A DNA stretch of 64,000 nt, from positions 192,356-256,355 of the forward strand of contig JAUQQC010000002.1 in NCBI GenBank assembly GCA_030550025.1. Reading direction: 5' to 3'. Positions 1 to 64,000 of this stretch are shown piece by piece. The position numbers and the translations under genes are program-made. The stretch is from Acidobacteriota bacterium. Lineage in GTDB: Bacteria > Acidobacteriota > Blastocatellia > HR10. Each line of letters opens with the position of its first letter. Position 1 is the stretch's first letter. Under the pieces are notes generated by a model, which was not told where the DNA came from, did not search any database, and worked only from the letters and a program-made list of their open reading frames with translations.

Positions 1-1
1 C

Positions 2-286
2 AACCGGAGCGAGCTGGTCGAGCTGGCGCATCGGATTGCGGCCGATCTGCGTCGAGTCGTCCCCGGGCGCGTCGTCTACGACGACACGGCCTCGATCGGG
101 CGCCTCTATCGCCGCCAGGACGAGATCGGCACGCCGTACTGCGTGACCGTGGACGTCCAGTCGCTCTCTGACCAGCAGGTGACCGTTCGCGATCGCGATA
201 CCATGGAACAGGTGCGGATACCCGTGGATCGCTTGAGGGAATATTTCGCCGAACAGTTCCGGCGGGAGGACTCGCTCGTGGGCTGA
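2..286 (+). CDS. glyS: Glycyl-tRNA synthetase, C-terminal fragment (5' end outside window)
   Basis: The open frame enters from the left edge and ends at a TGA at 284-286, leaving 94 codons. It reads as the anticodon-binding domain of homodimeric class II glycyl-tRNA synthetase, which charges tRNA-Gly with glycine in the cytoplasm. The signature is the segment around codons 33-50, with the run [20 protein letters not shown] and, about 15 codons later, VRDRDTM, both typical of the C-terminus of this enzyme. The catalytic domain is missing only because the window starts inside the gene. The next gene begins 5 bases later, so the two are probably co-transcribed. Confidence 0.85.
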
Positions 287-291
287 AGGTC

Positions 292-1716
292 TTGACCTTG
301 AGAGGAACGGTGACGACATTTGAAGTCCCAAACGCTATCCTCGAACTCTGCCGTGCCATTGGGCAGGCCGGGGGACGCGCGCTTCTGGTCGGCGGGAGCG
401 TGCGGGATCGGCTTCTTGGTTTGCCGTGGAAGGATTTCGATCTGGAGGTGTACGGCCTCTCGGCTGAGGCGTTGAAGGCGGTTCTGGAGCGCTTTGGGGA
501 AGTGAACACGGTTGGCGAAGCGTTCACCGTCTACAAACTGCGGCTCAATGGATGGGAGGTGGATGTGAGCTTGCCCCGTCGGGAGACCAAGAGTGGGCGT
601 GGACATCGCGGCTTCCTCATCGAGGGCGATCCCTTCTTGAGTTTCGAGGAAGCGGCGCGCCGACGCGATTTCACGATCAATGCCGTGTTCTACGACCCGC
701 TGACTGGTGAACTCATCGATCCATTCGGAGGGCAGGTCGACCTTAAGCGGCGCATCCTCCGGATGGTGGATGCACGGACGTTTCCCGAAGATAGCTTGCG
801 GGTGCTCCGGGCCATGCAGTTTGCCGCTCGATTTGAACTCGGGATCGAGCCGGAGACGCTCAGGCTCTGTCGCTCGATCGACCTCTCCGACTTGCCGAGC
901 GAGCGCATTTGGGGAGAGGTGGAGAAGTTGCTGCTTTTGGCTGAGCGTCCCTCGATCGGGCTTCAGGCGGCGCTCGAGTTGCTCATCATCCGGAAGCTCT
1001 TTCCCGATCTCGAGTGGCTCGTTGGATGTCCGCAGGATCCGATCTGGCATCCGGAAGGGGATGTCTGGACGCATACGCGCTTGGCCATAGATCAAGCGGC
1101 TCGACTTGTGCGGGAGCACGAGTTGCCGAAGGCGAAATGGCTGACGGTGATGTTAGCCGTGCTCTTACATGACATCGGCAAGCCGCTCACGACCAGAGAA
1201 GAGAGGGGGCGGATTCGCTCCATCGGGCATGAAGAGGCAGGCGTAGAGCCGAGCCGCCGGGTGCTCGATCGGTTGAACGTCCATACGATCAACGGCTATG
1301 ATGTTCGCGCGCAGGTGCTCGCGCTTGTGGCGAATCACTTGAAGCCGGGGCAGTTTTACCGGGATCGAGATCGCGTGACCGACGGGGCCTTCCGGCGTCT
1401 GGCCATGCGGTGCGATCTGGAGCTGTTGTATCTTGTGGCCAAGGCCGATGCGTTGGCTCGCGGGCCTGCCTCTAACTCTGAGGCGGAGGAGTGGTTCATT
1501 GCGCGGGCGCGAGAACTCGGCGTTGAGCATGCGCCGCCACGCCGATTGCTCATGGGACGGCATCTGCTAGCGCTTGGGATGAAGCCAGGCCCGGAGATGG
1601 GGCGCATATTGCAGGCTGTGTACGAGATGCAGCTTGAGGGGCAGGTGAAGACTCTAGAGGAGGCGATCGAAGCCGCCCGCAAGTTGCTCGCGGGATTCCA
1701 GCATTCGCAGGTTTGA
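292..1716 (+). CDS. tRNA nucleotidyltransferase / poly(A) polymerase family protein with HD domain
   Basis: A 474-residue enzyme of the class II CCA-adding / poly(A) polymerase family, which acts on the 3' end of tRNA. The N-terminal nucleotidyltransferase head shows GGSVRD near residue 35 and the metal-binding DFDLEV soon after, then RRDFTINA. A C-terminal HD phosphohydrolase domain carries LLHDIGKP near residue 300, a combination seen in bacterial CCA enzymes with phosphatase activity. The chosen start is a TTG at 292, preceded by a short AAGG, 5 bases after the glyS stop. A GTG at 310 is an equally possible start. Whether it adds CCA, only CC, or only A cannot be decided from sequence alone. 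Co-transcription with glyS fits a tRNA role. Confidence 0.85.
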   Translation: MTLRGTVTTFEVPNAILELCRAIGQAGGRALLVGGSVRDRLLGLPWKDFDLEVYGLSAEALKAVLERFGEVNTVGEAFTVYKLRLNGWEVDVSLPRRETKSGRGHRGFLIEGDPFLSFEEAARRRDFTINAVFYDPLTGELIDPFGGQVDLKRRILRMVDARTFPEDSLRVLRAMQFAARFELGIEPETLRLCRSIDLSDLPSERIWGEVEKLLLLAERPSIGLQAALELLIIRKLFPDLEWLVGCPQDPIWHPEGDVWTHTRLAIDQAARLVREHELPKAKWLTVMLAVLLHDIGKPLTTREERGRIRSIGHEEAGVEPSRRVLDRLNVHTINGYDVRAQVLALVANHLKPGQFYRDRDRVTDGAFRRLAMRCDLELLYLVAKADALARGPASNSEAEEWFIARARELGVEHAPPRRLLMGRHLLALGMKPGPEMGRILQAVYEMQLEGQVKTLEEAIEAARKLLAGFQHSQV

Positions 1717-1782
1717 CGAGTGTTTTGGCGACCGCTGTGACGTTTCAGGAAATCGCGCAAATCATCTAGCGGAGGGAGGTGG

Positions 1783-2487
1783 ATGCGGACCGTCCTTGTG
1801 TTGCAACATGCCGCATGCGAGACGCTCGGCACGATCGCGGATACGCTCCGGCGCGCGTCGGTGCAGACCACGTGCATCCGAACGTTCGCCGGAGATTCGA
1901 TCCCCGCGCATATGGGTGAGGCCGTTGGCCTCATCCTCATGGGTGGGCCAATGGGCGTTTACGAACAGGATCAGTATCCGTTCCTCGCCGACGAGATTCG
2001 CTTGATCGAACGCGCGCTCGCCGAAGGGAAACCTATCCTCGGCGTGTGCCTGGGGAGTCAGCTTCTGGCGGCGGCGCTTGGCGCTCGCGTTCGGAAAGGG
2101 CCGCAAAAGGAGATCGGATGGTTCCCCGTCACACTCACGGAGGCGGCGCGCGCGGACGCACTCTTTGCCGACGTCCCACCTTCGTTCATCGCCTATCACT
2201 GGCACGGCGATGTGTTCGACTGTCCCTCGGGGGCCGTCTCGCTGGCGCGCTCGGAGCTGACCGAGTGTCAGGCCTTTCGTTACGGAGCAAATGCCTATGG
2301 CCTGCTCTTTCACTTAGAGGTGACCGCACCGCTCATCGCGGAGATGGTTCGAACCTTCGCGGCAGAGCTGCACGAGGCGGGCCTCTCCGGTGAGGAGATC
2401 CTTCGGCGCGCCACGCAGCATCTGCCCGAGCTTGAGCGAATCGGGCAAACGGTCTTTCACGCGTGGACGCGCTTGCTCAAGGCGTGA
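1783..2487 (+). CDS. Class I glutamine amidotransferase-like protein
   Basis: A 234-residue stand-alone class I (triad) glutamine amidotransferase domain of the GMP-synthase-like type, expected to hydrolyse glutamine or a related gamma-glutamyl substrate. The nucleophile elbow GVCLGSQL carries the catalytic Cys near residue 88, and the HLEV motif near residue 178 supplies the His and Glu of the triad. The upstream GGPMGVYE loop is also typical of the family. A strong GGAGGGAGG ribosome binding site lies just before the ATG. Its real substrate is unknown: many such proteins lie outside purine synthesis, and no synthetase partner is adjacent. Confidence 0.8.
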   Translation: MRTVLVLQHAACETLGTIADTLRRASVQTTCIRTFAGDSIPAHMGEAVGLILMGGPMGVYEQDQYPFLADEIRLIERALAEGKPILGVCLGSQLLAAALGARVRKGPQKEIGWFPVTLTEAARADALFADVPPSFIAYHWHGDVFDCPSGAVSLARSELTECQAFRYGANAYGLLFHLEVTAPLIAEMVRTFAAELHEAGLSGEEILRRATQHLPELERIGQTVFHAWTRLLKA

Positions 2488-2523
2488 ATCGCATTTACGC
2501 ATGTTCTCCGAAGGAGGCTCAAG

Positions 2524-3609
2524 ATGTCTCGCACTGGGCGACGCGTGAGAGAAATCACCCGCTTTGTTGGTGTCCTCGCGCTTTTCGTCTCGATTAGTGG
2601 ATCGGCGCTTCCGACACAGGAGGCGGTCTTTCGCGTTGGGCCACTCGCTGCGCGGCCGGGGGAAATCGTCTCGGGCATGATCGAGGTCCCGGCGGCGGCC
2701 GATCCCGGGACGCAGATTCCGGTGACGATCGTGCGGGGAGAGCAGCCTGGGCCTATCCTCGCCCTCGTCGCGGGGAATCACGGATACGAGTACGCGCCAA
2801 TTCTGGCGCTCCAACGGCTGCGGGCGCATCTGAATCCGAAGGAGCTGCGCGGGATCGTCATCCTGGTGCACGTCGCCAACATGCCGTCGTTCTTAGGGCG
2901 GGCGATCTACTACAACCCGGTGGATCGGAAGAACTTGAATCGCGTCTATCCCGGCCGCCGAGATGGAACGCTTTCGGAACGCATCGCCTATGCGATCACG
3001 ACCGAGGTGATCGAGCGTTGTGATGTGCTCGTGGACCTGCATTGCGGAGATGGGAACGAATCACTGCGTCCGTATGTGTACATGCCGGTGACGGGCGACC
3101 CTCGTTTAGATGCCGCCGTGCGAGAGATGGCGCTCGTCTTCGGAATTGAGTACATCGTCTTGGATCGGGATCGGCCAAGGGATCCGGCGGCTTCGGTCTA
3201 TTGCTCGACGACGGCCCTCACGCGCGGAAAGCCGGCGATCACGGTCGAATCCGGCTATTTGGGCACGACCGATCCAGAATCCATTGAACGGATTATTCGC
3301 GGGGTGTTCAGCCTCATGCGCCATCTGCGGATGCTCGATGGAGCGCCTGAGCGCGTCGCGCATCCGGTCTTCCTCGATCCGACGCACGTGGTGACGAGTC
3401 CGACGACCGGCATCCTCTATCCGAAGGTGGAACGCGGCCAATATGTGACAGCCGGGACGCTTCTCGCTACGATCACGGACTTCTTCGGTCGGACGATCGC
3501 GGAAGTGCGCGCGCCGCTCTCCGGCATTGTGCTCTACATTGTCGCTACGCCGCCGATCTCGCAGGGTGAGCCCGTGGCCTTCATCGGAGCTGTTAAGCCG
3601 TCGAGCTGA
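2524..3609 (+). CDS. Secreted succinylglutamate desuccinylase/aspartoacylase family zinc deacylase
   Basis: A 361-residue M14-like zinc carboxypeptidase-fold deacylase. The zinc-site residues are recognisable as NHGYE (His and Glu, near residue 87) and DLHCGD (His, near residue 177), and a conserved NPVDRKNLNRVYPG loop lies between them. The C-terminal 90 residues form the all-beta, biotinyl-like domain usual in the AstE/AspA family. The N-terminus (basic residues, then VGVLALFVSISGSA) looks like a signal peptide, so the protein is probably exported. That is unlike the cytoplasmic AstE, so succinylglutamate is unlikely to be its substrate. A GGAGG site precedes the ATG. The true substrate is not evident. 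Confidence 0.8.
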   Translation: MSRTGRRVREITRFVGVLALFVSISGSALPTQEAVFRVGPLAARPGEIVSGMIEVPAAADPGTQIPVTIVRGEQPGPILALVAGNHGYEYAPILALQRLRAHLNPKELRGIVILVHVANMPSFLGRAIYYNPVDRKNLNRVYPGRRDGTLSERIAYAITTEVIERCDVLVDLHCGDGNESLRPYVYMPVTGDPRLDAAVREMALVFGIEYIVLDRDRPRDPAASVYCSTTALTRGKPAITVESGYLGTTDPESIERIIRGVFSLMRHLRMLDGAPERVAHPVFLDPTHVVTSPTTGILYPKVERGQYVTAGTLLATITDFFGRTIAEVRAPLSGIVLYIVATPPISQGEPVAFIGAVKPSS

Positions 3610-3663
3610 AGCATCCCGTTTGCCCGGCATCGTTGTGTGACGCCTCCCATTGACGATCCTCTT

Positions 3664-3710
3664 GGGCCCCTCCGGTAGAGGGGGAAATCCCCCACTCCTG
3701 GGGAAAAACC
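3664..3710 (+). repeat. G/C-run hairpin element upstream of the nos operon
   Basis: In the 218-base gap between the deacylase and the nos operon, alternating C and G runs can fold in two ways. CCCCTC at 3667-3672 can pair with GAGGGG at 3678-3683, or GGGGG at 3680-3684 can pair with CCCCC at 3689-3693 over an AAAT loop. It could act as a terminator-like or attenuating structure, although there is no T-run. A similar block occurs at 10803-10839. Confidence 0.45.
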
Positions 3711-3746
3711 CACGCATTCCTTTTCAGCGCGCCTCGGGCGCAGAGG

Positions 3747-3777
3747 TTGACAACTCTCTGCAAGCGCGAGACATAAG
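3747..3777 (+). promoter_or_regulatory. Candidate nos operon promoter
   Basis: A perfect TTGACA at 3747-3752 is followed 19 bases later by CATAAG at 3772-3777. The spacing is longer than the 17 bases preferred by the main sigma factor, so activator dependence is possible. It is the only good promoter-like pair before the first nos-operon gene at 3828. Confidence 0.4.
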
Positions 3778-3813
3778 GTCAGAAAGAGGCGAAGCGGCAT
3801 AACGCTTGCAGAG
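3756..3813. promoter_or_regulatory. 11-bp perfect inverted repeat flanking the nos promoter -10 region
   Basis: CTCTGCAAGCG at 3756-3766 is exactly mirrored by CGCTTGCAGAG at 3803-3813, with 36 bases between the arms. The left arm lies between the candidate -35 and -10, and the right arm lies about 15 bases before the first start codon. It may be a paired operator or an RNA hairpin in the leader. No regulator family can be named from the arm sequence. Confidence 0.5.
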
Positions 3814-3827
3814 GAAAAGAGACGGCT

Positions 3828-5774
3828 ATGAGCAGGAGGTATCATGTCATTGTTCCGGACGCCGAGTTCTGGAAGCGGATGATCCCTTGTCAAGCGGCCT
3901 GTCCGGTGTCCACGGACGCGGGGAAGTATGTACAACTCATCGCCGAGGGGGAGTTCGAGAAGGCGTATTTGACAGCTCGCTCTCCGAACCCCTTTGCTTC
4001 TGTATGCGGACGGGTATGCGCGGCACCGTGTGAGGATCACTGTCGGCGCGGGCGGGTGGATGCGCCGGTGAGCATTCGGGCGTTGAAGCGATTCGTGTGT
4101 GAGCGCTATGGGGTGGAGTCGTTGCGGCCCGACACGCAGGATGCGCTCTTTGAGGGGGTGAGCGAGCCGGGGAACAAGACGCTCGGGCATCTCCCCATCA
4201 TGGCCTCCGGTCGGAGGGGAGTTGCGCGTGGGCAGAAGGTGGCTGTCATCGGGGCGGGGCCGGCTGGGCTCGCCTGCGCGCATGATCTGGCGCTCATGGG
4301 CTATCGCGTCACCATCTTCGAGGCCACCGAGCGACTCGGAGGCATGATGGTTCATGGCATTCCCGAGTTCCGTCTGGCGCGCTCGATCATCGAGAAGGAG
4401 ATCGAGAAGATCCTGCGTCTGGGCGTGGAGGTGCGGCTCAATACGCCGCTGACGCGGGAGTTCGGACTGCGGGAGTTACGAGCGCTCGGTTATGAGGCCA
4501 TCTTCTTGAGCGTGGGCGCGCAGCGGGGGCGCGATCTTGCGATCGAAGGGGCCGATTTGGATGGCATCATCAAGGCGATCGATTTCCTCATCAACGTGAA
4601 TCATGGATATCGCGTGAATCTGGGCAAACGCGTGGTCGTCATCGGCGGGGGGTTCGTCGCCTTCGATGCCGCGCGTTTGGCGCTGCGGGCGGCGCTCGTC
4701 ACCGAAGCGGAAATGGTGGCCGATGGAGCGGGAATGAAGACGGCGCTCGATGCTGCGCGCGCCGCGCTTCGAGCGGGCGTCGCCGACGTGCGGATAGTGA
4801 GCCTGGAGTCGTTCGAGGAGATGCCCGTCATGCGCACGACGCAAGGGCGCGAGGAGTTCGAGGAAGCGCAGCGCGAAGGGATCATCTTCCACCCGCAGCG
4901 AGGCGCGCGCCGATTCCTCGGAGAAGAAGGGCGCGTCCGAGCGATCGAATTGATCGGCGTCCTGCGCACCTATGATGAGGAAGGACGCTTCGCCCCTATT
5001 TATGATCCCAGCGTCCACGAGGTCTTGGAAGCGGATACGGTCATCCTCGCCATCGGACAGCAGGCCGATCTCTCCTTCCTGAAACCGGAAGACGGCCTCG
5101 AGCTGACTCCCCAGGGGACGATCAAGGTGGATCCACAGACATTGGCGACGACGGCGCCGGGCGTCTTCGCCGGAGGGGACGTGGCGTTCGGCCCGCGGAA
5201 CTTGATCGAAGCCGTGGCCAATGGAAAACGCGCGGCGCTCTCCATCGATGCGTACCTGAGGGGGGTGACGGCCGAGCCAGTCTTCCACCTCCTGGTCGAG
5301 CCGATCCCCACGCGGCGCTACCGCATGGTTCCCGGGTACGAGAAGATCGAGCGCCAGCCCCCACCCACGATCCCCTTGGACCGGCGCACGGGGATCTCCG
5401 AGGTCGAGATCGGATATACGGAAGTGGAAGCGCGACGACAGGCGCAGCGGTGCCTCTACTGTCACATCCAAACGATCTACGATCCGGAGAAATGCGTCCT
5501 GTGTAATCGGTGTGTGGACGTCTGTCCGGAGCACTGTCTGAAGCTCGTGCCGCTTGAGGAGATCGCGTGGGAGCCGGAGGCGCGCGCGCGTGTGCTCGCC
5601 CACTATGGGCTGGGGGGAGAGCCGATCGAATCTCTCTCGGTCATGCTGAAGGACGAGGACCGATGTATCCGCTGCGGATTGTGTGCGATTCGATGTCCGA
5701 CAGAAGCGATGACCATGGAGGTCTTCTCCTATGAAGAACGCGAAGTGGCACCGTCGGTCGGCCTCGCCGTCTGA
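3828..5774 (+). CDS. Fe-S/FAD pyridine-nucleotide oxidoreductase (GltD-like) heading the nos operon
   Basis: A 648-residue flavoprotein like the small subunit of glutamate synthase but with extra Fe-S domains. The N-terminal 95 residues carry the cysteine pattern of the GltD Fe-S domain (CQAACP, then VCGRVCAAPCEDHC). An FAD Rossmann motif VIGAGPAG lies near residue 139, a second dinucleotide motif VVIGGG near 269, and the FAGGD motif near 448. The C-terminus has a ferredoxin-like segment with CVLCNRCVDVCPEHC near 555 and CIRCGLCAIRCP near 612. No GltB is adjacent. It overlaps the Rieske gene by 44 bases and precedes cytochrome b, so it probably feeds electrons from NAD(P)H or a ferredoxin into the membrane module. 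That role is inferred from context. Confidence 0.8.
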   Translation: MSRRYHVIVPDAEFWKRMIPCQAACPVSTDAGKYVQLIAEGEFEKAYLTARSPNPFASVCGRVCAAPCEDHCRRGRVDAPVSIRALKRFVCERYGVESLRPDTQDALFEGVSEPGNKTLGHLPIMASGRRGVARGQKVAVIGAGPAGLACAHDLALMGYRVTIFEATERLGGMMVHGIPEFRLARSIIEKEIEKILRLGVEVRLNTPLTREFGLRELRALGYEAIFLSVGAQRGRDLAIEGADLDGIIKAIDFLINVNHGYRVNLGKRVVVIGGGFVAFDAARLALRAALVTEAEMVADGAGMKTALDAARAALRAGVADVRIVSLESFEEMPVMRTTQGREEFEEAQREGIIFHPQRGARRFLGEEGRVRAIELIGVLRTYDEEGRFAPIYDPSVHEVLEADTVILAIGQQADLSFLKPEDGLELTPQGTIKVDPQTLATTAPGVFAGGDVAFGPRNLIEAVANGKRAALSIDAYLRGVTAEPVFHLLVEPIPTRRYRMVPGYEKIERQPPPTIPLDRRTGISEVEIGYTEVEARRQAQRCLYCHIQTIYDPEKCVLCNRCVDVCPEHCLKLVPLEEIAWEPEARARVLAHYGLGGEPIESLSVMLKDEDRCIRCGLCAIRCPTEAMTMEVFSYEEREVAPSVGLAV

Positions 5775-6315
5775 GCTTCCGAATCCCGGCGTTCCCGACG
5801 TCGAAACGGGATCGGGGTCTTCGGCCTCGCGGCGCCTTTTCCTCCAACGTGTGGGGCTCGGGGCGCTGTTGGCCGGGCTCTTCGGCCATGTCTCTGCGTG
5901 GGTGCGCTCGCTCTTCCCCAATGTCCTGTACGAGGAGCCGCGGCGCATTAAGATCGGGCGTCCGGAGGATTTCGCAGAGGGGGGGACCTTCTTGGAGGAA
6001 CGGCGGCTCTTCGTCTTCCGCGAGCGGAACACGTTCTACGCCATCTCAGCGACATGCACCCATCTGGGATGCACGGTGAAGATGATCCTGCTCCCTCAAC
6101 CCAAGCGCGTTCGGATCGGCGAGCAGACGAAAGAAGAACGGTACGAATTTCACTGTCCGTGCCATGGCTCGAAGTATTATGGCGATGGGACGAACTACGC
6201 GGGACCGGCGCCTCGTCCGCTCGTCTGGTACAAGTTGGAGGTCGCTCCTGAGGACGGGCAGTTGGTGGTGAACCTGGAGGAGACCGTCGGCCAGGACTTT
6301 CGACTGACGGTGTGA
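5731..6315 (+). CDS. Rieske 2Fe-2S protein (cytochrome bc-type complex)
   Basis: A 194-residue Rieske iron-sulfur protein. Both cluster-binding boxes are intact: CTHLGC near residue 108 and CPCHGS near residue 141, giving the two Cys and two His ligands. The N-terminus has a twin-arginine-like motif (SRRLFLQR near residue 33) followed by a hydrophobic segment, as expected for a Tat-exported, membrane-anchored Rieske protein facing the periplasm. It should take electrons from quinol at the cytochrome b subunit encoded next and pass them to the multihaem cytochrome c. The start overlaps the flavoprotein gene by 44 bases, which implies coupled translation. Confidence 0.88.
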
Positions 6316-6328
6316 ACGGAGGGATCCT

Positions 6329-7645
6329 ATGGCCGCTGAGCGAACGATCTGGGAGCGGATGTTCTGGAGCTGGAGGCCGGAAAGCTCGCGCGAAGCCGGT
6401 GATGCCATCGTGCGGAACTTCCTTCTGCACTGGTTCCCGGCGAAGGTCTTGCGCGAGAGCCTTAGCTTCCGCTACTCGCTCTGGTTGGGGACGATCGCCG
6501 CCGTGCTCTTCTTCCTCCTCACGGGAACGGGCGTGGTCCTCATGTTCCTCTATGTGCCTTCGGTTGAGCGCGCGTATGCATCGGTCAAGGATATCGAGCA
6601 TGTGATTTCGTTCGGCTGGTTCGTGCGGAGTCTGCATCGGATCGCCGCGCACGCGATGGTGGCGATCGTCTTCCTGCACATGGTGCGCGTATTCGTCACT
6701 GGCGCGTATAAGAATGGCGTGGCCGCCGATCAGAATCGTCCGCTCAACTGGATCATCGGGATTCTTCTGCTTCTGGCGACGCTCTTGCTCTCGTTCACCG
6801 GATACTTGTTGCCATGGGATCAGTTGGCCTATTGGGCGATCACGGTGGGCACGAGCATTGCGACGGCGGCACCCTGGATCGGAGACGACATTCGCTTCCT
6901 GCTGCTTGGGGGGCACGAGATCGCGCAGAACGCGCTCTTGCGGTTTTACGTGCTCCATTGCTTCGTCCTGCCGGCGGCCGTGCTCATCCTCTTCTCCTGG
7001 CATATGTGGCGCGTGAGGAAGGACGGGGGGTTGGCATGCGCCGATCGGCTGGCGCGCGAGCAGAAACGCGAATGGGCGGCGCCGATCCGCAGCAAAACCT
7101 ATTCGCTTCTGGGGATCGCACGCGGCCGAACGATCCATGTCGAGACGGCGGTGATTGACGAAGAGGAGCACACGGTTCCGGCCTCGCCGGTTCTCGTGCG
7201 CCGCCTGTTTTTGGTAGTGCTCGGCACGCTCGTCGCGACGTCGCTTCTGGCGCTGGTGATTCGCGCCCCGCTTGAGGAGCCGGCCAATCCGAGCGTGACG
7301 CCGAATCCGGCCAAAGCGCCATGGTATTTCCTCTGGTTGCAAGAGCTGGTCGCGCTGACGACCGTGCGGATCAGCTCGTACACGCTCAACGGGGCGTTCG
7401 TGGGAGGGGTGCTGATCCCCGGGCTCTTGATCCTTTGGCTGGCCATTTGGCCCTATCTGGATAAGAGTTCGGTCGCTTCGGTGGGCGTCTGGTTCCCCAC
7501 CGAACGGCGGCGACAGAATCTCGTTTTCCTCCTCATCGCGGCGGGGATCCTCCTGCTCATCCTCACGGGGACGTTCATGCGTGGCCCGTATTGGGAGTTC
7601 TACTGGCCGTGGGAACCATGGCCGGAGATTCCGCGCCGGTTCTAG
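6329..7645 (+). CDS. Cytochrome b (b6 plus subunit IV-like fusion)
   Basis: A 438-residue, strongly hydrophobic protein of the cytochrome b/b6 family with about eight membrane helices. The haem-ligand pattern is visible: two His in the helix near residues 109-123 ([15 protein letters not shown]) and two in the later helix near 208-223 (VLHCFVLP to FSWHMW). The C-terminal half contains [14 protein letters not shown], the equivalent of the PEWY quinol-site region of subunit IV. It should form the quinol-oxidising core of a bc complex with the flanking Rieske and cytochrome c proteins. A GGAGGG site precedes the ATG. Its place in the nos operon points to quinol as the electron source for N2O reduction. 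Confidence 0.88.
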
Positions 7646-7687
7646 TCTCCGTGCGGTGGGGAGACGAAGGCGGAGGAGAACAGCTCG

Positions 7688-8875
7688 ATGGACCAACGGC
7701 GTGATGTGACGTGGATTTCCTCATTGGGCTTCGTCCTTTTCCTCCTGATGGGCGTGGCGTATTGGAGAGAGTGGCGTCCGGAATGGAAGGCCTATCAGGC
7801 GGAGTTTCGGGAGTTAGTCGTTCGGCGCTTTGGTCCGGATCGCGCAGCCCATGTCCCGAAGGGCGTGCAGCAGATTTGGATCCCGCAGTTGGGGCGCGTG
7901 GATCGGTGTGTGACCTGCCACTTGGGGATCGAGTGGAAGGGGCTTGAGAACGCTCCCCATCCGTATCGCACGCATCCGCCGGAGATCTTGCAGAAGCATC
8001 CGATCACTCGTTTCGGTTGCACGATCTGTCATGGTGGGCAGGGATATGCGACCGATATGCGTTCGGCCCATGCGACGCGGATTGAGCATTGGGAGGAGCC
8101 GCTTCTGGCGGCGGAGTTGGGGAAGACCTATCTCCTCAGCGAGAGGAAGGCGTTGCTGCAGATCAACTGTAACATTTGCCATCGGTACGATCGGGAGACG
8201 AAGGGGGCTGAGCTCATCAATTATGCCAAGCGATTGGTGAGGGAGAAGGGGTGTCGCGCTTGCCATAAGATCAACGGACGCGGGGGGGTGATCGGTCCCG
8301 ACCTGACCTACGTCGGGGACAAGTCGCCGGAGCAGTACGACTACGCGCGGCTCGGTGGCGTGAAGTCGGTCTTCGCCTGGCACATCGCGCACTTCAAGAA
8401 TCCCAAGGCGATGGTGGCCGAGACCGTCATGCCCAATTTCAACTTCGGGAGTCGCGAGGCGCAAGCCTTGGCGATGCTGGTGATGAGCTGGAAGCGCGTG
8501 ACCCTCCCGGTCGAATACCTTCCGGGCGCGCAGTGGGCCGATCGGCCGACGCCGGAAGAGTTGGAGCGCGAGCAGCGCATGCTCACGGGCGAAGGGGCTT
8601 TCTTCGTCAAGAAGGGGTGCTTCGTTTGCCACGAGGTCAGTTCGCTCGGCATCGAATCGGCGGCGAAGATTGGCCCCGATTTGGCGAACGCCTACGTGGA
8701 TGTGCAGAGTCGCTTCGGCAAGACGTTGGAGGATTTCCTCATGAATCCGACGGGGACGATGGCCGTCGTGCTCGCGACGCAGATTCCGCTGACGGCGGAG
8801 GAGAAGCGCGAGGCGATTGAGACGCTCAAACTCGCCTATCGGCGGAAGCTCGAGCGCGAGACCGGTCTGAGGTGA
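7688..8875 (+). CDS. Membrane-anchored five-haem cytochrome c
   Basis: A 395-residue protein with one N-terminal membrane segment (WISSLGFVLFLLMGVAYW) and five CxxCH haem attachment motifs: CVTCH near residue 75, CTICH near 111, CNICH near 161, CRACH near 189 and CFVCH near 311. The last two lie in mono-haem cytochrome c-like domains, while the first three are closely spaced. It most likely receives electrons from the Rieske/cytochrome b module and passes them to NosZ in the periplasm. A GGAGGAG site lies before the ATG. The partners are inferred from operon order. Confidence 0.85.
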   Translation: MDQRRDVTWISSLGFVLFLLMGVAYWREWRPEWKAYQAEFRELVVRRFGPDRAAHVPKGVQQIWIPQLGRVDRCVTCHLGIEWKGLENAPHPYRTHPPEILQKHPITRFGCTICHGGQGYATDMRSAHATRIEHWEEPLLAAELGKTYLLSERKALLQINCNICHRYDRETKGAELINYAKRLVREKGCRACHKINGRGGVIGPDLTYVGDKSPEQYDYARLGGVKSVFAWHIAHFKNPKAMVAETVMPNFNFGSREAQALAMLVMSWKRVTLPVEYLPGAQWADRPTPEELEREQRMLTGEGAFFVKKGCFVCHEVSSLGIESAAKIGPDLANAYVDVQSRFGKTLEDFLMNPTGTMAVVLATQIPLTAEEKREAIETLKLAYRRKLERETGLR

Positions 8876-8939
8876 ACCTTTGTGTTCCTCCCCGCGCGCG
8901 GTCCATAGGCGTGGGGAGGTCAGAAAGGAGGGGGCCAAG

Positions 8940-10796
8940 ATGAGAACGAAAATCGCCTTACCCTGGGTGATCGTAAGCCTCGTCGTCGCAGTCGCCGTGA
9001 CGGCCCTTGTGTTCTCCATGCGAGGGCGCGGGCCGAGGGTAGAGCGCGGCGAAGTCGCCGAGGCCGCCGTGGCGACTTATGTGGCTCCGGGGGACTTGGA
9101 CGAGTACTACCTCTTCTACTCCGGCGGCCATTCGGGAAACGTGTTCGTCGCGGGCGTCCCCTCGATGCGCCATATCGCGACGATCCCGGTCTTCACCCCC
9201 TATCCCTCGACGGGCTATGGGTTCGACAAGGAGTCCCGAGAGATGCTCGGCGAATATACGTGGGGGGATGTGCACCATCCGGCCTTGAGCGAAACCAACG
9301 GCGATTACGATGGGCGGTGGCTCTTCGTCAACGACAATGCTAACAATCGCGTCGCGCGGATCGACCTGCGCGATTTCAAGGTGAAGCAGATCTTGGGACC
9401 GATCCCGAACATCTCCGGCTATCACGGGGGATCGTTCGTCACCCCGAACACCGAATACATCCTGGCGGCTTCGCGGTTCTCCGTTCCGCTGCCTAAGGGG
9501 ACGTATGCGCCCGTCGAGGAGTATGCCACGCGATATAAGGGAGTCGTCTCCGGCATCGCCGTGGATCCGAAGACGGGCGAGATGAGCGTGGGCTGGCAGG
9601 TCCTGATGCCGCCGTTCAACTTCGATCTGGGGGACGCCGGCAAGGGGCCGAGCCATGGCTGGGCTTTCTGGACCTCCTACAATACGGAGCGGGCGATCGG
9701 AAAGTTGGAGGTCACCTCCACGCAACGAGAGCGCGACTACATCGCGGCGGTGAATTGGCGGGCGGCCGAGCAAGCGATCCGAGATGGGAAGTTCACGGTG
9801 ATCGGTGGCGTGAAGGTCATTGATCCGAAGACCGTCCCGGGCGTCGTCTATCTCATCCCCTGCTCGAAGAGTCCGCACGGTGTGGACGTGAGTCCAGATG
9901 GCCGGTATATCGTCGCCAGCGGGAAGCTCGCCTCGATCACGACCGTCTTCAACATCGAGAAGATCCTGACCGCGATTCAGAACAAGAACTTCACGGGCGA
10001 GGAGGATGGCATCCCCGTCCTCAATTATGATGCCGTCAAAGATGCGGAAGTGAATGTGGGGTTGGGGCCGCTGCATACAGTCTTCGATGATCGAGGATAC
10101 GCCTACACGAGCCTCTTCGTCGAGAGCGCCGTCGCCAAATGGAAGCTCGGCACCTGGGAGGTCGTGGACAAGATCCCCGTCTCTTACAACATCGGCCATC
10201 TGGCCGCCGCCGAGGGCGATACGGTCAGTCCAGATGGGAAGTATCTGGTGGCGCTCAACAAGCTCTCGCACGGGCGACACTTGGGTGTCGGCCCCTCGCA
10301 GCCGGAAAGCTCGCAGCTCATCGATATCTCCGGCGAGAAGATGAGGCTCCTCTACGACGCCTTCACCGAGCCCGAGCCGCATTACGCGCAGATGATCAAG
10401 GCCGACAAGCTCAAGCCGATCGAAGTCTATCCAAAGGAGGAGAACAAGCATCCGCACGCGATCTGGGACGTCAAGGATGCGAAGATCGAGCGGCGCGGCA
10501 ACGAGGTGGTCGTTAAGATGCTCGCCGTGCGCAGCAGTTTCGAGCCCTGGAAGATCGAAGTGAACCAGGGGGACAAGGTCGTCATCCATCTGACGAACAT
10601 CGAGCAGACGACCGATGAGCTGCATGGTTTCGCCATCGGCGAGTACAACATCAACGTGGTGGTGGACCCGGGCGAGACGAAGACGATCGAATTCGTCGCA
10701 CACAAGCCCGGCGTCTTCCCCTACTACTGCACGAACTTCTGTTCGGCCTTGCATCAGGAGATGCAGGGCTATTTGCTCGTGAAACCGAGATCCTGA
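8940..10796 (+). CDS. nosZ: Nitrous-oxide reductase, clade II (Sec-type)
   Basis: A 618-residue periplasmic copper enzyme that reduces N2O to N2. The seven-bladed propeller domain shows the family DVHHP motif near residue 110 and LFVNDNANNRVARI near 130. The C-terminal cupredoxin domain holds the CuA site CTNFCSALHQEM near residues 596-607, with both Cys, His and Met ligands present. The N-terminus is a plain Sec signal/anchor (KIALPWVIVSLVVAV) with no twin-arginine motif, the hallmark of clade II (atypical) NosZ. I chose the ATG at 8940 because AAAGGAGGGGGCC directly precedes it; in-frame codons upstream to 8880 encode nothing family-like. It sits between the electron-transfer genes and the maturation genes. 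Confidence 0.95.
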   Translation: MRTKIALPWVIVSLVVAVAVTALVFSMRGRGPRVERGEVAEAAVATYVAPGDLDEYYLFYSGGHSGNVFVAGVPSMRHIATIPVFTPYPSTGYGFDKESREMLGEYTWGDVHHPALSETNGDYDGRWLFVNDNANNRVARIDLRDFKVKQILGPIPNISGYHGGSFVTPNTEYILAASRFSVPLPKGTYAPVEEYATRYKGVVSGIAVDPKTGEMSVGWQVLMPPFNFDLGDAGKGPSHGWAFWTSYNTERAIGKLEVTSTQRERDYIAAVNWRAAEQAIRDGKFTVIGGVKVIDPKTVPGVVYLIPCSKSPHGVDVSPDGRYIVASGKLASITTVFNIEKILTAIQNKNFTGEEDGIPVLNYDAVKDAEVNVGLGPLHTVFDDRGYAYTSLFVESAVAKWKLGTWEVVDKIPVSYNIGHLAAAEGDTVSPDGKYLVALNKLSHGRHLGVGPSQPESSQLIDISGEKMRLLYDAFTEPEPHYAQMIKADKLKPIEVYPKEENKHPHAIWDVKDAKIERRGNEVVVKMLAVRSSFEPWKIEVNQGDKVVIHLTNIEQTTDELHGFAIGEYNINVVVDPGETKTIEFVAHKPGVFPYYCTNFCSALHQEMQGYLLVKPRS

Positions 10797-10802
10797 ATCC
10801 TC

Positions 10803-10839
10803 CGGAGGGGGAGCTATTCCCCCCTCCGTCCAGGGGGGA
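10803..10839 (+). promoter_or_regulatory. Two mutually exclusive G/C hairpins covering a ribosome binding site
   Basis: CGGAGGGGG (10803-10811) pairs perfectly with CCCCCTCCG (10820-10828). The same C-run (TCCCCCC, 10818-10824) can instead pair with GGGGGGA (10833-10839), which is the ribosome binding site of the gene starting at 10843. Only one hairpin can form at a time, the arrangement of a translational switch. It might also simply tune expression or stabilise the nosZ 3' end. Confidence 0.5.
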
Positions 10840-10842
10840 GGT

Positions 10843-11391
10843 ATGCAGGAGAAGGGCTTGAAAGGGAAACGGATCCTCATGGTCATTGCGCCGGAAGATT
10901 TCCGGGATGAAGAGCTGTTCACGCCGAAGGGCCTTTTCGAGGCCGAGGGGGCGGAGGTGAAGATCGCCTCGACGCGGCTCGGTCCGGCGCGCGGGATGCT
11001 CGGCGGGAGCGCTTCGCCCGATCTGCTCATCGCCGACGCGCGCGCGGACGATTATGACGCGATCGTCGTCGTCGGGGGGATGGGATCCCCAACGTACTTG
11101 TGGTCGAACGAAACGTTGCATCGGCTGCTGCGAGAGGCGGAGGAGAAGGGGAAGATCATCGGAGCCATCTGCCTCTCGCCAGCGGTGCTGGCGCGCGCCG
11201 GCCTCTTGCGTGGCCGACGGGCGACCGTGTACGCGACGGAGGAGTCCCTGCGCGAGTTGCGACAAGGCGGCGCGCACTATCAAAGCGTGGACGTCGTCAC
11301 CGATGGACGCCTCATCACGGCCAGCGGACCGCAGGCGGCCGCCGAATTCGGGCGCGCCATCTGCGCGCAGCTCGCCGCTCGCTCGGGTTGA
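10843..11391 (+). CDS. DJ-1/PfpI family protein within the nos operon
   Basis: A 182-residue DJ-1/PfpI-fold protein. It shows the early acidic loop PEDFRDEEL near residue 17, the VVVGGMGS strand and the nucleophile elbow GAICLSPAVLA with Cys near residue 109. The residue after the Cys is Leu instead of the His of PfpI proteases, so peptidase activity is doubtful; a glyoxalase, chaperone or redox role is possible. It lies between nosZ and the NosB-like gene, same strand, 46 bases after nosZ, and its ribosome binding site is part of a possible hairpin switch. A role in protecting or maturing NosZ is speculation from position. Confidence 0.78.
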   Translation: MQEKGLKGKRILMVIAPEDFRDEELFTPKGLFEAEGAEVKIASTRLGPARGMLGGSASPDLLIADARADDYDAIVVVGGMGSPTYLWSNETLHRLLREAEEKGKIIGAICLSPAVLARAGLLRGRRATVYATEESLRELRQGGAHYQSVDVVTDGRLITASGPQAAAEFGRAICAQLAARSG

Positions 11392-11421
11392 TGGCGCCCG
11401 CGCGAATATGGATGGAACGAG

Positions 11422-12075
11422 ATGGAACGCTTTTTGGAAACGGCGAATCGTTTCTTCGACCTCCCGCTCGGAGTACGGAGCCGGCTCGTCCTTCTTGTGG
11501 CCGCGCTCGTGCTCATCCCGACATATCTCTTCCCCCTCTGGCAGATGACGCTCTATTCCAACCAATTCCCCGACGGCCTGCGGCTCTATATCTACTCGCA
11601 CAAGCTGGAAGGGGCGCGGTCGCCGAGACGGGATGATCTCCGAGAGATCAATACGCTGAATCACTACATCGGCATGCGCCCGCTTCTGGAGAGCGATTTC
11701 AGCGAATTCAAGTGGATCCCTCTGATGGTCGGCATCTTCTTCATCCTCGCGCTGCGCGCGATCGTGATCGGCAAGATGTCGAATCTCGTGGATACGACCG
11801 TGCTCTTCATGTATTTTGGCCTCTTCTCGTTCTGGAGCTTCTATCGCCGATTGTACGAGTACGGGCACAACTTGGACCCAACGGCGCCGGTGAAGGTTCC
11901 GCCTTTCATGCCACCGCTTTTCGGTTCTCAACAGATCGCGAATTTTCGCGTTCACAGTTATCCGGGAGCGGCGTCGTTCTTCATGGTGGGCTTCTTCCTC
12001 CTCTCGCTGGTGGCGATCTGGCTCGCGACCAAGGAGCGACGGTTCAGGGAGATCAGCCCTGGGGCGATCGGTTGA
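11422..12075 (+). CDS. NosB-like four-helix membrane protein
   Basis: A 217-residue protein with four predicted membrane helices (about residues 20-40, 98-117, 122-144 and 183-203). The first loop, outside the membrane, contains LFPLW, the region DGLRLYIYSHKLEG and the segment INTLNHYIGM, which match the conserved features of the NosB-type proteins found in clade II nos clusters. The exact job of these proteins is not established; they are thought to support electron transfer or NosZ assembly. It lies 30 bases after the DJ-1/PfpI gene and 16 bases before nosD. The family assignment comes from recalled pattern and context, not a search. Confidence 0.65.
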   Translation: MERFLETANRFFDLPLGVRSRLVLLVAALVLIPTYLFPLWQMTLYSNQFPDGLRLYIYSHKLEGARSPRRDDLREINTLNHYIGMRPLLESDFSEFKWIPLMVGIFFILALRAIVIGKMSNLVDTTVLFMYFGLFSFWSFYRRLYEYGHNLDPTAPVKVPPFMPPLFGSQQIANFRVHSYPGAASFFMVGFFLLSLVAIWLATKERRFREISPGAIG

Positions 12076-12091
12076 GGGGATCACAAGGGAT

Positions 12092-13507
12092 ATGCCGGGA
12101 GGCCCGATCTCGCGTACACGGCGGACGGGGGGGGATCGTAGGGCGCTTCGACGATGCGCGTGGGGGGGAGTTGTGCTCCTGGTGGGAATAGGGGGGAGCG
12201 CTGAGGCGAAGACACTTGTTGTGAAGCCGCAGGGCCCGCTGGCCTCCGTCCGCGAGGCGATCCGCCAAGCCGATCCCGGAGATACGATCCGCATCGAAGC
12301 CGGCGTGTATGTGGGCAATCTCCGGCTGGAGAAGCCGCTCGCTCTCGAAGGCGTGGGCAAACCGATCATCCGCGGCGAAGGGAGCGGGAGCGTGATCACC
12401 GTGTTGGCGGATGGATGCGCCATTCGCGGCTTGGTCATCGAGCGGAGCGGTCGGGTGCTCGTCGAGGAGGATTCTGGAATCTTGGTGAAGTCGAGCCGAA
12501 ATCGGATCGAGGAGAACGAGATCCGCGACGTCCTCTATGGGATCTATCTCTATGCCGCCCATGACAACCTCATTCGCGGGAATCGCCTTCGCGGTCGCGT
12601 CGAGTTGGAGTTCGGGGAGAGAGGCAACGGCATCCACATTTGGAATTCGCGCGGCAATCGGATCATTGCCAACGCGATCTCGCACATGCGCGACGGGCTG
12701 TATCTGCAGAACGCCTCCGGAAGCCTGATTCGCGAGAATCGCGTCTTCCAGGTGCGCTACGGCCTCCACTACATGTTCTCGGACGATAACACCATCGAGG
12801 GGAATCGGTTCTTCGACAACGTGGCCGGAGCGGCCATCATGTATTCGCGGCGCATTCGACTGCGGCGGAACATCTTCTTCCGAAATCGCGGCTTCAGCTC
12901 CTACGGCCTCCTCTTTCAAGATTGCGACGATTGCGTCATCGAAGGGAATCTCATCGCCGATAATGCCGTGGGGATCTTCATGGAAGCGCTCCGCCGAAGC
13001 GTCTTTCGGCGAAACCTCATCGCGACCAACGACGTGGCCGTGTATCTCTTCAGCAGCGCGAGCGAGAACATCTTCACGGAGAACAGCTTCGTTCGGAACC
13101 TGAGCCTGTTGCGGGTGATCGGCCGGGGGACGACGACGCGATGGAGCTGGCAAGGGGTGGGGAATTATTGGGACGACTACGAGGGGTTCGACGCGGATGG
13201 CGATGGGATCGGCGACGTGCCGTTTCGCCTTCAGGACCTCTTCGAGCGCTTGGAGGGGAATCATCCGCGCCTGCGGGTATATCTGTCGAGCGCGGCCGCC
13301 GAAGCGTTGGCGTTCGCCGAGAGGGCCTTCCCGATCATCCCTGGGCCGCAAGAATGGGATCCGGCCCCGCTTCGGAAGCCGCGCGCTTTGTGGCCATCGG
13401 AGGCGCTGGAGATCGAGCGCGTTCCATCGTCCCGATGGACGTTCTTGGTCCCGATGATGATGGTCGGCATCTCCGTGGGCCTCTTCCTCTGGGTGAGGAA
13501 GCGATGA
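12092..13507 (+). CDS. nosD: NosD, periplasmic copper-site maturation protein
   Basis: A 471-residue right-handed beta-helix protein. From about residue 95 to 370 it is a run of CASH-type repeats built on the pattern N-x-(I/L/F)-x-x-N (for example GNRLRG, ANAISH, GNRFFD, RNLIAT). The signal peptide is marked by a hydrophobic stretch (GGVVLLVGIGGSAEA), and a C-terminal membrane segment ends the protein (MMMVGISVGLFLW). NosD acts in the periplasm with the NosFY transporter to build the CuZ centre of NosZ, apparently by supplying sulfur. The start codon has little ribosome-binding sequence. Its stop overlaps the nosF start as ATGA. Confidence 0.92.
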   Translation: MPGGPISRTRRTGGDRRALRRCAWGGVVLLVGIGGSAEAKTLVVKPQGPLASVREAIRQADPGDTIRIEAGVYVGNLRLEKPLALEGVGKPIIRGEGSGSVITVLADGCAIRGLVIERSGRVLVEEDSGILVKSSRNRIEENEIRDVLYGIYLYAAHDNLIRGNRLRGRVELEFGERGNGIHIWNSRGNRIIANAISHMRDGLYLQNASGSLIRENRVFQVRYGLHYMFSDDNTIEGNRFFDNVAGAAIMYSRRIRLRRNIFFRNRGFSSYGLLFQDCDDCVIEGNLIADNAVGIFMEALRRSVFRRNLIATNDVAVYLFSSASENIFTENSFVRNLSLLRVIGRGTTTRWSWQGVGNYWDDYEGFDADGDGIGDVPFRLQDLFERLEGNHPRLRVYLSSAAAEALAFAERAFPIIPGPQEWDPAPLRKPRALWPSEALEIERVPSSRWTFLVPMMMVGISVGLFLWVRKR

Positions 13508-14484
13508 TCGAGGTCGAGCATGTGGTGAAGGTGTTCGATGGCGTGCGCGCTGTGGACGACGTCTCTTTTCGCGTGTGCGCGGGCGAGACGTTCGCCCTCC
13601 TTGGTCCGAATGGGAGTGGGAAGACGACGCTCTTGAAGTGCCTGATGGGACTTCTGAAACCGAACGCGGGGCGCATTCGCGTTCGTGGGATCGAAGTGGG
13701 AAGCGATCCGCGCGCGGCCCTGTCGTGGATGAGCTACCTGCCGCAACGCGTCGTCTTTCCCGACGGGCTCACGGTGCGCGAGGTGCTCACGTTCTATGCG
13801 CGATTGCGCGGGGAGCGATCCGAGCGCATCGAGCGCGTGTGTCATCAGCTTCGGCTCGATCTTGGAGACCTCTCGGGTCGGTCCATCGGTGCGCTCTCCA
13901 GTGGCTTGCTGCAGCGGGTGGGGCTGGCGGTGGCTTTGCTCGCCGAGGTCCCGGTCCTCGTCCTCGATGAGCCCACGGTCAGTCTCGATCCCGAGGGGGT
14001 TCAACAACTTCGCTCCATCCTCGCCGAGTTGAGAGGGGAGGGGCGGACGATCCTCTTCTCCTCGCACGTGCTCTCGGACGTCGAAGTCCTCGCCGATCGC
14101 GTCGCCGTCCTCGTCCAAGGGAAGCTGGTCGCCCTCGAATCGGTCGAGGGGTTGCGCGATCAGTGGCGACAGAACGCGCTCACTCGCGTGCACTTGTGGA
14201 ATCCGAGCGAGCGGTTCGTCGAACTCGCCCATCGCCATGGAGCGAGCGAGGCGCGACTTCTTGGTTCCTCTCTCCTCTTCCGATCGAAAGCATCGGATCG
14301 CCTGGCGATCTTGCGCGCTCTGGAGGCAGGGGGAGCGCGGATCGAAACGTTCTGGACGCCGGAGCCGTCGCTGGAGGAGGTCTACTGGAACCATGTGGGC
14401 AAGGGGTCTGCTGGGGGTACTTTTGATCGCGGGGATCGCGTGTCGGAGCCCGCGACCGCAGCCGGTCGAACTACATCCGAGTGA
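13504..14484 (+). CDS. nosF: NosF, ABC transporter ATP-binding protein for CuZ maturation
   Basis: A 326-residue ABC ATPase. The Walker A motif GPNGSGKT lies near residue 34, the LSSGLLQRV signature near 137, and the Walker B VLVLDEPT near 156. With NosY (permease) and NosD it forms the exporter needed for CuZ assembly in NosZ. The ATG at 13504 overlaps the nosD stop by four bases, giving translational coupling; no upstream in-frame codons look like part of the protein. The frame continues for about 30 codons beyond the nosL start, so the C-terminal tail overlaps the coding sequence for the NosL signal peptide, which is unusual. Confidence 0.93.
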   Translation: MIEVEHVVKVFDGVRAVDDVSFRVCAGETFALLGPNGSGKTTLLKCLMGLLKPNAGRIRVRGIEVGSDPRAALSWMSYLPQRVVFPDGLTVREVLTFYARLRGERSERIERVCHQLRLDLGDLSGRSIGALSSGLLQRVGLAVALLAEVPVLVLDEPTVSLDPEGVQQLRSILAELRGEGRTILFSSHVLSDVEVLADRVAVLVQGKLVALESVEGLRDQWRQNALTRVHLWNPSERFVELAHRHGASEARLLGSSLLFRSKASDRLAILRALEAGGARIETFWTPEPSLEEVYWNHVGKGSAGGTFDRGDRVSEPATAAGRTTSE

Positions 14485-14824
14485 CGTCTGCTCGTTCTGC
14501 AAGATGGCGATCTCGGAGAAGCCGTACGCGGCCGAGCTGATCGATCGCGAGGGACGGGTCTTCCCATTCGATGACCTCGGGTGCTTGGTGCGCTTCGCCC
14601 GCGAGCGCGGTTTGCGAGAGCGGGCGACCTTCTTCGTCCTCGACTATGAGACGCTTCGATGGATCGAGGCCGAGCGCGCGATTTATGTCCAAGCGGGCTC
14701 CATTCCGAGCCCCATGCGGCACGGGATCATCGCCGTGAGCGATCGTCCTCGAGCCGAAGCCCTCGCCGATCGCTTCCGCGGTCGGATCGGATCATTCGCC
14801 GACATCTGGACATGGGTCCCATAG
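14393..14824 (+). CDS. nosL: NosL, copper chaperone-like protein
   Basis: A 143-residue NosL family protein, thought to bind Cu(I) outside the cytoplasm and deliver it to NosZ. After a short hydrophobic leader (LLGVLLIAGIAC) comes DVCSFCKM, a variant of the family's CxxCxM copper motif, then the conserved FDDLGCLVRF segment. The leader Cys near residue 17 may be lipid-modified, though the -3 position is Gly, so the lipobox is imperfect. The start lies inside nosF (92-base overlap) and is preceded by GGAGGAGG. The 3' end overlaps nosY by 13 bases. Confidence 0.88.
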   Translation: MWARGLLGVLLIAGIACRSPRPQPVELHPSDVCSFCKMAISEKPYAAELIDREGRVFPFDDLGCLVRFARERGLRERATFFVLDYETLRWIEAERAIYVQAGSIPSPMRHGIIAVSDRPRAEALADRFRGRIGSFADIWTWVP

Positions 14825-15636
14825 CCACGCTCGCCCTCTTCGAGCTGAAGGTTCACGTTCGGAACCGATGGGTGCTCGTGTTCGCCTTCGTCTTCGGCTT
14901 CACGGCGGTGGCAATCGCCGCCTTCGGTTTAGCGACGGCGGGAGTCGCAGGCTTTCAGGGGTTCGCGCGCACGACGGCGAGTTTGCTCAATCTCGCGCTC
15001 TATGTGATCCCGCTCGTCTCCCTGATGATGGGCACGATGAGCTTCGCCGGGGAGAAGAATGCCGGGGAGCTGCTCTTCGTGCAGCCGATCGCCCGCGAAA
15101 GCCTCGTTTGGGGGAAGTTGCTTGGCCTCATGCTTTCGATCGCCATCGCCACGGGATTCGGTTTCGGGCTGGCGGGGATGATCATCGCCGCCCGCGTGGG
15201 ATCGGCCGGGGTGACGCGGTACATGCTCTTTGTCGGGCATGTGTTACTGCTGGCCCTGGCCTTTCTCGCGCTCGGCATACTGGTGGCCATTGCTGGAGGG
15301 AGAAAGCCCCGGGCCTTCGGATACGCCCTCTTCCTCTGGTTCTTCTTCGTGCTCTTCTACGATCTGCTGGTGATCGGGCTGACGTTCCTCGTGCCCGAAC
15401 CGATAGCGAATCGGATGGTCTTCCTCTCCCTCTTTGGGAATCCGGTGGATTTGGTGCGCGTCTCCGGCTTCATGACGTTGGATAACCCGACGATCTTCGG
15501 CGCGGCGGGCGTGATGCTCGTGAGATTCTTCGGCGGAGAGGGGCGTGCGCACGCGATCCTCATGACGGGGACGATGCTCTGGGGGATCCTCCCGGCTTGG
15601 TTGGCCCAATGGCTCCTTCGGCGTCAGGACATTTGA
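14812..15636 (+). CDS. nosY: NosY, ABC transporter permease for CuZ maturation
   Basis: A 274-residue integral membrane protein with six to seven hydrophobic helices. The cytoplasmic signature EKNAGELLFVQPIARESLVWGK (read from residue 82) and the short SGFMTLDNPTIFG loop match the NosY/ABC-2 permease family. It pairs with NosF to move a sulfur-containing factor needed for the NosZ CuZ cluster. The ATG at 14812 overlaps the end of nosL by 13 bases. It is the last gene of the nos run; the neighbouring mnmA gene is convergent, 28 bases away. Confidence 0.9.
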   Translation: MGPIATLALFELKVHVRNRWVLVFAFVFGFTAVAIAAFGLATAGVAGFQGFARTTASLLNLALYVIPLVSLMMGTMSFAGEKNAGELLFVQPIARESLVWGKLLGLMLSIAIATGFGFGLAGMIIAARVGSAGVTRYMLFVGHVLLLALAFLALGILVAIAGGRKPRAFGYALFLWFFFVLFYDLLVIGLTFLVPEPIANRMVFLSLFGNPVDLVRVSGFMTLDNPTIFGAAGVMLVRFFGGEGRAHAILMTGTMLWGILPAWLAQWLLRRQDI

Positions 15637-15664
15637 GGGAGAGGTCGTCCTCAGGGGGCGCGTC

Positions 15665-16798
15665 CTAGAGGATCCAACCGCCGCCGATGACGAGATCGTC
15701 CTGGTAGAAGACAGCTGCCTGACCAGGCGTGACGGCGCGCTGCGGTTCATCGAAGCGCACGAGCACGGAGCCATCCGCACTCGGTTCGATTGTGGCCGCC
15801 GCCTCATCATGCCGGTAGCGGATCTTCGTCGTGACGCGCATCGGTTCGCGCAATTCGGCGATGGCGATCCAGTTCGGGCTCACCACGCGGAGCGTCTCCC
15901 GGTAGAGGTCGTGCTCCTCGCCGACGATGACGCGGTTGTGGCGGAAGTCCAAATCCACGACGTAGACGGGACGTCCCAAGGCGATCCCGAGGCCTCGCCG
16001 CTGACCAATCGTGTAGCGATGAATCCCCTCATGATAGCCGAGGACGCGGCCATCGGTCGTGACGATCTCCCCTCGCTGCGGTCGCGGGAGCGTCCGACGC
16101 GCCTCAGCCAAGGGGTCGTGGCCATCTACCACAAGCCCCGTTTGGACGTATTGCTCGACGAAGCGCACGTAGTCGCCATCGGGGACGAAGCTGAGGTCCT
16201 GGCTCTCCGCCTTCTCGGCTACGGGGAGGCCGAACTCGCGAGCGAGGCGTCGGACTTCCGACTTCGTCAGATGCCCCAGGGGAAAGACGATGCGCGCCAG
16301 TTGCTCTTGCGTCAGCTCGAAGAGGAAATAGGACTGATCCTTCTGCCGATCCACGCCGCGCCGCAACAGGAAGCGACCCCGCTCCCCGTCCCACTGGATG
16401 CGCGCATAGTGTCCGGTGGCCACGCGCTCGAAGCCCAATTGTTCAGCGAAGCGAAGGAAAGTGGCGAACTTGATCCGCGAGTTGCAGGGAACACAGGGAT
16501 TGGGCGTACGCCCGCGCAAGTACTCGCGCACGAAAGGGAGGACGATCTCTCGCTCGAACTCTTCCTCGAGATTGAGGACGTAGAAGGGGATGCCCAACTG
16601 CGCGGCGACGCGCCGCGCGTCGTAGAGGTCATCGAGCGAACAGCAGCGGGAGGGCAGGGGTTCCCCGTTCGGCCCCGTGAAGCGGCGCTGGTTCCAGAGC
16701 TGCAACGAGAAGCCGACGATCTCATGCCCCTCGCGCTTCAACAGGGCCGCCGCCGTGGAACTGTCCACGCCTCCGCTCATGGCGACGGCAATACGCAT
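15665..16798 (-). CDS. mnmA: tRNA-specific 2-thiouridylase MnmA
   Basis: A 377-residue enzyme that thiolates U34 of tRNAs for Lys, Glu and Gln. The PP-loop ATP motif SGGVDSS lies near residue 8. The catalytic Cys sits in [12 protein letters not shown] near residue 100, the DQSYFLF motif near 145, and the second catalytic Cys region at AGQAAVFY-like C-terminal sequence (PGQAAVFY) is present. I chose the ATG at 16798, where the conserved [10 protein letters not shown] begins and GAGGGAGC lies upstream, rather than a more distal start that would add about 30 non-conserved residues. It is transcribed opposite to both neighbours. Confidence 0.93.
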
Positions 16799-16840
16799 CG
16801 TGCGTGCTCCCTCGGTGTGGTAGCGCGCTCCTTCCAAAGA

Positions 16841-16853
16841 TGCTATTATAGCA
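16841..16853. promoter_or_regulatory. Palindromic divergent -10 element between mnmA and the NorQ-like gene
   Basis: The perfect palindrome TGCTAT-T-ATAGCA reads as TATTAT on the plus strand (16844-16849) and TATAAT on the minus strand, so one site could serve both genes. No good -35 is visible for either. On the plus strand the predicted RNA start lies within a few bases of the start codon at 16860. Confidence 0.45.
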
Positions 16854-16859
16854 GAGGCT

Positions 16860-17663
16860 ATGATGGAAGTGGCGGAGAAATATCGGATCAAGCGCGAACC
16901 GTTCTATCTGCCGACGAACAACGAGGTGGAGTTGTTCACGGCGGCTTATCGTCAAAAGCTCCCGGTGATGCTGAAGGGGCCGACCGGATGCGGCAAGACC
17001 CGCTTCGTGCAATACATGGCGTGGCGGCTGGGACGACCGCTCATCACCGTCGCGTGCCACGAAGATCTCTCGGCGACGGATCTGGTCGGACGGTTCCTGC
17101 TTGAAGGAGAGGAGACGGTCTGGCACGATGGGCCCCTGACGACGGCCGTGAAGATCGGCGCCATCTGCTACTTGGACGAAGTCGTCGAAGCTCGCAAAGA
17201 TACGATCGTGCTCATCCATCCGCTGACGGATGATCGGCGCATCCTCCCGATCGAGAAATTAGGGACGTTGCTCGAAGCCCCCGACGAATTCATGCTCGTC
17301 ATCTCCTACAATCCGGGCTATCAGAGCGTACTCAAAGACCTGAAGCAATCCACACGGCAGCGCTTTGTGAGTCTCGAATTCGACTACCCCTCCTTCGAGA
17401 ACGAGGTGCGCATCGTCATGCACGAAGGCGGAGTGGACGAGGAGACGGCGCGCGATCTGGTGCGCATTGGACAGAAGGCGCGTAATCTGAAGGGGCACGG
17501 TTTGGAGGAAGGCGTCTCCACGCGCTTGCTCGTCTATGCCGCGCAGCTCATTCGGAGTGGCATCTCCCCGTATGAGGCGTGCGAGGCCGCCATCATTCAG
17601 ACGATCACGGATGATCTGGAGATTCAGCGGAGCCTTCGCGAGATCGTGACGACGATCATCTGA
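16860..17663 (+). CDS. NorQ/NirQ/CbbQ-like MoxR AAA+ ATPase
   Basis: A 267-residue MoxR-group AAA+ ATPase. Walker A is GPTGCGKT near residue 40, Walker B is ICYLDEV near 101, and the sensor region SYNPGYQ lies near 148. The [12 protein letters not shown] segment is characteristic of the NorQ/NirQ/CbbQ branch. These ATPases work with a VWA partner to insert metals into, or activate, enzymes such as nitric oxide reductase or Rubisco. The partner gene begins 3 bases downstream. No norCB or Rubisco gene is in the window, so the client is unknown. There are two tandem ATG codons and only a weak GAGG; the -10 lies very close. Confidence 0.88.
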
Positions 17664-17666
17664 CCT

Positions 17667-20600
17667 ATGGACGATTCGATGCGAAAGGCGTTGGAACGGC
17701 AATTGAAAGGGGTAGCGCCGGAGAAAGCCGAGCATCTCGTCGGGCGACTGCTGCGGCTGCCAGCCGATCGAGCCTTCCTCCTAGTGGAGATGGGGTTGAG
17801 CTTGACGACGGCGAGCGTTCGGGCGGCCGCCGAATTCGTGCGCGTCGCTCCCGAGGTGGGGATGCTGCTGGAGCCGGAAGAGCTGAAGGTCTGGGGGGAG
17901 GTTGGCCGACGCTTGGCAGGCGTGAATCCGGAGAGCGCGATCGCCTTTTTCCAAGCGAGTCCTCCGGTCCTCAAGGCCATTCCTCTTCGTTTGCGGCGCG
18001 CGCTGTTGCTCACGATACATCGGCAGTCGTTGATCTCCAGCACGGTGGCGCTCGACGGCTTCCAGCGCGCGCCCGAAGTCCTGCAGCGCATTGGGGATGA
18101 AGATCTGGCCGCGCGCGTCTACGTCATCGCTGGGGAGATCGCTCGCCGCAGCGCGACGCAGAGCGCGGAGTTCTTAGGTCGCGCGCCTGAACTGATCGCG
18201 CGCCTTCACGACCGGCGCGAGCGCCAGCCCCGTGCGCGCGATCTCTCCGAGGGAGCGGGAGCCGCGCGCCGGCTCCTGGAGCGGGCGCTCGCACTGACGG
18301 CACTCTTCGCGGAGAAGGCGGGAGGCTTGGCGACGGAGTTCCTCTCAGCCTTCGCGCGCTTGCCGGTCGCCGCTCGTCTGGAGGATCAGCTCAAGCTGCT
18401 CGATCACACGCACGCGTTTCTGGAACGCGGTGGGGGTATCGCCTTGCAGTATTTTCAGGTCGCGACGCGTGTGCTCGCGCTCGCGGGAGCGGATGGCCTA
18501 GCGCGATGGACGGACCTGACCTGGAAGATCGCCCTGCAGGACAATGCCGCCGTGTACAACTTCCTGAAGCTCACGCCGCGCGTCCTGGAGGCGCTCGTGC
18601 AAGCTCATGGGCCGGCGGCGCCTTCGCTCATCTCGCGAGTTCTCGAAGTCGTGCGCCAGGTGAGCGACCGGAGCGTCACATTGGGGATCGAATGTTTTCG
18701 CTCCAGTCCTCGTGCCCTGGCCTCAGCCACCGTCGAGCAATTCGTGCGGTGGGCTCGATCCGGGTTGACGCTCTACCCCAAGGACAGTCGTCGCGCGCAG
18801 GCCTATTACGCGTTGGAGACGCAGGCGAGTCAACAAGCCCTTCGACACATGGCGGGGGGGATCACCCTCGATCGGGTGAGTCAAACGCTGCGCCTGTACA
18901 TCCAGGGGATGACCGGGCGCTCGGTGACCATTCGCCCTCTGAATCATCTGCCCGATCAGATGTCCGTGAACGACGGTCAGACGATCTATCTCCCGGCGAC
19001 CATCGCCGAGTTCGGAGAAGAGGAGGCCGATTTCAAGCTCTACAAAGTCCTCGCCGCTCATGCGGCGGGACAGTTGGAGTTCGGCACCTATGCGCGCGAT
19101 CTGCCCGAGCTCATCGCCTTCGCTCGCGAGCTGCGGCGCACGCCTTCCTCGGGCGACGAAGCTTCAGCCTCCGAGCCCGTGACTTTCTCGACGATCCTCG
19201 CTCTTTTGCCGGATCGCGAGTTGGCCGAACGCCTCTTCACCACGTTCGAGAATGGGCGCATAGATTTTCTCCTTCGCCATCACTATCGCGGACTGCGTCG
19301 GGATCTCGATTTCGTGCGGCAGCGAATGCGCGAGCGACGTCCGCCTTTGGAGGAACTGTCGCCCGCCGATCTCATCGTGGAGGTGCTCTTTCGTCTGGCT
19401 CTTCTCGGAGGCGTCGCTGAAGAGGTGCGCCATCGGCTGCCGCATCTGGTGACGCTGTTGGAGAACATCTTGGGTCAGTTCATCCGACGCGTGGACGCCA
19501 CGGTCGTCGATAGCTTACGGGCGACGCATCTGGTCCTCCAACTCCTGAAGGGGCAAAGTGCTGTGCGCGACGCCGAGACCACATCGGAGCAACCGGCGGC
19601 GGAGGAGCCGAGGGCTGAGGCTGAACCCGAGATGGGCGAACAGCCCGTGCATCCGCGCGTCCTCACCGAACGTCGGCCGCGTCCGACCGATCGGATCGAG
19701 CCGTTCAACTTCTGGATCCGACGCCATCGCGATTCCGAGCACGTGGAGTGGGAGCAGGTGGAGGAGTCGCCCTTCGCCGAGGAGTTGGAAGCTCAAGAGC
19801 TGGAGCCGGGCGATCAGGCGTTCTACTACGAGGAGTGGGATCACGAATTGGCCGACTTTCGCACGGCTTGGTGTCGGGTGATCGAGCGTCCGGCGCGGCG
19901 TGGCGCGCGGCAGTTCGTCCAGGCCGTACGCGCGCAGTATGGGCCGATGATCTCCTCGATCCGATACCAATTCCAATTGCTGCGCCCGGAGGCGTTGCAG
20001 AAGGTGCGGGGAGAACTGGATGGGGAGGAGTTCGATCTGCAAGCGGTGATCGATTACGCGTTGGATCGCCAGACGTCCGGGCGCGTCTCCGAGCGCTTAT
20101 ACGTGCGACGCTTGCGTCGTCAGCGCGATGTGGCCGTCTCGTTCCTGCTGGACATGTCCAGCTCCACGGCGCGCACGGTCTCGCCGCGTCCGTCGCGAGC
20201 CGGGGCGTCGCGCCCGAGCAAGCGGATCATCGACATCGAGAAGGAAGGCCTGGTGCTCATGAGTGAAGCTCTGGAGGCCGTCGGCGACCGTTACGCCATC
20301 CAGGGCTTCACCAGCGAAGGGCGGCACAACGTGAAGTTTTACATCATCAAGGACTTCGATGAGAAGCACTCGCCCGAGGTCGAAGCGCGCATCGGGGGCA
20401 TCACCTATCAGAACAATACGCGCCTGGGCGCGGCCATCCGTCATGCGACCGCTCGCCTGATGCGACAGGAAGCGCGCACCAAGCTCTTGATCGTCCTGAG
20501 CGATGGCCGACCTTACGATCACGATTATGGCGATGCGCGATACGCGCGCGAGGACACGAAGATCGCTTTGCGCCAAGCCCGCATGGCGGGCGTCATCCCC

Positions 20601-20735
20601 TTCTGCATCACCATCGATCGCGAATCCGAAGTCCAGCTCCGCGACATGTACGGCGAGGTGGGGTACACGATCATTGATGACGTGCTCAGCCTGCCCGAGC
20701 GCTTGCCGAGCATCTATCGCCGCCTGACGCGGTGA
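17667..20735 (+). CDS. Large NorD/CbbO-like VWA-domain protein
   Basis: A 1022-residue partner of the preceding AAA+ ATPase. The C-terminal third is a von Willebrand A domain: the MIDAS motif DMSSS near residue 831, the [13 protein letters not shown] loop near 946, and the FCITID strand near 980, the NorD type. The N-terminal 350 residues contain about eight degenerate helical repeats, each roughly 35-45 residues, built around an aromatic then Pro pattern ([40 protein letters not shown]). The protein is considerably longer than typical NorD. It probably bridges the ATPase to a metalloenzyme client. Position next to the nos operon suggests, without proving, a role in denitrification enzymes. 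Confidence 0.82.
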
Positions 20736-20784
20736 GGCGCCACTCCCTCATGGACCGGAGGCGGGAGCCCGGAGAAAAAAGTTA

Positions 20785-20813
20785 TTGACATTTCGCGGGA
20801 AACGGGTTATAAG
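20785..20813 (+). promoter_or_regulatory. Strong housekeeping-type promoter of the histone H1-like gene
   Basis: TTGACA at 20785-20790 and TATAAG at 20808-20813 are separated by exactly 17 bases: a perfect -35 and a 5/6 -10. It is the best promoter in the window and suggests high expression. Confidence 0.75.
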
Positions 20814-20861
20814 ATAGGCCAAGATGTTGGGGCTGATCTTTGATCGTGCACAAGCGCAAGG

Positions 20862-20883
20862 TGACCACAGGATATTGTGGTCA
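20862..20883 (+). promoter_or_regulatory. Hairpin in the leader of the histone H1-like gene
   Basis: TGACCACA at 20862-20869 pairs with TGTGGTCA at 20876-20883 over a six-base loop. It lies about 50 bases after the predicted RNA start and 28 bases before the ATG, so it could be a 5' stabiliser or protein-binding site. Confidence 0.45.
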
Positions 20884-20911
20884 TCGAAAATCTCAGCAAG
20901 GAGAGGGGACG

Positions 20912-21094
20912 ATGGCGAAGAAAGCGACAGCGAAGAAGACCGCTGCGAAGAAGACCGCAGCCAAGAAGAAAGCTGCGGCGAAGAAGACCACGAAGAAAGC
21001 CGCGAAGATGACGGCGCGCGCTTCGACGGCGAAGTTCGCCGCCAAGAAGAAGGCCGCCGCCAAGAAGACCACCAAGAAGGGAGGCAAGAAGTAA
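20912..21094 (+). CDS. Histone H1-like Lys/Ala-rich DNA-binding protein
   Basis: A 60-residue protein made almost only of Lys, Ala and Thr, in repeats of the AKK/TAAKK/KAAAKKTTKK type. Such sequences resemble the C-terminal tail of histone H1 and are found in bacterial nucleoid proteins, so nonspecific DNA or RNA compaction is the likely role. AAGGAGAGGGGA directly before the ATG sets the start; an upstream in-frame GTG at 20840 would add residues with no repeat character. It has its own strong promoter and terminator, so it is a monocistronic, probably highly expressed gene. The repeat-rich DNA is prone to length variation. Confidence 0.75.
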   Translation: MAKKATAKKTAAKKTAAKKKAAAKKTTKKAAKMTARASTAKFAAKKKAAAKKTTKKGGKK

Positions 21095-21095
21095 C

Positions 21096-21143
21096 ATGCC
21101 GGCCAAGAAGAAGGCGACCAAGAAGAAGGGCGGAAAGAAATGA
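21096..21143 (+). CDS. Candidate 15-residue Lys-rich micropeptide
   Basis: One base after the stop of the H1-like gene an ATG opens a 15-codon frame, MPAKKKATKKKGGKK, ending in TGA. The composition is the same as the upstream protein and the two frames differ by +2. It may be a real coupled microprotein, or the remains of a longer repeat tail cut off by a frameshift. There is no separate ribosome binding site beyond the A/G-rich end of the previous gene. Confidence 0.35.
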   Translation: MPAKKKATKKKGGKK

Positions 21144-21236
21144 GGGCTTCCGAGCGCATCCGACTCCGGCGCTGAGATCGGCCCGAAGCGGAAGCGTGCG
21201 GTGACCATTTTTGAAAGCGGCTTTCTCGCTCAAAGA

Positions 21237-21262
21237 GGGATGGAGTTTCCATCCCTTTTTTT
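21237..21262 (+). terminator. Rho-independent terminator of the histone H1-like gene
   Basis: GGGATGGA at 21237-21244 and TCCATCCC at 21248-21255 form a perfect 8-bp stem with a 3-base loop, followed directly by seven T. It ends the H1-like transcript about 95 bases after the micropeptide stop. Confidence 0.85.
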
Positions 21263-21346
21263 GTGCCACTCGCGCACGTGGGCCTTCCGCGTCCCCATGC
21301 GCTAGAATTACGCCGTTAGCGAACGCGCGCGAAGGAGGGCCTATCC

Positions 21347-22366
21347 GTGAAGCTGTTCGTCACCGGAGGTGCGGGATTCATCGGTTCGAACTTCATTCGC
21401 TACATGCTCCGGACGCATCCGGACTGCGAGATCGTGAACTTCGACAAGTTGACCTATGCCGGGAACCTCGAGAACTTGCGGGATGTCGAGGATTCCCCCC
21501 GGTATCGGTTCGTGCGGGGAGACATCTGCGATCCCTTGGCGGTGCTCGCCGCTTTGGAGGAAGGGATCGAGGCGATCGTGAACTTTGCTGCCGAGACGCA
21601 TGTGGACCGGAGCATCGAGGAAGCGGCGCCCTTTGTGCGGACGAATGTCCTCGGCGTGCAGGTCTTGCTCGATGCGGCGCGCGTGCGTCGGGTCGCACGA
21701 TTCGTGCAGATCTCTACCGATGAAGTGATGGGGAGCTTGGGGCCGACCGGCTACTTCACCGAAGAGAGTCCGCTGCAGCCCAATAGCCCCTATGCGGCCA
21801 GCAAGGCGGCGGCCGAGCTACTGGTTCGCGCCGCTCATCATACGTTCGGGATGGACGTCCTTATTGTCCGCGCGGGGAACAACTATGGGCCCTATCAGTT
21901 CCCCGAGAAGTTGATCCCGCTGATGATCACCAATGCGATGGCCAATCTCCCGCTTCCGATCTACGGGGATGGCCTGTACGTGCGGGATTGGATCTACGTC
22001 GAGGATTACTGTCGCGCGCTCGATGTGATCCTTCGTCGGGGGCGAGCGGGAGAGGTCTACTGCGTCGGCGCGCGCTCGGAGCGGACGAATTTGGAGGTGG
22101 TCGAGTTGATCCTGGAGCTGCTCGGCAAGCCGCGGTCGCTCATCCGATTCGTCGAGGACCGTCCGGGGCATGATCGGCGCTATGCCATTGATCCGAGCAA
22201 GGTCGAGCGCGAGTTCGGGTGGCGGCCGCTGGAGACCTTCGAGAGTGGATTGCGGAAGACCATCGCGTGGTATCAGGCGAATCGAGCGTGGGTGGAGAAG
22301 GTGCGCGGTGGCGAGTATCAGCAGTACTACGAACGGATGTACGGGCGGCGGAGGGTGATCGGATGA
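21347..22366 (+). CDS. rfbB: dTDP-glucose 4,6-dehydratase
   Basis: A 339-residue extended short-chain dehydrogenase that turns dTDP-glucose into dTDP-4-keto-6-deoxyglucose, a step towards dTDP-rhamnose for surface polysaccharide. The NAD-binding GGAGFIGSN lies near residue 7, the catalytic region STDEV near 125, and YxxxK is YAASK near 148. NNYGPYQFPEKLIPL near 175 is a family hallmark. The start is a GTG with GGAGGG upstream, where the conserved KLFVTGGAG begins. A TAGAAT -10-like hexamer at 21303-21308 has no matching -35. The stop overlaps the rfbD start as ATGA. Confidence 0.93.
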   Translation: MKLFVTGGAGFIGSNFIRYMLRTHPDCEIVNFDKLTYAGNLENLRDVEDSPRYRFVRGDICDPLAVLAALEEGIEAIVNFAAETHVDRSIEEAAPFVRTNVLGVQVLLDAARVRRVARFVQISTDEVMGSLGPTGYFTEESPLQPNSPYAASKAAAELLVRAAHHTFGMDVLIVRAGNNYGPYQFPEKLIPLMITNAMANLPLPIYGDGLYVRDWIYVEDYCRALDVILRRGRAGEVYCVGARSERTNLEVVELILELLGKPRSLIRFVEDRPGHDRRYAIDPSKVEREFGWRPLETFESGLRKTIAWYQANRAWVEKVRGGEYQQYYERMYGRRRVIG

Positions 22367-23229
22367 CGGCGCGCGTCCTCGTCGTCGGGGCGGCCGGGCT
22401 CTTGGGGCGCTATGTCGTTCGGGCGTTCGCCCGCGAGCATGACGTGTGGGCGATGCGACGCGCGGATCTCGATGTGCGCGATCGCGCGCAGGTGGAGCGC
22501 GTGCTGCGCGCCGTGCGCCCGCAGCTGGTCATCAACTGCGCGGCGATCTCGGACGTGGACCTGTGCGAACGTGATCCTGAGCTGGCCTTTCAGGTGAACG
22601 CCGAGGGGCCTCGGCATTTAGCCGAGGGTTGTCGCGACATCGAAGCCGCGCTCGTGCATGTCAGCACCGACTATGTCTTCGACGGGCGCAAGCGCGAGCC
22701 GTATACGATCGTTGATCTCCCGCGTCCGATCAATCGATATGGGGCGTCCAAATGGGCTGGGGAAGAGGCCGTGCGGCGAACGTGGGAGCGACATTACATC
22801 ATCCGGACGGCGCGCCTTTTCGGCTTCGGCGGGAGGAACTTTGCCAGCGCGCTGCCCCTGTTGTTGCGGACGCGGACTTCGCTTCCGGCGATCGTGGATG
22901 AGGTGGGATCGCCGACGTATGCGGCGGATCTGGCTGCGCGCATCGCCGAGATTGTGGAGCGGGGGCAGCCCGGGACGTATCACGTTACCAACAGCGGCGC
23001 ATGCTCCTGGTACGAATTCGCCTGCGAGGTCGCGCGACAATTAGGAGGCGAAGGGGTGCGGATCGAGCCCGTTCGGAGCGCTGACCTGCATCGTCCGGCC
23101 GAGCGTCCACGGTACACGGCGTTGCGGTGTCTGCTCTCGGAGCAACTGGGGTTGGCGCCGCTTCGCTCATGGCCGCTAGCGCTTCGCGATTTCCTGGAGG
23201 AGGTGAGGGGCCATGGAGCGGTATGTTGA
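22363..23229 (+). CDS. rfbD: dTDP-4-dehydrorhamnose reductase
   Basis: A 288-residue NAD(P)H-dependent reductase, the last step of dTDP-L-rhamnose synthesis. It has the N-terminal GAAGLLGRYV dinucleotide motif near residue 8, the conserved NCAAISDVDLCE near 63, VSTDYVFDG near 104 and the YGASKWAGE catalytic motif near 126. The ATG overlaps the rfbB stop by four bases. The synthase (rfbA) and epimerase (rfbC) genes are not in the window and must be elsewhere if the pathway is complete. The 3' end overlaps the cupin gene by 17 bases. Confidence 0.92.
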   Translation: MTARVLVVGAAGLLGRYVVRAFAREHDVWAMRRADLDVRDRAQVERVLRAVRPQLVINCAAISDVDLCERDPELAFQVNAEGPRHLAEGCRDIEAALVHVSTDYVFDGRKREPYTIVDLPRPINRYGASKWAGEEAVRRTWERHYIIRTARLFGFGGRNFASALPLLLRTRTSLPAIVDEVGSPTYAADLAARIAEIVERGQPGTYHVTNSGACSWYEFACEVARQLGGEGVRIEPVRSADLHRPAERPRYTALRCLLSEQLGLAPLRSWPLALRDFLEEVRGHGAVC

Positions 23230-23596
23230 GGAGCGTCCGTGGGGGAGATTCGAGGTTTTGGAGAAAGCCGATCGCTACCAGATCAAGCGGATCACCGTGA
23301 ATCCGGGGCATCGGTTGAGCTTACAGTATCATCACCATCGGACCGAGCATTGGGTGATCGTCGTCGGAGTCGGACGGGTGATGCGTGGCGAGGAGGTGAT
23401 TCCGGTCTCGGCGAATCAGAGCGTCGTCATTCCCAAGGGAACGCCCCATCGCATCGAGAACACGGGGACTGAGCCGCTCGTGTTCATCGAGGTGCAGTAT
23501 GGGGATTATCTCGGCGAGGATGACATCGTGCGGTTGGCGGACGATTACGACCGCGTGCCCGCGTCCGTCGAGAGTACGAGCGAGGGCGGAGCATGA
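23213..23596 (+). CDS. Cupin-type mannose-6-phosphate isomerase-like protein
   Basis: A 127-residue single cupin domain matching the C-terminal (type II) mannose-6-phosphate isomerase part of ManC-like proteins. The opening MERYVEERPWGRFEVLE and the run YQIKRITVNPG are typical. The metal-binding pattern is SLQYHHHRTEHW, with later PKGTPHRIEN. It may interconvert fructose-6-phosphate and mannose-6-phosphate to supply GDP-mannose, which fits the neighbouring sugar genes. It lacks the GDP-mannose pyrophosphorylase domain often fused to it. Its start overlaps rfbD by 17 bases and its stop overlaps pgi by 4. Confidence 0.82.
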   Translation: MERYVEERPWGRFEVLEKADRYQIKRITVNPGHRLSLQYHHHRTEHWVIVVGVGRVMRGEEVIPVSANQSVVIPKGTPHRIENTGTEPLVFIEVQYGDYLGEDDIVRLADDYDRVPASVESTSEGGA

Positions 23597-25359
23597 GGGA
23601 GGAACGGTTCTTGCCGGAAACGCTCGCGCATGCCGTCCGAGAGCGGCTCGCGCAGTGGGAACGGGATCGGATGGTCGAGCGGTTGTGGGCGGGGGATGTC
23701 TCGGTTTGGACTGGCAATGGGGAGGATCGCTGGCTGGGCTGGCTGCGCGTCGTCGAGCAAGAGAGCGCGCGCGCGCCGATGTACGCCGCGCTGCGAGAGA
23801 GCACGCAACGCGCTGGAATCGCGCACGTGTTGTTGCTGGGCATGGGAGGCTCGAGCCTTGCGCCGGAGGTCTTCGCTCGTGTGTTCCCTCCGAGGGAGGG
23901 CGCGCCGGAGCTGCTCGTGCTCGACTCGATTGATCCGGGCGACATTCAGGCTGTCGAGGAGCGACTCGATCCGCACCGCACGCTCATCATCGTCTCCAGC
24001 AAATCGGGGACGACGCTGGAGTCGAATCTCCTGTTGGACTATTTCCTCGACCGGATGAAGCGCGCGCTCGGGTCGGAGCGCGCCGGCGAACATTTCCTGG
24101 CGATCACCGATCCGGGAACTCCGCTTGGCGAGGTCGCCCTGCGCGAAGGCTTTCGACATTGTTTCTACGGGATCGAGAGCATCGGCGGACGGTATTCGGC
24201 GCTCTCGGTCTTCGGTCTCGTCCCGGCGGCCCTTGTGGGCGTGGATGTCGCGCGGCTTTTGGAGCGCGCCGAACGCATGATCCGGCGGTGTCGCCCCGAG
24301 GTCCCGATCTCGGAGAATCCGGGCGTCGTCCTTGGGGCGATTCTGGGTGAGTCAGCGCGACGCGGGTGGGATAAGGTCACGTTGCTCGCGTCGCGGAGTC
24401 TGCAGGCATTTGGGGCGTGGCTGGAGCAGCTTCTGGCCGAATCCACGGGCAAGGAGGGCAAAGGCGTCATTCCGGTGGACGATGAGGTGCTCGGACCGCC
24501 GGACGTATATGGTCGAGATCGGATCTTCGTCGGGGTCCAACTCGAATCCGATCCATCGGAGGATCGCCTCGTAGATCGGCTTCGGGCTGCAGGGCATGCG
24601 ATCCCTGAGCTTTCCGAGGTCGCTTCGCGATCCCCCTCTGGGCCTCCGATCCTTCAGCTCACGCTCTCGGATCACTATGATCTCGGCGCATTGTTCTTCC
24701 TCTGGGAGATGGGCACGGCGGTGCTTGGCGCGATCCTCGGGGTGAATCCGTTCGATCAGCCCGATGTCGAGGCGAGCAAAGCGGAAGCGCGGGCGCTGGC
24801 TCGGACGTATGAGGAGACGGGTGCGCTCTCGCGACCCGAGGTCCTGGTGCGGGAAGGGGATCTCGTGCTCTTCGCCGACGAGTGGAATCGGCAGCAGGTG
24901 AGCGCGCGCGTGCGGGAACGTTCGCTCGCCGGGTATGTGCGCGCGCATCTGGAACGGCTGCGGGAGGGCGATTATTTCGCGCTCTTGGCTTATGTGGAGC
25001 GGAGCGGCGTGCATCGGCAGCAACTGAGCGAGATTCGACATCGCGTGCGGGACGCGCGGCGCGTGGCGACGTCGCTCGGCTTCGGCCCGCGCTTTTTGCA
25101 CTCGACGGGGCAGCTTCACAAAGGCGGGCCGAATACGGGCGTGTTCCTGCACGTGCTTGGTGACGATGCCCGGGATCGAGTGGTTCCGGGACGTCCGTAC
25201 ACGTTCGGCCTCCTCAAGCGTGCGCAAGCGTATGGGGATTTCGCGGTCCTGGCCCAGCGGGGGCGTCGTCAGCTCGGCGTGGAGATCGAAGGGGAGGTGA
25301 GTGCCGGGCTCGCTCGACTGCGCGAGGCGCTCGAGCGCGCGCTCGCCGATGTGACGTGA
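23593..25359 (+). CDS. pgi: Glucose-6-phosphate isomerase (divergent)
   Basis: A 588-residue two-SIS-domain sugar isomerase interconverting glucose-6-phosphate and fructose-6-phosphate. The phosphate-binding loops GMGGSSLAPEV near residue 83 and SSKSGTTLESN near 138 are clear, as is STGKEG near 287 and the C-terminal HSTGQLHKGGPNTG near 508. The sequence resembles the isomerase half of transaldolase/isomerase fusion proteins rather than the classical E. coli enzyme; here the isomerase stands alone. It is the last gene of the sugar run and overlaps the cupin gene by 4 bases. Confidence 0.85.
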   Translation: MREERFLPETLAHAVRERLAQWERDRMVERLWAGDVSVWTGNGEDRWLGWLRVVEQESARAPMYAALRESTQRAGIAHVLLLGMGGSSLAPEVFARVFPPREGAPELLVLDSIDPGDIQAVEERLDPHRTLIIVSSKSGTTLESNLLLDYFLDRMKRALGSERAGEHFLAITDPGTPLGEVALREGFRHCFYGIESIGGRYSALSVFGLVPAALVGVDVARLLERAERMIRRCRPEVPISENPGVVLGAILGESARRGWDKVTLLASRSLQAFGAWLEQLLAESTGKEGKGVIPVDDEVLGPPDVYGRDRIFVGVQLESDPSEDRLVDRLRAAGHAIPELSEVASRSPSGPPILQLTLSDHYDLGALFFLWEMGTAVLGAILGVNPFDQPDVEASKAEARALARTYEETGALSRPEVLVREGDLVLFADEWNRQQVSARVRERSLAGYVRAHLERLREGDYFALLAYVERSGVHRQQLSEIRHRVRDARRVATSLGFGPRFLHSTGQLHKGGPNTGVFLHVLGDDARDRVVPGRPYTFGLLKRAQAYGDFAVLAQRGRRQLGVEIEGEVSAGLARLREALERALADVT

Positions 25360-25378
25360 GAGAGGCGCTCGCCAGGAT

Positions 25379-26188
25379 TCACTCCCCGGGTGGGGTATTC
25401 TTCCGCTTCGCCTCTTGCCAGAGGCGTTCCATCTCCTCCAGCGTGCTCTCTTGCAGGGAACGTCCCTGACGGTGCAGTTCGCGCTCGATGTGGCGGAAGC
25501 GTTCTTTGAATTTCCGGTTGGCCGCTTTGAGCGCCGTCTCGGCATCCAGGCCAAGGAGGCGAGCGAGGTTGGCGACCATGAAGAGGAGATCGCCGATCTC
25601 TTCCTTGAGGCGGTCTCGCGCTTCGGGTGTCGCCGCCATTGCGTGCTTGAGTTCGGCAACCTCCTCATCGAGCTTCTCCAGGGCGCTGGCGGCATCACCC
25701 CAGTCGAAGCCGACGCGAGCAGCGCGCTCGGCCAGTTGCGTAGCTTCGATGAGCGCGGGCAGTCGTGAGGAGACGCCCTCGAGGATGGAAGGGGGCTCGG
25801 TCGCTCCGCGGTGGGCCCTCTCCTGGAGCTTGATCGCCTCCCAACGGCGCAAAACGTCTTCGCTCGTTCGTGCCGTCGCGGTGCCGAAGACGTGCGGATG
25901 GCGGCGGGTCATCTTCTCGTGGACGTGTGCGATGACGTCCTCGATGGTGAATTCGCCCCGCTCTTTCGCGATCTTCGCGTAGAAGACGACTTGGAAGATG
26001 AGGTCGCCCAGTTCCGCCTTCATCTGTTCGACATTCCGCGTCTCGATGGCTTCGAGCAGCTCGTAGGCTTCCTCGATCGTCATCGGGGCGAGTGTCTCAT
26101 AGGTTTGCTCCTTGTCCCACGGGCAGCCCTCAGGACCGCGTAGTTTCTCGACCAGCTCGACGAGCGCTTCGAACGATGCGGTCTTCAT
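25379..26188 (-). CDS. mazG: Nucleoside triphosphate pyrophosphohydrolase MazG
   Basis: A 269-residue two-domain MazG that hydrolyses NTPs to NMP and PPi, cleaning the nucleotide pool. The first all-alpha domain shows GCPWDKEQTYETL near residue 19, the metal-binding EEAYELLEAIE near 40 and ELGDLIFQV near 60. A second, similar set occurs near residue 175 (EEVAELKHA) and 195 (EEIGDLLFMV). The ATG at 26188 has GGAGGG upstream and lies 3 bases after the lpxB stop, so it is translated as part of the ppiD-like/lpxB/mazG operon. Confidence 0.92.
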   Translation of the reverse strand: MKTASFEALVELVEKLRGPEGCPWDKEQTYETLAPMTIEEAYELLEAIETRNVEQMKAELGDLIFQVVFYAKIAKERGEFTIEDVIAHVHEKMTRRHPHVFGTATARTSEDVLRRWEAIKLQERAHRGATEPPSILEGVSSRLPALIEATQLAERAARVGFDWGDAASALEKLDEEVAELKHAMAATPEARDRLKEEIGDLLFMVANLARLLGLDAETALKAANRKFKERFRHIERELHRQGRSLQESTLEEMERLWQEAKRKNTPPGE

Positions 26189-26191
26189 CCC

Positions 26192-27385
26192 TCAACCCTC
26201 CTTGCCCGAAGCATTGCGGTGCGCTTCGGCCTCGGTGAGGACGCGTAGGATGATCTCGGCCGCGCGGCGAGCGGCTCCTCCCTCACCCAAGCGCCTGGTG
26301 ACCTCGGCCAAGCGCGCCTTGATGACCTCTCGCCGCATCGGATCGGCGAGCAACTCCATCATTGTCCCCGCCAGGCGCTCCGGCGTCAAATCCCATTGGA
26401 TGAGTTCGGGGACGATACGTTCTCCGGCCAGTAGATTCACCATGCCGAACGTGTCCAGATGCAGAAGCGGGCGGACCAGGAGGTAATTGATCGCCCGCGC
26501 GCGATAGACGACGATCATCGGCGTTCCGAGCATGGCCGCTTCGAGCGTCGCCGTGCCGCTCGTGATCACGGCCAGATCCGCATGCGCCAGGGCATCATAG
26601 GTCTCTCGTTTGAGGATGCGTACGGGAAGGTCCAATGGCTGCAGCGCGCGGCGCAGCAGGGACCATGCCATCTCGGGCTGAATCGGCGTCGCCAGCGGGA
26701 TGAGGAATTGTGCCGGCCATCGAGCGTGAAGCGCGCGCGCGGCGCGGGCGAGGATGGGGAGGATGTGTTCGACCTCCGTTCGACGACTCCCGGGCAGGAG
26801 GCTGATCACCGGCCGATCCGAGCGCAACGCGTGCTTCTCGTAGAACGTCGCGCGGGAGAGCGTCGGGCGAACCGTATCCACCAACGGATGGCCGACGTAT
26901 TCGGCGGCGATGCCGTGGCGGCGGTAGAATTCGACCTCAAACGGCAAGATGACCAGGAGCCGATCCACGTAGCGGCGGATCGCACGCACGCGGTAGGTAC
27001 GCCACGCCCACACCTGCGGGCCGATGTAGTAGATCGTCCGCAAGCCCAGGCGCTTGAGCGGGCGAAGGAGTTTCACGTTGAACTCCGGCCAATCCACCAG
27101 CAGGACAGCGGCCGGTCGCCGCTCGCGCGCCGCGCGAAGCAGACGGCGATAGAGGGCGTAAAAGCGTGCGAGGGCGCGGGCGATCTCCAGTGGTCCGATG
27201 ATCGCCGTCTCCGCGATATCGGCCAGCGTCTCGGCGCCTTCGGCACGCAAGGCCGGACCACCGCAGCCGAAGACGCGAAGCGAGACCTCGGGAGCGAGAG
27301 CCTTCAACGCGCGTACCACCTCAGCCGCTCGCTCGTCGCCTGAGGCTTCGCCGGCCAGGACCATCAGGGAATGCGTCGGGCTCAC
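26192..27385 (-). CDS. lpxB: Lipid-A-disaccharide synthase
   Basis: A 397-residue GT19 glycosyltransferase that joins UDP-diacylglucosamine and lipid X into the lipid A disaccharide, at the inner face of the inner membrane. The N-terminal GEASGD motif near residue 12 is diagnostic, with YYIGPQVWAW near 98, LLPGSRRTEV near 195 and ITSGTATLEAAM near 278. It shows that the host makes lipid A and so has a lipopolysaccharide-type outer membrane. The start overlaps the stop of the ppiD-like gene by four bases. Confidence 0.93.
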   Translation of the reverse strand: MSPTHSLMVLAGEASGDERAAEVVRALKALAPEVSLRVFGCGGPALRAEGAETLADIAETAIIGPLEIARALARFYALYRRLLRAARERRPAAVLLVDWPEFNVKLLRPLKRLGLRTIYYIGPQVWAWRTYRVRAIRRYVDRLLVILPFEVEFYRRHGIAAEYVGHPLVDTVRPTLSRATFYEKHALRSDRPVISLLPGSRRTEVEHILPILARAARALHARWPAQFLIPLATPIQPEMAWSLLRRALQPLDLPVRILKRETYDALAHADLAVITSGTATLEAAMLGTPMIVVYRARAINYLLVRPLLHLDTFGMVNLLAGERIVPELIQWDLTPERLAGTMMELLADPMRREVIKARLAEVTRRLGEGGAARRAAEIILRVLTEAEAHRNASGKEG

Positions 27386-29352
27386 CGCTTCGCTCGTGCC
27401 GGCGCCGAGCCGGTCATCGTCGAGAAGATCGCCTCGATGACGTCTTGATAGATGCGGATGCGTCCATCGGCGATCATCTTCTCGCGCAGCGTCTCCAGAT
27501 AGGAGCGGTAGAACTGGTCGCGCTTGGCCGAGAGCAAGCGCTCGCGGATGGCCGCGCGTTCCGATTCGAGCTTGGCGCGATCCGGATCGCTGCGCTTGGC
27601 GATGCCGAAGACGACGAAGTCCTTGCCGATACGGACCGGTCGCGGCGCGACGCGCGAGACTTCAAGCGCGAAGGCCATGCCCTCTAGCTGTTCCGACCGC
27701 TCCAGCTCAGGGAGGAAGCTCCCTCGCTTGAACTCCTGCTGCGTTTTGATCTCAAGCTTACGGGCGGCCGCAGCTTGGCGCAAGGCTTCGACCGTCGGCG
27801 ATTGGGCGATCAGTTGCTCGGCCAATTGGCGGGTGCGCTCGATGGCCTTCTGCTCCTGCAGCTTTCGGATGACGCGATCCTTCACCTCCTCGAAGCTTGG
27901 CGTCTTCGGCTCGCGTTTTGCGATCAGGCGGGGGATGGCGTACCCATCGCTCAGGTAGATCTTGCTCCCAATCTGACCGATCTCTTGGAGTTCCGAGGCT
28001 GCGCTGCTGAAGCCCGAGGCGTAATCGCCGAACTCCGGCAGGTCTTCTCCAGCCGCGAAGAAGCCCGTCCGGCGAATCATCTGCTCGACGGGCAGGTTCC
28101 CCAACTTCGGCGAGAATTCCGCGGCGACGCGACGCAAGTCCTTCACCTCGTCCAAGCGTTTTTTAATCTCATCGGCGAGCTGAGCGGCCTCATCCCGTTG
28201 TTTGCGCTCGCGGAGGCGTCGGACCAGCTCGGCGCGCACCTCGGCCAAGGGCTTGCGCTGCCAGCGCGTCACCTTCAGGATGTAGAACTTCCCTTCCTCG
28301 CGGATCGGCTCGGTGACGTCCTTCTGAAAGTCGCTCAGGGTGAAGACGCGTTGGCGATAGGACGTGTCCTTGGGATCCTTTTTGACGAAGCCGATGCTTT
28401 TGCCGCCCAATTTCTGAAAGTCTTCAGCGGGCGTCTTCTCATCGCCGCGAGCGCGTTTGACCAGGTCTTCGGCTTGGCGGCGGACGTCGGCTTCATTCTG
28501 CTCGGTGAAGGGCAACTCGATCTGACTCACGTAAGCGCCTGTGGTGTGTTCGGATTTCGTCCGCTCGTATTCCTCGCGGATCTCCTTCTCGGAGATGGAG
28601 ACGGGGATGCGCGCCATGGGGATGTGGAGATATTCGACCTGACGTTCGAGCTGCGTGATGGTGAACTCCGCGCGATGTTGCTCGAAATAGGCGCGGGCTT
28701 CGCTCTCGCTCACCGGAATCTCGGCGCGCAGATCCTTCGACCGGAGGACGACGTAGACGAGGTCCACCGAGGTATTCTCGCGGAGGAATTCCTCCTCGAT
28801 CTCGCGCGGGCTGACGTCCAAGGGGGCCGTCAGGTGGTGGCGCACTTTATCGCGCAAGATCGAGCGGCGGAGGTTCTCCTCGAACTCCTCGACCGTCTGC
28901 CCGCTCTGCTGGACGGCGCGGAAGTATCGCTCGCGCCCGATGAAGCGGCCGCTGGCGTCGCGGAACATCGGCAACAGGGCCTTGAAGACCTCTTCGTCGG
29001 TGGCCGAGAGCCCGAGTTGTCGGGCCAGGATGAGGACGAGGCGATCCTCGATCAGTTCGTTGAGGATCGTCGAGCTGAATGGCTTAAGCAAAGCCGGGTC
29101 CTCAAAGCCACGACCCAGACGGGATTGGCTGAGGCGCATGAGGGCGGCGCGGTATTCCCCGGCGGTGATCTTCTCCTGCAGCACCTCGGCGACGGGGGTG
29201 GAATCGGTGACCTCGTCCGAGCCGACTGCTCGGCGGTAGAGGGCTTGGCCGATGGGCATGTAGAGAATCACCAAGCCCACGACCATCATGAGGGCGACCA
29301 GGATGAGCAGAATGTTTCGGGCGCGTTGCTTCTCGCTCAAGAACCGCAGCAT
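27382..29352 (-). CDS. Membrane-anchored SurA/PpiD-like parvulin peptidyl-prolyl isomerase
   Basis: A 656-residue periplasmic foldase: a single N-terminal membrane anchor (ILLILVALMMVVGLVILYM near residues 14-32), then a SurA-N-like chaperone region, a parvulin domain around residues 240-350, and a long helical C-terminal half with a second parvulin-like stretch. It resembles PpiD/SurA proteins that help outer-membrane proteins fold. I chose the ATG at 29352 (MLRFLSEKQ) because GGAGG lies 10 bases upstream and the anchor follows; in-frame codons upstream encode no plausible N-terminus. Its coupling to lpxB fits an envelope role. Confidence 0.82.
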   Translation of the reverse strand: MLRFLSEKQRARNILLILVALMMVVGLVILYMPIGQALYRRAVGSDEVTDSTPVAEVLQEKITAGEYRAALMRLSQSRLGRGFEDPALLKPFSSTILNELIEDRLVLILARQLGLSATDEEVFKALLPMFRDASGRFIGRERYFRAVQQSGQTVEEFEENLRRSILRDKVRHHLTAPLDVSPREIEEEFLRENTSVDLVYVVLRSKDLRAEIPVSESEARAYFEQHRAEFTITQLERQVEYLHIPMARIPVSISEKEIREEYERTKSEHTTGAYVSQIELPFTEQNEADVRRQAEDLVKRARGDEKTPAEDFQKLGGKSIGFVKKDPKDTSYRQRVFTLSDFQKDVTEPIREEGKFYILKVTRWQRKPLAEVRAELVRRLRERKQRDEAAQLADEIKKRLDEVKDLRRVAAEFSPKLGNLPVEQMIRRTGFFAAGEDLPEFGDYASGFSSAASELQEIGQIGSKIYLSDGYAIPRLIAKREPKTPSFEEVKDRVIRKLQEQKAIERTRQLAEQLIAQSPTVEALRQAAAARKLEIKTQQEFKRGSFLPELERSEQLEGMAFALEVSRVAPRPVRIGKDFVVFGIAKRSDPDRAKLESERAAIRERLLSAKRDQFYRSYLETLREKMIADGRIRIYQDVIEAIFSTMTGSAPARAKR

Positions 29353-29385
29353 AGCCGTCGGCCTCCTTCGGTTTCGAACGCGTTG

Positions 29386-29415
29386 ATTGTAGACCGGGAT
29401 CAGTGGGTGGAGCAA
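29386..29415 (-). promoter_or_regulatory. Promoter of the ppiD-like/lpxB/mazG operon
   Basis: On the minus strand, TTGCTC (29415-29410) and TACAAT (29391-29386) are separated by 18 bases. The -10 matches 5 of 6 consensus bases. It lies 33 bases before the start codon. Confidence 0.5.
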
Positions 29416-29445
29416 CCGAAGGGGTGGGATTTTTCGGGCGCGGTG

Positions 29446-29474
29446 TTGAATGTCCCACGGGGGTGTGTTAAATT
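29446..29474 (+). promoter_or_regulatory. Candidate promoter of the mreB operon
   Basis: TTGAAT (29446-29451) and TAAATT (29469-29474) are spaced 17 bases apart, each matching 4 of 6 consensus positions. It lies 50 bases before the mreB start, back to back with the ppiD-like promoter. Confidence 0.45.
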
Positions 29475-29524
29475 GGATGCCTGAACCGTATGTTTGAAAG
29501 ACCTGAAGGCGGTTAGAGGGGTCA

Positions 29525-30568
29525 ATGAGCGCGTTCTCCATCTTTCGATGGTTTTCGAGCGATCTCGCCATTGATCTGGGGACGGCCAATACGTTGGTCT
29601 ACGCCAAGGGCCGGGGGATCGTCGTCAGCGAACCTTCGATCGTCGTTGTCAATAAGGTGACGCACAAGGTGGAGGCGGTCGGTCGGGAGGCGAAAGAGAT
29701 GCTCGGGCGGACGCACGCGAATATTGTGGCGATCCGTCCGATGCGCGATGGGGTCATCGCGAACTTCGAGCTGACCGAAGCGATGCTGCAGAACTTCATC
29801 CGGAAGGCCCACAACGGGCGCTCATGGGTGAATCCGCGTGTGGTGATCGGGATTCCCAGTGAGATCACGCAGGTGGAGCGGCGGGCCGTCATTGACGCGG
29901 CCTATCGCGCGCGCGCCAGCGAGGTCTATTTAGTTGAGCAGTCCATCGCCGCGGCCATCGGGGCCGGGTTGCCGATCACCGAACCCATCGGGAATATGAT
30001 CGTGGATATCGGCGGAGGGACGACCGACATCGCCGTGATCTCGCTCTCGGGGATCGTCTACTCGCGCTCAATTCGGATCGCCGGCAATGAGATGGATGAG
30101 GCGATCATCCAGTACATCAAGAAGAAGTACAATCTCCTCATTGGCGAGCGGACGGCTGAGCAGATCAAGATCGAGCTGGGATCGGCGTATCCGTTGGAGG
30201 AGCCGCTCTCAATGGAGGTTCGCGGTCGCAGTTTGATCGAGGGAGTACCTAAGACGATCACCATCACGGACGAGGAGATTCGGGAAGCCCTGGCCGATAC
30301 GGTCTCCACCATCGTCAACGCCGTGCGCGTGGCATTGGAGCGCACGCCGCCGGAGCTGGCGGCCGACATCATTGATCATGGCATCGTGCTGGCTGGCGGA
30401 GGAGCGCTTCTGAAGGGGTTGGACAAGCGGCTCATGCAGGAGACGAGCGTCCCCGTCATCTTGGCCGAGGATCCACTCTCGGCCGTCGTCCTCGGAGCGG
30501 GCAAGATGCTCGACGATATTGATTTGCTCAAGCGGGTCTGTACGAATCTGGAGCGTCTGGAATATTGA
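29525..30568 (+). CDS. mreB: Rod shape-determining protein MreB
   Basis: A 347-residue bacterial actin that forms membrane-associated filaments guiding lateral cell-wall synthesis. The phosphate 1 motif DLGTANTLVY lies near residue 18, phosphate 2 is DIGGGTTDIAV near 162, the adenosine loop GGGALLKG near 290, and the N-terminal SSDLAIDLG is typical. It opens the mre operon; mreC follows one base after its stop. The host is therefore very probably rod-shaped or filamentous. Confidence 0.97.
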   Translation: MSAFSIFRWFSSDLAIDLGTANTLVYAKGRGIVVSEPSIVVVNKVTHKVEAVGREAKEMLGRTHANIVAIRPMRDGVIANFELTEAMLQNFIRKAHNGRSWVNPRVVIGIPSEITQVERRAVIDAAYRARASEVYLVEQSIAAAIGAGLPITEPIGNMIVDIGGGTTDIAVISLSGIVYSRSIRIAGNEMDEAIIQYIKKKYNLLIGERTAEQIKIELGSAYPLEEPLSMEVRGRSLIEGVPKTITITDEEIREALADTVSTIVNAVRVALERTPPELAADIIDHGIVLAGGGALLKGLDKRLMQETSVPVILAEDPLSAVVLGAGKMLDDIDLLKRVCTNLERLEY

Positions 30569-30569
30569 C

Positions 30570-31424
30570 ATGGGCAAGCCTCCGAGGGGGCGATCGGTAG
30601 TCATCGTCTTTCTCGCCCTGCTCAGCGTACAGATGCTCTTGATGTCGGCGCAGGCGCGGCATCCCCGATCGGGGGAATCGCTGCTGCGCGTGTGGTCGGT
30701 GACGGCAGCCGCGCCCGTCCTCTCCTCGGTTCATGCCGTCGTCTCCTGGGCGGAGCAGGTGTGGGAGAGCTACGCGCGCGTGGGCGAGGTCCACCGGGAG
30801 AATCGCACCCTGCGTCAGGAGGTGGCCGAGCTGCGGCGCGAGGTGGCGCGCCTGCAGGAAGAAGCGCGCGAGGCCGAGCGCTTACGCCAACTGTTGGAGT
30901 TGCAACGGGAGCTCCCCGTGCGCGCGATTGCCGCGCGCGTCATCGGGCGCGATACGAGCGTATGGTTTCAATCCCTCATCGTCGATCGGGGGGCACGTCA
31001 CGGCGTGCGCTCGGGAGCAGCCGTGATCACGCCGGAGGGATTGGTCGGGCGCGTGATCGAAGTCGGTCCGACGGTCGCGCGCGTGCAGCTCATCACTGAT
31101 GAGCGCAGTGGCGTGGGGGCAGCCATTGGGATTCTGGAAGAGACGCGTGCGATCGGCGTCGTCACCGGCAGCAACGAAGCCCTCTGTCGCATGCGCTATG
31201 TGCCCGGCAGCGAACCCGTTCGAGAGGGGGAGATGGTCTACACGACCGGTCAGGATGGGATCTATCCGCGCGGCCTTCCCATCGGGCGGGTCATCGCCGT
31301 GCGGCGGGGATCGGCTCTGGTCTCCCATGACATTTTGATCGAACCGGCGGCTCGGCTCAGTCGCCTGGAAGAGGTTTTGATCCTCCTTGAACGCCCTTCG
31401 GAGGTGCGATTGCCCACGCCGTAG
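30570..31424 (+). CDS. mreC: Rod shape-determining protein MreC
   Basis: A 284-residue periplasmic scaffold protein: one N-terminal membrane segment (VVIVFLALLSVQMLLMSA), a coiled coil at about residues 75-110 rich in Glu, Arg and Leu, then the MreC double beta-barrel core with VIGRDTSVWFQSLIVDRG near 123 and GLVGRVIEVGP near 155. It links MreB to PBP2 and RodA. The ATG lies one base after the mreB stop, with GGAGCG upstream inside mreB. Confidence 0.93.
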   Translation: MGKPPRGRSVVIVFLALLSVQMLLMSAQARHPRSGESLLRVWSVTAAAPVLSSVHAVVSWAEQVWESYARVGEVHRENRTLRQEVAELRREVARLQEEAREAERLRQLLELQRELPVRAIAARVIGRDTSVWFQSLIVDRGARHGVRSGAAVITPEGLVGRVIEVGPTVARVQLITDERSGVGAAIGILEETRAIGVVTGSNEALCRMRYVPGSEPVREGEMVYTTGQDGIYPRGLPIGRVIAVRRGSALVSHDILIEPAARLSRLEEVLILLERPSEVRLPTP

Positions 31425-31436
31425 ATCGTCCGTGCG

Positions 31437-31460
31437 CGCTTCCCCAAGAGGGGGGGAGCG
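31437..31460 (+). repeat. G/C hairpin between mreC and mreD
   Basis: CGCT-T-CCCC (31437-31445) can pair with GGGG (31453-31456) and AGCG (31457-31460), leaving one bulged T. It resembles the G/C-run structures at 3664 and 10803. It may uncouple mreD expression from mreC. Confidence 0.35.
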
Positions 31461-31567
31461 CCTCGGAGAACATGGGGAGGCATGTTCGGCTTCGCCATGA
31501 GAGGATTTTCGCGAGCCGCCTTTCGGAGGTCGCTCCTTGGGGAAGCCGAGCAGCGCGCGTCGCCACG

Positions 31568-32089
31568 GTGAACTCGACCAGGATTGTCGTCGTCATTATC
31601 GCGGCTTTGCTCGTGCACTTGCTCATCGTGCGATATGTGCATTTGCTGCGCCCTGTGGATGTGGTGTTGATCGTGACGGTGTACGTGGGGTTCGCGCGCA
31701 ATCCGGTGCGCGCGATGTTAGTCGGGGCCGGGGCGGGGTTGCTCCAGGACAGCCTCTCCGGTGGGATCGTGGGGGCGCAGAGCTTGGCTAAGACGGTTAT
31801 CGCCCTTCTGGTCTCGTTGGTGAGCATTCGGGTGGCGTTGGACCATGTCCTATTGCGCTTCATCGCAGTGGTCTTGGCGACGGGGTTGCACGCGTTGATC
31901 TATCTTGGCCTGCATGGGCTTTTCGGGCAGAATTTACTTGGAAATCCCGTGTGGCCGACGCTCCTCGGTGAGGTGGGGTGGCTGGCGGGCGCCAACGGGG
32001 TGGCGGCTCTGATGCTCTTCGCGCTTTTAGATCGAATCTTCGCCGAGCGGGAGCGGACGTTTGGCCGACCGACTCGGCGTCGGCGGTGA
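31568..32089 (+). CDS. mreD: Rod shape-determining protein MreD
   Basis: A 173-residue inner-membrane protein with about five hydrophobic helices, in the expected place between mreC and PBP2. The motif GLLQDSLSGGIVGAQSLAK near residue 58 matches the conserved MreD GLLxDxxxG region. The start is uncertain: the GTG at 31568 gives the usual family length with the first helix at once (VNSTRIVVVIIAALL) but has no ribosome binding site. An ATG at 31472 has GGAG upstream but would add 32 polar residues. Confidence 0.85.
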   Translation: MNSTRIVVVIIAALLVHLLIVRYVHLLRPVDVVLIVTVYVGFARNPVRAMLVGAGAGLLQDSLSGGIVGAQSLAKTVIALLVSLVSIRVALDHVLLRFIAVVLATGLHALIYLGLHGLFGQNLLGNPVWPTLLGEVGWLAGANGVAALMLFALLDRIFAERERTFGRPTRRRR

Positions 32090-32093
32090 TGGT

Positions 32094-34073
32094 ATGGCGA
32101 GTCGAGGGATGGACTTCTTAGAACGGGCGAAAGAGGCGGCCGCGGCGACCGACCGCCTCGCGCTCCTGCAGTATCTGCTGCTCATCTTCTTCATCGGGTT
32201 GGGCGTACGGTTTTGGTCGCTACAGGTGGTGCAGCATGAGAAGTATTTGCGAGCGGCCGAGAACAATCGCATCCGCTTGATTCCGATCCCTGCACCCCGA
32301 GGGGCGATCTTAGATCGGCACGGGCGCGTCATCGTGGATAATCGTCCGACGCTCAGCATCATCTTGAATCGGGAGGAGCTTCGCGCCCGAGGGCGGAGGC
32401 CACAGGAGCTGGTTGAGGAGCTGATCGCTCAGGGCTTGGTGCTTGATCGCGAGAGCGTGCGGCAGCGCTTGGAGGCGATGAGCGCACAACCAGCTTATTA
32501 TCCGGTCGTCCTCAAGGAGAACGCGACGCTGCAGGAGGTCGCCTGGGTCCGCGCCCGGCAAATCGAATATCCGGAGTTGGACATCATGGAGCAGCCACAG
32601 CGTCGGTATCCTTATGGGACCTTGCTCGCGCATGTGCTCGGCTACGTGGGGGAAATCTCTCGTGAGCAGCTCGCTCGGCCTGAGTTTCAAGGCTATCGGC
32701 CTGGCGATCTGATCGGGCGCGCCGGCGTGGAGTTGGTCTACGATCGTTTACTGCGAGGACGCGATGGCTATCGGCGCGTGATCGTGGACAGTACCGGCCA
32801 TGAGGTCGGAGAGATCGAGCGCGTAGATCCGGTCCCCGGACATGACATCAAGTTGACGATTGATCTGGATCTGCAACGGGTCGCCGAGGAACAGTTGGGC
32901 GGGCGGCGCGGCGCCATCATCGCCCTGAATCCGCAAAACGGCGAGATTCTGGCTTTGGCCAGTCATCCGGCTTACGATCCCTCGCTCTTCTCGCAACGGA
33001 TCAACACGCCCGAGGGGCGAGCCGAATACCGTCAATTGCTCGCCGATCCGGAGCGGCCGCTTTACAACCGGGCGATTCAAGGGATTTATCCGACGGGTTC
33101 GACGTGGAAGATCTTCGTCGCTGCGGCGGCTTTGGAGGAAGGGCTCATTACGCCCGAGCGTTCGACGCTCCCCTGCGGTCGGGGGCTTCAAGTGGGCAAT
33201 CGCTTCGTGCGATGTCTCGGATCGCACGGGATGCCGGATCTGCATCGGGCGATCGTCGTCTCCTGCGATGGGTATTTCTATCGGTTGGGGCTTCGGCTCG
33301 GCATTGATCGGATGGAACGATGGGTGAAGCGGTTCGGGTTGGGGCAGCGCACGGGGATTGATCTGCCGGACGAGGTGGCCGGATTCGTGCCCAGTCGCGC
33401 GCTCAAGGCGAAATTCAATCCGCGCGATCCGCGTTGGAGGGACTTCGACACGGTGATCGCCTCAATTGGGCAGGGGTCGGTGGCGATCTCGCCGCTGCAG
33501 CTTGTCCGCGCAATTGGAGGGATCGCCGTCGGGGGCGTCTTCCATACGCCGCATGTCTTCAAAGAAGCGCTCGGGCCAGGAGGTACGGTCTACACGGCGG
33601 ATCGTCCGCTCGTTGTGCCGCTCAGGAAGCAGACGGTCGAGGCGATTCGTTCGGCGATGTGGGGGGTGGTGAATGAAGGTGGGGGGACGGGCGGGGCCGC
33701 GCGTGTTGCGGGCTTGGACGTCTCGGGCAAGACGGGAACGGCGCAGGTCGTCGCTAAGGAACGAGCGGCCGGAGCCGCGCATTTGAGGGACCACGCGTGG
33801 TTCGTGAGCTTCGCGCCGCGCGACAATCCGCAGATCGCCGTCGTCGTGCTCATCGAGAACGTGGGGTTCGGCGGGCGATTCAGTGCGCCGGTGGCGCGCG
33901 TCCTCTACGAGACGTACAAGGAGAAATACGTGCGGGCGAGCGAAGTCGCGGCGGCTGTCTCCCCGGTGTCCGAGGCCCCTTCGCACGAGCGCTCGCCACG
34001 GGTTGCACCCGTGGCGCTGGAGGCGACCCGACGCCGTTTGCCGGTAGGCGCGCCAGAGATGGATCGGCGATGA
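32094..34073 (+). CDS. mrdA: Penicillin-binding protein 2 (peptidoglycan transpeptidase)
   Basis: A 659-residue class B penicillin-binding protein that cross-links peptidoglycan during elongation, with RodA as its glycosyltransferase partner. The single membrane helix is near residues 20-38, the dimerisation domain contains PRGAILDRHG near 70, and the active-site serine lies in GSTWK at Ser336. The second motif is SCD (the SxN position; Asp also occurs here in other PBP2 proteins) and KTGTAQ begins at Lys546. The ATG at 32094 lies 4 bases after the mreD stop; an ATG at 32109 with GAGGG upstream is an alternative. The stop overlaps rodA as ATGA. Confidence 0.95.
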   Translation: MASRGMDFLERAKEAAAATDRLALLQYLLLIFFIGLGVRFWSLQVVQHEKYLRAAENNRIRLIPIPAPRGAILDRHGRVIVDNRPTLSIILNREELRARGRRPQELVEELIAQGLVLDRESVRQRLEAMSAQPAYYPVVLKENATLQEVAWVRARQIEYPELDIMEQPQRRYPYGTLLAHVLGYVGEISREQLARPEFQGYRPGDLIGRAGVELVYDRLLRGRDGYRRVIVDSTGHEVGEIERVDPVPGHDIKLTIDLDLQRVAEEQLGGRRGAIIALNPQNGEILALASHPAYDPSLFSQRINTPEGRAEYRQLLADPERPLYNRAIQGIYPTGSTWKIFVAAAALEEGLITPERSTLPCGRGLQVGNRFVRCLGSHGMPDLHRAIVVSCDGYFYRLGLRLGIDRMERWVKRFGLGQRTGIDLPDEVAGFVPSRALKAKFNPRDPRWRDFDTVIASIGQGSVAISPLQLVRAIGGIAVGGVFHTPHVFKEALGPGGTVYTADRPLVVPLRKQTVEAIRSAMWGVVNEGGGTGGAARVAGLDVSGKTGTAQVVAKERAAGAAHLRDHAWFVSFAPRDNPQIAVVVLIENVGFGGRFSAPVARVLYETYKEKYVRASEVAAAVSPVSEAPSHERSPRVAPVALEATRRRLPVGAPEMDRR

Positions 34074-35197
34074 TCACGTACCGACAGAAGCGACGGTTTC
34101 TTCTGGATTTCGATTGGTGGCTGCTTGGCGGAGCGCTGGTGTTGGCGCTGCTGGGTGTGCTGGAGATCTATAGCTCACAGCCGCAAGAGGAGTTCTGGAA
34201 GCGGCAGCTGCTCTGGCTGGGCATCGCCCTTGCGGCCATGTTCGTGACGGCGACGGTTGACTATCATCGGATCGTCGAGGTGGCGCCCTTCATCTACGGC
34301 GTCTGTCTGTTTCTGCTCGTTCTGGTCCTGCCCTTTGGACAAGAGGTCTATGGGACAAAGGCTTGGTTGGGCATTGGGCGTTTCAGTATCCAACCTTCGG
34401 AATTCGCCAAGATCGGCACGATCCTCATGCTCGCGCTCTTTTTGGCCGAGCGATGGGAAGAGCATCGGCGAGAGAAACATCCGTATCTGACGATGCGCGA
34501 GGTCCTCGTCGCGTCGGGGATCGCCGGAATGCCGATCCTACTGATCTTGTTGGAGCCGGATGTGGGGACGGCGCTCACATTCTTCCCGATCTTGGGCGGT
34601 ATGCTCTTCGTCGCCGGGTTGCGCCCACGCGTCGTGGCGGCTGGCGTCGTGGGCGTGGCCGTTGCGCTGAGCCTCGGATGGTATTTCCGCCATCAGGTCT
34701 TGAAGCCGTATCAGGTGCAGCGGATCGAAGTGATCTTTCACCCGGAGCGCGCCGATCGTCGCGGCTACGGGTATCAGACCTATCAATCGATGATCGCCGT
34801 GGGTTCCGGTGGGCTCACCGGACGTGGTCTCTTTCGTGGGACGCAAAGCCGATTGCGCTTTTTGCCAAAGGCCTATACGGACTTCATCGCGGCCGTTGTG
34901 GCCGAGGAGTTGGGATTCTTGGGCATGTTGGGCGTCCTCGCGCTCTATGCGTTCCTCTTGCTCAGGGCGCTCAATCATGCGAAGCTGGCGCGGGATTCGG
35001 TGGGCACATTACTCGTCGCAGGGGTCGTCGCCCTGCTGAGTTTTCACATCATCATGAACCTCAGCATGATCGTGGGGCTTGTGCCCGTCATCGGCATTCC
35101 GCTGCCGCTGATGAGCTACGGCGGATCGGCTCTGGTCGCCACCTTCATTGGCCTGGGGCTGATCGCCAACGTGCGTTTGCATCGGTATGTGAATTGA
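34070..35197 (+). CDS. rodA: Rod shape-determining SEDS glycosyltransferase RodA
   Basis: A 375-residue SEDS-family polytopic membrane protein with about ten helices that polymerises lipid II during cell elongation. Conserved features include GTKAWLGIGRFSIQPSEFAK near residue 96, LEPDVGTAL near 160, the SGGLTGRG-like GSGGLTGRGLFRGTQSRLR near 243 with FLPKAYTDFI, and the closing GIPLPLMSYGGSALVA. It overlaps the PBP2 gene by four bases, so the elongation synthase pair is translationally coupled. Confidence 0.96.
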   Translation: MITYRQKRRFLLDFDWWLLGGALVLALLGVLEIYSSQPQEEFWKRQLLWLGIALAAMFVTATVDYHRIVEVAPFIYGVCLFLLVLVLPFGQEVYGTKAWLGIGRFSIQPSEFAKIGTILMLALFLAERWEEHRREKHPYLTMREVLVASGIAGMPILLILLEPDVGTALTFFPILGGMLFVAGLRPRVVAAGVVGVAVALSLGWYFRHQVLKPYQVQRIEVIFHPERADRRGYGYQTYQSMIAVGSGGLTGRGLFRGTQSRLRFLPKAYTDFIAAVVAEELGFLGMLGVLALYAFLLLRALNHAKLARDSVGTLLVAGVVALLSFHIIMNLSMIVGLVPVIGIPLPLMSYGGSALVATFIGLGLIANVRLHRYVN

Positions 35198-35300
35198 CGC
35201 CGCCGATGGATATGGAGGACGGACGTGGGGCCTGCTTTCGTGAGGGAGCGGGCTGAAGCGAAGATCGGCGGCGAGATCCTCACGCGGAGGGAGTTCGACG

Positions 35301-37496
35301 ATGGCGAAGGAGATGATCATCAGCTCCAACAACTTCGAGCGGAAGATCGCCATCCTCGAAGATGGCGTGCTCACTGAATACTATGTCGAGCGGGTCGGCG
35401 AAAGCCAAGGGATCGTCGGCAACATCTACAAGGGGCGCGTGACGCGCGTCCTGCCGGGCATGCAGTCGGCCTTCGTGGATATCGGCCTGGAGCGAGACGC
35501 CTTCCTCTACGTCTCCGATGTCATTGACATGGAAGATCTGGACATCGAGTTTGAGTCGGCGGTGGAGCCGCCGGTTGCTCCCGCAATCGGACGCGGGTCC
35601 AAAGCGGGAGATGAGGTGGAGGAGATTCTCGAAGCGTTAGCGGAACCGTCGGCCGCAACATCCGAGCGCGCGCGCGAGCCGCAAAGGGAGGCGCTCTCGG
35701 AACCGAAGCGCGAGCTGGAGGCGTTCGTCGAGGAGTTGGTTCAGGAGCTGCCCTCGGCTGAAGCGGGTGAGGAAAGCGCGATCGTCCCCGAGGTGGATCT
35801 GAAAGAGGCGATCTTCGATGAGAAGATCACCGAAGCGTTGCATGCCGAAGAAGAGCGCGTCGAGCTGACGTGCGAAGAACGCGCGGAGGCACAAGAGCCT
35901 GCGCCTTCAGAAGAGCAGGCGCCGCGCGTCGGTTCCTTTCAGGCTCAGCTCAGCGCGCCTTCGCGACGACAGCGGATCATGGACGATCGACCGGATCGCC
36001 CGCCGACGGAGAGCCCCCCGACATCCGAGACGGAGCCTGCGGCGGAGGCGACTTCGATCTCCGAATCGGAGGCGGCATCGGCGGACACACGTGTTGCCTC
36101 CGAAGAATCCGCTTCGAGCGATTCGGGCGACCCGCCACTTCCGGATGGGGAAGCGTCGGTACGCTCGCCTCGGGTTCGAGCGCGACTAGCGGCGCGGCGG
36201 CGCGTGCGGCGTCGGCGGACTGGACGCGCGGGCGCGGCCGAACCTTCCCCGAGTGAGGAGCGCGCGGGAGCTACGCCGACGATCACCGAATTGCTCGAAG
36301 AGGGACAAGAGATCCTGGTGCAGATCGCCAAAGAGCCAATCGGCACCAAAGGCGCGCGCGTGACCACGCACATCACGCTGCCCGGGCGGTATCTCGTCTA
36401 CCTGCCGACGTTCGAGCACATTGGCGTCTCGCGGCGGATCACTTCCTCGGCCGAGCGGGCGCGCTTGCGTCGGCTGGTCAGCGAGTTACGCGCGCGGCAG
36501 AAGATCGCCGGAGGCGTGATCGTGCGCACGGCCGCCGAAGGTTGTGGCGAAGCCGAATTGCTCGATGATCTGCTCTACCTCTACCGAACTTGGGTCGACA
36601 TCCGCACGCGCGCCGAGCGCGCGCGCGCCCCGCAGCTCATCCATCGAGAGCTGGATCTGGTCGAGCGCATCCTGCGCGATCGCCTCTCGGACGACTTCAC
36701 GGCCATTCGTGTGGACGACGAGGACGACTACGCGCGTATCGTCAACTTCGTCGCCCGCTTGCAGCCCAAGCTGCTCCATCGCGTGAAGCTGCACACGCGA
36801 CCGACGCCGATCTTTGAGGACTATGGGATTCAGGCCGAGATCGAGAAGGCCATCCGTCCGCGCGTGTGGTTGAAATCTGGGGGGTACATCGTCATCAATC
36901 AGACGGAAGCGCTTGTGGCCATTGATGTGAACACGGGCAAGTTTGTCGGCAAGACGAACCGCTTCGAGGATACGATCACGCGCACCAATATCGAGGCGGC
37001 GCGCGAGATCGCGCGCCAGATCCGCTTGCGGGATCTGGGCGGGATCATCGTCCTCGACTTCATTGATATGGAGGAGCGGAAGAATCGGCAGAAGGTCATG
37101 CAGGTGTTGGAGGAGGAGCTGCGGAAGGATCGCGCGCCAACGAAGATCCTTCAGTTCAACGATTTCGGCTTGGTCGCCATCACGCGCAAGCGCGTCAAGC
37201 AAAGCCTCGAACGGACGCTCTGCGAACCTTGCCCCTACTGTCACGGGAGCGGGCTGGTGAAGTCGCCGCAGACGGTCTGTTTGGAAATCCTGGATGAGGC
37301 CAAGCGCATGGCCCTCGCGCAAGAGGTCGAAGAAGGCAAAGAGGCCATCTTGCGCGTTCATCCCGAAGTCGCGCGCGCGCTGCGCGAGAGGTATCCGAAG
37401 CTCCTCGGGGAGGTCGAGGCGTATCTTGGGGGCAATGTGACCGTTAAGGCCGATCCGCTCATCCACCAGGAGCAGTTCGACATCGCGCTGGTGTGA
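35301..37496 (+). CDS. rng: Ribonuclease E/G with a large acidic insertion in the S1 domain
   Basis: A 731-residue endoribonuclease of the RNase E/G family that processes rRNA and starts mRNA decay. The first part of the S1 domain ends near residue 82 (VDIGLERDAFLYVSDVID). A 235-residue, Glu-, Ser- and Pro-rich low-complexity stretch follows, and the S1 domain resumes near 324 with GQEILVQIAKEPIGTKG. The catalytic region has VAIDVNTGKFVGK near 540 and the DFIDME motif near 583, and the zinc link is CEPCPYCHGSG near 643. The insertion probably forms a flexible protein- or RNA-binding arm. The gene follows rodA by 103 bases and has GGAGGGAG before the ATG. Confidence 0.9.
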   Translation: MAKEMIISSNNFERKIAILEDGVLTEYYVERVGESQGIVGNIYKGRVTRVLPGMQSAFVDIGLERDAFLYVSDVIDMEDLDIEFESAVEPPVAPAIGRGSKAGDEVEEILEALAEPSAATSERAREPQREALSEPKRELEAFVEELVQELPSAEAGEESAIVPEVDLKEAIFDEKITEALHAEEERVELTCEERAEAQEPAPSEEQAPRVGSFQAQLSAPSRRQRIMDDRPDRPPTESPPTSETEPAAEATSISESEAASADTRVASEESASSDSGDPPLPDGEASVRSPRVRARLAARRRVRRRRTGRAGAAEPSPSEERAGATPTITELLEEGQEILVQIAKEPIGTKGARVTTHITLPGRYLVYLPTFEHIGVSRRITSSAERARLRRLVSELRARQKIAGGVIVRTAAEGCGEAELLDDLLYLYRTWVDIRTRAERARAPQLIHRELDLVERILRDRLSDDFTAIRVDDEDDYARIVNFVARLQPKLLHRVKLHTRPTPIFEDYGIQAEIEKAIRPRVWLKSGGYIVINQTEALVAIDVNTGKFVGKTNRFEDTITRTNIEAAREIARQIRLRDLGGIIVLDFIDMEERKNRQKVMQVLEEELRKDRAPTKILQFNDFGLVAITRKRVKQSLERTLCEPCPYCHGSGLVKSPQTVCLEILDEAKRMALAQEVEEGKEAILRVHPEVARALRERYPKLLGEVEAYLGGNVTVKADPLIHQEQFDIALV

Positions 37497-37501
37497 GACG
37501 T

Positions 37502-37535
37502 GAAGTCCTCGCGCGAATGCGCGCGCGAGGACTTC
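37502..37535 (+). terminator. Perfect 14-bp hairpin after the RNase E/G gene
   Basis: GAAGTCCTCGCGCG (37502-37515) pairs exactly with CGCGCGAGGACTTC (37522-37535) over a six-base loop, starting 6 bases after the stop codon. There is no T-run after it, so it may be a Rho-assisted terminator, a 3' stabiliser or a target for RNase. Confidence 0.6.
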
Positions 37536-37673
37536 ATTGGCTATCGCCCGGCTTGGGTTCCTGCGGTCGAGGGGGGCTGTCCTTATCCAATTCCCGAATT
37601 GCAGTTCTCACGAGGTTGTGATAGGCTTAGACCGACCACACAGCTGGTGAGGCCACACATGGAGGGGAGCGGT

Positions 37674-40600
37674 ATGAGACGGGCGTTTGTATTTTGGGCC
37701 GTTCTTTTCCTTGGGGTGGGTCTGAGAAGTCCCGTGGTGGTCGCCGCCCGGCAAGCGCAGGCGGCCTCGGCCGATCTCACGGGCGTCGTACTTGACCCGC
37801 AGGCCCGCGTCATCGTCGGGGCGACCGTGACGATCCGGAATCAGGCGACGAATCTCTCGCGCACGGCCATGACCGACGAGGCCGGGCAGTTTCGCTTCCT
37901 CGCGCTTCCTCCCGGGCGCTATGAGGTGACCGTCGAAGCGCCCGGCTTCGCCCGGCTCGTGAATTCGAACGTCGTGCTGACGGTCGGACAGAGCGCGGAG
38001 TTGAACGTCCGACTAGAGGTCGCGCGCTTGGGCGAAGAGGTCACTGTCGAGGCGGGGACGGAGATCATCGAGCGCACGCGCACAGCGGTTGTGGAGACGA
38101 TCGATCAACGCCGCATCGAGTATCTGCCGATCAATGGGCGGAACTATCTCTTCTTCGCCCTCACCAGCTCGCTCGCCACGCGCGACAATGCTCCGGCCAT
38201 CGGTCCGGCGCCCACGTCGGGGCTCAACTTCGGCGGACAACGCGCGCGGGGCAACAACGTACAGGTGGATGGCGTGGATAACAACGACAACTCGGTCAAT
38301 GCCGTGCGCGCGACGGTCTCGCAGGAAGCCGTGCAGGAGTTTCAGATCATCGCTAACAGCTACAATGCCGAATTCGGGCGGGCTACCGGCGGCGTCATCA
38401 ATATCGTCACGCGCTCGGGGACGAACGAAGTGCATGGCAGCATCTTCGGGTTCATTCGCCATCGGTCGTTTCAGGCGACCAACGCGTTCTCGACGGAACC
38501 GGATCCGGCCTATACGCGCGTGCAGACGGGAGCGACACTGGGCGGCCCCTTCGTGCGCGATCGCCATTTCTACTTCTTCTCCTACGAGACGACGCGACGG
38601 CAGGAGACGGGCTTCTGCACGATCGGACAAGGGAATTTCGATCTCGTGCCAGTGACCTTCGGCGGCGCGATGGGACTCCTGACGCGAGAGCAAGCGGCGT
38701 TTGTGGCGAATCCGGCTGTGCCCGAGCCCTTGCGCGCGGCCTATTTCCGCACGCTCGCGGCCGCTTCGGCGACGGCACTCTTTGGCAGCCCGCTGGGGCC
38801 CGGCGGTCCGCGCGTCTTCCCGACCGGTCGCCCCTTACCTCCGAGCTTTCAGCCGCTCCGCCCGCTGGGACAAAACTATCCGATCTCGCAGCAGGTGAGC
38901 TTCTATCTGGCGAAGTTCGATCATCAGCTCTCGCCGGCGCATCGGCTCGCGACGCGGCTCTCGGTGACGCCGAGCACGACGACCGGCATTCAAACGACGT
39001 CGCAGAATCAACCCTTTGGGCAGAACGCCTTCTCGCGCACGGCCGTCGAGCAGTTCCGCGACCTCGCCTTCGCCGCACATATGACGAGCGTCTTGGGCGG
39101 GAGCTTCGTCAACGAGGCGCGCTTTCAGGCGGCGCGTCGCGGCCTCGGCTTCAAGCCGCAGAGCACGCAGGTCGCCGTCAACATCGCTGGATTCGCCTTC
39201 TTCGGGCAAGAGGCTTTCTCCCCCTTGGATCGCGTGGAGAAGCGGTTCCAGTGGATGGACAATCTCTCCCTCGTGCACGGCTCGCATAATTTCAAGTTTG
39301 GGACGGACATCAACTATCTCCCGCTGCGCGCCGATTTTTACCTTTATTTCGGCGGGGTATATAACTTCGGACCGCTGCCGGCCTCGGTCCTCGATCCGAA
39401 TCTGCGCAACGCGCCACCGCTGACGGCCGTCCAGGCGTATGGACTCGGCCTGCCGCAGAGCTTCATTCAGGGATTCGGCGATCCGCACGTTGCAGGCTCG
39501 AACAAGACGCTGGCCGTCTTCGGACAGGATAGTTGGCGACCGCGTCCCAATTTGACGATCAACTACGGCGTGCGGTATGAGGTCGAGCTGACGCCTTCGC
39601 TTCCGCCGCCGACGCCGCTCTCGGCCGAAGCCGAACGCGCTTTGGGCCTGCTCGAAGGCATCGCGCGCGATTTCAATAACGTGCAACCGCGTTTCGCTCT
39701 GGCGTGGGATCCGAAGAACACTGGGAAGATGGTCATTCGCGCCGCCTATGGGATCTTCCACGACAAGTCGTTTCTGGCGACGTTCGCGAACTCGCGCGTC
39801 GCCAACGGCACGCGCCATCTGGTGCTTCCCATCGGCACGCCCGCGCCCACCGGCGTCAATGCCGCCTCGGTCTTTCAAGGCGTGCTCGTCTTCCCCGGTT
39901 ATCTGCCGGCCGAGCAGCGCTTCGATCCGAAGGCTCCGGCCTTTCAGACTCAGGAGGGCATTTTGCAAGTCAGTCCGCTTCTGCCCTTCATGCTCCCGAC
40001 TTCGCGGAAGAACGTCTTGCCTTATGCCCAACACGCGAATCTCACGATCGAGCGGCAACTCTTCTCGGACGTGAGCGTCAGCGTCGGGTATCTCTTCGTG
40101 AAGGGGACGCACCTGAATCGGCCGCGCGAGATCAATCCGCCACTTGTCCCGCTGTTGCTGCGGAATCGGGATCGCGCCGTGCAATTGGGACTTCTGCCAC
40201 CGGGGACGAATCCGTTGCAGGTCACCGTCTTCGATCCCGTGAGCGGCGTTGTGCCCACGGCCTTCTTCAACTTCTTCCGCCCCTCGGGGCCGAACTTCGC
40301 GCTGCTGCAACGCGCCGGCATCGGGCGCGAGCAAGCCCTGCAGATCGCACGCGCGCTTGGTCTGCCACAAGGGCCGGGCGTCTTCATCCCCTACGCGCAG
40401 ATCGTCCTGCAGGAGACGGCCGGAAGTTCCACCTATCACGGCTTCTCGCTCAACATCAACAAGCGCTACAGTCGGAATGTCCAATTCCTCGTGAGTTACA
40501 CCTTCTCGAAGGCGATTGACGATTCGACCGATCTGCAATCCCAGCTCATCCCGCAAGACAGCTTCCGCGCCGATCTGGAGCGCTCGCTCTCGAACTTCGA

Positions 40601-41093
40601 TCAGCGGCATCGCTTCGTCCTGAGCGGCGTCTTCCAGAGTCCGTATCGGCATTCGGATAGCGGGTTCTGGAGGAAGGTGCTGGCCGATTTCACCTTCGCG
40701 CCCATCCTGGAGCTGTCTTCAGGACGTCCCTTCACGATCTATCTCGGACAGGACAACAACTTCGACACGAGCCCGTTCAATGATCGGCCGAACCTGGTCG
40801 GACCGCCCACACGTGAGCGGCCCTTTGGCGTCTTCGCCGTTCCACCCGAGGGGCAGATCGGGAACCTTGGTCGCAACACCGGCATGCGTCCGGGATTCGC
40901 GAGTCTGGACCTTCGGCTCACGCGCTCGTTCTTTCTCACCGAGCGATGGCGCCTGGATGCCATCTTCGAGATGTTCAACTCGTTCAATCGCGTCAACGTA
41001 AGCGACGTGAGCAACAATTTCTTGACGGCGGGACAGCCGACGGCGGCTTTCGATCCGCGGCAGATTCAATTGGCCTTGAAACTCGTCTTCTGA
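37674..41093 (+). CDS. TonB-dependent receptor/Oar-like outer-membrane protein with carboxypeptidase regulatory domain
   Basis: A 1139-residue outer-membrane protein. A signal peptide (AVLFLGVGLRSPVVVAA) is followed by a carboxypeptidase regulatory-like domain at about residues 38-125 (TGVVLDPQARVIVGATVTI and LPPGRYEVTVEAPGF). A plug domain comes next, with VDGVDNNDNSVN near 197 and RATGGVINIVTRSGTNEVHG near 235, then a long beta-barrel ending in Phe (LALKLVF). Such proteins are abundant in Acidobacteriota and bring in large substrates or act in adhesion; the substrate is unknown. I chose the ATG at 37674, preceded by GGAGGGGAG; an ATG at 37659 is close. No TonB or ExbBD gene is adjacent. Confidence 0.87.
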   Translation: MRRAFVFWAVLFLGVGLRSPVVVAARQAQAASADLTGVVLDPQARVIVGATVTIRNQATNLSRTAMTDEAGQFRFLALPPGRYEVTVEAPGFARLVNSNVVLTVGQSAELNVRLEVARLGEEVTVEAGTEIIERTRTAVVETIDQRRIEYLPINGRNYLFFALTSSLATRDNAPAIGPAPTSGLNFGGQRARGNNVQVDGVDNNDNSVNAVRATVSQEAVQEFQIIANSYNAEFGRATGGVINIVTRSGTNEVHGSIFGFIRHRSFQATNAFSTEPDPAYTRVQTGATLGGPFVRDRHFYFFSYETTRRQETGFCTIGQGNFDLVPVTFGGAMGLLTREQAAFVANPAVPEPLRAAYFRTLAAASATALFGSPLGPGGPRVFPTGRPLPPSFQPLRPLGQNYPISQQVSFYLAKFDHQLSPAHRLATRLSVTPSTTTGIQTTSQNQPFGQNAFSRTAVEQFRDLAFAAHMTSVLGGSFVNEARFQAARRGLGFKPQSTQVAVNIAGFAFFGQEAFSPLDRVEKRFQWMDNLSLVHGSHNFKFGTDINYLPLRADFYLYFGGVYNFGPLPASVLDPNLRNAPPLTAVQAYGLGLPQSFIQGFGDPHVAGSNKTLAVFGQDSWRPRPNLTINYGVRYEVELTPSLPPPTPLSAEAERALGLLEGIARDFNNVQPRFALAWDPKNTGKMVIRAAYGIFHDKSFLATFANSRVANGTRHLVLPIGTPAPTGVNAASVFQGVLVFPGYLPAEQRFDPKAPAFQTQEGILQVSPLLPFMLPTSRKNVLPYAQHANLTIERQLFSDVSVSVGYLFVKGTHLNRPREINPPLVPLLLRNRDRAVQLGLLPPGTNPLQVTVFDPVSGVVPTAFFNFFRPSGPNFALLQRAGIGREQALQIARALGLPQGPGVFIPYAQIVLQETAGSSTYHGFSLNINKRYSRNVQFLVSYTFSKAIDDSTDLQSQLIPQDSFRADLERSLSNFDQRHRFVLSGVFQSPYRHSDSGFWRKVLADFTFAPILELSSGRPFTIYLGQDNNFDTSPFNDRPNLVGPPTRERPFGVFAVPPEGQIGNLGRNTGMRPGFASLDLRLTRSFFLTERWRLDAIFEMFNSFNRVNVSDVSNNFLTAGQPTAAFDPRQIQLALKLVF

Positions 41094-41364
41094 CGCCAGG
41101 GAGGCCGCTGGGAACCGGTCGAAGGGGAGCCCTTGGGTCCAGGGCGATGCTCGCGTCGCCTGAGGTGGCCGAGGCTTTAGAAAAGGGGTGGAGAAAGGCC
41201 CTGGACTTCCGGCGCCCTTTTCGCCTACAAGTGGTGATCTTCGACAGAGCATCCTGATGAAACGTCATGGGCTGAATGCCTTCAGCGGGCCATTCCGTGG
41301 ACGCTTCCAACGCGTGTGGACCGAGGCGCGCTGAGCGGCCATAGGCGACCCGAAGAAGTGGCGT
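41094..41364. other. 271-base gap with self-complementary segments, no gene seen
   Basis: This convergent gap lies between the TonB protein and the VKOR-DsbA gene. GTCCAGGGC (41137-41145) is the exact complement of GCCCTGGAC (41198-41206), 52 bases apart, and an AAAAGGG/CCCTTTT pair overlaps the same area. It may hold 3' hairpins for one or both genes. I see no coding frame with a plausible start or family. Confidence 0.4.
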
Positions 41365-42651
41365 TCACCTTTGGGGGCTCGTTGAGCCAAGGGGGGATTG
41401 AAACAGAGCGGCGACGAAAGAGTCCAGGCGCTCAAGGGGTTGATAACCGCGGATGAGACGGCCATTGATGATGAGCGTGGGCGTGGAGTCCACGCCGGAG
41501 CGTTCGGCAAGGAGAATGTCCCGCGCGAGCTGCTGCCGAATCTCCGGGTCTTGCGCCGCGCGTGTGGGATCGAGCCCATAGCGGCGCGCGATCTCGTGAA
41601 TGCGATCCAGCGTGAGCGATTCCTGCGCGCGCCAGATCTCAGCGGACCAGGCCTCGAAGACGCCCCGCCGCTGCGCCTCCATGGCGAGTTGCGCCAGAAG
41701 GCACGCGAATGGGTGGGCCGTCCGCGTCAATCGCACATTGCACGATTGATCGAGGGGGTAATGCCGGTAGATGACGCGCACCTGGCGCGGGCGACGCGCG
41801 AGGAGTTCTCGAAGCGCTTCCGTTTGCAGCTTGCAGTATGGGCATTGCAAGTCGGTGAAGTAGACGATCGTGATCGGCGCTCCCGGGCTTCCGAAGGTCG
41901 GACTCAGTGGATCTGGTGCGGTCACATCGGTCGCCGAGGCGACTGGGCGCGCCTTCTCTTCCAAGACCCTCTTCGATTCGGCCGGAGTTGGAGGCGGTGA
42001 GGGGCGCGCGTACCAGTTCAGGGGGACGATGAGCAGGGCGCCCAGCGCGACCGAGGGCCACAGCGGGCGCACGATCGCCATGCGTCCTTTGGTGACGCGC
42101 GCGCGTCGCAGAAGATGAATTCCGAAGATGAGCAGAGCCAGATCGGCGATCCAGCTCACGGCGCATCCGAGACACAACGCGCGAAGGCGCGCAAGCGAGA
42201 CCACGGGCAGGATTGCCAATCCAAGGACGAACGGAGCAATGAGCAGCAGCGTCGAAGGCGCGTAGTCCGAAGGCGCGGTCGGATGGCGTTCCTCCCGTCC
42301 TCGCGTCGTACGACGCAGGGCGCGCGTCGTATGCGCGATGAGCGCCAAATACCCCCCGGCGCCCCAAACGGCCAAGGGAAGTCCAAGGAGCTGACTCCAT
42401 GAGGACGCGGCCACGCGATCGCAGTTGATGAACTCGCTCACGTTGCACAGCGCTTGATGGCCGGCTCCGGAAAGGAAGAGCTTATAGTGCCAGGTGAGAT
42501 AGAGCGCCGAGAGCAATCCGAGCCCGGCCGCGCGCCGAATCCACCGATAGCAGCGCAAGAGCGCTCCCACGTCGAGTCCGGCATCGCGTGACTTCTGCGA
42601 TCGCGCGATGGATTTGTCCGCTTGCGCGGGTCGGTGCTTCGGTTGCTTCAT
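41365..42651 (-). CDS. Vitamin K epoxide reductase-DsbA-like thioredoxin fusion
   Basis: A 428-residue fused disulfide-forming system. The N-terminal VKOR domain has about five helices; its loop cysteines lie in CNVSEFINC near residue 69, and its quinone-reactive CLGC near 165. The C-terminal domain (from about residue 250) is a periplasmic DsbA-like thioredoxin fold with active site CPYC near 276 and a cis-Pro loop SGVDSTPTLIING near 390. The VKOR part passes electrons from the thioredoxin part to quinone, so one protein oxidises folding partners and is recycled. A TATACT -10 lies 9 bases from the start codon, so the mRNA may be leaderless. Confidence 0.88.
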   Translation of the reverse strand: MKQPKHRPAQADKSIARSQKSRDAGLDVGALLRCYRWIRRAAGLGLLSALYLTWHYKLFLSGAGHQALCNVSEFINCDRVAASSWSQLLGLPLAVWGAGGYLALIAHTTRALRRTTRGREERHPTAPSDYAPSTLLLIAPFVLGLAILPVVSLARLRALCLGCAVSWIADLALLIFGIHLLRRARVTKGRMAIVRPLWPSVALGALLIVPLNWYARPSPPPTPAESKRVLEEKARPVASATDVTAPDPLSPTFGSPGAPITIVYFTDLQCPYCKLQTEALRELLARRPRQVRVIYRHYPLDQSCNVRLTRTAHPFACLLAQLAMEAQRRGVFEAWSAEIWRAQESLTLDRIHEIARRYGLDPTRAAQDPEIRQQLARDILLAERSGVDSTPTLIINGRLIRGYQPLERLDSFVAALFQSPLGSTSPQR

Positions 42652-42660
42652 CGGGGGCAG

Positions 42661-42689
42661 AGTATAACGGCCCTATCGGGAATTTGCAA
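42661..42689 (-). promoter_or_regulatory. Promoter of the VKOR-DsbA gene, very close to the start codon
   Basis: On the minus strand, TTGCAA (42689-42684) and TATACT (42666-42661) are exactly 17 bases apart. Only 9 bases separate the -10 from the ATG at 42651, and no ribosome binding site is present, which points to a leaderless transcript. Confidence 0.6.
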
Positions 42690-42704
42690 TGCGTCGCCCT
42701 GTCA

Positions 42705-43640
42705 TCACGCCCGATCGGATGCTTCGCGCGCTTCCCCTTGCGGGCGAATATGCGGCGTGCGCCAGAGCCAGAAGCTCGCGCCAATCAACACCGCCGTCAC
42801 CAACACGCCGCCCTCTGGACCATAGCTCCCGCCGGTGAGCCATACGGGACCCGTCTGTGCGGTGCGAAAGAGCGAAGCGCCGATGCGTTCCTCAATGCCG
42901 CTCACGGTCAGGCCGTAGACGGCGCTCATCGTGAAGTTCCATCCAGCGTGTAATCCGATCGGCAGCCACAGCCGTCGCGTCTTCAGATACGCGATCGAGA
43001 GCCAGACGCCAGCCAACGCCGTATTGAAGACGCTCAGCGCTGATGCGTGCGGATTCCCCGCATGTCCGAGCCCGAAAAGGACCGAGGGCGCGCTCACGGC
43101 GATCGTCGGACGCACATCCAGCAGCAGCGTTTGAAGCGGATACCCGCGGAAGAGGAATTCCTCAAAGGCTGCGGCCACGTTGAAGAAGAAGAAAGCGAGA
43201 AACGTTCCCCCAGCCGCCTCCGCAGCGGGATATCCCTCCCATTGAAGGTTCACGTGACCAAGCGGAAGCTCGATGAGGACGACGAACGTGATCATCAGCG
43301 CGGCGAGGCCAAATCCGACGAGATACTCGTGCCATCCGCGCTGGCGCCATTGGTAGCCGAGGCTTCGGAAGGGGCGCCGATCAAGCCAACGCAAGCAGAT
43401 GGCCGAGGCCAAGAGCGTCGCGCTGATCAGCGTGGAATAGACGAGCATTTGGAGGCTGAAGGGATCGAGTCGAGCGCTCAGCTCCTCGCGCGTCGGAATA
43501 GAGCCTGCGAGAGCGCCATAGGCAAGGCTGAGGAGAATTCCTCCAATAGGACCGAGCGCGAAAAAGAGGGCGAAAAAGAGAAGCACGCGCCATCCGGCGC
43601 GCACGCGCCCGGCCGCGTTGAAGAGGATCGTCCTGATCAT
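42705..43640 (-). CDS. CPBP family intramembrane metalloprotease
   Basis: A 311-residue polytopic membrane protein with the CPBP (CAAX protease/bacteriocin-processing, ABI) domain. The signature is EEFLFRGYP near residue 168 (the EExxxR motif), FGLGH near 203 and GLHAGWN near 242, giving the Glu and His residues expected for the metal site. The substrate of most bacterial members is unknown; roles in processing, immunity or protein sorting are known for relatives. I chose the ATG at 43640 (MIRTILF) with GAGG upstream; further upstream codons look non-coding. It lies upstream of the VKOR-DsbA gene on the same strand, but that gene has its own promoter. Confidence 0.8.
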   Translation of the reverse strand: MIRTILFNAAGRVRAGWRVLLFFALFFALGPIGGILLSLAYGALAGSIPTREELSARLDPFSLQMLVYSTLISATLLASAICLRWLDRRPFRSLGYQWRQRGWHEYLVGFGLAALMITFVVLIELPLGHVNLQWEGYPAAEAAGGTFLAFFFFNVAAAFEEFLFRGYPLQTLLLDVRPTIAVSAPSVLFGLGHAGNPHASALSVFNTALAGVWLSIAYLKTRRLWLPIGLHAGWNFTMSAVYGLTVSGIEERIGASLFRTAQTGPVWLTGGSYGPEGGVLVTAVLIGASFWLWRTPHIRPQGEAREASDRA

Positions 43641-43650
43641 CCTCGCGCTT

Positions 43651-43679
43651 ATGGTGCGGCAAAAGTGGTGAGCTGTCAA
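43651..43679 (-). promoter_or_regulatory. Weak candidate promoter of the CPBP gene
   Basis: On the minus strand a perfect TTGACA (43679-43674) is followed after 17 bases by CACCAT (43656-43651), a poor -10; a CATAAG nearby gives a longer spacing. The hexamer is about 10 bases from the start codon. Confidence 0.3.
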
Positions 43680-43728
43680 TACGAGCGCATGTGGTCGAGC
43701 GGGCACCGGTGCGGTAAGCTCTCTTGGT

Positions 43729-44145
43729 ATGGAACAGTGGGCGGAAGAGCTGATTCGAAGCGCGCGCGTGGCGCGCCTGGCGACGGCGAGTTTGGACGCC
43801 GAGCCACACGTTGTGCCCATCTGCTTCGTCTTCGATGGAGGGGCGTTCTATTCCGTCCTCGATGCGAAGCCGAAACGGGTTGCTCCCGAGCGCCTGAAGC
43901 GTGTGCGGAACCTGCGCGCGAACCCACGGGTCGCCCTCCTGATTGACGAATACGATGAAGACTGGAGCCGATTGCGATATGTGCTCGTTTTAGGAGAGGC
44001 CGAGTTGCTCTCTCCGGGCGAGGAGCATGCGCGAGCACTCGCTCGACTCCGAGAGAAGTATCCGGGTTATCGCGCCATGCCGCTTGAGAGCGCCTTGGTG
44101 ATCAAGGTTCGGCCCCATCGCCTGGTCTTGTGGCGCGCAACGTGA
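43729..44145 (+). CDS. PPOX-class probable F420-dependent flavin-fold protein
   Basis: A 138-residue split-barrel flavin/F420-binding protein of the pyridoxamine phosphate oxidase class. The opening RVARLATASLDAEPHVVPICFVFDGG and the later KPKRV and NPRVALLIDEYDEDW match the small subfamily annotated as probable F420-dependent enzymes. The substrate is unknown, and F420 use cannot be shown here. There is no ribosome binding site before the ATG; a weak TAAGCT lies 8 bases upstream, so this mRNA might also be leaderless. It is 71 bases before the PLP decarboxylase gene, which has a promoter of its own. Confidence 0.75.
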   Translation: MEQWAEELIRSARVARLATASLDAEPHVVPICFVFDGGAFYSVLDAKPKRVAPERLKRVRNLRANPRVALLIDEYDEDWSRLRYVLVLGEAELLSPGEEHARALARLREKYPGYRAMPLESALVIKVRPHRLVLWRAT

Positions 44146-44151
44146 ACCTCC

Positions 44152-44180
44152 TTGAACTTTTCTCCGGACGGCTCTACACT
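44152..44180 (+). promoter_or_regulatory. Promoter of the PLP decarboxylase-apgM run
   Basis: TTGAAC (44152-44157) and TACACT (44175-44180) are exactly 17 bases apart, each matching 4 of 6 consensus bases. It lies 36 bases before the start codon. Confidence 0.5.
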
Positions 44181-44216
44181 ACGGCTATTTGAATCGTCAC
44201 GGGGAGGGGGGGGAGT

Positions 44217-45686
44217 ATGGAACGCGCTATGGCCGAGACCGTCTGTTCGGACATGCCCCTGGAGGAATTTCGGCGGTTCGGGCATCAGGTGGTGGAGTGG
44301 ATCGCCGACTACTTGGCCGGAATCGAACGCTATCCCGTTCTGGCGCGCGTTCGTCCTGGGGAGATTCGACGTCGCTTGCCGGCGCATCCCCCTCGTGAGG
44401 GGGAACCTTTTGAGGCGATCCTGCGTGACTTCGAGCAGATCATACTGCCGGGGATCACGCATTGGAATCATCCGGGGTTCATGGCGTATTTCGCGATCAC
44501 GGGATCGGGGCCGGGGATTCTCGGCGAGCTGCTTGCGGCGGCGTTGAACGTGAACGCGATGTTGTGGAAGACCTCGCCAGCGGCCACCGAGTTGGAGCAG
44601 GTCGCGCTCGATTGGCTGCGGCAGATGCTCGGGTTGCCCCCCGAGTTTGAAGGGGTCATTTACGACACGGCTTCGATCTCCAGCCTGTGCGCGCTGGCAG
44701 CGGCGCGCGAGGCGGTGGGGCTGGGCGTACGCGAGCGTGGACTCGCCGGGCTTCCACGTCTGCGCCTCTACATGTCGGAGGAAGCCCACTCTTCCATTGA
44801 GAAAGGGGCGATCCTGCTTGGCCTGGGGCAGGCAGGCGTGCGGAAGATTCCAACCGACGAGGCCTTTCGCATGGACGTGAAGGCGCTGGAGCGCGCCATC
44901 GAGGAGGATCAGGCGGCCGGATGGCGCCCCTTCTGCGTGGTGGCGACCGTCGGTACGACCTCCACGACGAGCAGTGATCCGGTGGCGGAGATCGCGCGCG
45001 TGTGCGAGCGCTACCGATTGTGGTTGCACGTGGATGCCGCGTATGCCGGAGCGGCGGCGATCGTGCCGGAGTTCCGCCATGTCTTAGACGGGTGCGACCG
45101 CGCGGATTCGCTCGTCGTCAATCCGCACAAGTGGCTCTTCACGCCGATTGATCTGAGCGCGTTCTACTGTCGGCGCATGGACGTGTTGCGGCGTGCCTTC
45201 AGTCTGGTGCCCGAATACTTGCGCACGGAAGAGGAGCAGGTGCGGAACTTCATGGATTACGGGCCGCAGCTTGGGCGTCGGTTTCGCGCGTTGAAACTGT
45301 GGATGGTCCTTCGGTATTTCGGGCAAGAAGGGTTGGCGGCGCGCATTCGCGAGCACATCCGATTGGCGCAGCAGTTCGCCGCTTGGGTGGATGCCGACCC
45401 CGATTTCGAACGTCTGGCGCCGGCGCCGTTGAGCACGGTCTGTTTCCGAGCGCGTCCGCGAGGGTGGGCCAGGTCGGAGGCCGATCTGGATCTCTTCAAT
45501 GAGGCGTTGCTGCAGGCCGTCAATGCGACGGGCGAATGCTTCCTCTCGCACACGCGGGTGCGAGGGCGACTGGCCCTACGGCTGGCCATTGGGAATATGC
45601 GGACGAGCGAGCGGCATGTGCGGCGCGCATGGGAATTGCTGCGCGCGCATGCGGCTCGTCTTCAGGCCGAATGGCCGAAGGCGTGA
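44217..45686 (+). CDS. PLP-dependent group II decarboxylase (aromatic amino acid decarboxylase-like)
   Basis: A 489-residue fold-type I PLP enzyme of the aromatic-L-amino-acid/glutamate decarboxylase group. It shows HWNHPGFMAYFAITGS near residue 81, the cofactor-stacking HVDAAYAG near 264 and the PLP lysine in NPHKWLF near 302. The arrangement resembles aromatic amino acid decarboxylases, but substrate choice (Tyr, Phe, Trp or another) is not readable by eye. The ATG follows a very strong G-rich GGAGG site; an ATG 12 bases later is possible. apgM follows 11 bases later, so both are probably co-transcribed. Confidence 0.85.
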   Translation: MERAMAETVCSDMPLEEFRRFGHQVVEWIADYLAGIERYPVLARVRPGEIRRRLPAHPPREGEPFEAILRDFEQIILPGITHWNHPGFMAYFAITGSGPGILGELLAAALNVNAMLWKTSPAATELEQVALDWLRQMLGLPPEFEGVIYDTASISSLCALAAAREAVGLGVRERGLAGLPRLRLYMSEEAHSSIEKGAILLGLGQAGVRKIPTDEAFRMDVKALERAIEEDQAAGWRPFCVVATVGTTSTTSSDPVAEIARVCERYRLWLHVDAAYAGAAAIVPEFRHVLDGCDRADSLVVNPHKWLFTPIDLSAFYCRRMDVLRRAFSLVPEYLRTEEEQVRNFMDYGPQLGRRFRALKLWMVLRYFGQEGLAARIREHIRLAQQFAAWVDADPDFERLAPAPLSTVCFRARPRGWARSEADLDLFNEALLQAVNATGECFLSHTRVRGRLALRLAIGNMRTSERHVRRAWELLRAHAARLQAEWPKA

Positions 45687-45697
45687 AAGGAGGGGGT

Positions 45698-46915
45698 ATG
45701 CTTTCGCTTGAACATCTCCGACAACTGGCGACGAAGACGGATACGAAAATCGTGCAGCTCGTCTTGGACGGATTGGGGGGATTGCCGAACGAGACGGGTC
45801 GCTCGGAGCTGGAGGCCGCGCGCACGCCGAATCTGGATGAGTTGGCACGGCGCGCGCTCTGCGGTCTGGCCGATCCGGTCGCTCCGGGGATCACGCCTGG
45901 AAGCGGGCCGGGCCATCTGGCCATCTTCGGCTACGATCCGTTGGTATGGGAGATCGGGCGTGGGGTGCTCGAAGCATTGGGCATTGGATTCGAGCTGCAG
46001 CCGGGGGATGTGGCCGCGCGTGGGAATTTCGTCACGCTCGATGGGGCGGGGGTGATCGTGGATCGGCGGGCTGGACGCATCCCCACCGAGCGCTGCGTCG
46101 AGTTGTGCGCGCGGCTGCAAGCGGAGATTCGCGAGATCGAGGGCGTCGAGGTTCTCATCCGCCCCGTCAAAGAGCATCGCTTCGCGTTGATCTTGCGGGG
46201 CGAGGGATTGGGCGATGGTCTGGAGGATACGGATCCGCAGCGCGTCGGCTTGAAGCCCAGGCCCGTTCGCGCGCGCGATCAGGCGTCCGAACGTACGGCG
46301 CGCGTCGTGCGCCGGTTCTTGGAACGCGCCTTTGAGCTCCTGGCCGATCAGCGTCCGGCCAATGGCGTGACGCTGCGCGGCTTCTCGCGTCGACCGGACA
46401 TCCCCTCGATGCCAGAGGTCTTTCGCCTCACGCCTGCGGCCATCGCCACGTACCCGATGTATCGTGGTCTGGCGCGCTTGGTCGGCATGCAGATCCTCGA
46501 GACGCCGCTGGAGGAGGACCTCAACGCGCTCGCCGATCGGCTCCGCGAGAGCTTCGAGCGCTACGACTACTTCTATGTGCATGTGAAGAAGACGGACAGT
46601 TGTGGCGAGGACGGCGATTTCGAGGGCAAGGTGCGAGCGCTCGAGCGCGTGGACGAGATCCTCATCCCGGCGATTTTGGCGTTGCGCCCGGACGTCGTCG
46701 CCATCACGGGAGATCACAGCACGCCGTCGGTCTTGCGGGGACACAGCTGGCATCCGGTCCCGTATCTGCTCTACGCGAAGCACCTGCAGTCGGACGACGT
46801 CACAGAATTCAGCGAACGTGCCTTCATGCGCGGTGGGTTGGGGCGCTTCCGCTTGGTGGAGGGCTTGCCGCAGCTTCTGGCGCACGCGCAGAAGCTCTTG
46901 AAGTACGGCGCTTGA
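45698..46915 (+). CDS. apgM: Archaeal-type cofactor-independent phosphoglycerate mutase
   Basis: A 405-residue enzyme interconverting 3- and 2-phosphoglycerate with metal catalysis and no bisphosphoglycerate. The metal-site start VLDGLGG lies near residue 23, and the phosphoserine region GPGHLAIFGYDP near 71. KKTDSCGEDGDFEGK near 303 and ITGDHSTP near 340 complete the alkaline-phosphatase-like metal site. It belongs to the ApgM group rather than the E. coli GpmI group. The ATG at 45698 follows GGAGGGGGT. It links glycolysis and serine/glycine metabolism, which fits its place before the glycine cleavage genes. Confidence 0.9.
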   Translation: MLSLEHLRQLATKTDTKIVQLVLDGLGGLPNETGRSELEAARTPNLDELARRALCGLADPVAPGITPGSGPGHLAIFGYDPLVWEIGRGVLEALGIGFELQPGDVAARGNFVTLDGAGVIVDRRAGRIPTERCVELCARLQAEIREIEGVEVLIRPVKEHRFALILRGEGLGDGLEDTDPQRVGLKPRPVRARDQASERTARVVRRFLERAFELLADQRPANGVTLRGFSRRPDIPSMPEVFRLTPAAIATYPMYRGLARLVGMQILETPLEEDLNALADRLRESFERYDYFYVHVKKTDSCGEDGDFEGKVRALERVDEILIPAILALRPDVVAITGDHSTPSVLRGHSWHPVPYLLYAKHLQSDDVTEFSERAFMRGGLGRFRLVEGLPQLLAHAQKLLKYGA

Positions 46916-46976
46916 CGATAGGGAGAGGCTATGCTAGCTTGCCAAATCCGCCGAGGACGCGTGGGGAGATCATGAC

Positions 46977-48080
46977 GTGGTAGCTGCACAACCGAAGCGA
47001 TCGCCGTTGCATGCGACACACGAAGCCTTGGGCGCGCGCTTCACGGAATTCGCCGGCTGGCTCATGCCGCTGCAATATACGGGAGCGATCGAGGAGCATC
47101 TCACCGTGCGGACGGCCGCCGGCCTCTTCGACGTGAGCCACATGGGGCGGTTGGAGATTCGCGGGCGAGACGCCTTGGCCCTCATTCAAAAAGTGACGTG
47201 CAACGATGCCGCGCGCCTGCGCGATCATCAGGTCCAGTACTCGGCGCTCACGACCGAGCGCGGGACGTTCGTGGACGATCTCACCATCTATCGCTTTCGC
47301 GAGGACCATTTCCTGCTCTGCGTCAATGCGGCGAATCGGGAGAAGGATGCTCGCTGGATTCGAGAACATCGGGAGGGGGAAGAAGCCGAGGTTTACGACG
47401 TCAGCGATCAACTGGCGCAACTGGCGCTGCAAGGTCCGGCGGCCAGCGAGATCCTTCAGTTGCTGACTGATGTGCAATTGGATCACATTCGCTTCTACTG
47501 GTTCGAGCAGGGAGAAGTGGCGGGCGTCTCCTGTTTGATCTCCCGCACGGGATACACGGGCGAGGATGGCTTCGAGTTGTACGTCCCGGTGGATTCCGTG
47601 GAATGGGTATGGAATCGATTGCTCGATGCCGGGCATGCGGCGGGATTGAGGCCGTGCGGCCTGGCGGCGCGCAATACGCTCCGACTGGAAGCGCGAATGT
47701 TGCTCTACGGCCACGACATGGACGAGACGACGACAGTGTGGGAGGCCGACTTGGGCTGGATCGTGAAGCTGGAGAAAGGGGACTTCATCGGACGCGACGC
47801 CCTGCGGCGGCAGAAGGAGGAGGGCCTGCACCGCAAGCTCATCGGTTTCGAGGTCCACGATCGCGCTCCCGCGCGCGAGGGGTATCCCGTCCTCATCCAA
47901 GGCCGTGTCGTGGGACAGGTGACCTCGGGCAGCTATGCGCCCTTCCTTCGGAAGAACATCGGGCTGACCTATCTGCCGATCGAGCACACGACGGTCGGGA
48001 CGAGATTCCAGATTCGCGTGCGGGAGCGGGAGGTCGAGGCGGAGGTCGTCCCCACACCGTTTTACAAGAGGCCGAGGTAG
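46977..48080 (+). CDS. gcvT: Glycine cleavage system aminomethyltransferase (T protein)
   Basis: A 367-residue T protein that moves the methylene group from aminomethyl-lipoyl H protein to tetrahydrofolate, releasing ammonia. Typical segments are PLHATHEALGARFTEFAGW near residue 10, FDVSHMGRLEI near 51, the catalytic-site region YTGEDGFELYVP near 190 and GLRPCGLAARNTLRLEA near 222. The start is a GTG with GGGGAG upstream. The four gcv genes run together on the plus strand. I saw no glycine riboswitch: the 61-base gap before it is too short for a tandem one. Confidence 0.94.
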   Translation: MVAAQPKRSPLHATHEALGARFTEFAGWLMPLQYTGAIEEHLTVRTAAGLFDVSHMGRLEIRGRDALALIQKVTCNDAARLRDHQVQYSALTTERGTFVDDLTIYRFREDHFLLCVNAANREKDARWIREHREGEEAEVYDVSDQLAQLALQGPAASEILQLLTDVQLDHIRFYWFEQGEVAGVSCLISRTGYTGEDGFELYVPVDSVEWVWNRLLDAGHAAGLRPCGLAARNTLRLEARMLLYGHDMDETTTVWEADLGWIVKLEKGDFIGRDALRRQKEEGLHRKLIGFEVHDRAPAREGYPVLIQGRVVGQVTSGSYAPFLRKNIGLTYLPIEHTTVGTRFQIRVREREVEAEVVPTPFYKRPR

Positions 48081-48119
48081 CGGCGGCCTCGTGGATGTTT
48101 CACAGGGAGGGAGACGAGA

Positions 48120-48515
48120 ATGGCGACCTATCCGGAGGATTGCCTGTATACGAGAGAGCACGAATGGATTCGGGTCGAGGATGACGTGGGAGTGATTGGC
48201 ATCACCGATTACGCGCAGGAGGCGCTCGGCGACATCGTCTACGTCGAGCTGCCGAGCGTGGGAGATCACTTCAGTCAAGGGGAGCCGTTCGGCAACGTGG
48301 AATCGGTCAAGGCCGTGAGCGAACTCTACATGCCCGTGAGCGGAGAGATCGTGGAGGTGAACGAGGACTTGGCCGAGTCCCCGCAGCTTGTCAACGAAGA
48401 CCCGTATGGCGACGGATGGATGGTGAAGATCGCGCTCTCGGACCCGACGGAGTTGGAGACGCTCATGTCGGCGAGCGAGTACGAGGAGTACGTGAGGGAA
48501 GAGAAGGAGAAATGA
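48120..48515 (+). CDS. gcvH: Glycine cleavage system H protein
   Basis: A 131-residue lipoyl carrier protein that shuttles intermediates between the P, T and L proteins. The lipoylated lysine lies in ESVKAVSELYMP near residue 64, and the domain opens with EHEWIRVEDDVGVIGITDYA. A strong GGAGGGAG site precedes the ATG, 39 bases after gcvT. The L protein and lipoylation enzymes are not in the window. Confidence 0.96.
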   Translation: MATYPEDCLYTREHEWIRVEDDVGVIGITDYAQEALGDIVYVELPSVGDHFSQGEPFGNVESVKAVSELYMPVSGEIVEVNEDLAESPQLVNEDPYGDGWMVKIALSDPTELETLMSASEYEEYVREEKEK

Positions 48516-48596
48516 CGCCCCGGGGAACGGCCCTTCCGGCTCGTCGGCGCGCGCCACGACCCAGAAGGGCGGCGAGAGCGGGGGAGGGAGATCCGT

Positions 48597-49937
48597 ATGC
48601 GCTACATTCCGAACTCGCCGGAAGAACGGGCCGAGATGCTGCGGGAGATTGGCTGCCCGACGATCGAGCATCTGTTTCGTCCCATCCCAGAGAAATTCCG
48701 ACTGAAAGAACCGCTGCGGCTCCCGCCAGCGCGCTCGGAGGCGGAGGTCTTAGCCTTCTTCCGAGAATTGGCCGCGCGTAACGCGGCGGCGACCGAGTAT
48801 GCCCTCTTCCTGGGCGCGGGGGCGTATCACCATTTCATTCCGTCGGTGGTGGATGCGCTCATCTCGCGCGCGGAGTTCGCGACGGTCTATACCCCCTATC
48901 AGCCGGAGATCGCGCAAGGGACGCTGCAGGCGCTGTTCGAGTACCAGACGCTCATCTGTCAGCTCACAGGCATGGAGGTCGCCAATGCCTCGCTCTACGA
49001 TGGCTCGACGGCCCTGGCAGAGGCCGTACTCATGGCCGAGCGGGTGACGCGTCGGCGCGAGATTCTACTGGCGCGTAGCGTACATCCCGAATACCGGGAG
49101 GTCGTCCACACTTACACGCGCGCGCTCGGCGTGAGCGTCCGGCTGTTGGAGTATGATCCGGAGGCCGGCAGCGTGGATCTGCGCACCGTCACGCTGAGTG
49201 CGGAGACGGCAGCTCTCATCGTGCAATCGCCCAACTTCTTCGGCGTCATTGAGGACATCGCGGCGCTCGCCGAGCGGGCGCACGAAGTGGGCGCGTTGCT
49301 CATCGTGGCGATCACTGAGCCGATCAGCTTGGGTCTGTTGCGACCGCCTGGAGAGCTGGGGGCCGACATCGTCGTCGGCGAAGGGCAATCCTTCGGCCTC
49401 CCGCTCAGCTTCGGCGGGCCCTATCTGGGAATTTTCGCCACGCGTGAGCGGTTCGTCCGACAGATGCCCGGACGCATCATCGGGCAAGCCTTCGATCAGC
49501 GCGGGCGGCGCGGATTCGTCATGACGCTGGCGACGCGCGAGCAGTATATCCGGCGCGAGAAGGCGACGTCTAATATCTGCACGAGTCAGGAGCTGTGCGC
49601 CATCATGGCGGCCATCTATCTCTCGACGATGGGGCCGCGCGGGTTGCGCGAGGTCGCCGAGCAGAATGCGCAGAAGGCGGCCTATCTGGCCCGCGAGATC
49701 GCTCGCCAATCGGGATTCCGAGTGCGCTTCTCCGGTTCGCACTTCAACGAGTTCGTCGTGCAGTCGGAGCGACCGGTCACCCTGGTCCTCGACCGACTGC
49801 GCGAACGGAAGATTTTGGGCGGCCTGCCTCTTGGTCGGTACTATCCCGAGCTGCGCGATTGTTTCCTCGTCTGCGTGACGGAGATGATCCCGCACTCGAC
49901 GCTACAGACGTATTTGCAGGTGTTGGATGAGCTATGA
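48597..49937 (+). CDS. gcvPA: Glycine dehydrogenase (decarboxylating) subunit 1
   Basis: A 446-residue alpha subunit of the two-subunit P protein, which decarboxylates glycine and transfers the aminomethyl group to the H protein. The opening [26 protein letters not shown] near residue 72 and [15 protein letters not shown] near 127 are diagnostic. [10 protein letters not shown] and [10 protein letters not shown] near 325 mark the split P1 form. GGAGGGAG precedes the ATG. It overlaps gcvPB by four bases, so the subunits are made together. Confidence 0.95.
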
Positions 49938-51484
49938 TGGAGACCCCGTGCCATGTCAGTCGCGATGAAGCCTTGATCTTCGAGCGCTCTCGCCCGGGGC
50001 GAACGGCCTATAGCCTGCCCCCGCTCGACGTCCCGACAGTTCCGTTGGAGACGTGGATCGAAGCGCGCTTTCTGCGCACGGATCCGGTGGCCGGGATGCC
50101 GGAGGTGAGCGAGGTGGATGTCATCCGGCATTTCACGCGGCTCTCCCGATGGAACTATGCCGTGGATGTCGGGATGTATCCTCTGGGCTCCTGCACGATG
50201 AAGTACAACCCGAAGATGAACGAGCGGGTGGCCCGTCTGGAAGGCTTCGCCCTCCACCATCCGCTGACGCCGGAGGAGCTGTCGCAGGGGAGCCTCGAAG
50301 TCCTCAAGATGTTGGAAGAACTGCTCTGCGAGATCACGGGCATGGCGGCCGGCTGCTTGCAGCCGGCCGCTGGCGCGCACGGCGAGTTGACGGGCCTTCT
50401 ACTCATCCGCGCCTGTTTGGAGGCGCGTGGCGATCCAAGACGCAAGGTCCTCATCCCAGATTCCGCGCATGGCACCAATCCCGCGAGCGCGGCCATCTGC
50501 GGCTATAGCGTGCAGACGATCCCATCGAACGAACGAGGACTCATTGATCTGGACGCTCTTCGCCGCGCGGCCGACCGTGATCTGGCAGCGCTCATGCTCA
50601 CCAATCCTAATACGCTCGGACTCTTCGAGGAGGAGATCGAGGAGATCACGCGCATCGTGCATGAGGCTGGGGGATTGGTCTACATGGACGGGGCGAACAT
50701 GAATGCCTTGGTGGGGATCGCCCGTCCGGGGGAGATGGGCGTGGACGTCCTCCATCTGAACATTCACAAGACGTTCTCTACGCCGCACGGTGGCGGTGGA
50801 CCGGGGGCAGGGCCCGTCCTTGTGACCGCCGAATTGGAACCTTTTCTCCCCGTGCCACGCATCGTACGTCGGGCCGATGGTCGGCTCGCGCTTGAGGAGG
50901 ATCGGCCTCGTTCGATCGGGCGCGTGCGCGCCTTCTACGGGAACTTCGGCGTGCTCGTACGGGGATTGAGCTACATTCTGACGATGGGGCCCGAGGGCCT
51001 GCGCGAGGTTGCCGAGACGGCCGTGCTCAACGCCAACTATATCGCGTATCACCTGAAGGGCACCTACGAGATCGCCTATCCCGGCCCCATTATGCATGAG
51101 GTGGTTTTCTCGGATAAGCGGCAGCGGGCCTACGGCGTCCGGAACGTGGACATCGCCAAGCGGCTCATTGATTACGGATTCCATCCACCGACGATGTCCT
51201 TCCCCTTGATCGTCCCGGGCGCCCTGATGGTGGAGCCGACGGAGACCGAATGTCGAGAGGAGTTGGACCTGTTCATCGCCGCGATGAAAGCCATTGATCG
51301 CGAGTGCCGGGAGAATCCCGAGCTCGTGCGTACGGCGCCGCACCGAACGCGCCTTGGGCGCCTGGATGAAGTCGCGGCAGCGCGCCATCCGGTCTTGCGC
51401 TGGCGTCCCCAGGCGTCGCCTTCACGCGCTGAGGCTTCTCCGGAAGGCGCGCCCTCGGAACGCCCCCTCTCGCCCGAGCCCTGA
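49934..51484 (+). CDS. gcvPB: Glycine dehydrogenase (decarboxylating) subunit 2
   Basis: A 516-residue beta subunit of the P protein, carrying the PLP cofactor. The PLP lysine lies in [16 protein letters not shown] near residue 277. [13 protein letters not shown] near 82, [10 protein letters not shown] near 140 and [12 protein letters not shown] near 178 are typical. The last 30 residues are a Ser/Pro/Ala/Glu-rich tail not usual in the family. Its start overlaps the gcvPA stop as ATGA. It ends 9 bases before a convergent gene, with no obvious terminator between them. Confidence 0.95.
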
Positions 51485-51493
51485 GAGTGCGAT

Positions 51494-52435
51494 TCAAGAG
51501 ATCGTGAGCTCGGCCTCCTCCTCCCGAGCGCGTGCCAGGGAGATCCCCAACAGGATCACGGTCGCGCCGATCAACTGCTCCGGGCTCGGCCGTTCGTTCA
51601 ATCCGAGCCACGCGACCAGGAGCGCGATCGCTGGGCTCAAGTTCGAGTAGATGGCCGTGCGCGTGCTCCCCAAGCGTTTGAGGCCGTAATTCCACGCGAC
51701 GAAGCAGAAGACGATAGCGCCGAGCGCGCTGAAGAAGAGCGCCGCCCACGCCGTTGGGCGAATCATCGTCCACGACTGCTCTCGCAGAGCTGGCAGCGAG
51801 ATCAACACGAGCGGAATCGTCCCAGAGGCCATCGTCAGGAGCGTACTCTTCAGCGCTCCATAGCGATGGACGTGCCGCTTCACTCCGATCGTATAGAAGG
51901 ACCAGCACACGGTCGCCACAAGAAGCAAGAGGTCTCCGAAGGCCGTCTCGCGCGACGGCCCACCGTCCTCCAGCAACGCACGAGGCGCTCGGAGACGGCT
52001 CCAATCTTCGCCAACGATGAGGACGATTCCCAGAAATGAAAGCCCGATGCCCAATGCCACGCGCCCGGTCACGCGCTCCTGTCCGCGCACGGCGCTGAGC
52101 AGCGCGACGACCATCGGGGTCGTCGCCAGGATCAAGGCCGCCGTGCTCGCTCGCGAGCGCGCCAGGCCCTCGATAAAGGCGACTTGATAGATCGTATTGG
52201 CTAAGATGCCCAACGCGATGAGCGAGCCGAGGTCTTCTCCTTCGACGGCCCAACTCTCCCGCCGCATCCGAAAGAGCAACGCCAGCGTCAGCGAGGCGAT
52301 GATAAAGCGCAGGGCGTTGAAGCTGAGGGGGGAGAAATCGTGCAGGGCAATCTTCACCAGGGTGAAGTTGACGGCCCAAATCGTGGACATCAGAAAGAGC
52401 AGTCCATCCACCCAACTCATCCGACCCCAACTCAT
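51494..52435 (-). CDS. EamA/DMT-superfamily transporter
   Basis: A 313-residue membrane protein with ten predicted helices in two homologous EamA halves (the first around residues 10-135, the second 165-300). WAVNFTLVKIAL at the start and NLSPAIALLVAWLGLNERPS near 270 are the typical EamA motifs. It is an exporter or importer of metabolites, but the substrate is unknown. The start at 52435 follows GGAGAGAGGA and overlaps the stop of the DUF72 gene, so it ends a three-gene coupled run. Confidence 0.85.
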   Translation of the reverse strand: MSWGRMSWVDGLLFLMSTIWAVNFTLVKIALHDFSPLSFNALRFIIASLTLALLFRMRRESWAVEGEDLGSLIALGILANTIYQVAFIEGLARSRASTAALILATTPMVVALLSAVRGQERVTGRVALGIGLSFLGIVLIVGEDWSRLRAPRALLEDGGPSRETAFGDLLLLVATVCWSFYTIGVKRHVHRYGALKSTLLTMASGTIPLVLISLPALREQSWTMIRPTAWAALFFSALGAIVFCFVAWNYGLKRLGSTRTAIYSNLSPAIALLVAWLGLNERPSPEQLIGATVILLGISLARAREEEAELTIS

Positions 52436-53208
52436 CGCCGTCCTCTCTCCTGCATGTCCCAGTTCTCCGACCCCATGTTGACGAATTCTATCAGCTTCCG
52501 GGCATTCTCGACAGCGTAGCCGTGAAAGTCGTTGTTGAAGTAGGCGTACGCGTCGAGCCCCTGGTCGCGCCAAGCGCGAATCTTCTCGGCTACGGCGCGA
52601 AGTTGCTCGTCCGTGTAGGCCGACGCGTAGAGGGCTCCCGGCCCGTGAAAGCGGAGGTAGACGAAGGGGGCCGTCACGACTTCCGCCGTCGGATACCGTC
52701 CGCCGGAATCGGCCTGGCAGAAGGCGATCTCGTAATGGCGCAGCAAGGCATAAGCGTCTTTTTGCAACCATGTCTGATGCCGCGGCTCAAGCGCATAACG
52801 GATGTGAGGGCTCTTGCGGCGCAGCGCTTCGAAGAAAGACTCAGCGCGTTCCCGATCGAAGCGGAGGCTCGGTGGCAGTTGCATCAAGACGACACCGAGT
52901 CTCTGGCCGAACCCGGAGAGCATCGCGAGAAACGTTTCCAGAGCCTCTTCAGCGCCACTCAACCGATGCCGATGCGTGATCCGGCGATTCATCTTGACCG
53001 AGAAGACGAAGTCTTCCGGGGTCGCGTTCACCCACTTCCGCACCGTCGTCTCCCGCGGCGTGCGATAGAACGTGACGTTCAGCTCGACGGTGCGAAAGTG
53101 GCGGCTGTAGAACTCAAGCCATTGCGATGAGGGGAGGTCTTCCGGGTAGAAGCACCCCTTCCAATGCGCGTAATTCCATCCGGAGGTGCCGATTGCGGGA
53201 CGGCTCAT
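52432..53208 (-). CDS. DUF72 domain protein
   Basis: A 258-residue TIM-barrel-like DUF72 protein. Hallmarks are GTSGWNYAHWKGCFYP near residue 7, YSRHFRTVELNVTFYR near 29, the FSVKMNRRITH strand near 64 and a YAYFNNDFHGYAV stretch near 227. Function is unknown; some relatives are associated with nucleic-acid repair or Rieske-like redox neighbours, but nothing here shows that. The ATG at 53208 has GGAG upstream. Its start and stop overlap both neighbours by four bases. Confidence 0.85.
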   Translation of the reverse strand: MSRPAIGTSGWNYAHWKGCFYPEDLPSSQWLEFYSRHFRTVELNVTFYRTPRETTVRKWVNATPEDFVFSVKMNRRITHRHRLSGAEEALETFLAMLSGFGQRLGVVLMQLPPSLRFDRERAESFFEALRRKSPHIRYALEPRHQTWLQKDAYALLRHYEIAFCQADSGGRYPTAEVVTAPFVYLRFHGPGALYASAYTDEQLRAVAEKIRAWRDQGLDAYAYFNNDFHGYAVENARKLIEFVNMGSENWDMQERGRR

Positions 53209-54059
53209 GGCGAGAAGTCTCCGATGATTGAGAGCATGCGCCCGACGTGGCCGTGGGTTCGGAAATCGCGCCGATGAGAGAAAAAGAGCTGCGGATGGCA
53301 CGCCGTGCAAAGCCCACTTGTGAAGATCTGCGCGCGCGGGATCGAGCAGGCGAGCAATTGGCGAACGTTGGCCTCCACGAGATCCAGGCGAGCCGTGCCC
53401 GACGCCGTCGGCGATGAGATGAGCGCCTCGGCATACGGGAACTCTCGACGGAATGGCTCCAGCACATCAGGGCCGACCTCATAGCAACAGGGGCCGATCG
53501 TCGGACCGATAGCGGCGAAGCAGTCTTCGGCGCGTGTCCCGAAGCGTTCGGCCATCAGGCGAAAAGCGCGCTCGGCGATGCGTCCGAGCGTTCCCCGCCA
53601 TCCGGCATGAATGGCAGCGCGCGCGCGCGTCCGCGCGTCGAAGAGAAAGATCGGCGCGCAATCGGCCGTGTGGATGCCCAGCACAACCTCGCGCTCGCGC
53701 GTCACGATGGCGTCCCCAACTGGCGGGGCATCCTGCCCGAGCGTCCACGCTCGGACATCCGGATCGAAGAGCACGCAGCGGTTCGTGTGTCGCTGTCGCA
53801 GAGTGAGCACCGGACGATACGCCAAGCCCACGGCTGAGAGGAATCGCGCGAGCGCGCGCCGGCTATCCTCAGAGTGCGCGCTCGGGGTCGGTGGCTCGCC
53901 ATCCGATCCAGCCTCCGGCGCGCCTTGAAAAGCGGCGGCGCTTGCGGCATGCTCTTGCCTCTGCCGCGTGCTCGTGGCGACAAGCACCCCGAAGGAGAGA
54001 AGAGGGACGCAGACAAGATGCGAGAGGCCATCGGTGGTTCGGAGTTGGAACGCGGACAT
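53205..54059 (-). CDS. YfiH/LACC1-type multi-copper polyphenol oxidase-like protein
   Basis: A 284-residue protein of the YfiH/purine nucleoside phosphorylase LACC1 family. The metal-binding and catalytic motifs are the RQRHTNRC-like segment near residue 86, the HTADCAPIFLFD Cys/His region near 127, HAGWRGTLGRIAE near 147 and the GPTIGPCCYEVG segment near 180. Family members phosphorolyse or deaminate purine nucleosides; older names call them polyphenol oxidases. The start is uncertain: the ATG at 54059 shares its CATG with the acpS start, and ATGs further upstream would run into acpS. No ribosome binding site is visible for any of them. Confidence 0.8.
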   Translation of the reverse strand: MSAFQLRTTDGLSHLVCVPLLSFGVLVATSTRQRQEHAASAAAFQGAPEAGSDGEPPTPSAHSEDSRRALARFLSAVGLAYRPVLTLRQRHTNRCVLFDPDVRAWTLGQDAPPVGDAIVTREREVVLGIHTADCAPIFLFDARTRARAAIHAGWRGTLGRIAERAFRLMAERFGTRAEDCFAAIGPTIGPCCYEVGPDVLEPFRREFPYAEALISSPTASGTARLDLVEANVRQLLACSIPRAQIFTSGLCTACHPQLFFSHRRDFRTHGHVGRMLSIIGDFSP

Positions 54060-54435
54060 GATCGTCGGCATTGGCATCGACGTCGTTGAGATCTCGCGCA
54101 TCGAGGCCGCGATCGCGACATTCGGCGAGCGCTTCCTTAAGCGCGTCTTCACGCCGGCGGAGATCGCCTATTGTCAGCGGGCCGCGCATCCGGCCGAGCG
54201 CTTCGCCGCGCGCTTCGCCGCGAAGGAAGCGGCGCTCAAAGCGCTCGGCACCGGCAAACGTGGCGGCATCCGGTGGCATGACGTGGAGATTTTACCATCG
54301 CCGAGCGGCCAACCGCGAATCGAATTTCACGCCGGCGCACGCGAGCGCTTGCGCGCGCTCGGCGGACAACGCGCTCACGTCTCGCTCTCGCACGGGCGCG
54401 ATCTGGCCGTCGCTCAAGTCATCATCGAAGGGTAG
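54058..54435 (+). CDS. acpS: Holo-[acyl-carrier-protein] synthase
   Basis: A 125-residue enzyme that attaches phosphopantetheine from CoA to the acyl carrier protein of fatty-acid synthesis. The N-terminal GIGIDVVEISRIE holds the metal-binding Asp near residue 8, and RFAAKEAALKALGTGK near 54 is the family motif. The ATG at 54058 shares CATG with the minus-strand gene start. The nearest GGAG lies 16 bases upstream, so the start codon is judged mainly from conservation. Confidence 0.9.
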   Translation: MIVGIGIDVVEISRIEAAIATFGERFLKRVFTPAEIAYCQRAAHPAERFAARFAAKEAALKALGTGKRGGIRWHDVEILPSPSGQPRIEFHAGARERLRALGGQRAHVSLSHGRDLAVAQVIIEG

Positions 54436-54501
54436 GGCTTCCACCGCCAAGGGGCTCTGCGGAGGACGCCGTTTGTCCGATGCGCTTTGCGGACGTCCCG
54501 A

Positions 54502-55398
54502 TCACGATCGCGGGGCATAGTAGCCGCGTCGCGTGCGCACGGTGACGCCCGTTCGAGCGACGCGCACTTCGATCCGGCGCCATCGTCCGTCGCGCCGCTC
54601 CCACGTTGGGTAATAGCCGAGCGTGTACTGGTGGCCCAACTCTTGGACGATCGCTTGAAATGTCGCGTACATCTGGGCCCCACCCGGATCGCGGATGTAG
54701 CGGCCGCCCGTCTGCTCGCTCAAGGTGCGTAAGGCCATGCGAGCGCGCGCCACGTCGGCCGCCGAAGCGGATGCTTCGTCCATGAGGTCTACGGCGTAGA
54801 TGGTCACATTCGCCGCCAGTGCTTCCCGAAGCGCGTCATCGAGCGATGCGCGACTGGTCGTATCGGCTCCATCGGAGAGCAGCAAAATAGCCCGTCGCTT
54901 CTCCGGGCGCTCGGCTAAATCGCGCGCGGCGCGCACCAGGCAATCGTAGAGCGCCGTGTACCCCTCGGCCTTCAGGCTCCAGACCTCCGGCTCGATCTCC
55001 GGGTACGCGCCGAAGGGTTGAATTTGCGCGAATTGCGTGGCGAAAGCGTAGAGGGCGAAGACGTCGCTCTCGCGAAGACCTTGAACGAAGCCGCGCGCTG
55101 CCGCGCGCGCGATCCGCAGCATGCGCTCCATGCTCCCGCTGACGTCGAGCAAGATGGCCACGGCGAAGGGCGTCTCCTCGGCACTGAAGTGCGCGATCGG
55201 CTGCGGGCGTCCGTCTTCGAGGATCGTGAAGTCGCGCTCGCTCAGCTTCGAGACGTAGCGACCATCACCTCCTGTCACCGTGACATTCAGCAGCACCAGT
55301 GGGGCTTCCAGGCGAATGATGGGCTCTTGCTCGGGACGCTGCGCTGCTGCTGAGCCGAATACGAGCGCCATCAGCAGGAGTGCGCCGGAGATGCGCAT
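54502..55398 (-). CDS. Secreted VWA protein (VWFA-related Acidobacterial-type)
   Basis: A 298-residue exported von Willebrand A protein. A signal peptide (GALLLMALVFGSAAA) is followed by a beta-rich part with VSKLSERDFTILEDGRPQPI near residue 47, then VAILLDVSGSM near 82, which holds the MIDAS residues DxSxS. AYAFATQFAQ and LLLSDGADTTSR near 158 complete the domain. The DF-EDG-PQ-I preface is that of the family catalogued for Acidobacteria, and the protein probably binds a ligand or partner at the cell surface. GAGGG precedes the ATG. It follows the hypothetical gene by one base. Confidence 0.85.
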   Translation of the reverse strand: MRISGALLLMALVFGSAAAQRPEQEPIIRLEAPLVLLNVTVTGGDGRYVSKLSERDFTILEDGRPQPIAHFSAEETPFAVAILLDVSGSMERMLRIARAAARGFVQGLRESDVFALYAFATQFAQIQPFGAYPEIEPEVWSLKAEGYTALYDCLVRAARDLAERPEKRRAILLLSDGADTTSRASLDDALREALAANVTIYAVDLMDEASASAADVARARMALRTLSEQTGGRYIRDPGGAQMYATFQAIVQELGHQYTLGYYPTWERRDGRWRRIEVRVARTGVTVRTRRGYYAPRS

Positions 55399-55399
55399 C

Positions 55400-56038
55400 T
55401 TACGTCCCTCGATCGGTGCGCGCGTGCTGGCGCAAGTAGCGGGCCAGCCGCACGATCTCATCCGCGCGCTCCATGACTTCGACCGAGATGACATACGCCG
55501 TGAGCGCCTTCACCGCGTCGTGCAACGCTGCCGCCGATTCGCACAATCGCGCGAGCGCTCGCGCCGGATCCTCGGGCAGCGGCTCGCGGAGTTCCAGATC
55601 GCCAGCGCCGCTGATGGAGCGGATGCGGCGGGCGAAGCGTTCGATCTCCTGCAGCAGCTCTTCCGAGCGCCGGGAATGACGATGCCTTCCCCACTGCTCG
55701 CTCAACTCCCGCGCTCGCTTGAGGAGCTGCTCCGACGCTTCGACGGCGCGGCGATGTTCGGATTTTCGATATTCGATCGCCGCGCGATCCCGAAGCTCCT
55801 TCTCCGGGTCCGTGAGCGGATCGCGAGCAGCCGATTCTGGCTCTCTCTTCTCCTGCGGACGCTGGCCCTCCACATTGGAGGGCGGTGGGGGTTTTTGAGC
55901 GGAGGGCGCCGAAGCGGCTTGAAGGGAACGCGCAAACGAGACGCGATCGTGCGAAGCACCTCCTCCCCACAGCAGGAGGGCGAGGCTCATCCCTGCGATC
56001 CCATGCCATGCACGTATGGCGATCCTCGGTCGGTCCAT
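55400..56038 (-). CDS. Hypothetical exported protein with charged helical domain
   Basis: A 212-residue protein I do not recognise. It begins with a hydrophobic stretch (WHGIAGMSLALLLWGGGA) that looks like a signal peptide, then a Pro/Ala-rich linker, then a long region rich in Arg, Glu and Leu (about residues 68-205) that should be a helical bundle or coiled coil. It has AGAGGA before the ATG at 56038. It lies 5 bases after the hexapeptide gene and one base before the VWA gene, so it is probably made with them. A scaffold role at the envelope is only an inference. Confidence 0.6.
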   Translation of the reverse strand: MDRPRIAIRAWHGIAGMSLALLLWGGGASHDRVSFARSLQAASAPSAQKPPPPSNVEGQRPQEKREPESAARDPLTDPEKELRDRAAIEYRKSEHRRAVEASEQLLKRARELSEQWGRHRHSRRSEELLQEIERFARRIRSISGAGDLELREPLPEDPARALARLCESAAALHDAVKALTAYVISVEVMERADEIVRLARYLRQHARTDRGT

Positions 56039-56043
56039 TCCTC

Positions 56044-56727
56044 TCACGGTCCCACGATGCTGGCTGGCGGAATCGTCGTCCCCTCGGGGATCCGGGCTCC
56101 GGCTAGCACGATCGCTCGCGCGCCGATCCGGACCCCTCGCCCGAGGCTTGTCGCCCCGGAGGCAGAAGCGGCAATATGTGCTCCGCTTTCGATGTGCACG
56201 TCATCCCCGATCTCCAGCGTGCCGCGATCATCTAAGGTCACATCATTCTCGATCGTGACGTTCTCGCCGATCGAGATCTGATAGCCGCAGTGCCATCGCA
56301 GCCCGCGATGACACACGAAGTTCGCTCCCACGCGTGCGAAGATATACGGCGCGAGGATGCGGCGCAAGCGCTGTCCCACGTGCGCGTTCAGCCCCAGCGG
56401 GGAGCCGTCGAATAGCTGCCAGAACCAGATGAGCGGCTTCCGCTCGGCGTACTTCTGCGGATCTACGTCCGGGCTCCTTTCGGCCTCCAGCATCACGTTC
56501 CGCGGATCGAAACACGCGATCACCGCGCGCACGGCGATCGGAAACGTGTAATCGCCGAGCTTCTGGAAATTCGGGGCTTCGGCCAAATATAGCTCGTAGA
56601 GTAGATCGCGCACGATCTCATTGCGATCAAGCCGCGAATCGGCCAGCTTCTCTTCGACACGGGCGAGGAAATCTTCGAAAATCGTCTCAATGAGTCCGCC
56701 AGGACGTCCGACTCTCTGTTCCGACAT
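56044..56727 (-). CDS. Hexapeptide-repeat acyltransferase-like protein
   Basis: A 227-residue protein with an N-terminal helical region and, from about residue 125, a left-handed beta-helix made of hexapeptide repeats ([IV]GxxVx type: ISIGENVTIENDVTLDD, LEIGDDVHIES, SLGRGVRIGARAIVLAG). This is the LbetaH fold of acetyl- and acyltransferases such as serine or sugar acetyltransferases. The donor and acceptor are not clear. AAGGAG precedes the ATG, and a good minus-strand promoter lies 36 bases upstream. It leads a three-gene run with the hypothetical and VWA genes. Confidence 0.75.
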   Translation of the reverse strand: MSEQRVGRPGGLIETIFEDFLARVEEKLADSRLDRNEIVRDLLYELYLAEAPNFQKLGDYTFPIAVRAVIACFDPRNVMLEAERSPDVDPQKYAERKPLIWFWQLFDGSPLGLNAHVGQRLRRILAPYIFARVGANFVCHRGLRWHCGYQISIGENVTIENDVTLDDRGTLEIGDDVHIESGAHIAASASGATSLGRGVRIGARAIVLAGARIPEGTTIPPASIVGP

Positions 56728-56763
56728 GATCTTCGCTCCTTCAGTCGGATGACTTCCCCCTTT

Positions 56764-56791
56764 AGCATAGCACGAAGGGCAGGCGTGTCAA
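56764..56791 (-). promoter_or_regulatory. Promoter of the hexapeptide/hypothetical/VWA run
   Basis: On the minus strand, a perfect TTGACA (56791-56786) is followed after 16 bases by TATGCT (56769-56764), 4 of 6 consensus. It lies 36 bases upstream of the ATG at 56727. Confidence 0.6.
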
Positions 56792-56803
56792 TGCGAGGTC
56801 GAG

Positions 56804-56809
56804 TATAAT
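56804..56809 (+). promoter_or_regulatory. -10 element of the thioesterase gene
   Basis: A perfect TATAAT lies 41 bases before the ATG at 56851. No matching -35 is visible at the usual spacing; a GTGTCA lies 13 bases upstream and overlaps the minus-strand promoter, so the two may compete. Confidence 0.4.
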
Positions 56810-56850
56810 GTGACGCTTGAAACGACGGACGAGCTCTAGGAGGTCTGAGC

Positions 56851-57252
56851 ATGAACGTTCCGCTCGGCGCTTCGGCGACGAAGACGTGGACGGTGACGCG
56901 CGAGTTGACGATCGCGCGCGTGGACGACCGCCTCCCGGCGGCCTTCGCGACGCCGATGATGATCTACTTGATGGAGATCGCGGCGGCCGAAACGATCCAG
57001 CCGTATCTTCCAGAGGGATGGATCTCGGTCGGCATCGCCGTATCGGTGCGGCATCTGGCGGCGACGCCCGTGGGGATGGTGGTGACCGCGCGCGCCGAAG
57101 TCATCGCTGTGGACGAGCGCACGATCACTTTCGCCGTCGAGGCGTATGATGAGCGGGAGAAGATCGGCGAGGGCACGCACGTGCGCATCCCCGTGGAGTT
57201 GGCGCGCTTTCAGCAGCGCCTCGCTCAAAAAGCCGCGCGAGGCATCGGGTGA
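56851..57252 (+). CDS. FlK-like acyl-CoA thioesterase (hotdog fold)
   Basis: A 133-residue single-hotdog-domain protein of the fluoroacetyl-CoA-thioesterase-like group. LPAAFATPMMIYLMEIAAAETIQPYLPEG near residues 29-58 has the Thr and Glu positions of the family's catalytic region, and SVGIAVSVRHLAATPVG follows. It probably hydrolyses a small acyl-CoA; nothing here points to fluoroacetate. GGAGG precedes the ATG. It stands alone, with convergent neighbours on each side. Confidence 0.75.
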   Translation: MNVPLGASATKTWTVTRELTIARVDDRLPAAFATPMMIYLMEIAAAETIQPYLPEGWISVGIAVSVRHLAATPVGMVVTARAEVIAVDERTITFAVEAYDEREKIGEGTHVRIPVELARFQQRLAQKAARGIG

Positions 57253-57268
57253 GCGCCCCGCGCTCGAC

Positions 57269-58105
57269 TCACCGTCGCAGGTCTTCGAGCTTGCGCTGCT
57301 CGCTGGCGCTCGGATGGCAGACCATACAGGAGGCTTGGCCGCGTTCTTCGAAGTCGGAGACCAAGGCGTAGGTCAGCCCGCGATCAGACCAGGTGAGGAC
57401 TTTCCATCCATTGATCTCCTCGAAATGGAAGACGAGGCCCTGGGAGCGAATCTCCTCGCCCCCGGAAGGACGAGCGACTGTCTCCGAGGTGACCAGCAGC
57501 GAAATCGGGCGATTTCGCATGCGGTAGGTGATGTAGGCAGCGTAGTCATTTTTGAATCCCACCAGGCGCGCCCCCTCCAGTTGATAGGGCTTCGGTTGGC
57601 CGGAGAGTTCGCGAAAGCTCGGGAGCTTCAGGTTGAAGGGAACCTTATCGGCGAACCAGGCCGAGATCTCTTCGGGCGATTGGCTCCGAATCTCAAGCGG
57701 GAGCTGTCCGCGCACCCATCGTTGGTGCGTATCCGCGGCCAGGAGGGCAAATTCCGAGCGGTGGTTTGCGCGATCGACTGCCGAACGACGAACGTTGTCA
57801 TGAACGAGGACGCGGACGACAAACGCCGCCAGGATTACTGTGGCCAAACCGAGCGCCCATTTGAAGACGCGGATCCGGGTCCCGGACGGACGCGCCCACA
57901 ATTGCTCGATATGCCGGCGGACGTTCTCGGGCACGTCGTAGAGCGGCCGTGCGTGCGCGAGCAAGGCCATGAAATGCTGCTCGCGCTCCAAGCGCGCCCG
58001 GCATTCCGCGCACTCAGCGATATGCATCTCGACCTGCCGTCGCTCCTCGCCCTGCAACTCCTCGTCCAAATACAGCTCGATGAGATGGACGACGTGCTCA
58101 CCCAT
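57269..58105 (-). CDS. Membrane anti-sigma factor with N-terminal zinc finger and C-terminal CxxCH
   Basis: A 278-residue predicted anti-sigma factor. The N-terminus has the zinc-binding ASD-type motif HIAECAEC near residues 28-35. A single membrane helix follows at about 82-102 (WALGLATVILAAFVVRVLV), and the periplasmic domain runs to the end. There it carries CMVCH near residue 262, a haem-c attachment-type motif. It overlaps the sigma factor gene by 8 bases, the usual arrangement for a sigma/anti-sigma pair. The cytoplasmic zinc finger should hold the sigma factor; the CxxCH could sense redox or haem. Haem binding is not proven by the sequence. Confidence 0.82.
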   Translation of the reverse strand: MGEHVVHLIELYLDEELQGEERRQVEMHIAECAECRARLEREQHFMALLAHARPLYDVPENVRRHIEQLWARPSGTRIRVFKWALGLATVILAAFVVRVLVHDNVRRSAVDRANHRSEFALLAADTHQRWVRGQLPLEIRSQSPEEISAWFADKVPFNLKLPSFRELSGQPKPYQLEGARLVGFKNDYAAYITYRMRNRPISLLVTSETVARPSGGEEIRSQGLVFHFEEINGWKVLTWSDRGLTYALVSDFEERGQASCMVCHPSASEQRKLEDLRR

Positions 58106-58736
58106 AGGTCTCTCCTGCCTCGCGAATCCTCCCGCTCGCCGTGCGTCCTTCAGTATCCGACGACGGACTCGCGACGGATTCCCGATAGAGGGTCAGCTGC
58201 TTCCGCAGTTCGGCGCGAGCGCGACTGATGCGCGACATGACCGTCCCCGCCGGACAGCCAATGATCGCCGCGATCTGGCTGTAGCTGAATCCTTCCAGAA
58301 ATCGCAAGACGATGACCTCGCGGTAGACCGTGGGCAGACTCTCGATCGCACGGCGAATCTCTTGTCCGAGCGCATTCTGTTCATGCACCACGTCCGGGCG
58401 ATGCCGTTCGTCGGCGAGGAGGCGCCATCCGATTCCCTCGTCCTCCTCTTCGGCATTCAGCTCTTCGGTATCTGGCTGTCGCCGCTTCCGCCTCCGGTCG
58501 TTGATCCAGATGTTCCGCATGATCGTGAAGAGCCATGCCCTGACATCGCCCGTCGGCAATTTCTGCGCCGCGCCGCGAAACGCGCGAAGATAGGTCTCCT
58601 GGACTAAATCTTCCGCCTCCGTTCGATCTCGCGTGAGCGCCATGGCGAAGTTGTACAGCCCTTCCAAATACGCCAACGCTTGGCGCTCGAATTCGCGCTC
58701 GGCATGATTCCGCGCTCGCCATCGTCGAATCATCAT
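58098..58736 (-). CDS. ECF RNA polymerase sigma factor (RpoE-like)
   Basis: A 212-residue sigma-70 family extracytoplasmic-function factor. Region 2 shows FAMALTRDRTEAEDLVQETYLRAFRG near residues 31-56 and WLFTIMRNIWINDRRRKRR near 68; region 4 shows LPTVYREVIVLRFLEGFSYSQIA near 133 with a helix-turn-helix, ending SRISRARAELRK. It probably turns on an envelope or redox stress response when released by the anti-sigma factor downstream. Its start has two ATGs. The target genes are not identified; the subtilisin gene upstream is on the same strand and could be one. Confidence 0.9.
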   Translation of the reverse strand: MMIRRWRARNHAEREFERQALAYLEGLYNFAMALTRDRTEAEDLVQETYLRAFRGAAQKLPTGDVRAWLFTIMRNIWINDRRRKRRQPDTEELNAEEEDEGIGWRLLADERHRPDVVHEQNALGQEIRRAIESLPTVYREVIVLRFLEGFSYSQIAAIIGCPAGTVMSRISRARAELRKQLTLYRESVASPSSDTEGRTASGRIREAGETYG

Positions 58737-58864
58737 CAGTCCTCACCACGGGGACGTCTTCCGACGATCTGCGCCCGGTCCGCCTCTCGATGAGCGCCGC
58801 CTCGCATCAGTTTCGCTCGCTCACTGAGAGAACACAATTGAGCGCGCCGTTTATTCCCCAACTT

Positions 58865-58876
58865 CTGAGGCCTCAG
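58865..58876. repeat. 12-bp perfect palindrome at the subtilisin stop codon
   Basis: CTGAGGCCTCAG is self-complementary and spans the minus-strand stop codon of the subtilisin gene. It may be the stem of a short 3' structure, but there is no T-run. Confidence 0.35.
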
Positions 58877-60708
58877 GGAATGATGACCTCCACCTGGTTC
58901 GACTCGGCCATGTTCCCAGCGTTGTCGAAGACACGAATCAGGAAATAGTACGTCCGCGATGGGAGATTCGATGGAATGACCCACGTCTCGCTCGTTCCCG
59001 CCGGCTGCGGGCGCGGCGGGTCCTTCACCCGAACGGCGAAGCGTAAGGTGCCCGCCGTGATCGGCGACACGCTATAGCGAATATCGTAGAAAGCTGCCTG
59101 CCCCGCGGACCCGTCATCTCCCGTCGCTGTCCAGGTGAGCGTAAGCGGAGTGACGTTGCTCAGCAAGCGCAGATCGGTGATCGGAGCCGGTGGGATCTCA
59201 TCCCGATCGAGCGCGCGAAAGGCGTTCACGCGTCCGCCGGAGACGAGTTTCCCCGCGAGTTCTGGGATCCGATCGGCGTTGGCCAAAAGACGGATTTTCA
59301 CCTGAATCGGCGTGCTCTCGGGATACGCCGAGAAGATCAGCGCGGCGATGCCACTCACGATGGCCGCGGCTGGGGAGGTCCCATTTCCCGTGAGGATACC
59401 ATCGCTGCGCCCCAGCTCTGCCGAAAGATTCCGCGTCGTGAGACCAATGATCGCCATGCCCGGCGCCCCAACGTCCACGTTCACCCTCCCGTAATTGGAA
59501 AAAGAGGTGAGCAGATTGAACCGATCCGTCGCCGCCACGGCGACGACGTTGTCGAGTCGCGTCGTGAGATATGAGGGGAGCCGAGGGGTGATGTCATTGT
59601 TTTGCCCATCGTTTCCGGCTGCGGCGATGGCAAGGATGCGCGCATCGTTGGCCGCGGTCAACGCACGTTCGAGCCCTGGGCTTTCCCCTGGTCCACCGAA
59701 GCTCATGTTGATGACGCGCACGCCAAACGGAGCCATCGCCACGGCGTAGTTCACAGCTTGAATGATCGCGGACATCTGGAAATTTCCTCGCTCGTCCCCC
59801 GCCTTCAAGGGCAGGATGCGACTTCCCCAACTGACGCCGGCGATGGCCAAAGCGTTATTGGTCTCGGCCGCTGCTAGGCTGCACATCCACGTCCCATGCC
59901 CATTTTCATCATCCGGATCGTTATCCCTGCGGAGGAAATCCCAGCCGGAGACATCATCCACGAAGCCGTTGGCATCATCGTCCATGCCATTGTTGGGGAT
60001 CTCTCTGGGATTGACGAAGAGCTTCCGCGCCAGATCGGGATGCGTGGCGTCAATGCCGGTGTCAATGACGGCGATGACTACGTCCGAACTCCCCGTGGTG
60101 AGGGCCCATGCTTCCGGGGCCCAAATATCTGCGCGTCGCTCCGGGAAGACGTTGCGGTCGCGGAGATACCATTGGGAGCTGAAGAGCGGATCGTTCGGCA
60201 CAATTTGGGAACGGAGCACGAGATCGGGCTCGGCGAATTCGATCATCGTCGGATACTGGCGCATGAGCATTTCGGCCAACCGTTGAGGATCAATGGGGCG
60301 GGCGAATCGGAGCAGGACCATACGGTTCAGGCCGTGACGCTCCAGAAGGAGTGCCGCTTCCGAGAGCGAGCGCGGAGCCCGCCGTGCGAGCGCTTCGCTC
60401 GCTCTTTGACGATCGCGTGGGAGGGGAAGCGCTGGCGCCAGGCGCACGATCTCACGAAGCCCGGCTGTTTTGGCGAGGTCTTGAAAGACCGCTTCCGGCT
60501 GCTCCTCGGCCGCCGCTGCAGCTTCGATCGGGAGCCGCACGCCCGAGCGGAAGCCGACAATGAGATGCGTGGGCACATAATGTGGCCGATTCGACTGGGC
60601 GAAAGCCAGCGGGGTGACTACGTGGGCCGGACGCCTCATCACTCCCCCAGTGGCGGTCCACAAAAGGAGGAGAACGTTGAGGGCAGCACAAAGTCGCTTC
60701 CAGGTCAT
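58873..60708 (-). CDS. Secreted subtilisin-family serine protease (S8)
   Basis: A 611-residue peptidase with the complete catalytic triad: Asp in VIDTGID near residue 216, His in NGHGTW near 269 and Ser in GNGTSPAAA near 443. The N-terminal 40 residues form a signal peptide, followed by a prodomain-like region with PTHLIVGFRSG, and a fibronectin III-like domain lies after the catalytic part (near residue 520). It should degrade protein outside the cell. I chose the ATG at 60708 because the signal peptide begins there; in-frame ATGs at 60747 and 60789 are alternatives, and the promoter at 60799 would make 60789 a leaderless start. Confidence 0.87.
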   Translation of the reverse strand: MTWKRLCAALNVLLLLWTATGGVMRRPAHVVTPLAFAQSNRPHYVPTHLIVGFRSGVRLPIEAAAAAEEQPEAVFQDLAKTAGLREIVRLAPALPLPRDRQRASEALARRAPRSLSEAALLLERHGLNRMVLLRFARPIDPQRLAEMLMRQYPTMIEFAEPDLVLRSQIVPNDPLFSSQWYLRDRNVFPERRADIWAPEAWALTTGSSDVVIAVIDTGIDATHPDLARKLFVNPREIPNNGMDDDANGFVDDVSGWDFLRRDNDPDDENGHGTWMCSLAAAETNNALAIAGVSWGSRILPLKAGDERGNFQMSAIIQAVNYAVAMAPFGVRVINMSFGGPGESPGLERALTAANDARILAIAAAGNDGQNNDITPRLPSYLTTRLDNVVAVAATDRFNLLTSFSNYGRVNVDVGAPGMAIIGLTTRNLSAELGRSDGILTGNGTSPAAAIVSGIAALIFSAYPESTPIQVKIRLLANADRIPELAGKLVSGGRVNAFRALDRDEIPPAPITDLRLLSNVTPLTLTWTATGDDGSAGQAAFYDIRYSVSPITAGTLRFAVRVKDPPRPQPAGTSETWVIPSNLPSRTYYFLIRVFDNAGNMAESNQVEVIIP

Positions 60709-61063
60709 TGCGCAGACCCTGAAATCCCCAAGTCGCTCACCCATCCTGATGAAGATTCGCGCGCGGCTACGGCGCCGAGCCTGTCTCATCGCTCGGTGAG
60801 TGTAGCATCCGCCGAGAGCGTCCACAAGCCTATCACGCGAGCGACGGGGAAGACTGGGCGAAAGAGCACCGCCGAGGATCTCACACATTACATCAACATT
60901 GTGGGCTAACTGAGGAAAATGGATTCGCGTTTGGGGGAGAGCCGGGCGCGCCTCGATTCATCATAAGGCTCAGCAACATAGGAACTTAATTTGGAATCGG
61001 AGGCTCCTATCGGATGGCTCGTGCTGGATGTGACAAGAAAAGGGCGTCGCGTCCAAAATCTCC
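60709..61063. other. Intergenic region upstream of the subtilisin gene
   Basis: Most of this stretch shows no coding support. Positions 60709-60789 could be an extended N-terminus of the subtilisin on the minus strand. From 60889 on there is no frame with a start, ribosome binding site or family resemblance. Base composition is less GC-rich around 60890-61060, as expected for control DNA between divergent genes. Confidence 0.5.
60799..60827 (-). promoter_or_regulatory. Candidate subtilisin promoter
   Basis: On the minus strand, TTGTGG (60827-60822) is followed by a 17-base spacer and TACACT (60804-60799). The -10 lies 9 bases before an in-frame ATG at 60789. Confidence 0.4.
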
Positions 61064-61092
61064 TTGACATTGCGGTAGGCAAAACCTACAAT
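61064..61092 (+). promoter_or_regulatory. Strong promoter of the export locus
   Basis: A perfect TTGACA (61064-61069), a 17-base spacer and TACAAT (61087-61092, 5 of 6). It lies 8 bases before an ATG opening a 48-codon frame and about 180 bases before the FecR-like gene. Confidence 0.7.
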
Positions 61093-61100
61093 ACGGGCCA

Positions 61101-61247
61101 ATGAATGGGGAACGCATGCGCGGAGTGAAAAGGCGCGGAGGCGGGTGTGGCTTCATCGGTCATGGGCGACCGGTTGTGGAACGCGTGGGCGTGCGAGTGT
61201 TCCCTGTGGCGGTTGAGGGAGTCGTACGAGCGGGGGTGGAGATGTGA
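61101..61247 (+). CDS. Candidate 48-residue leader ORF
   Basis: An ATG 8 bases after the -10 opens a 48-codon frame rich in Gly, Val and Arg, ending at a TGA at 61245-61247, 27 bases before the next gene. It has no ribosome binding site, so if translated it is leaderless. It has no repeat or run of one amino acid that would mark a classic attenuator. It could be a regulatory leader peptide or chance. Confidence 0.35.
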   Translation: MNGERMRGVKRRGGGCGFIGHGRPVVERVGVRVFPVAVEGVVRAGVEM

Positions 61248-61274
61248 CGCGTGCGTTCTTGAAGGAGCGGGCGG

Positions 61275-62270
61275 ATGAGGACCTGGAGCTTCGGACATCG
61301 AGTGTGGGGGATCGGGTGCGTGCTGATTGTCCTCATGGTTGGGACACGGGTAGGCCGTGGGTCGGCGGAGGGGGCGAATGTACTGGTGGCCGAAAGTCCA
61401 GTACCGAATCCGTCGAGGCCAAGGCAGGAAGGGGATTCTGCGCGCGCGATCCTTGGGGAGGTGATCACTGTCGGGGATGGGCTTGTGCGGCTCAATGGCG
61501 TCCCGATCTTTTGGGGGAGCGCTGTCTTGGACGGCAGTGACATTGAGACGACGTCGAGCCTGGCCTTTGTGCGGTTGCGCGACGGTCGTGGGGTGATCTT
61601 CATCGGCCCGGCCAGTCGAGTGCGGATCGCGCGCGAGCGTTCGTGCTTGCGCCTGCGCGTGCTTTATGGTGAGGTGACGATCCGAAGTCAGGACGACATC
61701 GAGGTGGAAGGGCCGGATCGCTCCTTTCGCTTGAGTCCGTCGCGCGATTCGCGAACGTCGAAGGGCGCGGCGATCTATTCGCTCTTGGTGCGCGAGAAGA
61801 CCTTGCTCGTTCACGCGGTGGGCGAGCACTCTGGGCCGGGCGAGGCGTTCCGTGCCGTTACTCCGGAAGTGGCCACTGCCCTTGCCATGCTGCCGTTTCC
61901 ACAGAAGGAGGAACGCGCGCGCTTCGGGTATGCGCCGGGGCCGATGCCTGTGCCGGACGTGACCGAGCGGCCTCCGTTGGTGATCGAGTGTCGAACGGAG
62001 AAGCTGTTCGGTCATGGGCTGCGCGTGGTCGGACGAGTCGCGTTGGGGACGACCCCGATTGGAGGGGCGCCCGTCATCGTTCGTGTGCTGTTTCGGAATC
62101 GGCTTCCTGGTCTGACGGTGCTGAACGTCGTCACAGGGGCTGATGGTCCATTGCTCGGCCGTTACCAAGCGCTCTTCGCGGCGACGCCGGCTGATCTAGC
62201 GGCCGGAGGCGTCGTTGAAGTCGTAACACAGGTGGGGCGGGAGATCGCCGCCAACCGGTGTGGCTTCTGA
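61275..62270 (+). CDS. Exported FecR-like domain protein
   Basis: A 331-residue secreted protein I recognise only by domain pattern. A signal peptide (GIGCVLIVLMVGTRVGRGSA) is followed by a beta-strand-rich segment resembling FecR-type domains: GSDIETTSSLAFVRLRDGRGVIFIGPASRVRI near residue 95 and LRVLYGEVTIRS near 130. The C-terminal third has an Ig-like beta character. GGAGCGGGCGG precedes the ATG. It lies 51 bases upstream of the polysaccharide export gene, so a role in cell-surface export is plausible but not shown. Confidence 0.55.
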   Translation: MRTWSFGHRVWGIGCVLIVLMVGTRVGRGSAEGANVLVAESPVPNPSRPRQEGDSARAILGEVITVGDGLVRLNGVPIFWGSAVLDGSDIETTSSLAFVRLRDGRGVIFIGPASRVRIARERSCLRLRVLYGEVTIRSQDDIEVEGPDRSFRLSPSRDSRTSKGAAIYSLLVREKTLLVHAVGEHSGPGEAFRAVTPEVATALAMLPFPQKEERARFGYAPGPMPVPDVTERPPLVIECRTEKLFGHGLRVVGRVALGTTPIGGAPVIVRVLFRNRLPGLTVLNVVTGADGPLLGRYQALFAATPADLAAGGVVEVVTQVGREIAANRCGF

Positions 62271-62321
62271 GCGCGAGTCAAGTCATCCAGATGCGACGTG
62301 AAGCGAGAGGGAGACGCACTT

Positions 62322-63341
62322 ATGTGGATTTTGAGCCTTCTGGTGGTGTTCGGGATGTGGGGGAGCGTTCCGGCGGAGAATTCGCAAGCGTCGGGCGCGC
62401 GCCCGTCGGCTCCTGTCGCTCAAGAGGGACGGCCAGGGGCGTCGTCGGTGCCCTCGCAGCCGGATGAGGACGAGGAATATGTCATCGGGCCTGAAGATCT
62501 GTTGGAGATTCGCGTCTTCGAGCAGCCGGACCTCAGCGGCGAGGTGCGTGTCTCGCTCAAGGGATACATTCGCATCCTCCCCTTTCCGGAGCCGATCAAA
62601 GCGGCCGGTTACACGGAGCATCAACTGGCCGAGATCATTCGCGAGAAGCTCACAAGTTTGTTCAAGAATCCGCAGGTCGTCGTTCGCGTGAAGGAATCGC
62701 GCAGTCGATTTGTGGCGGTCATCGGAGCGGTCCGCAAACCGGATCGGTATGAGGTCGTGCGCGGCACGCGCTTGCTAAATTTGCTGGCGGCGGCCGGAGG
62801 GTTGACCGAGAACGCTGGCAATACGGTGCACATCATCCGCACGGGGAAGCGACCCGGGCGATCTGCGGAAGCGGATCACTCTTTGGGCGAGAGCGAAGCG
62901 GATCCGCAATTAGAGATCGTGGACCTGCGCCAGTTGTTGAGCGGGCAATGGGACTTGGTCAACACGCGCGTTTATCCGGGCGATATCGTGAGTGTGCCCG
63001 AGGCCGATCAGATCTTCGTGACGGGGAACGTCGTGAATCCGAACGCTTTTCGGATTCGCGGCGATATGACGCTCACCAAGGCGATCGCGCTCGCCGGGGG
63101 CCTGCGCCCGCATTCCCAGAAGAACAAGGTGACGATCCTGCGGCACGTACCGGGGCGGAGCGAGCGCGTGGAGATCGTCGTAGACCTGGAGAAGGTGGAG
63201 CGCGATCAGGTGAAGGATGTGCCGCTTGAGCCGAACGATATCGTCTTCGTGCCCTCCTCTTCGATGCGCAACGTGGGGATGGCGATGTTGAACGCGTTCA
63301 GCTTGGGGGCAGCCTCACAGTTGATCTGGCTCTTACGGTAA
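62322..63341 (+). CDS. Wza-like polysaccharide export protein with SLBB domains
   Basis: A 339-residue outer-membrane polysaccharide export protein. A short leader peptide (WILSLLVVFGMWGSVPA) precedes the poly-export domain near residues 55-135 with YVIGPEDLLEIRVFEQPDLSG, then SLBB domains with IGAVRKPDRYEV near 138 and VTGNVVNPNAFRI near 236. No Cys lies near the leader end, so it is not a classical lipoprotein. It ends in a short hydrophobic segment. GAGGGAG precedes the ATG. It forms the channel through which exopolysaccharide leaves. Confidence 0.88.
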   Translation: MWILSLLVVFGMWGSVPAENSQASGARPSAPVAQEGRPGASSVPSQPDEDEEYVIGPEDLLEIRVFEQPDLSGEVRVSLKGYIRILPFPEPIKAAGYTEHQLAEIIREKLTSLFKNPQVVVRVKESRSRFVAVIGAVRKPDRYEVVRGTRLLNLLAAAGGLTENAGNTVHIIRTGKRPGRSAEADHSLGESEADPQLEIVDLRQLLSGQWDLVNTRVYPGDIVSVPEADQIFVTGNVVNPNAFRIRGDMTLTKAIALAGGLRPHSQKNKVTILRHVPGRSERVEIVVDLEKVERDQVKDVPLEPNDIVFVPSSSMRNVGMAMLNAFSLGAASQLIWLLR

Positions 63342-63360
63342 GGCGAGGGGGGAGACGCTT

Positions 63361-64000
63361 ATGGCGGAGTCCAACGAGAAGCCTTCTCTTCCGGCGACGC
63401 CCTCGGAGCGATCGTTACGGCAGGCTCCCGAAGCGATGTCGGGGCATGTGATGAAGTTCTATCCGGCGAGCGCCTTTCGCGAGGAGGAGGGGGACGAGCG
63501 CGACGTCCACCTGCTCGACTATTGGCGGGTGATCAAGAAACGGCGGTGGATCGTCTTGAGCGTCCTTCTGGTGATCGTCACCATCGTGACGGTCCGCATG
63601 TATCAATTGCCGGTCGTCTACGAAGCCACAGGGCGGATCATCATCAATCCGCAACTGCCGCTGCGGGTGACGCGGGAGAAGGAGACCGGTGCCGATCTCT
63701 CCTCCAACGACGCGCAATATCTGGAGACGCAGCAGAACGTCTTGCGGAGTCGAGAGCTGGCGCGGCGCGTCATCGAGGTGCTCCAGTTGGAGCGACATCC
63801 GGAGTTCGCCGACATCACGACGCGCGTCCCGGATCCGGATCGGCGACGCGTGCTGCTCATTGATCGGTTTCTGGCGAACCTCAAGGTCGAACTCGTGCGC
63901 AATACGCGGGTGGTGGCGGTCACCTACAGCGCGCACGATCCGCAATTGGCGGCGCGCGCCGTCAACGAATTGTTCACTCAGTACGGTGAGTACATGCTCG
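63361..64000 (+). CDS. Wzz/Wzc-like polysaccharide chain-length protein (partial at right edge)
   Basis: The first 213 codons of a gene that runs off the window. A membrane helix (IVLSVLLVIVTIVTVRM near residues 63-79) follows the DYWRVIKKRRW motif, and the periplasmic part has the VYEATGRIIINP Wzz-type opening. This is the start of a chain-length regulator, often fused to a tyrosine autokinase (Wzc type), but the kinase part is outside the window. GGGGGGAG precedes the ATG. It works with the export protein encoded just before it. Confidence 0.85.
   Translation, partial: MAESNEKPSLPATPSERSLRQAPEAMSGHVMKFYPASAFREEEGDERDVHLLDYWRVIKKRRWIVLSVLLVIVTIVTVRMYQLPVVYEATGRIIINPQLPLRVTREKETGADLSSNDAQYLETQQNVLRSRELARRVIEVLQLERHPEFADITTRVPDPDRRRVLLIDRFLANLKVELVRNTRVVAVTYSAHDPQLAARAVNELFTQYGEYML

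Follow-up and report, generated by a model that had tools for sequence, protein, structure and literature searches.

NosZ, the enzyme that reduces N2O, is known to receive electrons from the quinol side by more than one route. Clade I systems rely on NosR and Wolinella on the NosG, NosC1, NosC2 and NosH proteins; the unit described here would likewise act from the quinol side but is built on another scaffold. In clade II, nosB comes after nosZ (PMC11096178), and the published clusters carry genes for a Rieske protein, cytochrome b, cytochrome c and an Fe–S protein in addition to nosB, nosD, nosF, nosL and nosY. Such genes have been drawn next to clade II nosZ before (PMC11096178 Fig. 5; PMC13122619 Fig. 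2), labelled in these comparisons only as Fe–S protein, Rieske, cy-b and cy-c, with no NAD-linked bifurcating complex being proposed there. A literature search combining nosZ with bifurcation, or with an NAD-linked Rieske/cytochrome b complex, found no such proposal among papers that included few behind subscription. Provisionally, then, the presence of these genes is already known and what is new is their identity as an anammox-type complex.

The complexes in question have been described in Kuenenia (Kuste4569–4574 and Kustd1480–1485), where they include an NAD(P) oxidoreductase and have been proposed to split menaquinol electrons to NAD(P)H; their Rieske proteins have been measured at about +300 mV (PMC12954380). 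An additional haem, not expected beforehand, was modelled where the cytochrome b monomers meet, held by His43 of Kuste4571 together with its Arg247 and with Arg511 of the flavoprotein Kuste4570 (PMC12954380). A third group of relatives, the NfnAB/NfnABC and StnABC transhydrogenases, are soluble enzymes with other partners that share with the protein analysed here a flavoprotein fold and an N-terminal cluster domain. In this report, we compare these systems with a four-gene unit that lies ahead of nosZ in an acidobacterial genome.

Organisation of the locus

The window (the whole stretch of DNA analysed, 64,000 nucleotides) comes from a 3.17 Mb, 98.7% complete Acidobacteriota genome and contains a nos cluster (Table 1). 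An earlier note, made from the sequence alone, had described four tightly spaced genes running directly into nosZ, and this description matched to the base: a 44-base overlap is followed by gaps of 13, 42 and 64 bases. Domain searches also agree with its reading of the products as a GltD-like flavoprotein with two extra Fe–S segments, a Tat-type Rieske protein, a fused cytochrome b and a five-haem cytochrome c, the flavoprotein comprising Fer4_20, Pyr_redox_2 and two C-terminal 4Fe–4S (Fer4) segments.

Table 1 Genes of the nos cluster, with coordinates in the window
Gene or product	Position	Strand	Features and basis of assignment
Nfn/GltD-like FAD protein, 648 aa	3828..5774	+	4Fe-4S domain at the N terminus; Rossmann folds for FAD and NAD(H); two [4Fe-4S] at the C terminus
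Tat-exported Rieske [2Fe-2S] protein	5731..6315	+	Rieske domain; nearest solved structures Kuste4569 (9rk4) and Kustd1480 (9rk3)
Fused cytochrome b (b6 + subunit IV)	6329..7645	+	Cytochrome b N- and C-parts in a single chain; Qo motif APWY
Five-haem cytochrome c, membrane-anchored	7688..8875	+	Cytochrome c domain; five CxxCH motifs
nosZ, Sec-type clade II N2O reductase	8940..10796	+	TIGR04246; ATG start at 8940 from sequence
DJ-1/PfpI family protein	10843..11391	+	Domain match; between nosZ and nosB
nosB-like transmembrane protein	11422..12075	+	By position; same place in homologous loci
nosD	12092..13507	+	Pfam/NCBIfam match
nosF ABC ATPase	13504..14484	+	Domain match; start from sequence
nosL	14393..14824	+	PF05573; start by eye
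nosY-like ABC permease	14812..15636	+	By position and conserved order; start by eye

The NosZ protein scores 925 bits against TIGR04246, the model for Sec-type, clade II enzymes, for which the cut-off is 625. The nosB-like protein has no match in a Pfam search, nor the nosY-like permease in a search of NCBIfam. The DJ-1/PfpI gene is an insertion peculiar to the window, with none at that place in the homologous loci. A domain search of the whole 98.7%-complete genome gave zero matches to FMN_bind (PF04205), the domain of NosR and NosX. The genome therefore has no recognisable NosR or NosX, as the earlier note had said of nosR, and lacks the FMN_bind NosR by which a clade I NosR-dependent system would be recognised. 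With its Sec-type NosZ, a nosB (by position) after nosZ and no nosR, the window has the marks of a clade II nos cluster. The four genes do sit where NosR would be expected, but this is less special than the phrase 'in place of NosR' had implied, since clade II clusters are commonly without nosR. No FNR box was found ahead of the operon, the sole near match lying inside the cytochrome gene at chance level, and promoter and terminator scans gave nothing exceeding chance.

Conservation and linkage to nosZ

A survey of 297 Acidobacteriota genomes identified NosZ, at a match threshold of 1e-100 or better, in 32. Thirty NosZ loci were fetched: the order flavoprotein–Rieske–cytochrome b–five-haem cytochrome c–nosZ recurs in 13 besides that of the window, with one further locus broken off inside the cytochrome c gene. 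Conserved order across genomes had been put forward as a check on the module, and the phylum bears it out. Downstream, nosB, nosD, nosF, nosL and nosY follow in these loci where the contig extends far enough and the match is strong enough.

A nos-type flavoprotein (at least 57% identity) is found in exactly 15 of the 297 genomes, all 15 of which also encode clade II nosZ. In 14 of them the flavoprotein unit lies directly upstream of nosZ with its order unchanged; in the other the flavoprotein and cytochrome b are on a separate contig and nosZ is at the end of its own. The co-occurrence (Fisher p ~9e-17 across the 297 genomes, a value that overstates the independence of related genomes), taken together with the shared gene order, is not attributable to chance. 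For each of the four proteins, pairwise distances mirror the NosZ distances (Spearman 0.79 to 0.93, with 0 of 500 permutations as high), most closely for cytochrome c (rho 0.93) and at rho 0.87 for the flavoprotein. The distances of nosD and nosB also track NosZ (0.81), so shared descent accounts for part of the four-protein correlation. Every full-length nos-linked homologue of the cytochrome has five CxxCH motifs, and the twin arginine of the Rieske leader is invariant in 27 nos-type rows. The dedication of the unit to NosZ is well supported. The idea that every NosZ of the lineage needs the module was dropped, since two genomes (G125 and G014) have a close NosZ (67%) and no relative of the cytochrome b at 1e-20.

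To place the unit in a wider family, GTDB genomes were scanned with an alignment led by the Kuenenia Rieske protein, yielding 80 loci; the Kuenenia genome is not among them, and Brocadia and other anammox relatives were used instead. Flavoprotein, Rieske and cytochrome b genes, often with a multihaem cytochrome c, are clustered in most of the 80, which span Planctomycetota, Acidobacteriota, Verrucomicrobiota, Chloroflexota, Actinomycetota, Omnitrophota and KSB1; in the anammox loci a cytochrome c gene joins the other three. nosZ lies downstream in 11 of the 80, these being the loci with a flavoprotein at least 55% identical to that of the window, and no full nosZ occurs within the stretch examined in any of the more distant loci. 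A phylogeny of 70 flavoproteins unites the nos-linked proteins in one clade (support 100/99) that extends beyond Acidobacteriota to Anaeromyxobacter sp. PSR-1 (Myxococcota), a KSB1 and a Bacteroidetes MAG; the organisms placed nearest the window in it point to Acidobacteriota as its phylum. The only row of the clade without nosZ (L111) comes from a contig that stops inside cytochrome c, ahead of where nosZ would be expected. It is well supported that the four genes are a nos-dedicated branch of the anammox-type Rieske/cytochrome b–NAD(P) oxidoreductase complexes.

Comparison with the anammox complexes

The window and Kuenenia complexes have in common four clustered kinds of subunit, a Qo motif, the residues of the new haem and, in the flavoprotein, what would be four Fe–S clusters and FAD. 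The best PDB matches of the window Rieske protein are to the Kuenenia structures 9rk4 (8e-22) and 9rk3 (6e-18), with the next at 5e-12, and it is 47% identical to Kuste4569. Its cluster motif, CPCHGSKY, contains the potential-raising pair Ser147/Tyr149; the other bc Rieske protein of the genome (contig C22) has glycine where the serine stands. The Qo motif PAKAPWYF is shared by the window and the anammox complexes, the corresponding motifs being SKAPWYF in the C26 complex of the genome and PEWY in the C22 bc complex. All four b-haem histidines are present.

In Brocadia and relatives, the residue numbers given for the new haem land on the motifs NxWLH, WRVRK and CILCGR; across four anammox rows the numbering agrees for His43 and Arg247 in all four and for Arg511 in two, the others being a few residues off. 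The same alignment columns contain His34 (for His43), Arg230 (for Arg247) and Arg561 (for Arg511) in the window proteins. His34 is histidine in all cytochrome b rows except the housekeeping bc complex of the genome, and Arg230 is conserved in 25 of 27 nos-type rows, the other two having histidine. Arg561 is arginine in 26/26 nos-type and 6/6 anammox-type rows and in 0/39 others, where glycine, alanine or leucine is found. The unit thus displays the marks of the family, namely co-encoded subunits, a Kuenenia-like Rieske protein with the serine (and tyrosine) and the three extra-haem residues.

There are also differences. In the window the cytochrome b is fused, the flavoprotein gene comes first, the cytochrome c is a five-haem protein, and NosZ would be the partner in contrast to the HAO-like octahaem protein of the Kuenenia complexes. 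The covalent haem cN, marked by a cysteine before Leu/Met-Gly-Gly, has been lost: the window has Trp52 at this position, with tryptophan or tyrosine in 27/27 nos-type rows. As the cysteine is also missing in 47 of 51 other family rows, haem cN is a trait of the anammox branch rather than of the family, and its loss implies that the n-side differs from that of the anammox complexes. Judged by the loss of cN, an insert at residues 292–316 of the flavoprotein and the two histidines at Arg230, the nos-type unit is a variant of the anammox complexes and not a copy.

The flavoprotein

The flavoprotein has 16 conserved cysteines, a number that fits four [4Fe–4S] clusters as in the Kuenenia models (PMC12954380). 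Near the C-terminal end, an RCLYC pair (542, 545) aligns to the N-terminal pair of the Nfn large subunits, and so residues near the C terminus probably complete the first [4Fe–4S] cluster; in Nfn and Stn, by contrast, the RCLxC pair is N-terminal. The AlphaFold model (pLDDT 87) has structural matches to NfnABC, StnABC, Nfn, GltD and DPD, the closest folds being the NfnABC and StnABC large subunits, both from bifurcating enzymes.

Following strand two of the nucleotide domain, nos-type proteins have Ser-Leu-Glu, as against Tyr-Arg-Arg in Nfn and the anammox proteins, so that Glu327 stands in the window protein where Nfn and GltD carry an arginine pair. In Rossmann folds an acidic residue after the second strand favours NAD(H) over NADP(H), and we infer that the nucleotide is NAD(H). 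The insert mentioned above, 25 residues long, falls in the nucleotide domain and is modelled with low confidence. The flavoprotein is predicted to be the cytoplasmic NAD+ reductase arm of the complex.

A proposed mechanism and its alternatives

The reading that we prefer, with confidence that is evenly balanced, is that the unit makes up a menaquinol:NosZ oxidoreductase, dedicated to this task, which belongs to the anammox-type Rieske/cytochrome b–NAD(P) family and bifurcates electrons to N2O and to NAD+. Cytochrome b would oxidise menaquinol at its Qo site, the first electron passing via the Rieske cluster and the five-haem cytochrome c to NosZ and thus to N2O. The second would cross the membrane through the b haems to the extra haem, which would lie where the flavoprotein meets the two cytochrome b monomers, and from there move through four [4Fe–4S] clusters and FAD to NAD+. 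Two menaquinols would then yield one NADH and one N2O reduced. We infer from the genomic evidence that the proteins form one complex and that this complex feeds NosZ; the proposed role of the five-haem cytochrome, whose own structural model is poor (pLDDT 55), is that of a relay from Rieske to NosZ. The direction towards NAD+ is suggested by sequence and energetics.

The genome encodes a menaquinone route (MqnC) and complex I (NuoF). Midpoint potentials are about -70 mV for menaquinone, -320 mV for NAD and +1.36 V for N2O/N2. If the Kuenenia value of about +300 mV is assumed for the Rieske cluster, the downhill step to Rieske (~370 mV) outweighs the uphill one to NAD (~250 mV), such that the split would be exergonic and the whole, with N2O as acceptor, strongly so. 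NAD(P)H formation by quinol bifurcation is itself a proposal in anammox bacteria too (PMC12954380). Several features count against bifurcation: the loss of cN, the histidine at Arg230 in two rows, and Glu327 and the insert at the nucleotide site. So does the biology of the organism, a heterotroph with complex I that has no obvious need of another source of NADH.

Were the flavoprotein peripheral, regulatory or otherwise partnered, the remaining subunits could work as a plain Q-cycle bc-type complex that feeds NosZ and pumps protons. The complete Rieske protein and the full set of b-haem histidines would suffice for this, and Wolinella offers a precedent, its clade II N2O respiration reportedly depending, in work by Hein in 2017, on a plain Rieske/cytochrome bc complex. 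Yet no nos-type locus on a contig that extends far enough is without the flavoprotein, and the distances of this protein track those of NosZ, whilst Arg561, at the proposed junction of cytochrome b and flavoprotein, is conserved solely in the nos-type and anammox-type rows. We regard this as an unlikely reading, if the best placed of the alternatives.

Next comes, as a doubtful proposition, an NADH:N2O oxidoreductase in which NADH or ferredoxin would reduce the flavoprotein, then the b haems or quinone, and finally the Rieske protein, cytochrome c and NosZ. The anatomy is the same, its steps are reversible in principle and the flavoprotein has an NAD(P)H-linked fold with an acidic Glu327 that suggests NAD(H). 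Against this, NADH electrons could reach the Rieske protein only through quinol at the Qo site, and the pathway would duplicate complex I and waste the energy that complex I conserves; NAD(P)H-to-quinone flow has been judged unlikely in cells that possess an energy-conserving NADH dehydrogenase, as argued for Kuenenia (PMC12954380). The earlier note had favoured essentially this direction, with NAD(P)H or reduced ferredoxin feeding NosZ. Its electron-supply module survives as a conserved, nos-dedicated unit in which an NAD(H)-looking flavoprotein is joined to Rieske and cytochrome b, but NAD(P)H or ferredoxin as the donor is less favoured, given that the related complexes have been proposed to take quinol in and give NAD(P)H out (PMC12954380) and that NuoF is present. 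Flavin-based bifurcation as in Nfn, with NADH donating one electron to ferredoxin and the other through the b haems to quinone or NosZ, is very improbable, for despite the closest folds being the NfnABC and StnABC large subunits, the operon encodes no partner bearing the second flavin that Nfn uses for NAD(H) and ferredoxin, and the anammox relatives are read in the opposite direction.

Implications

Returning to menaquinol bifurcation, N2O may be the high-potential driver of a quinone-bifurcating, NADH-making complex, N2O respiration thereby yielding reducing power directly; we hold this somewhat more tentatively than the preferred mechanism above. The finding suggests that some soil N2O consumers gain reducing power from N2O besides energy. 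If this is true, a single conserved unit would explain electron supply to NosZ in a lineage that reaches across Acidobacteriota, Myxococcota and others, a role would be assigned to the flavoprotein ahead of nosZ, and growth-yield predictions for non-denitrifying N2O reducers would change. The proposed bifurcation from quinol to NAD(P)H would become testable beyond anammox enrichments, in the culturable genus Anaeromyxobacter, and the nos-type complexes would be, within a widespread family for which few acceptors have been named, the version whose terminal acceptor is known.

Additional Rieske/cytochrome b complexes and an operon insertion

The genome of the window encodes two further complexes of this type, on contigs C26 and C22. 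One includes a multihaem cytochrome c of 1062 amino acids; its proposed new-haem residues (His and Arg) and its Qo motif are all anammox-like and its Rieske protein is similar to Kustd1480 of Kuenenia. No flavoprotein gene was seen beside this complex, which adjoins ctaA/ctaB-looking genes. The other complex is more canonical, with a PEWY motif, a multihaem cytochrome c and a Rieske protein (CACHNGQY) that lacks the potential-raising serine. Within the nos operon itself, the DJ-1/PfpI family gene has no match at the same place in homologous nos loci.

Locations of the features described
Feature	Sequence	Positions	Setting
Second Rieske/b6/subunit IV complex	L012 (G000:C26:43000-58000)	6099-11776	
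Third bc complex	L011 (G000:C22:40000-54000)	6137-9021	
DJ-1/PfpI family gene	window	10843-11391	between nosZ and nosB-like gene
Flavoprotein	window	3828-5774	

Relatives of the flavoprotein

Many flavoprotein–Rieske–cytochrome b clusters from other phyla (L090, L115, L116, L131, L134, L135 and L125 among them) lack nosZ in the stretches examined. A MAG named Acidimicrobiia and a genome assigned to the same phylum as the window (loci L136 and L051) have identical nos flavoproteins on contigs of equal length, and for this reason the deposited name of the MAG is probably wrong. Residues 276-316 of the window's flavoprotein look like a duplication of the second Rossmann helix, with DAARLALR and DAARAALR copies flanking a low-confidence linker. 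This feature is common to nos-type and many related flavoproteins, whereas the anammox Kuste4570 type is without it.

Follow-up and report, generated by a model that had tools for sequence, protein, structure and literature searches.

The ECF sigma/anti-sigma gene pair described here probably serves as a peroxide-responsive switch: as far as can be judged from the genomes, the exported domain of the anti-sigma factor would carry a haem c, sense periplasmic peroxide (or the redox state resulting from it), release the sigma factor and so induce peroxidases. The pair lies within a stretch of 64,000 nucleotides from an Acidobacteriota genome, referred to here as the window, and its features, all on the minus strand, are the following.

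58831 to 58857, minus strand: GGAATAAACGGCGCGCTCAATTGTGTT, a conserved ECF-type promoter situated ca. 95 bases ahead of the start codon of the sigma gene
58098 to 58736, minus strand: ECF sigma factor, 212 aa, overlapping the anti-sigma gene by 8 bases
57269 to 58105, minus strand: anti-sigma factor, 278 aa, with a zf-HC2 domain at the N terminus, a single predicted membrane helix and a putatively exported C-terminal domain containing CxxCH
58001 to 58024, minus strand: HxxxCxxC (H28, C32 and C35), zinc site of the sigma-binding domain
57791 to 57859, minus strand: putative membrane helix, about residues 83-105, a hydrophobic stretch picked by eye within the predicted helix 78-113
57725 to 57727, minus strand: His127, common to both groups of relatives and not specific to the haem form
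57425 to 57427, minus strand: His227, candidate distal haem ligand
57314 to 57328, minus strand: CMVCH (C260-M-V-C263-H264), putative haem-c attachment site, invariant in alignment A1

The anti-sigma ORF starts inside the 3' end of the sigma gene, and the sigma gene is found upstream of the anti-sigma gene at nearly all the inspected loci of relatives. Pfam recognized sigma-70 regions 2 and 4 in the sigma factor and zf-HC2 at residues 4-36 of the anti-sigma factor (PF13490, 36.2 bits against a cut-off of 22.2), the latter being the only Pfam match to this protein at E values up to 1, with none to Cache or DUF3365. The three zinc-site residues are invariant in A1, an alignment of 18 rows with members down to 35% identity with the window protein. 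Among solved structures, the best matches to the N-terminal part were RsiW and RsrA by sequence and RsiW by fold. With zf-HC2, HxxxCxxC and a coupled ECF gene all present, the anti-sigma factor can be assigned to the ZAS type, with sigma binding and inhibition as putative functions. These are the traits shared with RsiW, RsrA and ChrR (class I), from which the window protein differs by a c-haem motif in a C-terminal domain predicted to be exported. In RsrA it is the zinc domain that senses thiol stress, and in ChrR a cupin-like domain senses singlet oxygen. In the structure model of the window protein a single hydrophobic helix separates the zinc domain from the CxxCH, a topology that would place the motif outside the membrane, and the C-terminal domain is beta-rich and ends in CMVCH. 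The predicted fold of residues 142-265 is closest to the C-terminal domain of RseB/MucB and to TM1622, with a middling Z of about 7. However, RseB and MucB are separate periplasmic partner proteins of RseA and MucA, unlike the domain found here, and no haem motif is known in them. The sigma gene is immediately preceded, on its own strand, by a Subtilase-family protease gene (58873-60888, minus strand), with a homologue in the matching position at two other loci of the same genus (L031 and L032).

The sequence-only reading had noticed a CMVCH near residue 262, at the periplasmic end of the anti-sigma factor, and had made its case depend on conservation of the motif in the family. The motif is indeed there, at residues 260-264, and it was kept by all 18 homologues with E < 1e-30 in a search of 58 related genomes, none of them having lost a Cys. 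S259, C260, V262, C263 and H264 are invariant in A1, and such conservation across homologues rules out a chance CxxCH. A scan of wider genome contigs gave 23 loci, mostly from Acidobacteriota MAGs, some being labelled Deltaproteobacteria, Binatia, Tectomicrobia or Vicinamibacteria. In a search with the family profile, CxxCH was present in all 31 rows with scores of 197 bits or more (some genes counted twice, the same gene being in two collections) and, at lower scores, in just two, L053 (a fragment, with CLVCH) and L070. Ordinary RsiW-like relatives have no Cys at the motif position, where many of them resemble SDLN..EL..F. A tree of 52 rows, read without a fixed root, separated the 35 CxxCH rows from the 17 ordinary ones by a branch supported at 95/98, several long branches leaving the details unsure. 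The haem set was obtained from 39 rows by removing four partial duplicates, and the ordinary set from 31 rows by removing 13 copies of the haem form truncated at locus ends, together with L053. The presence of CxxCH in 35/35 of the former is by construction, as the group was defined by the motif.

Because CxxCH is a trait of the family and its bearers form one clade apart from the ordinary relatives, it is likely that haem c is covalently attached to the anti-sigma factor at this site. The case is circumstantial but good, and combines the exact CxxCH, the invariant His, a predicted position beyond the membrane helix and the Ccm/Ccs genes. Cytochrome c maturation is represented in the genome by CcmF/NrfE-like, CcmA, CcmB-like and CcsB genes (the CcsB and CcmA models over their cut-offs, CcmF/NrfE and CcmB below them), and PF01578 has five matches over cut-off. 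The best candidate for a second haem ligand appears to be His227, present in 32 of the 35 CxxCH-bearing relatives versus none of the 17 ordinary ones. His127 was rejected as a haem-specific ligand, since the ordinary relatives keep it too (16/17, versus 35/35 of the CxxCH-bearing ones). The structure model is unsure around the motif, with a mean pLDDT of about 60 over residues 251-278. Both the conservation and the maturation genes lend good support to the haem-c site proposed earlier for the exported end, and the redox response attributed to it is plausible.

We regard it as decidedly improbable that the CxxCH is instead a disulfide switch or a metal site (for example, binding zinc together with His227 or His127). 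It is true that CxxC pairs are common redox switches, that the N-terminal zinc domain of RsrA is redox-active and that the NCBIfam RsrA model (TIGR03988) matched the anti-sigma factor, although at 35.9 bits, below its cut-off of 62.5. However, neither a disulfide nor a metal site fits well with the invariance of His264 and the exact CxxCH order in every close homologue, nor with the predicted export of the domain in a genome equipped for cytochrome c maturation.

The promoter of the sigma gene has a characteristic form, GGAATAA followed after ca. 13 bases by (G/T)TGT; in 32 aligned sites the consensus was GGAATAA, T17 and C18, then (G/T)TGT with A or T after it. In relatives, the intergenic region between the sigma gene and the divergently transcribed gene contains two GGAATAA copies arranged head-to-head, as mirror images. 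Of 27 distinct genomes or loci, 17 have the strict pattern ahead of the sigma gene, and the target gene is preceded by it in 24 of 26 cases, where dinucleotide shuffles gave expected values of 0.1 and 0.08, respectively; several of the 10 sigma genes without it show a GGAATT form. The pattern was derived partly from the same linked regions that were later counted, so that targets unlinked to the sigma gene provide the sole independent, and therefore fair, test. Over 17 genomes, a loose version of the pattern had 85 matches versus 47 for the reversed control, i.e., mostly chance, which argues for a small regulon; a large one was rejected on the same count. The window's genome has two strict matches, including the site of the sigma gene itself, and a slightly looser pattern is needed to recover the site of the di-haem cytochrome c peroxidase (CCP) gene described below. 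A scan for generic ECF promoters (GAAC/GTC) gave scattered matches only.

Control of peroxidase genes by this sigma factor is strongly supported by the genes that carry the predicted promoter. Three gene families recur divergent from the sigma gene in the flanked loci, namely cluster 2 (10 loci), a TAT-type metallophosphoesterase (nine loci) and a SoxA/TsdA-like cytochrome c (seven loci). In L034 and L040 Pfam assigned cluster 2 to CCP_MauG, the di-haem peroxidases, and it identified the other two families as Metallophos and SoxA-TsdA_cyt-c; a variant of cluster 2 with two CxxCH motifs (L045 type) had weak NCBIfam matches to MauG-like models. G014 and G022 have, in the divergent position, a gene for a catalase-peroxidase (KatG) with an apparent signal peptide, the G022 copy being matched by the NCBIfam KatG model. 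Regarding the unlinked targets, the orthologous CCP gene of the window's genome is located on a different contig (G000:C18) and has the promoter GGAATAAATCTCCGCCCTCGGTGTGTAT upstream. G001, G002 and G003 each possess the two sites, that of sigma and that of CCP, while in G004 (73% complete) the CCP site was present and no anti-sigma gene was found. Hence, within the genus, the unlinked CCP gene has the promoter in 4/4 genomes that possess the pair, and the sigma and CCP sites are the only ones conserved among the five same-genus genomes, the other four matches not being shared. In G016 the entire operon of CCP, metallophosphoesterase and SoxA-like genes is unlinked and the promoter site is present. 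GGAATAA precedes 14 of the 15 CCP orthologues (at least 59% identity), the remaining one having GGAATAG, and none of seven more distant CCP paralogues from the same genomes. As a contrast we used 29 genomes picked for the absence of a close anti-sigma orthologue (one of them, G042, does have a distant CxxCH anti-sigma ORF). Twelve of these have a CCP-like gene, at 14 loci, and GGAATA was found upstream of none of the 13 with readable upstream DNA (L179 begins at a contig edge).

A few more loci extend this picture. G029 has a vanadium-dependent bromoperoxidase-like gene (L119, G029:C104, 3903-6089, minus strand) with a GGAATAA site ca. 340 bases upstream. In G010, which has no anti-sigma orthologue, the operon of CCP, metallophosphoesterase and SoxA-like genes adjoins a PerR-like gene of the Fur family (L194, G010:C38:50000-60000; PerR was the best NCBIfam match, below cut-off), in what seems to be a regulator swap. 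In G042 (G042:C8, L193/L019), a long ORF with an odd upstream frame ends in the distant CxxCH anti-sigma domain and lies directly upstream of the CCP gene. Other loci do not fit a peroxidase regulon. At four Binatia-type loci (L037, L042, L044 and L048) the divergent gene codes not for a peroxidase but for a cupredoxin-like protein, a label given by eye from its HxxM-type end. There, cupredoxin-like, metallophosphoesterase, SoxA-like and SoxYZ-like genes make up the divergent operon, and where the contig extends far enough, genes for multihaem cytochrome and cbb3 oxidase are found further along. No target was found at L038, and no CCP gene near the more distant CxxCH anti-sigma genes (L060 to L062, family f16 of the phylum).

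The leading hypothesis for the signal is peroxide, drawn from the targets only. CCP, KatG and bromoperoxidase, the last one found in G029, have hydrogen peroxide as a common substrate, and the PerR-like gene adjoining the CCP operon of G010 and the CxxCH anti-sigma ORF preceding the CCP gene of G042 point in the same direction. The system might work as follows: the Ccm/Ccs machinery would attach haem to the CxxCH of the anti-sigma factor after export; periplasmic hydrogen peroxide, or an oxidation and ligand change of the haem caused by it, would alter the sensor domain; on the cytoplasmic side, the zinc domain would then free the sigma factor, directly or via proteolysis; and the freed sigma factor would induce its own operon and that of the periplasmic peroxidase. 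The haem could also act as a maturation checkpoint, with the anti-sigma factor folding only during haem c attachment and the sigma factor reporting the state of cytochrome c assembly and not the presence of peroxide. CxxCH motifs do occur in many of the target proteins themselves, but KatG, bromoperoxidase and cupredoxins need no Ccm, and making more c-type proteins upon failure of haem attachment would be a poor response, so that we find this barely credible.

PerR and OxyR, both known sensors of peroxide and regulators of peroxide-consuming enzymes, are cytoplasmic; the site of action of di-haem peroxidases, in contrast, is the periplasm. The likeness to PerR is in the target, as shown by the PerR-like gene at the equivalent CCP operon of G010; the difference is that the putative sensor of the window system faces the periplasm. 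If the peroxide reading is correct, the pair does outside the membrane what PerR and OxyR do in the cytoplasm, and gives a direct answer to how the genes of periplasmic peroxidases are tuned to periplasmic peroxide. We advance more tentatively, at slightly less than even confidence, that this is the first haem-c anti-sigma factor, a self-contained periplasmic sensor of peroxide that arose by the grafting of a cytochrome-like haem site onto an RsiW-like sensor domain and that directly controls a dedicated ECF sigma factor with a small periplasmic peroxidase regulon. No haem-c anti-sigma factor was found in the literature by title and abstract (the main 2021 ECF reclassification paper and its tables being outside the scope of this search), and a covalent-haem sensor appears to be of a kind not previously described for anti-sigma regulators. 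Through it, ECF signalling would gain a new sensory chemistry, and with its conserved promoter and small regulon the system lends itself to tests in a reconstituted two-gene reporter. The closest parallel is found in Cache sensor domains that, according to a 2026 preprint, acquired CxxCH from cytochromes (sCache_heme, DUF3365; GSU0582 and GSU0935; PMC12889525). The gain of a CxxCH by a sensor domain that is exported, or in our case predicted to be, is common to both, and ours would be the second case of a sensor domain gaining a cytochrome motif. However, the window protein lacks a Cache or DUF3365 match, its model is nearer to the small domain of RseB/MucB than to Cache (with the middling Z given above) and its output takes the form of an anti-sigma factor; PMC12889525 makes no use of the word "sigma".

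Some of these c-haem Cache sensors bind NO, as stated in that preprint (PMC12889525). Along these lines, the anti-sigma factor may carry haem c and yet respond to nitric oxide, to oxygen or to the redox state of respiratory c-type cytochromes, the peroxidases then forming part of a wider respiratory response. The cytochrome, cupredoxin and cbb3 oxidase genes of the Binatia-type divergent operons, as well as the presence of a nos cluster in the window, would agree with such a response. We nevertheless consider it rather unlikely, given that the nos genes have no promoter copy nearby and that the substrate shared by KatG, CCP and bromoperoxidase is hydrogen peroxide. The link drawn in the sequence-only reading between the haem, nitric oxide and the nos operon found no support. 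Across the window GGAATAA-N-TGT occurs only at the sigma gene's own site, with no copy near the nos cluster, and control of the latter by this sigma factor was rejected on these grounds; the promoter-linked targets are instead peroxide-consuming enzymes and periplasmic redox proteins. The nos cluster itself (7688-15633, plus strand) comprises a cytochrome c gene, a nitrous oxide reductase-like protein, NosD and an ABC ATPase and permease, and the reductase-like protein combines a propeller repeat with a cupredoxin domain.
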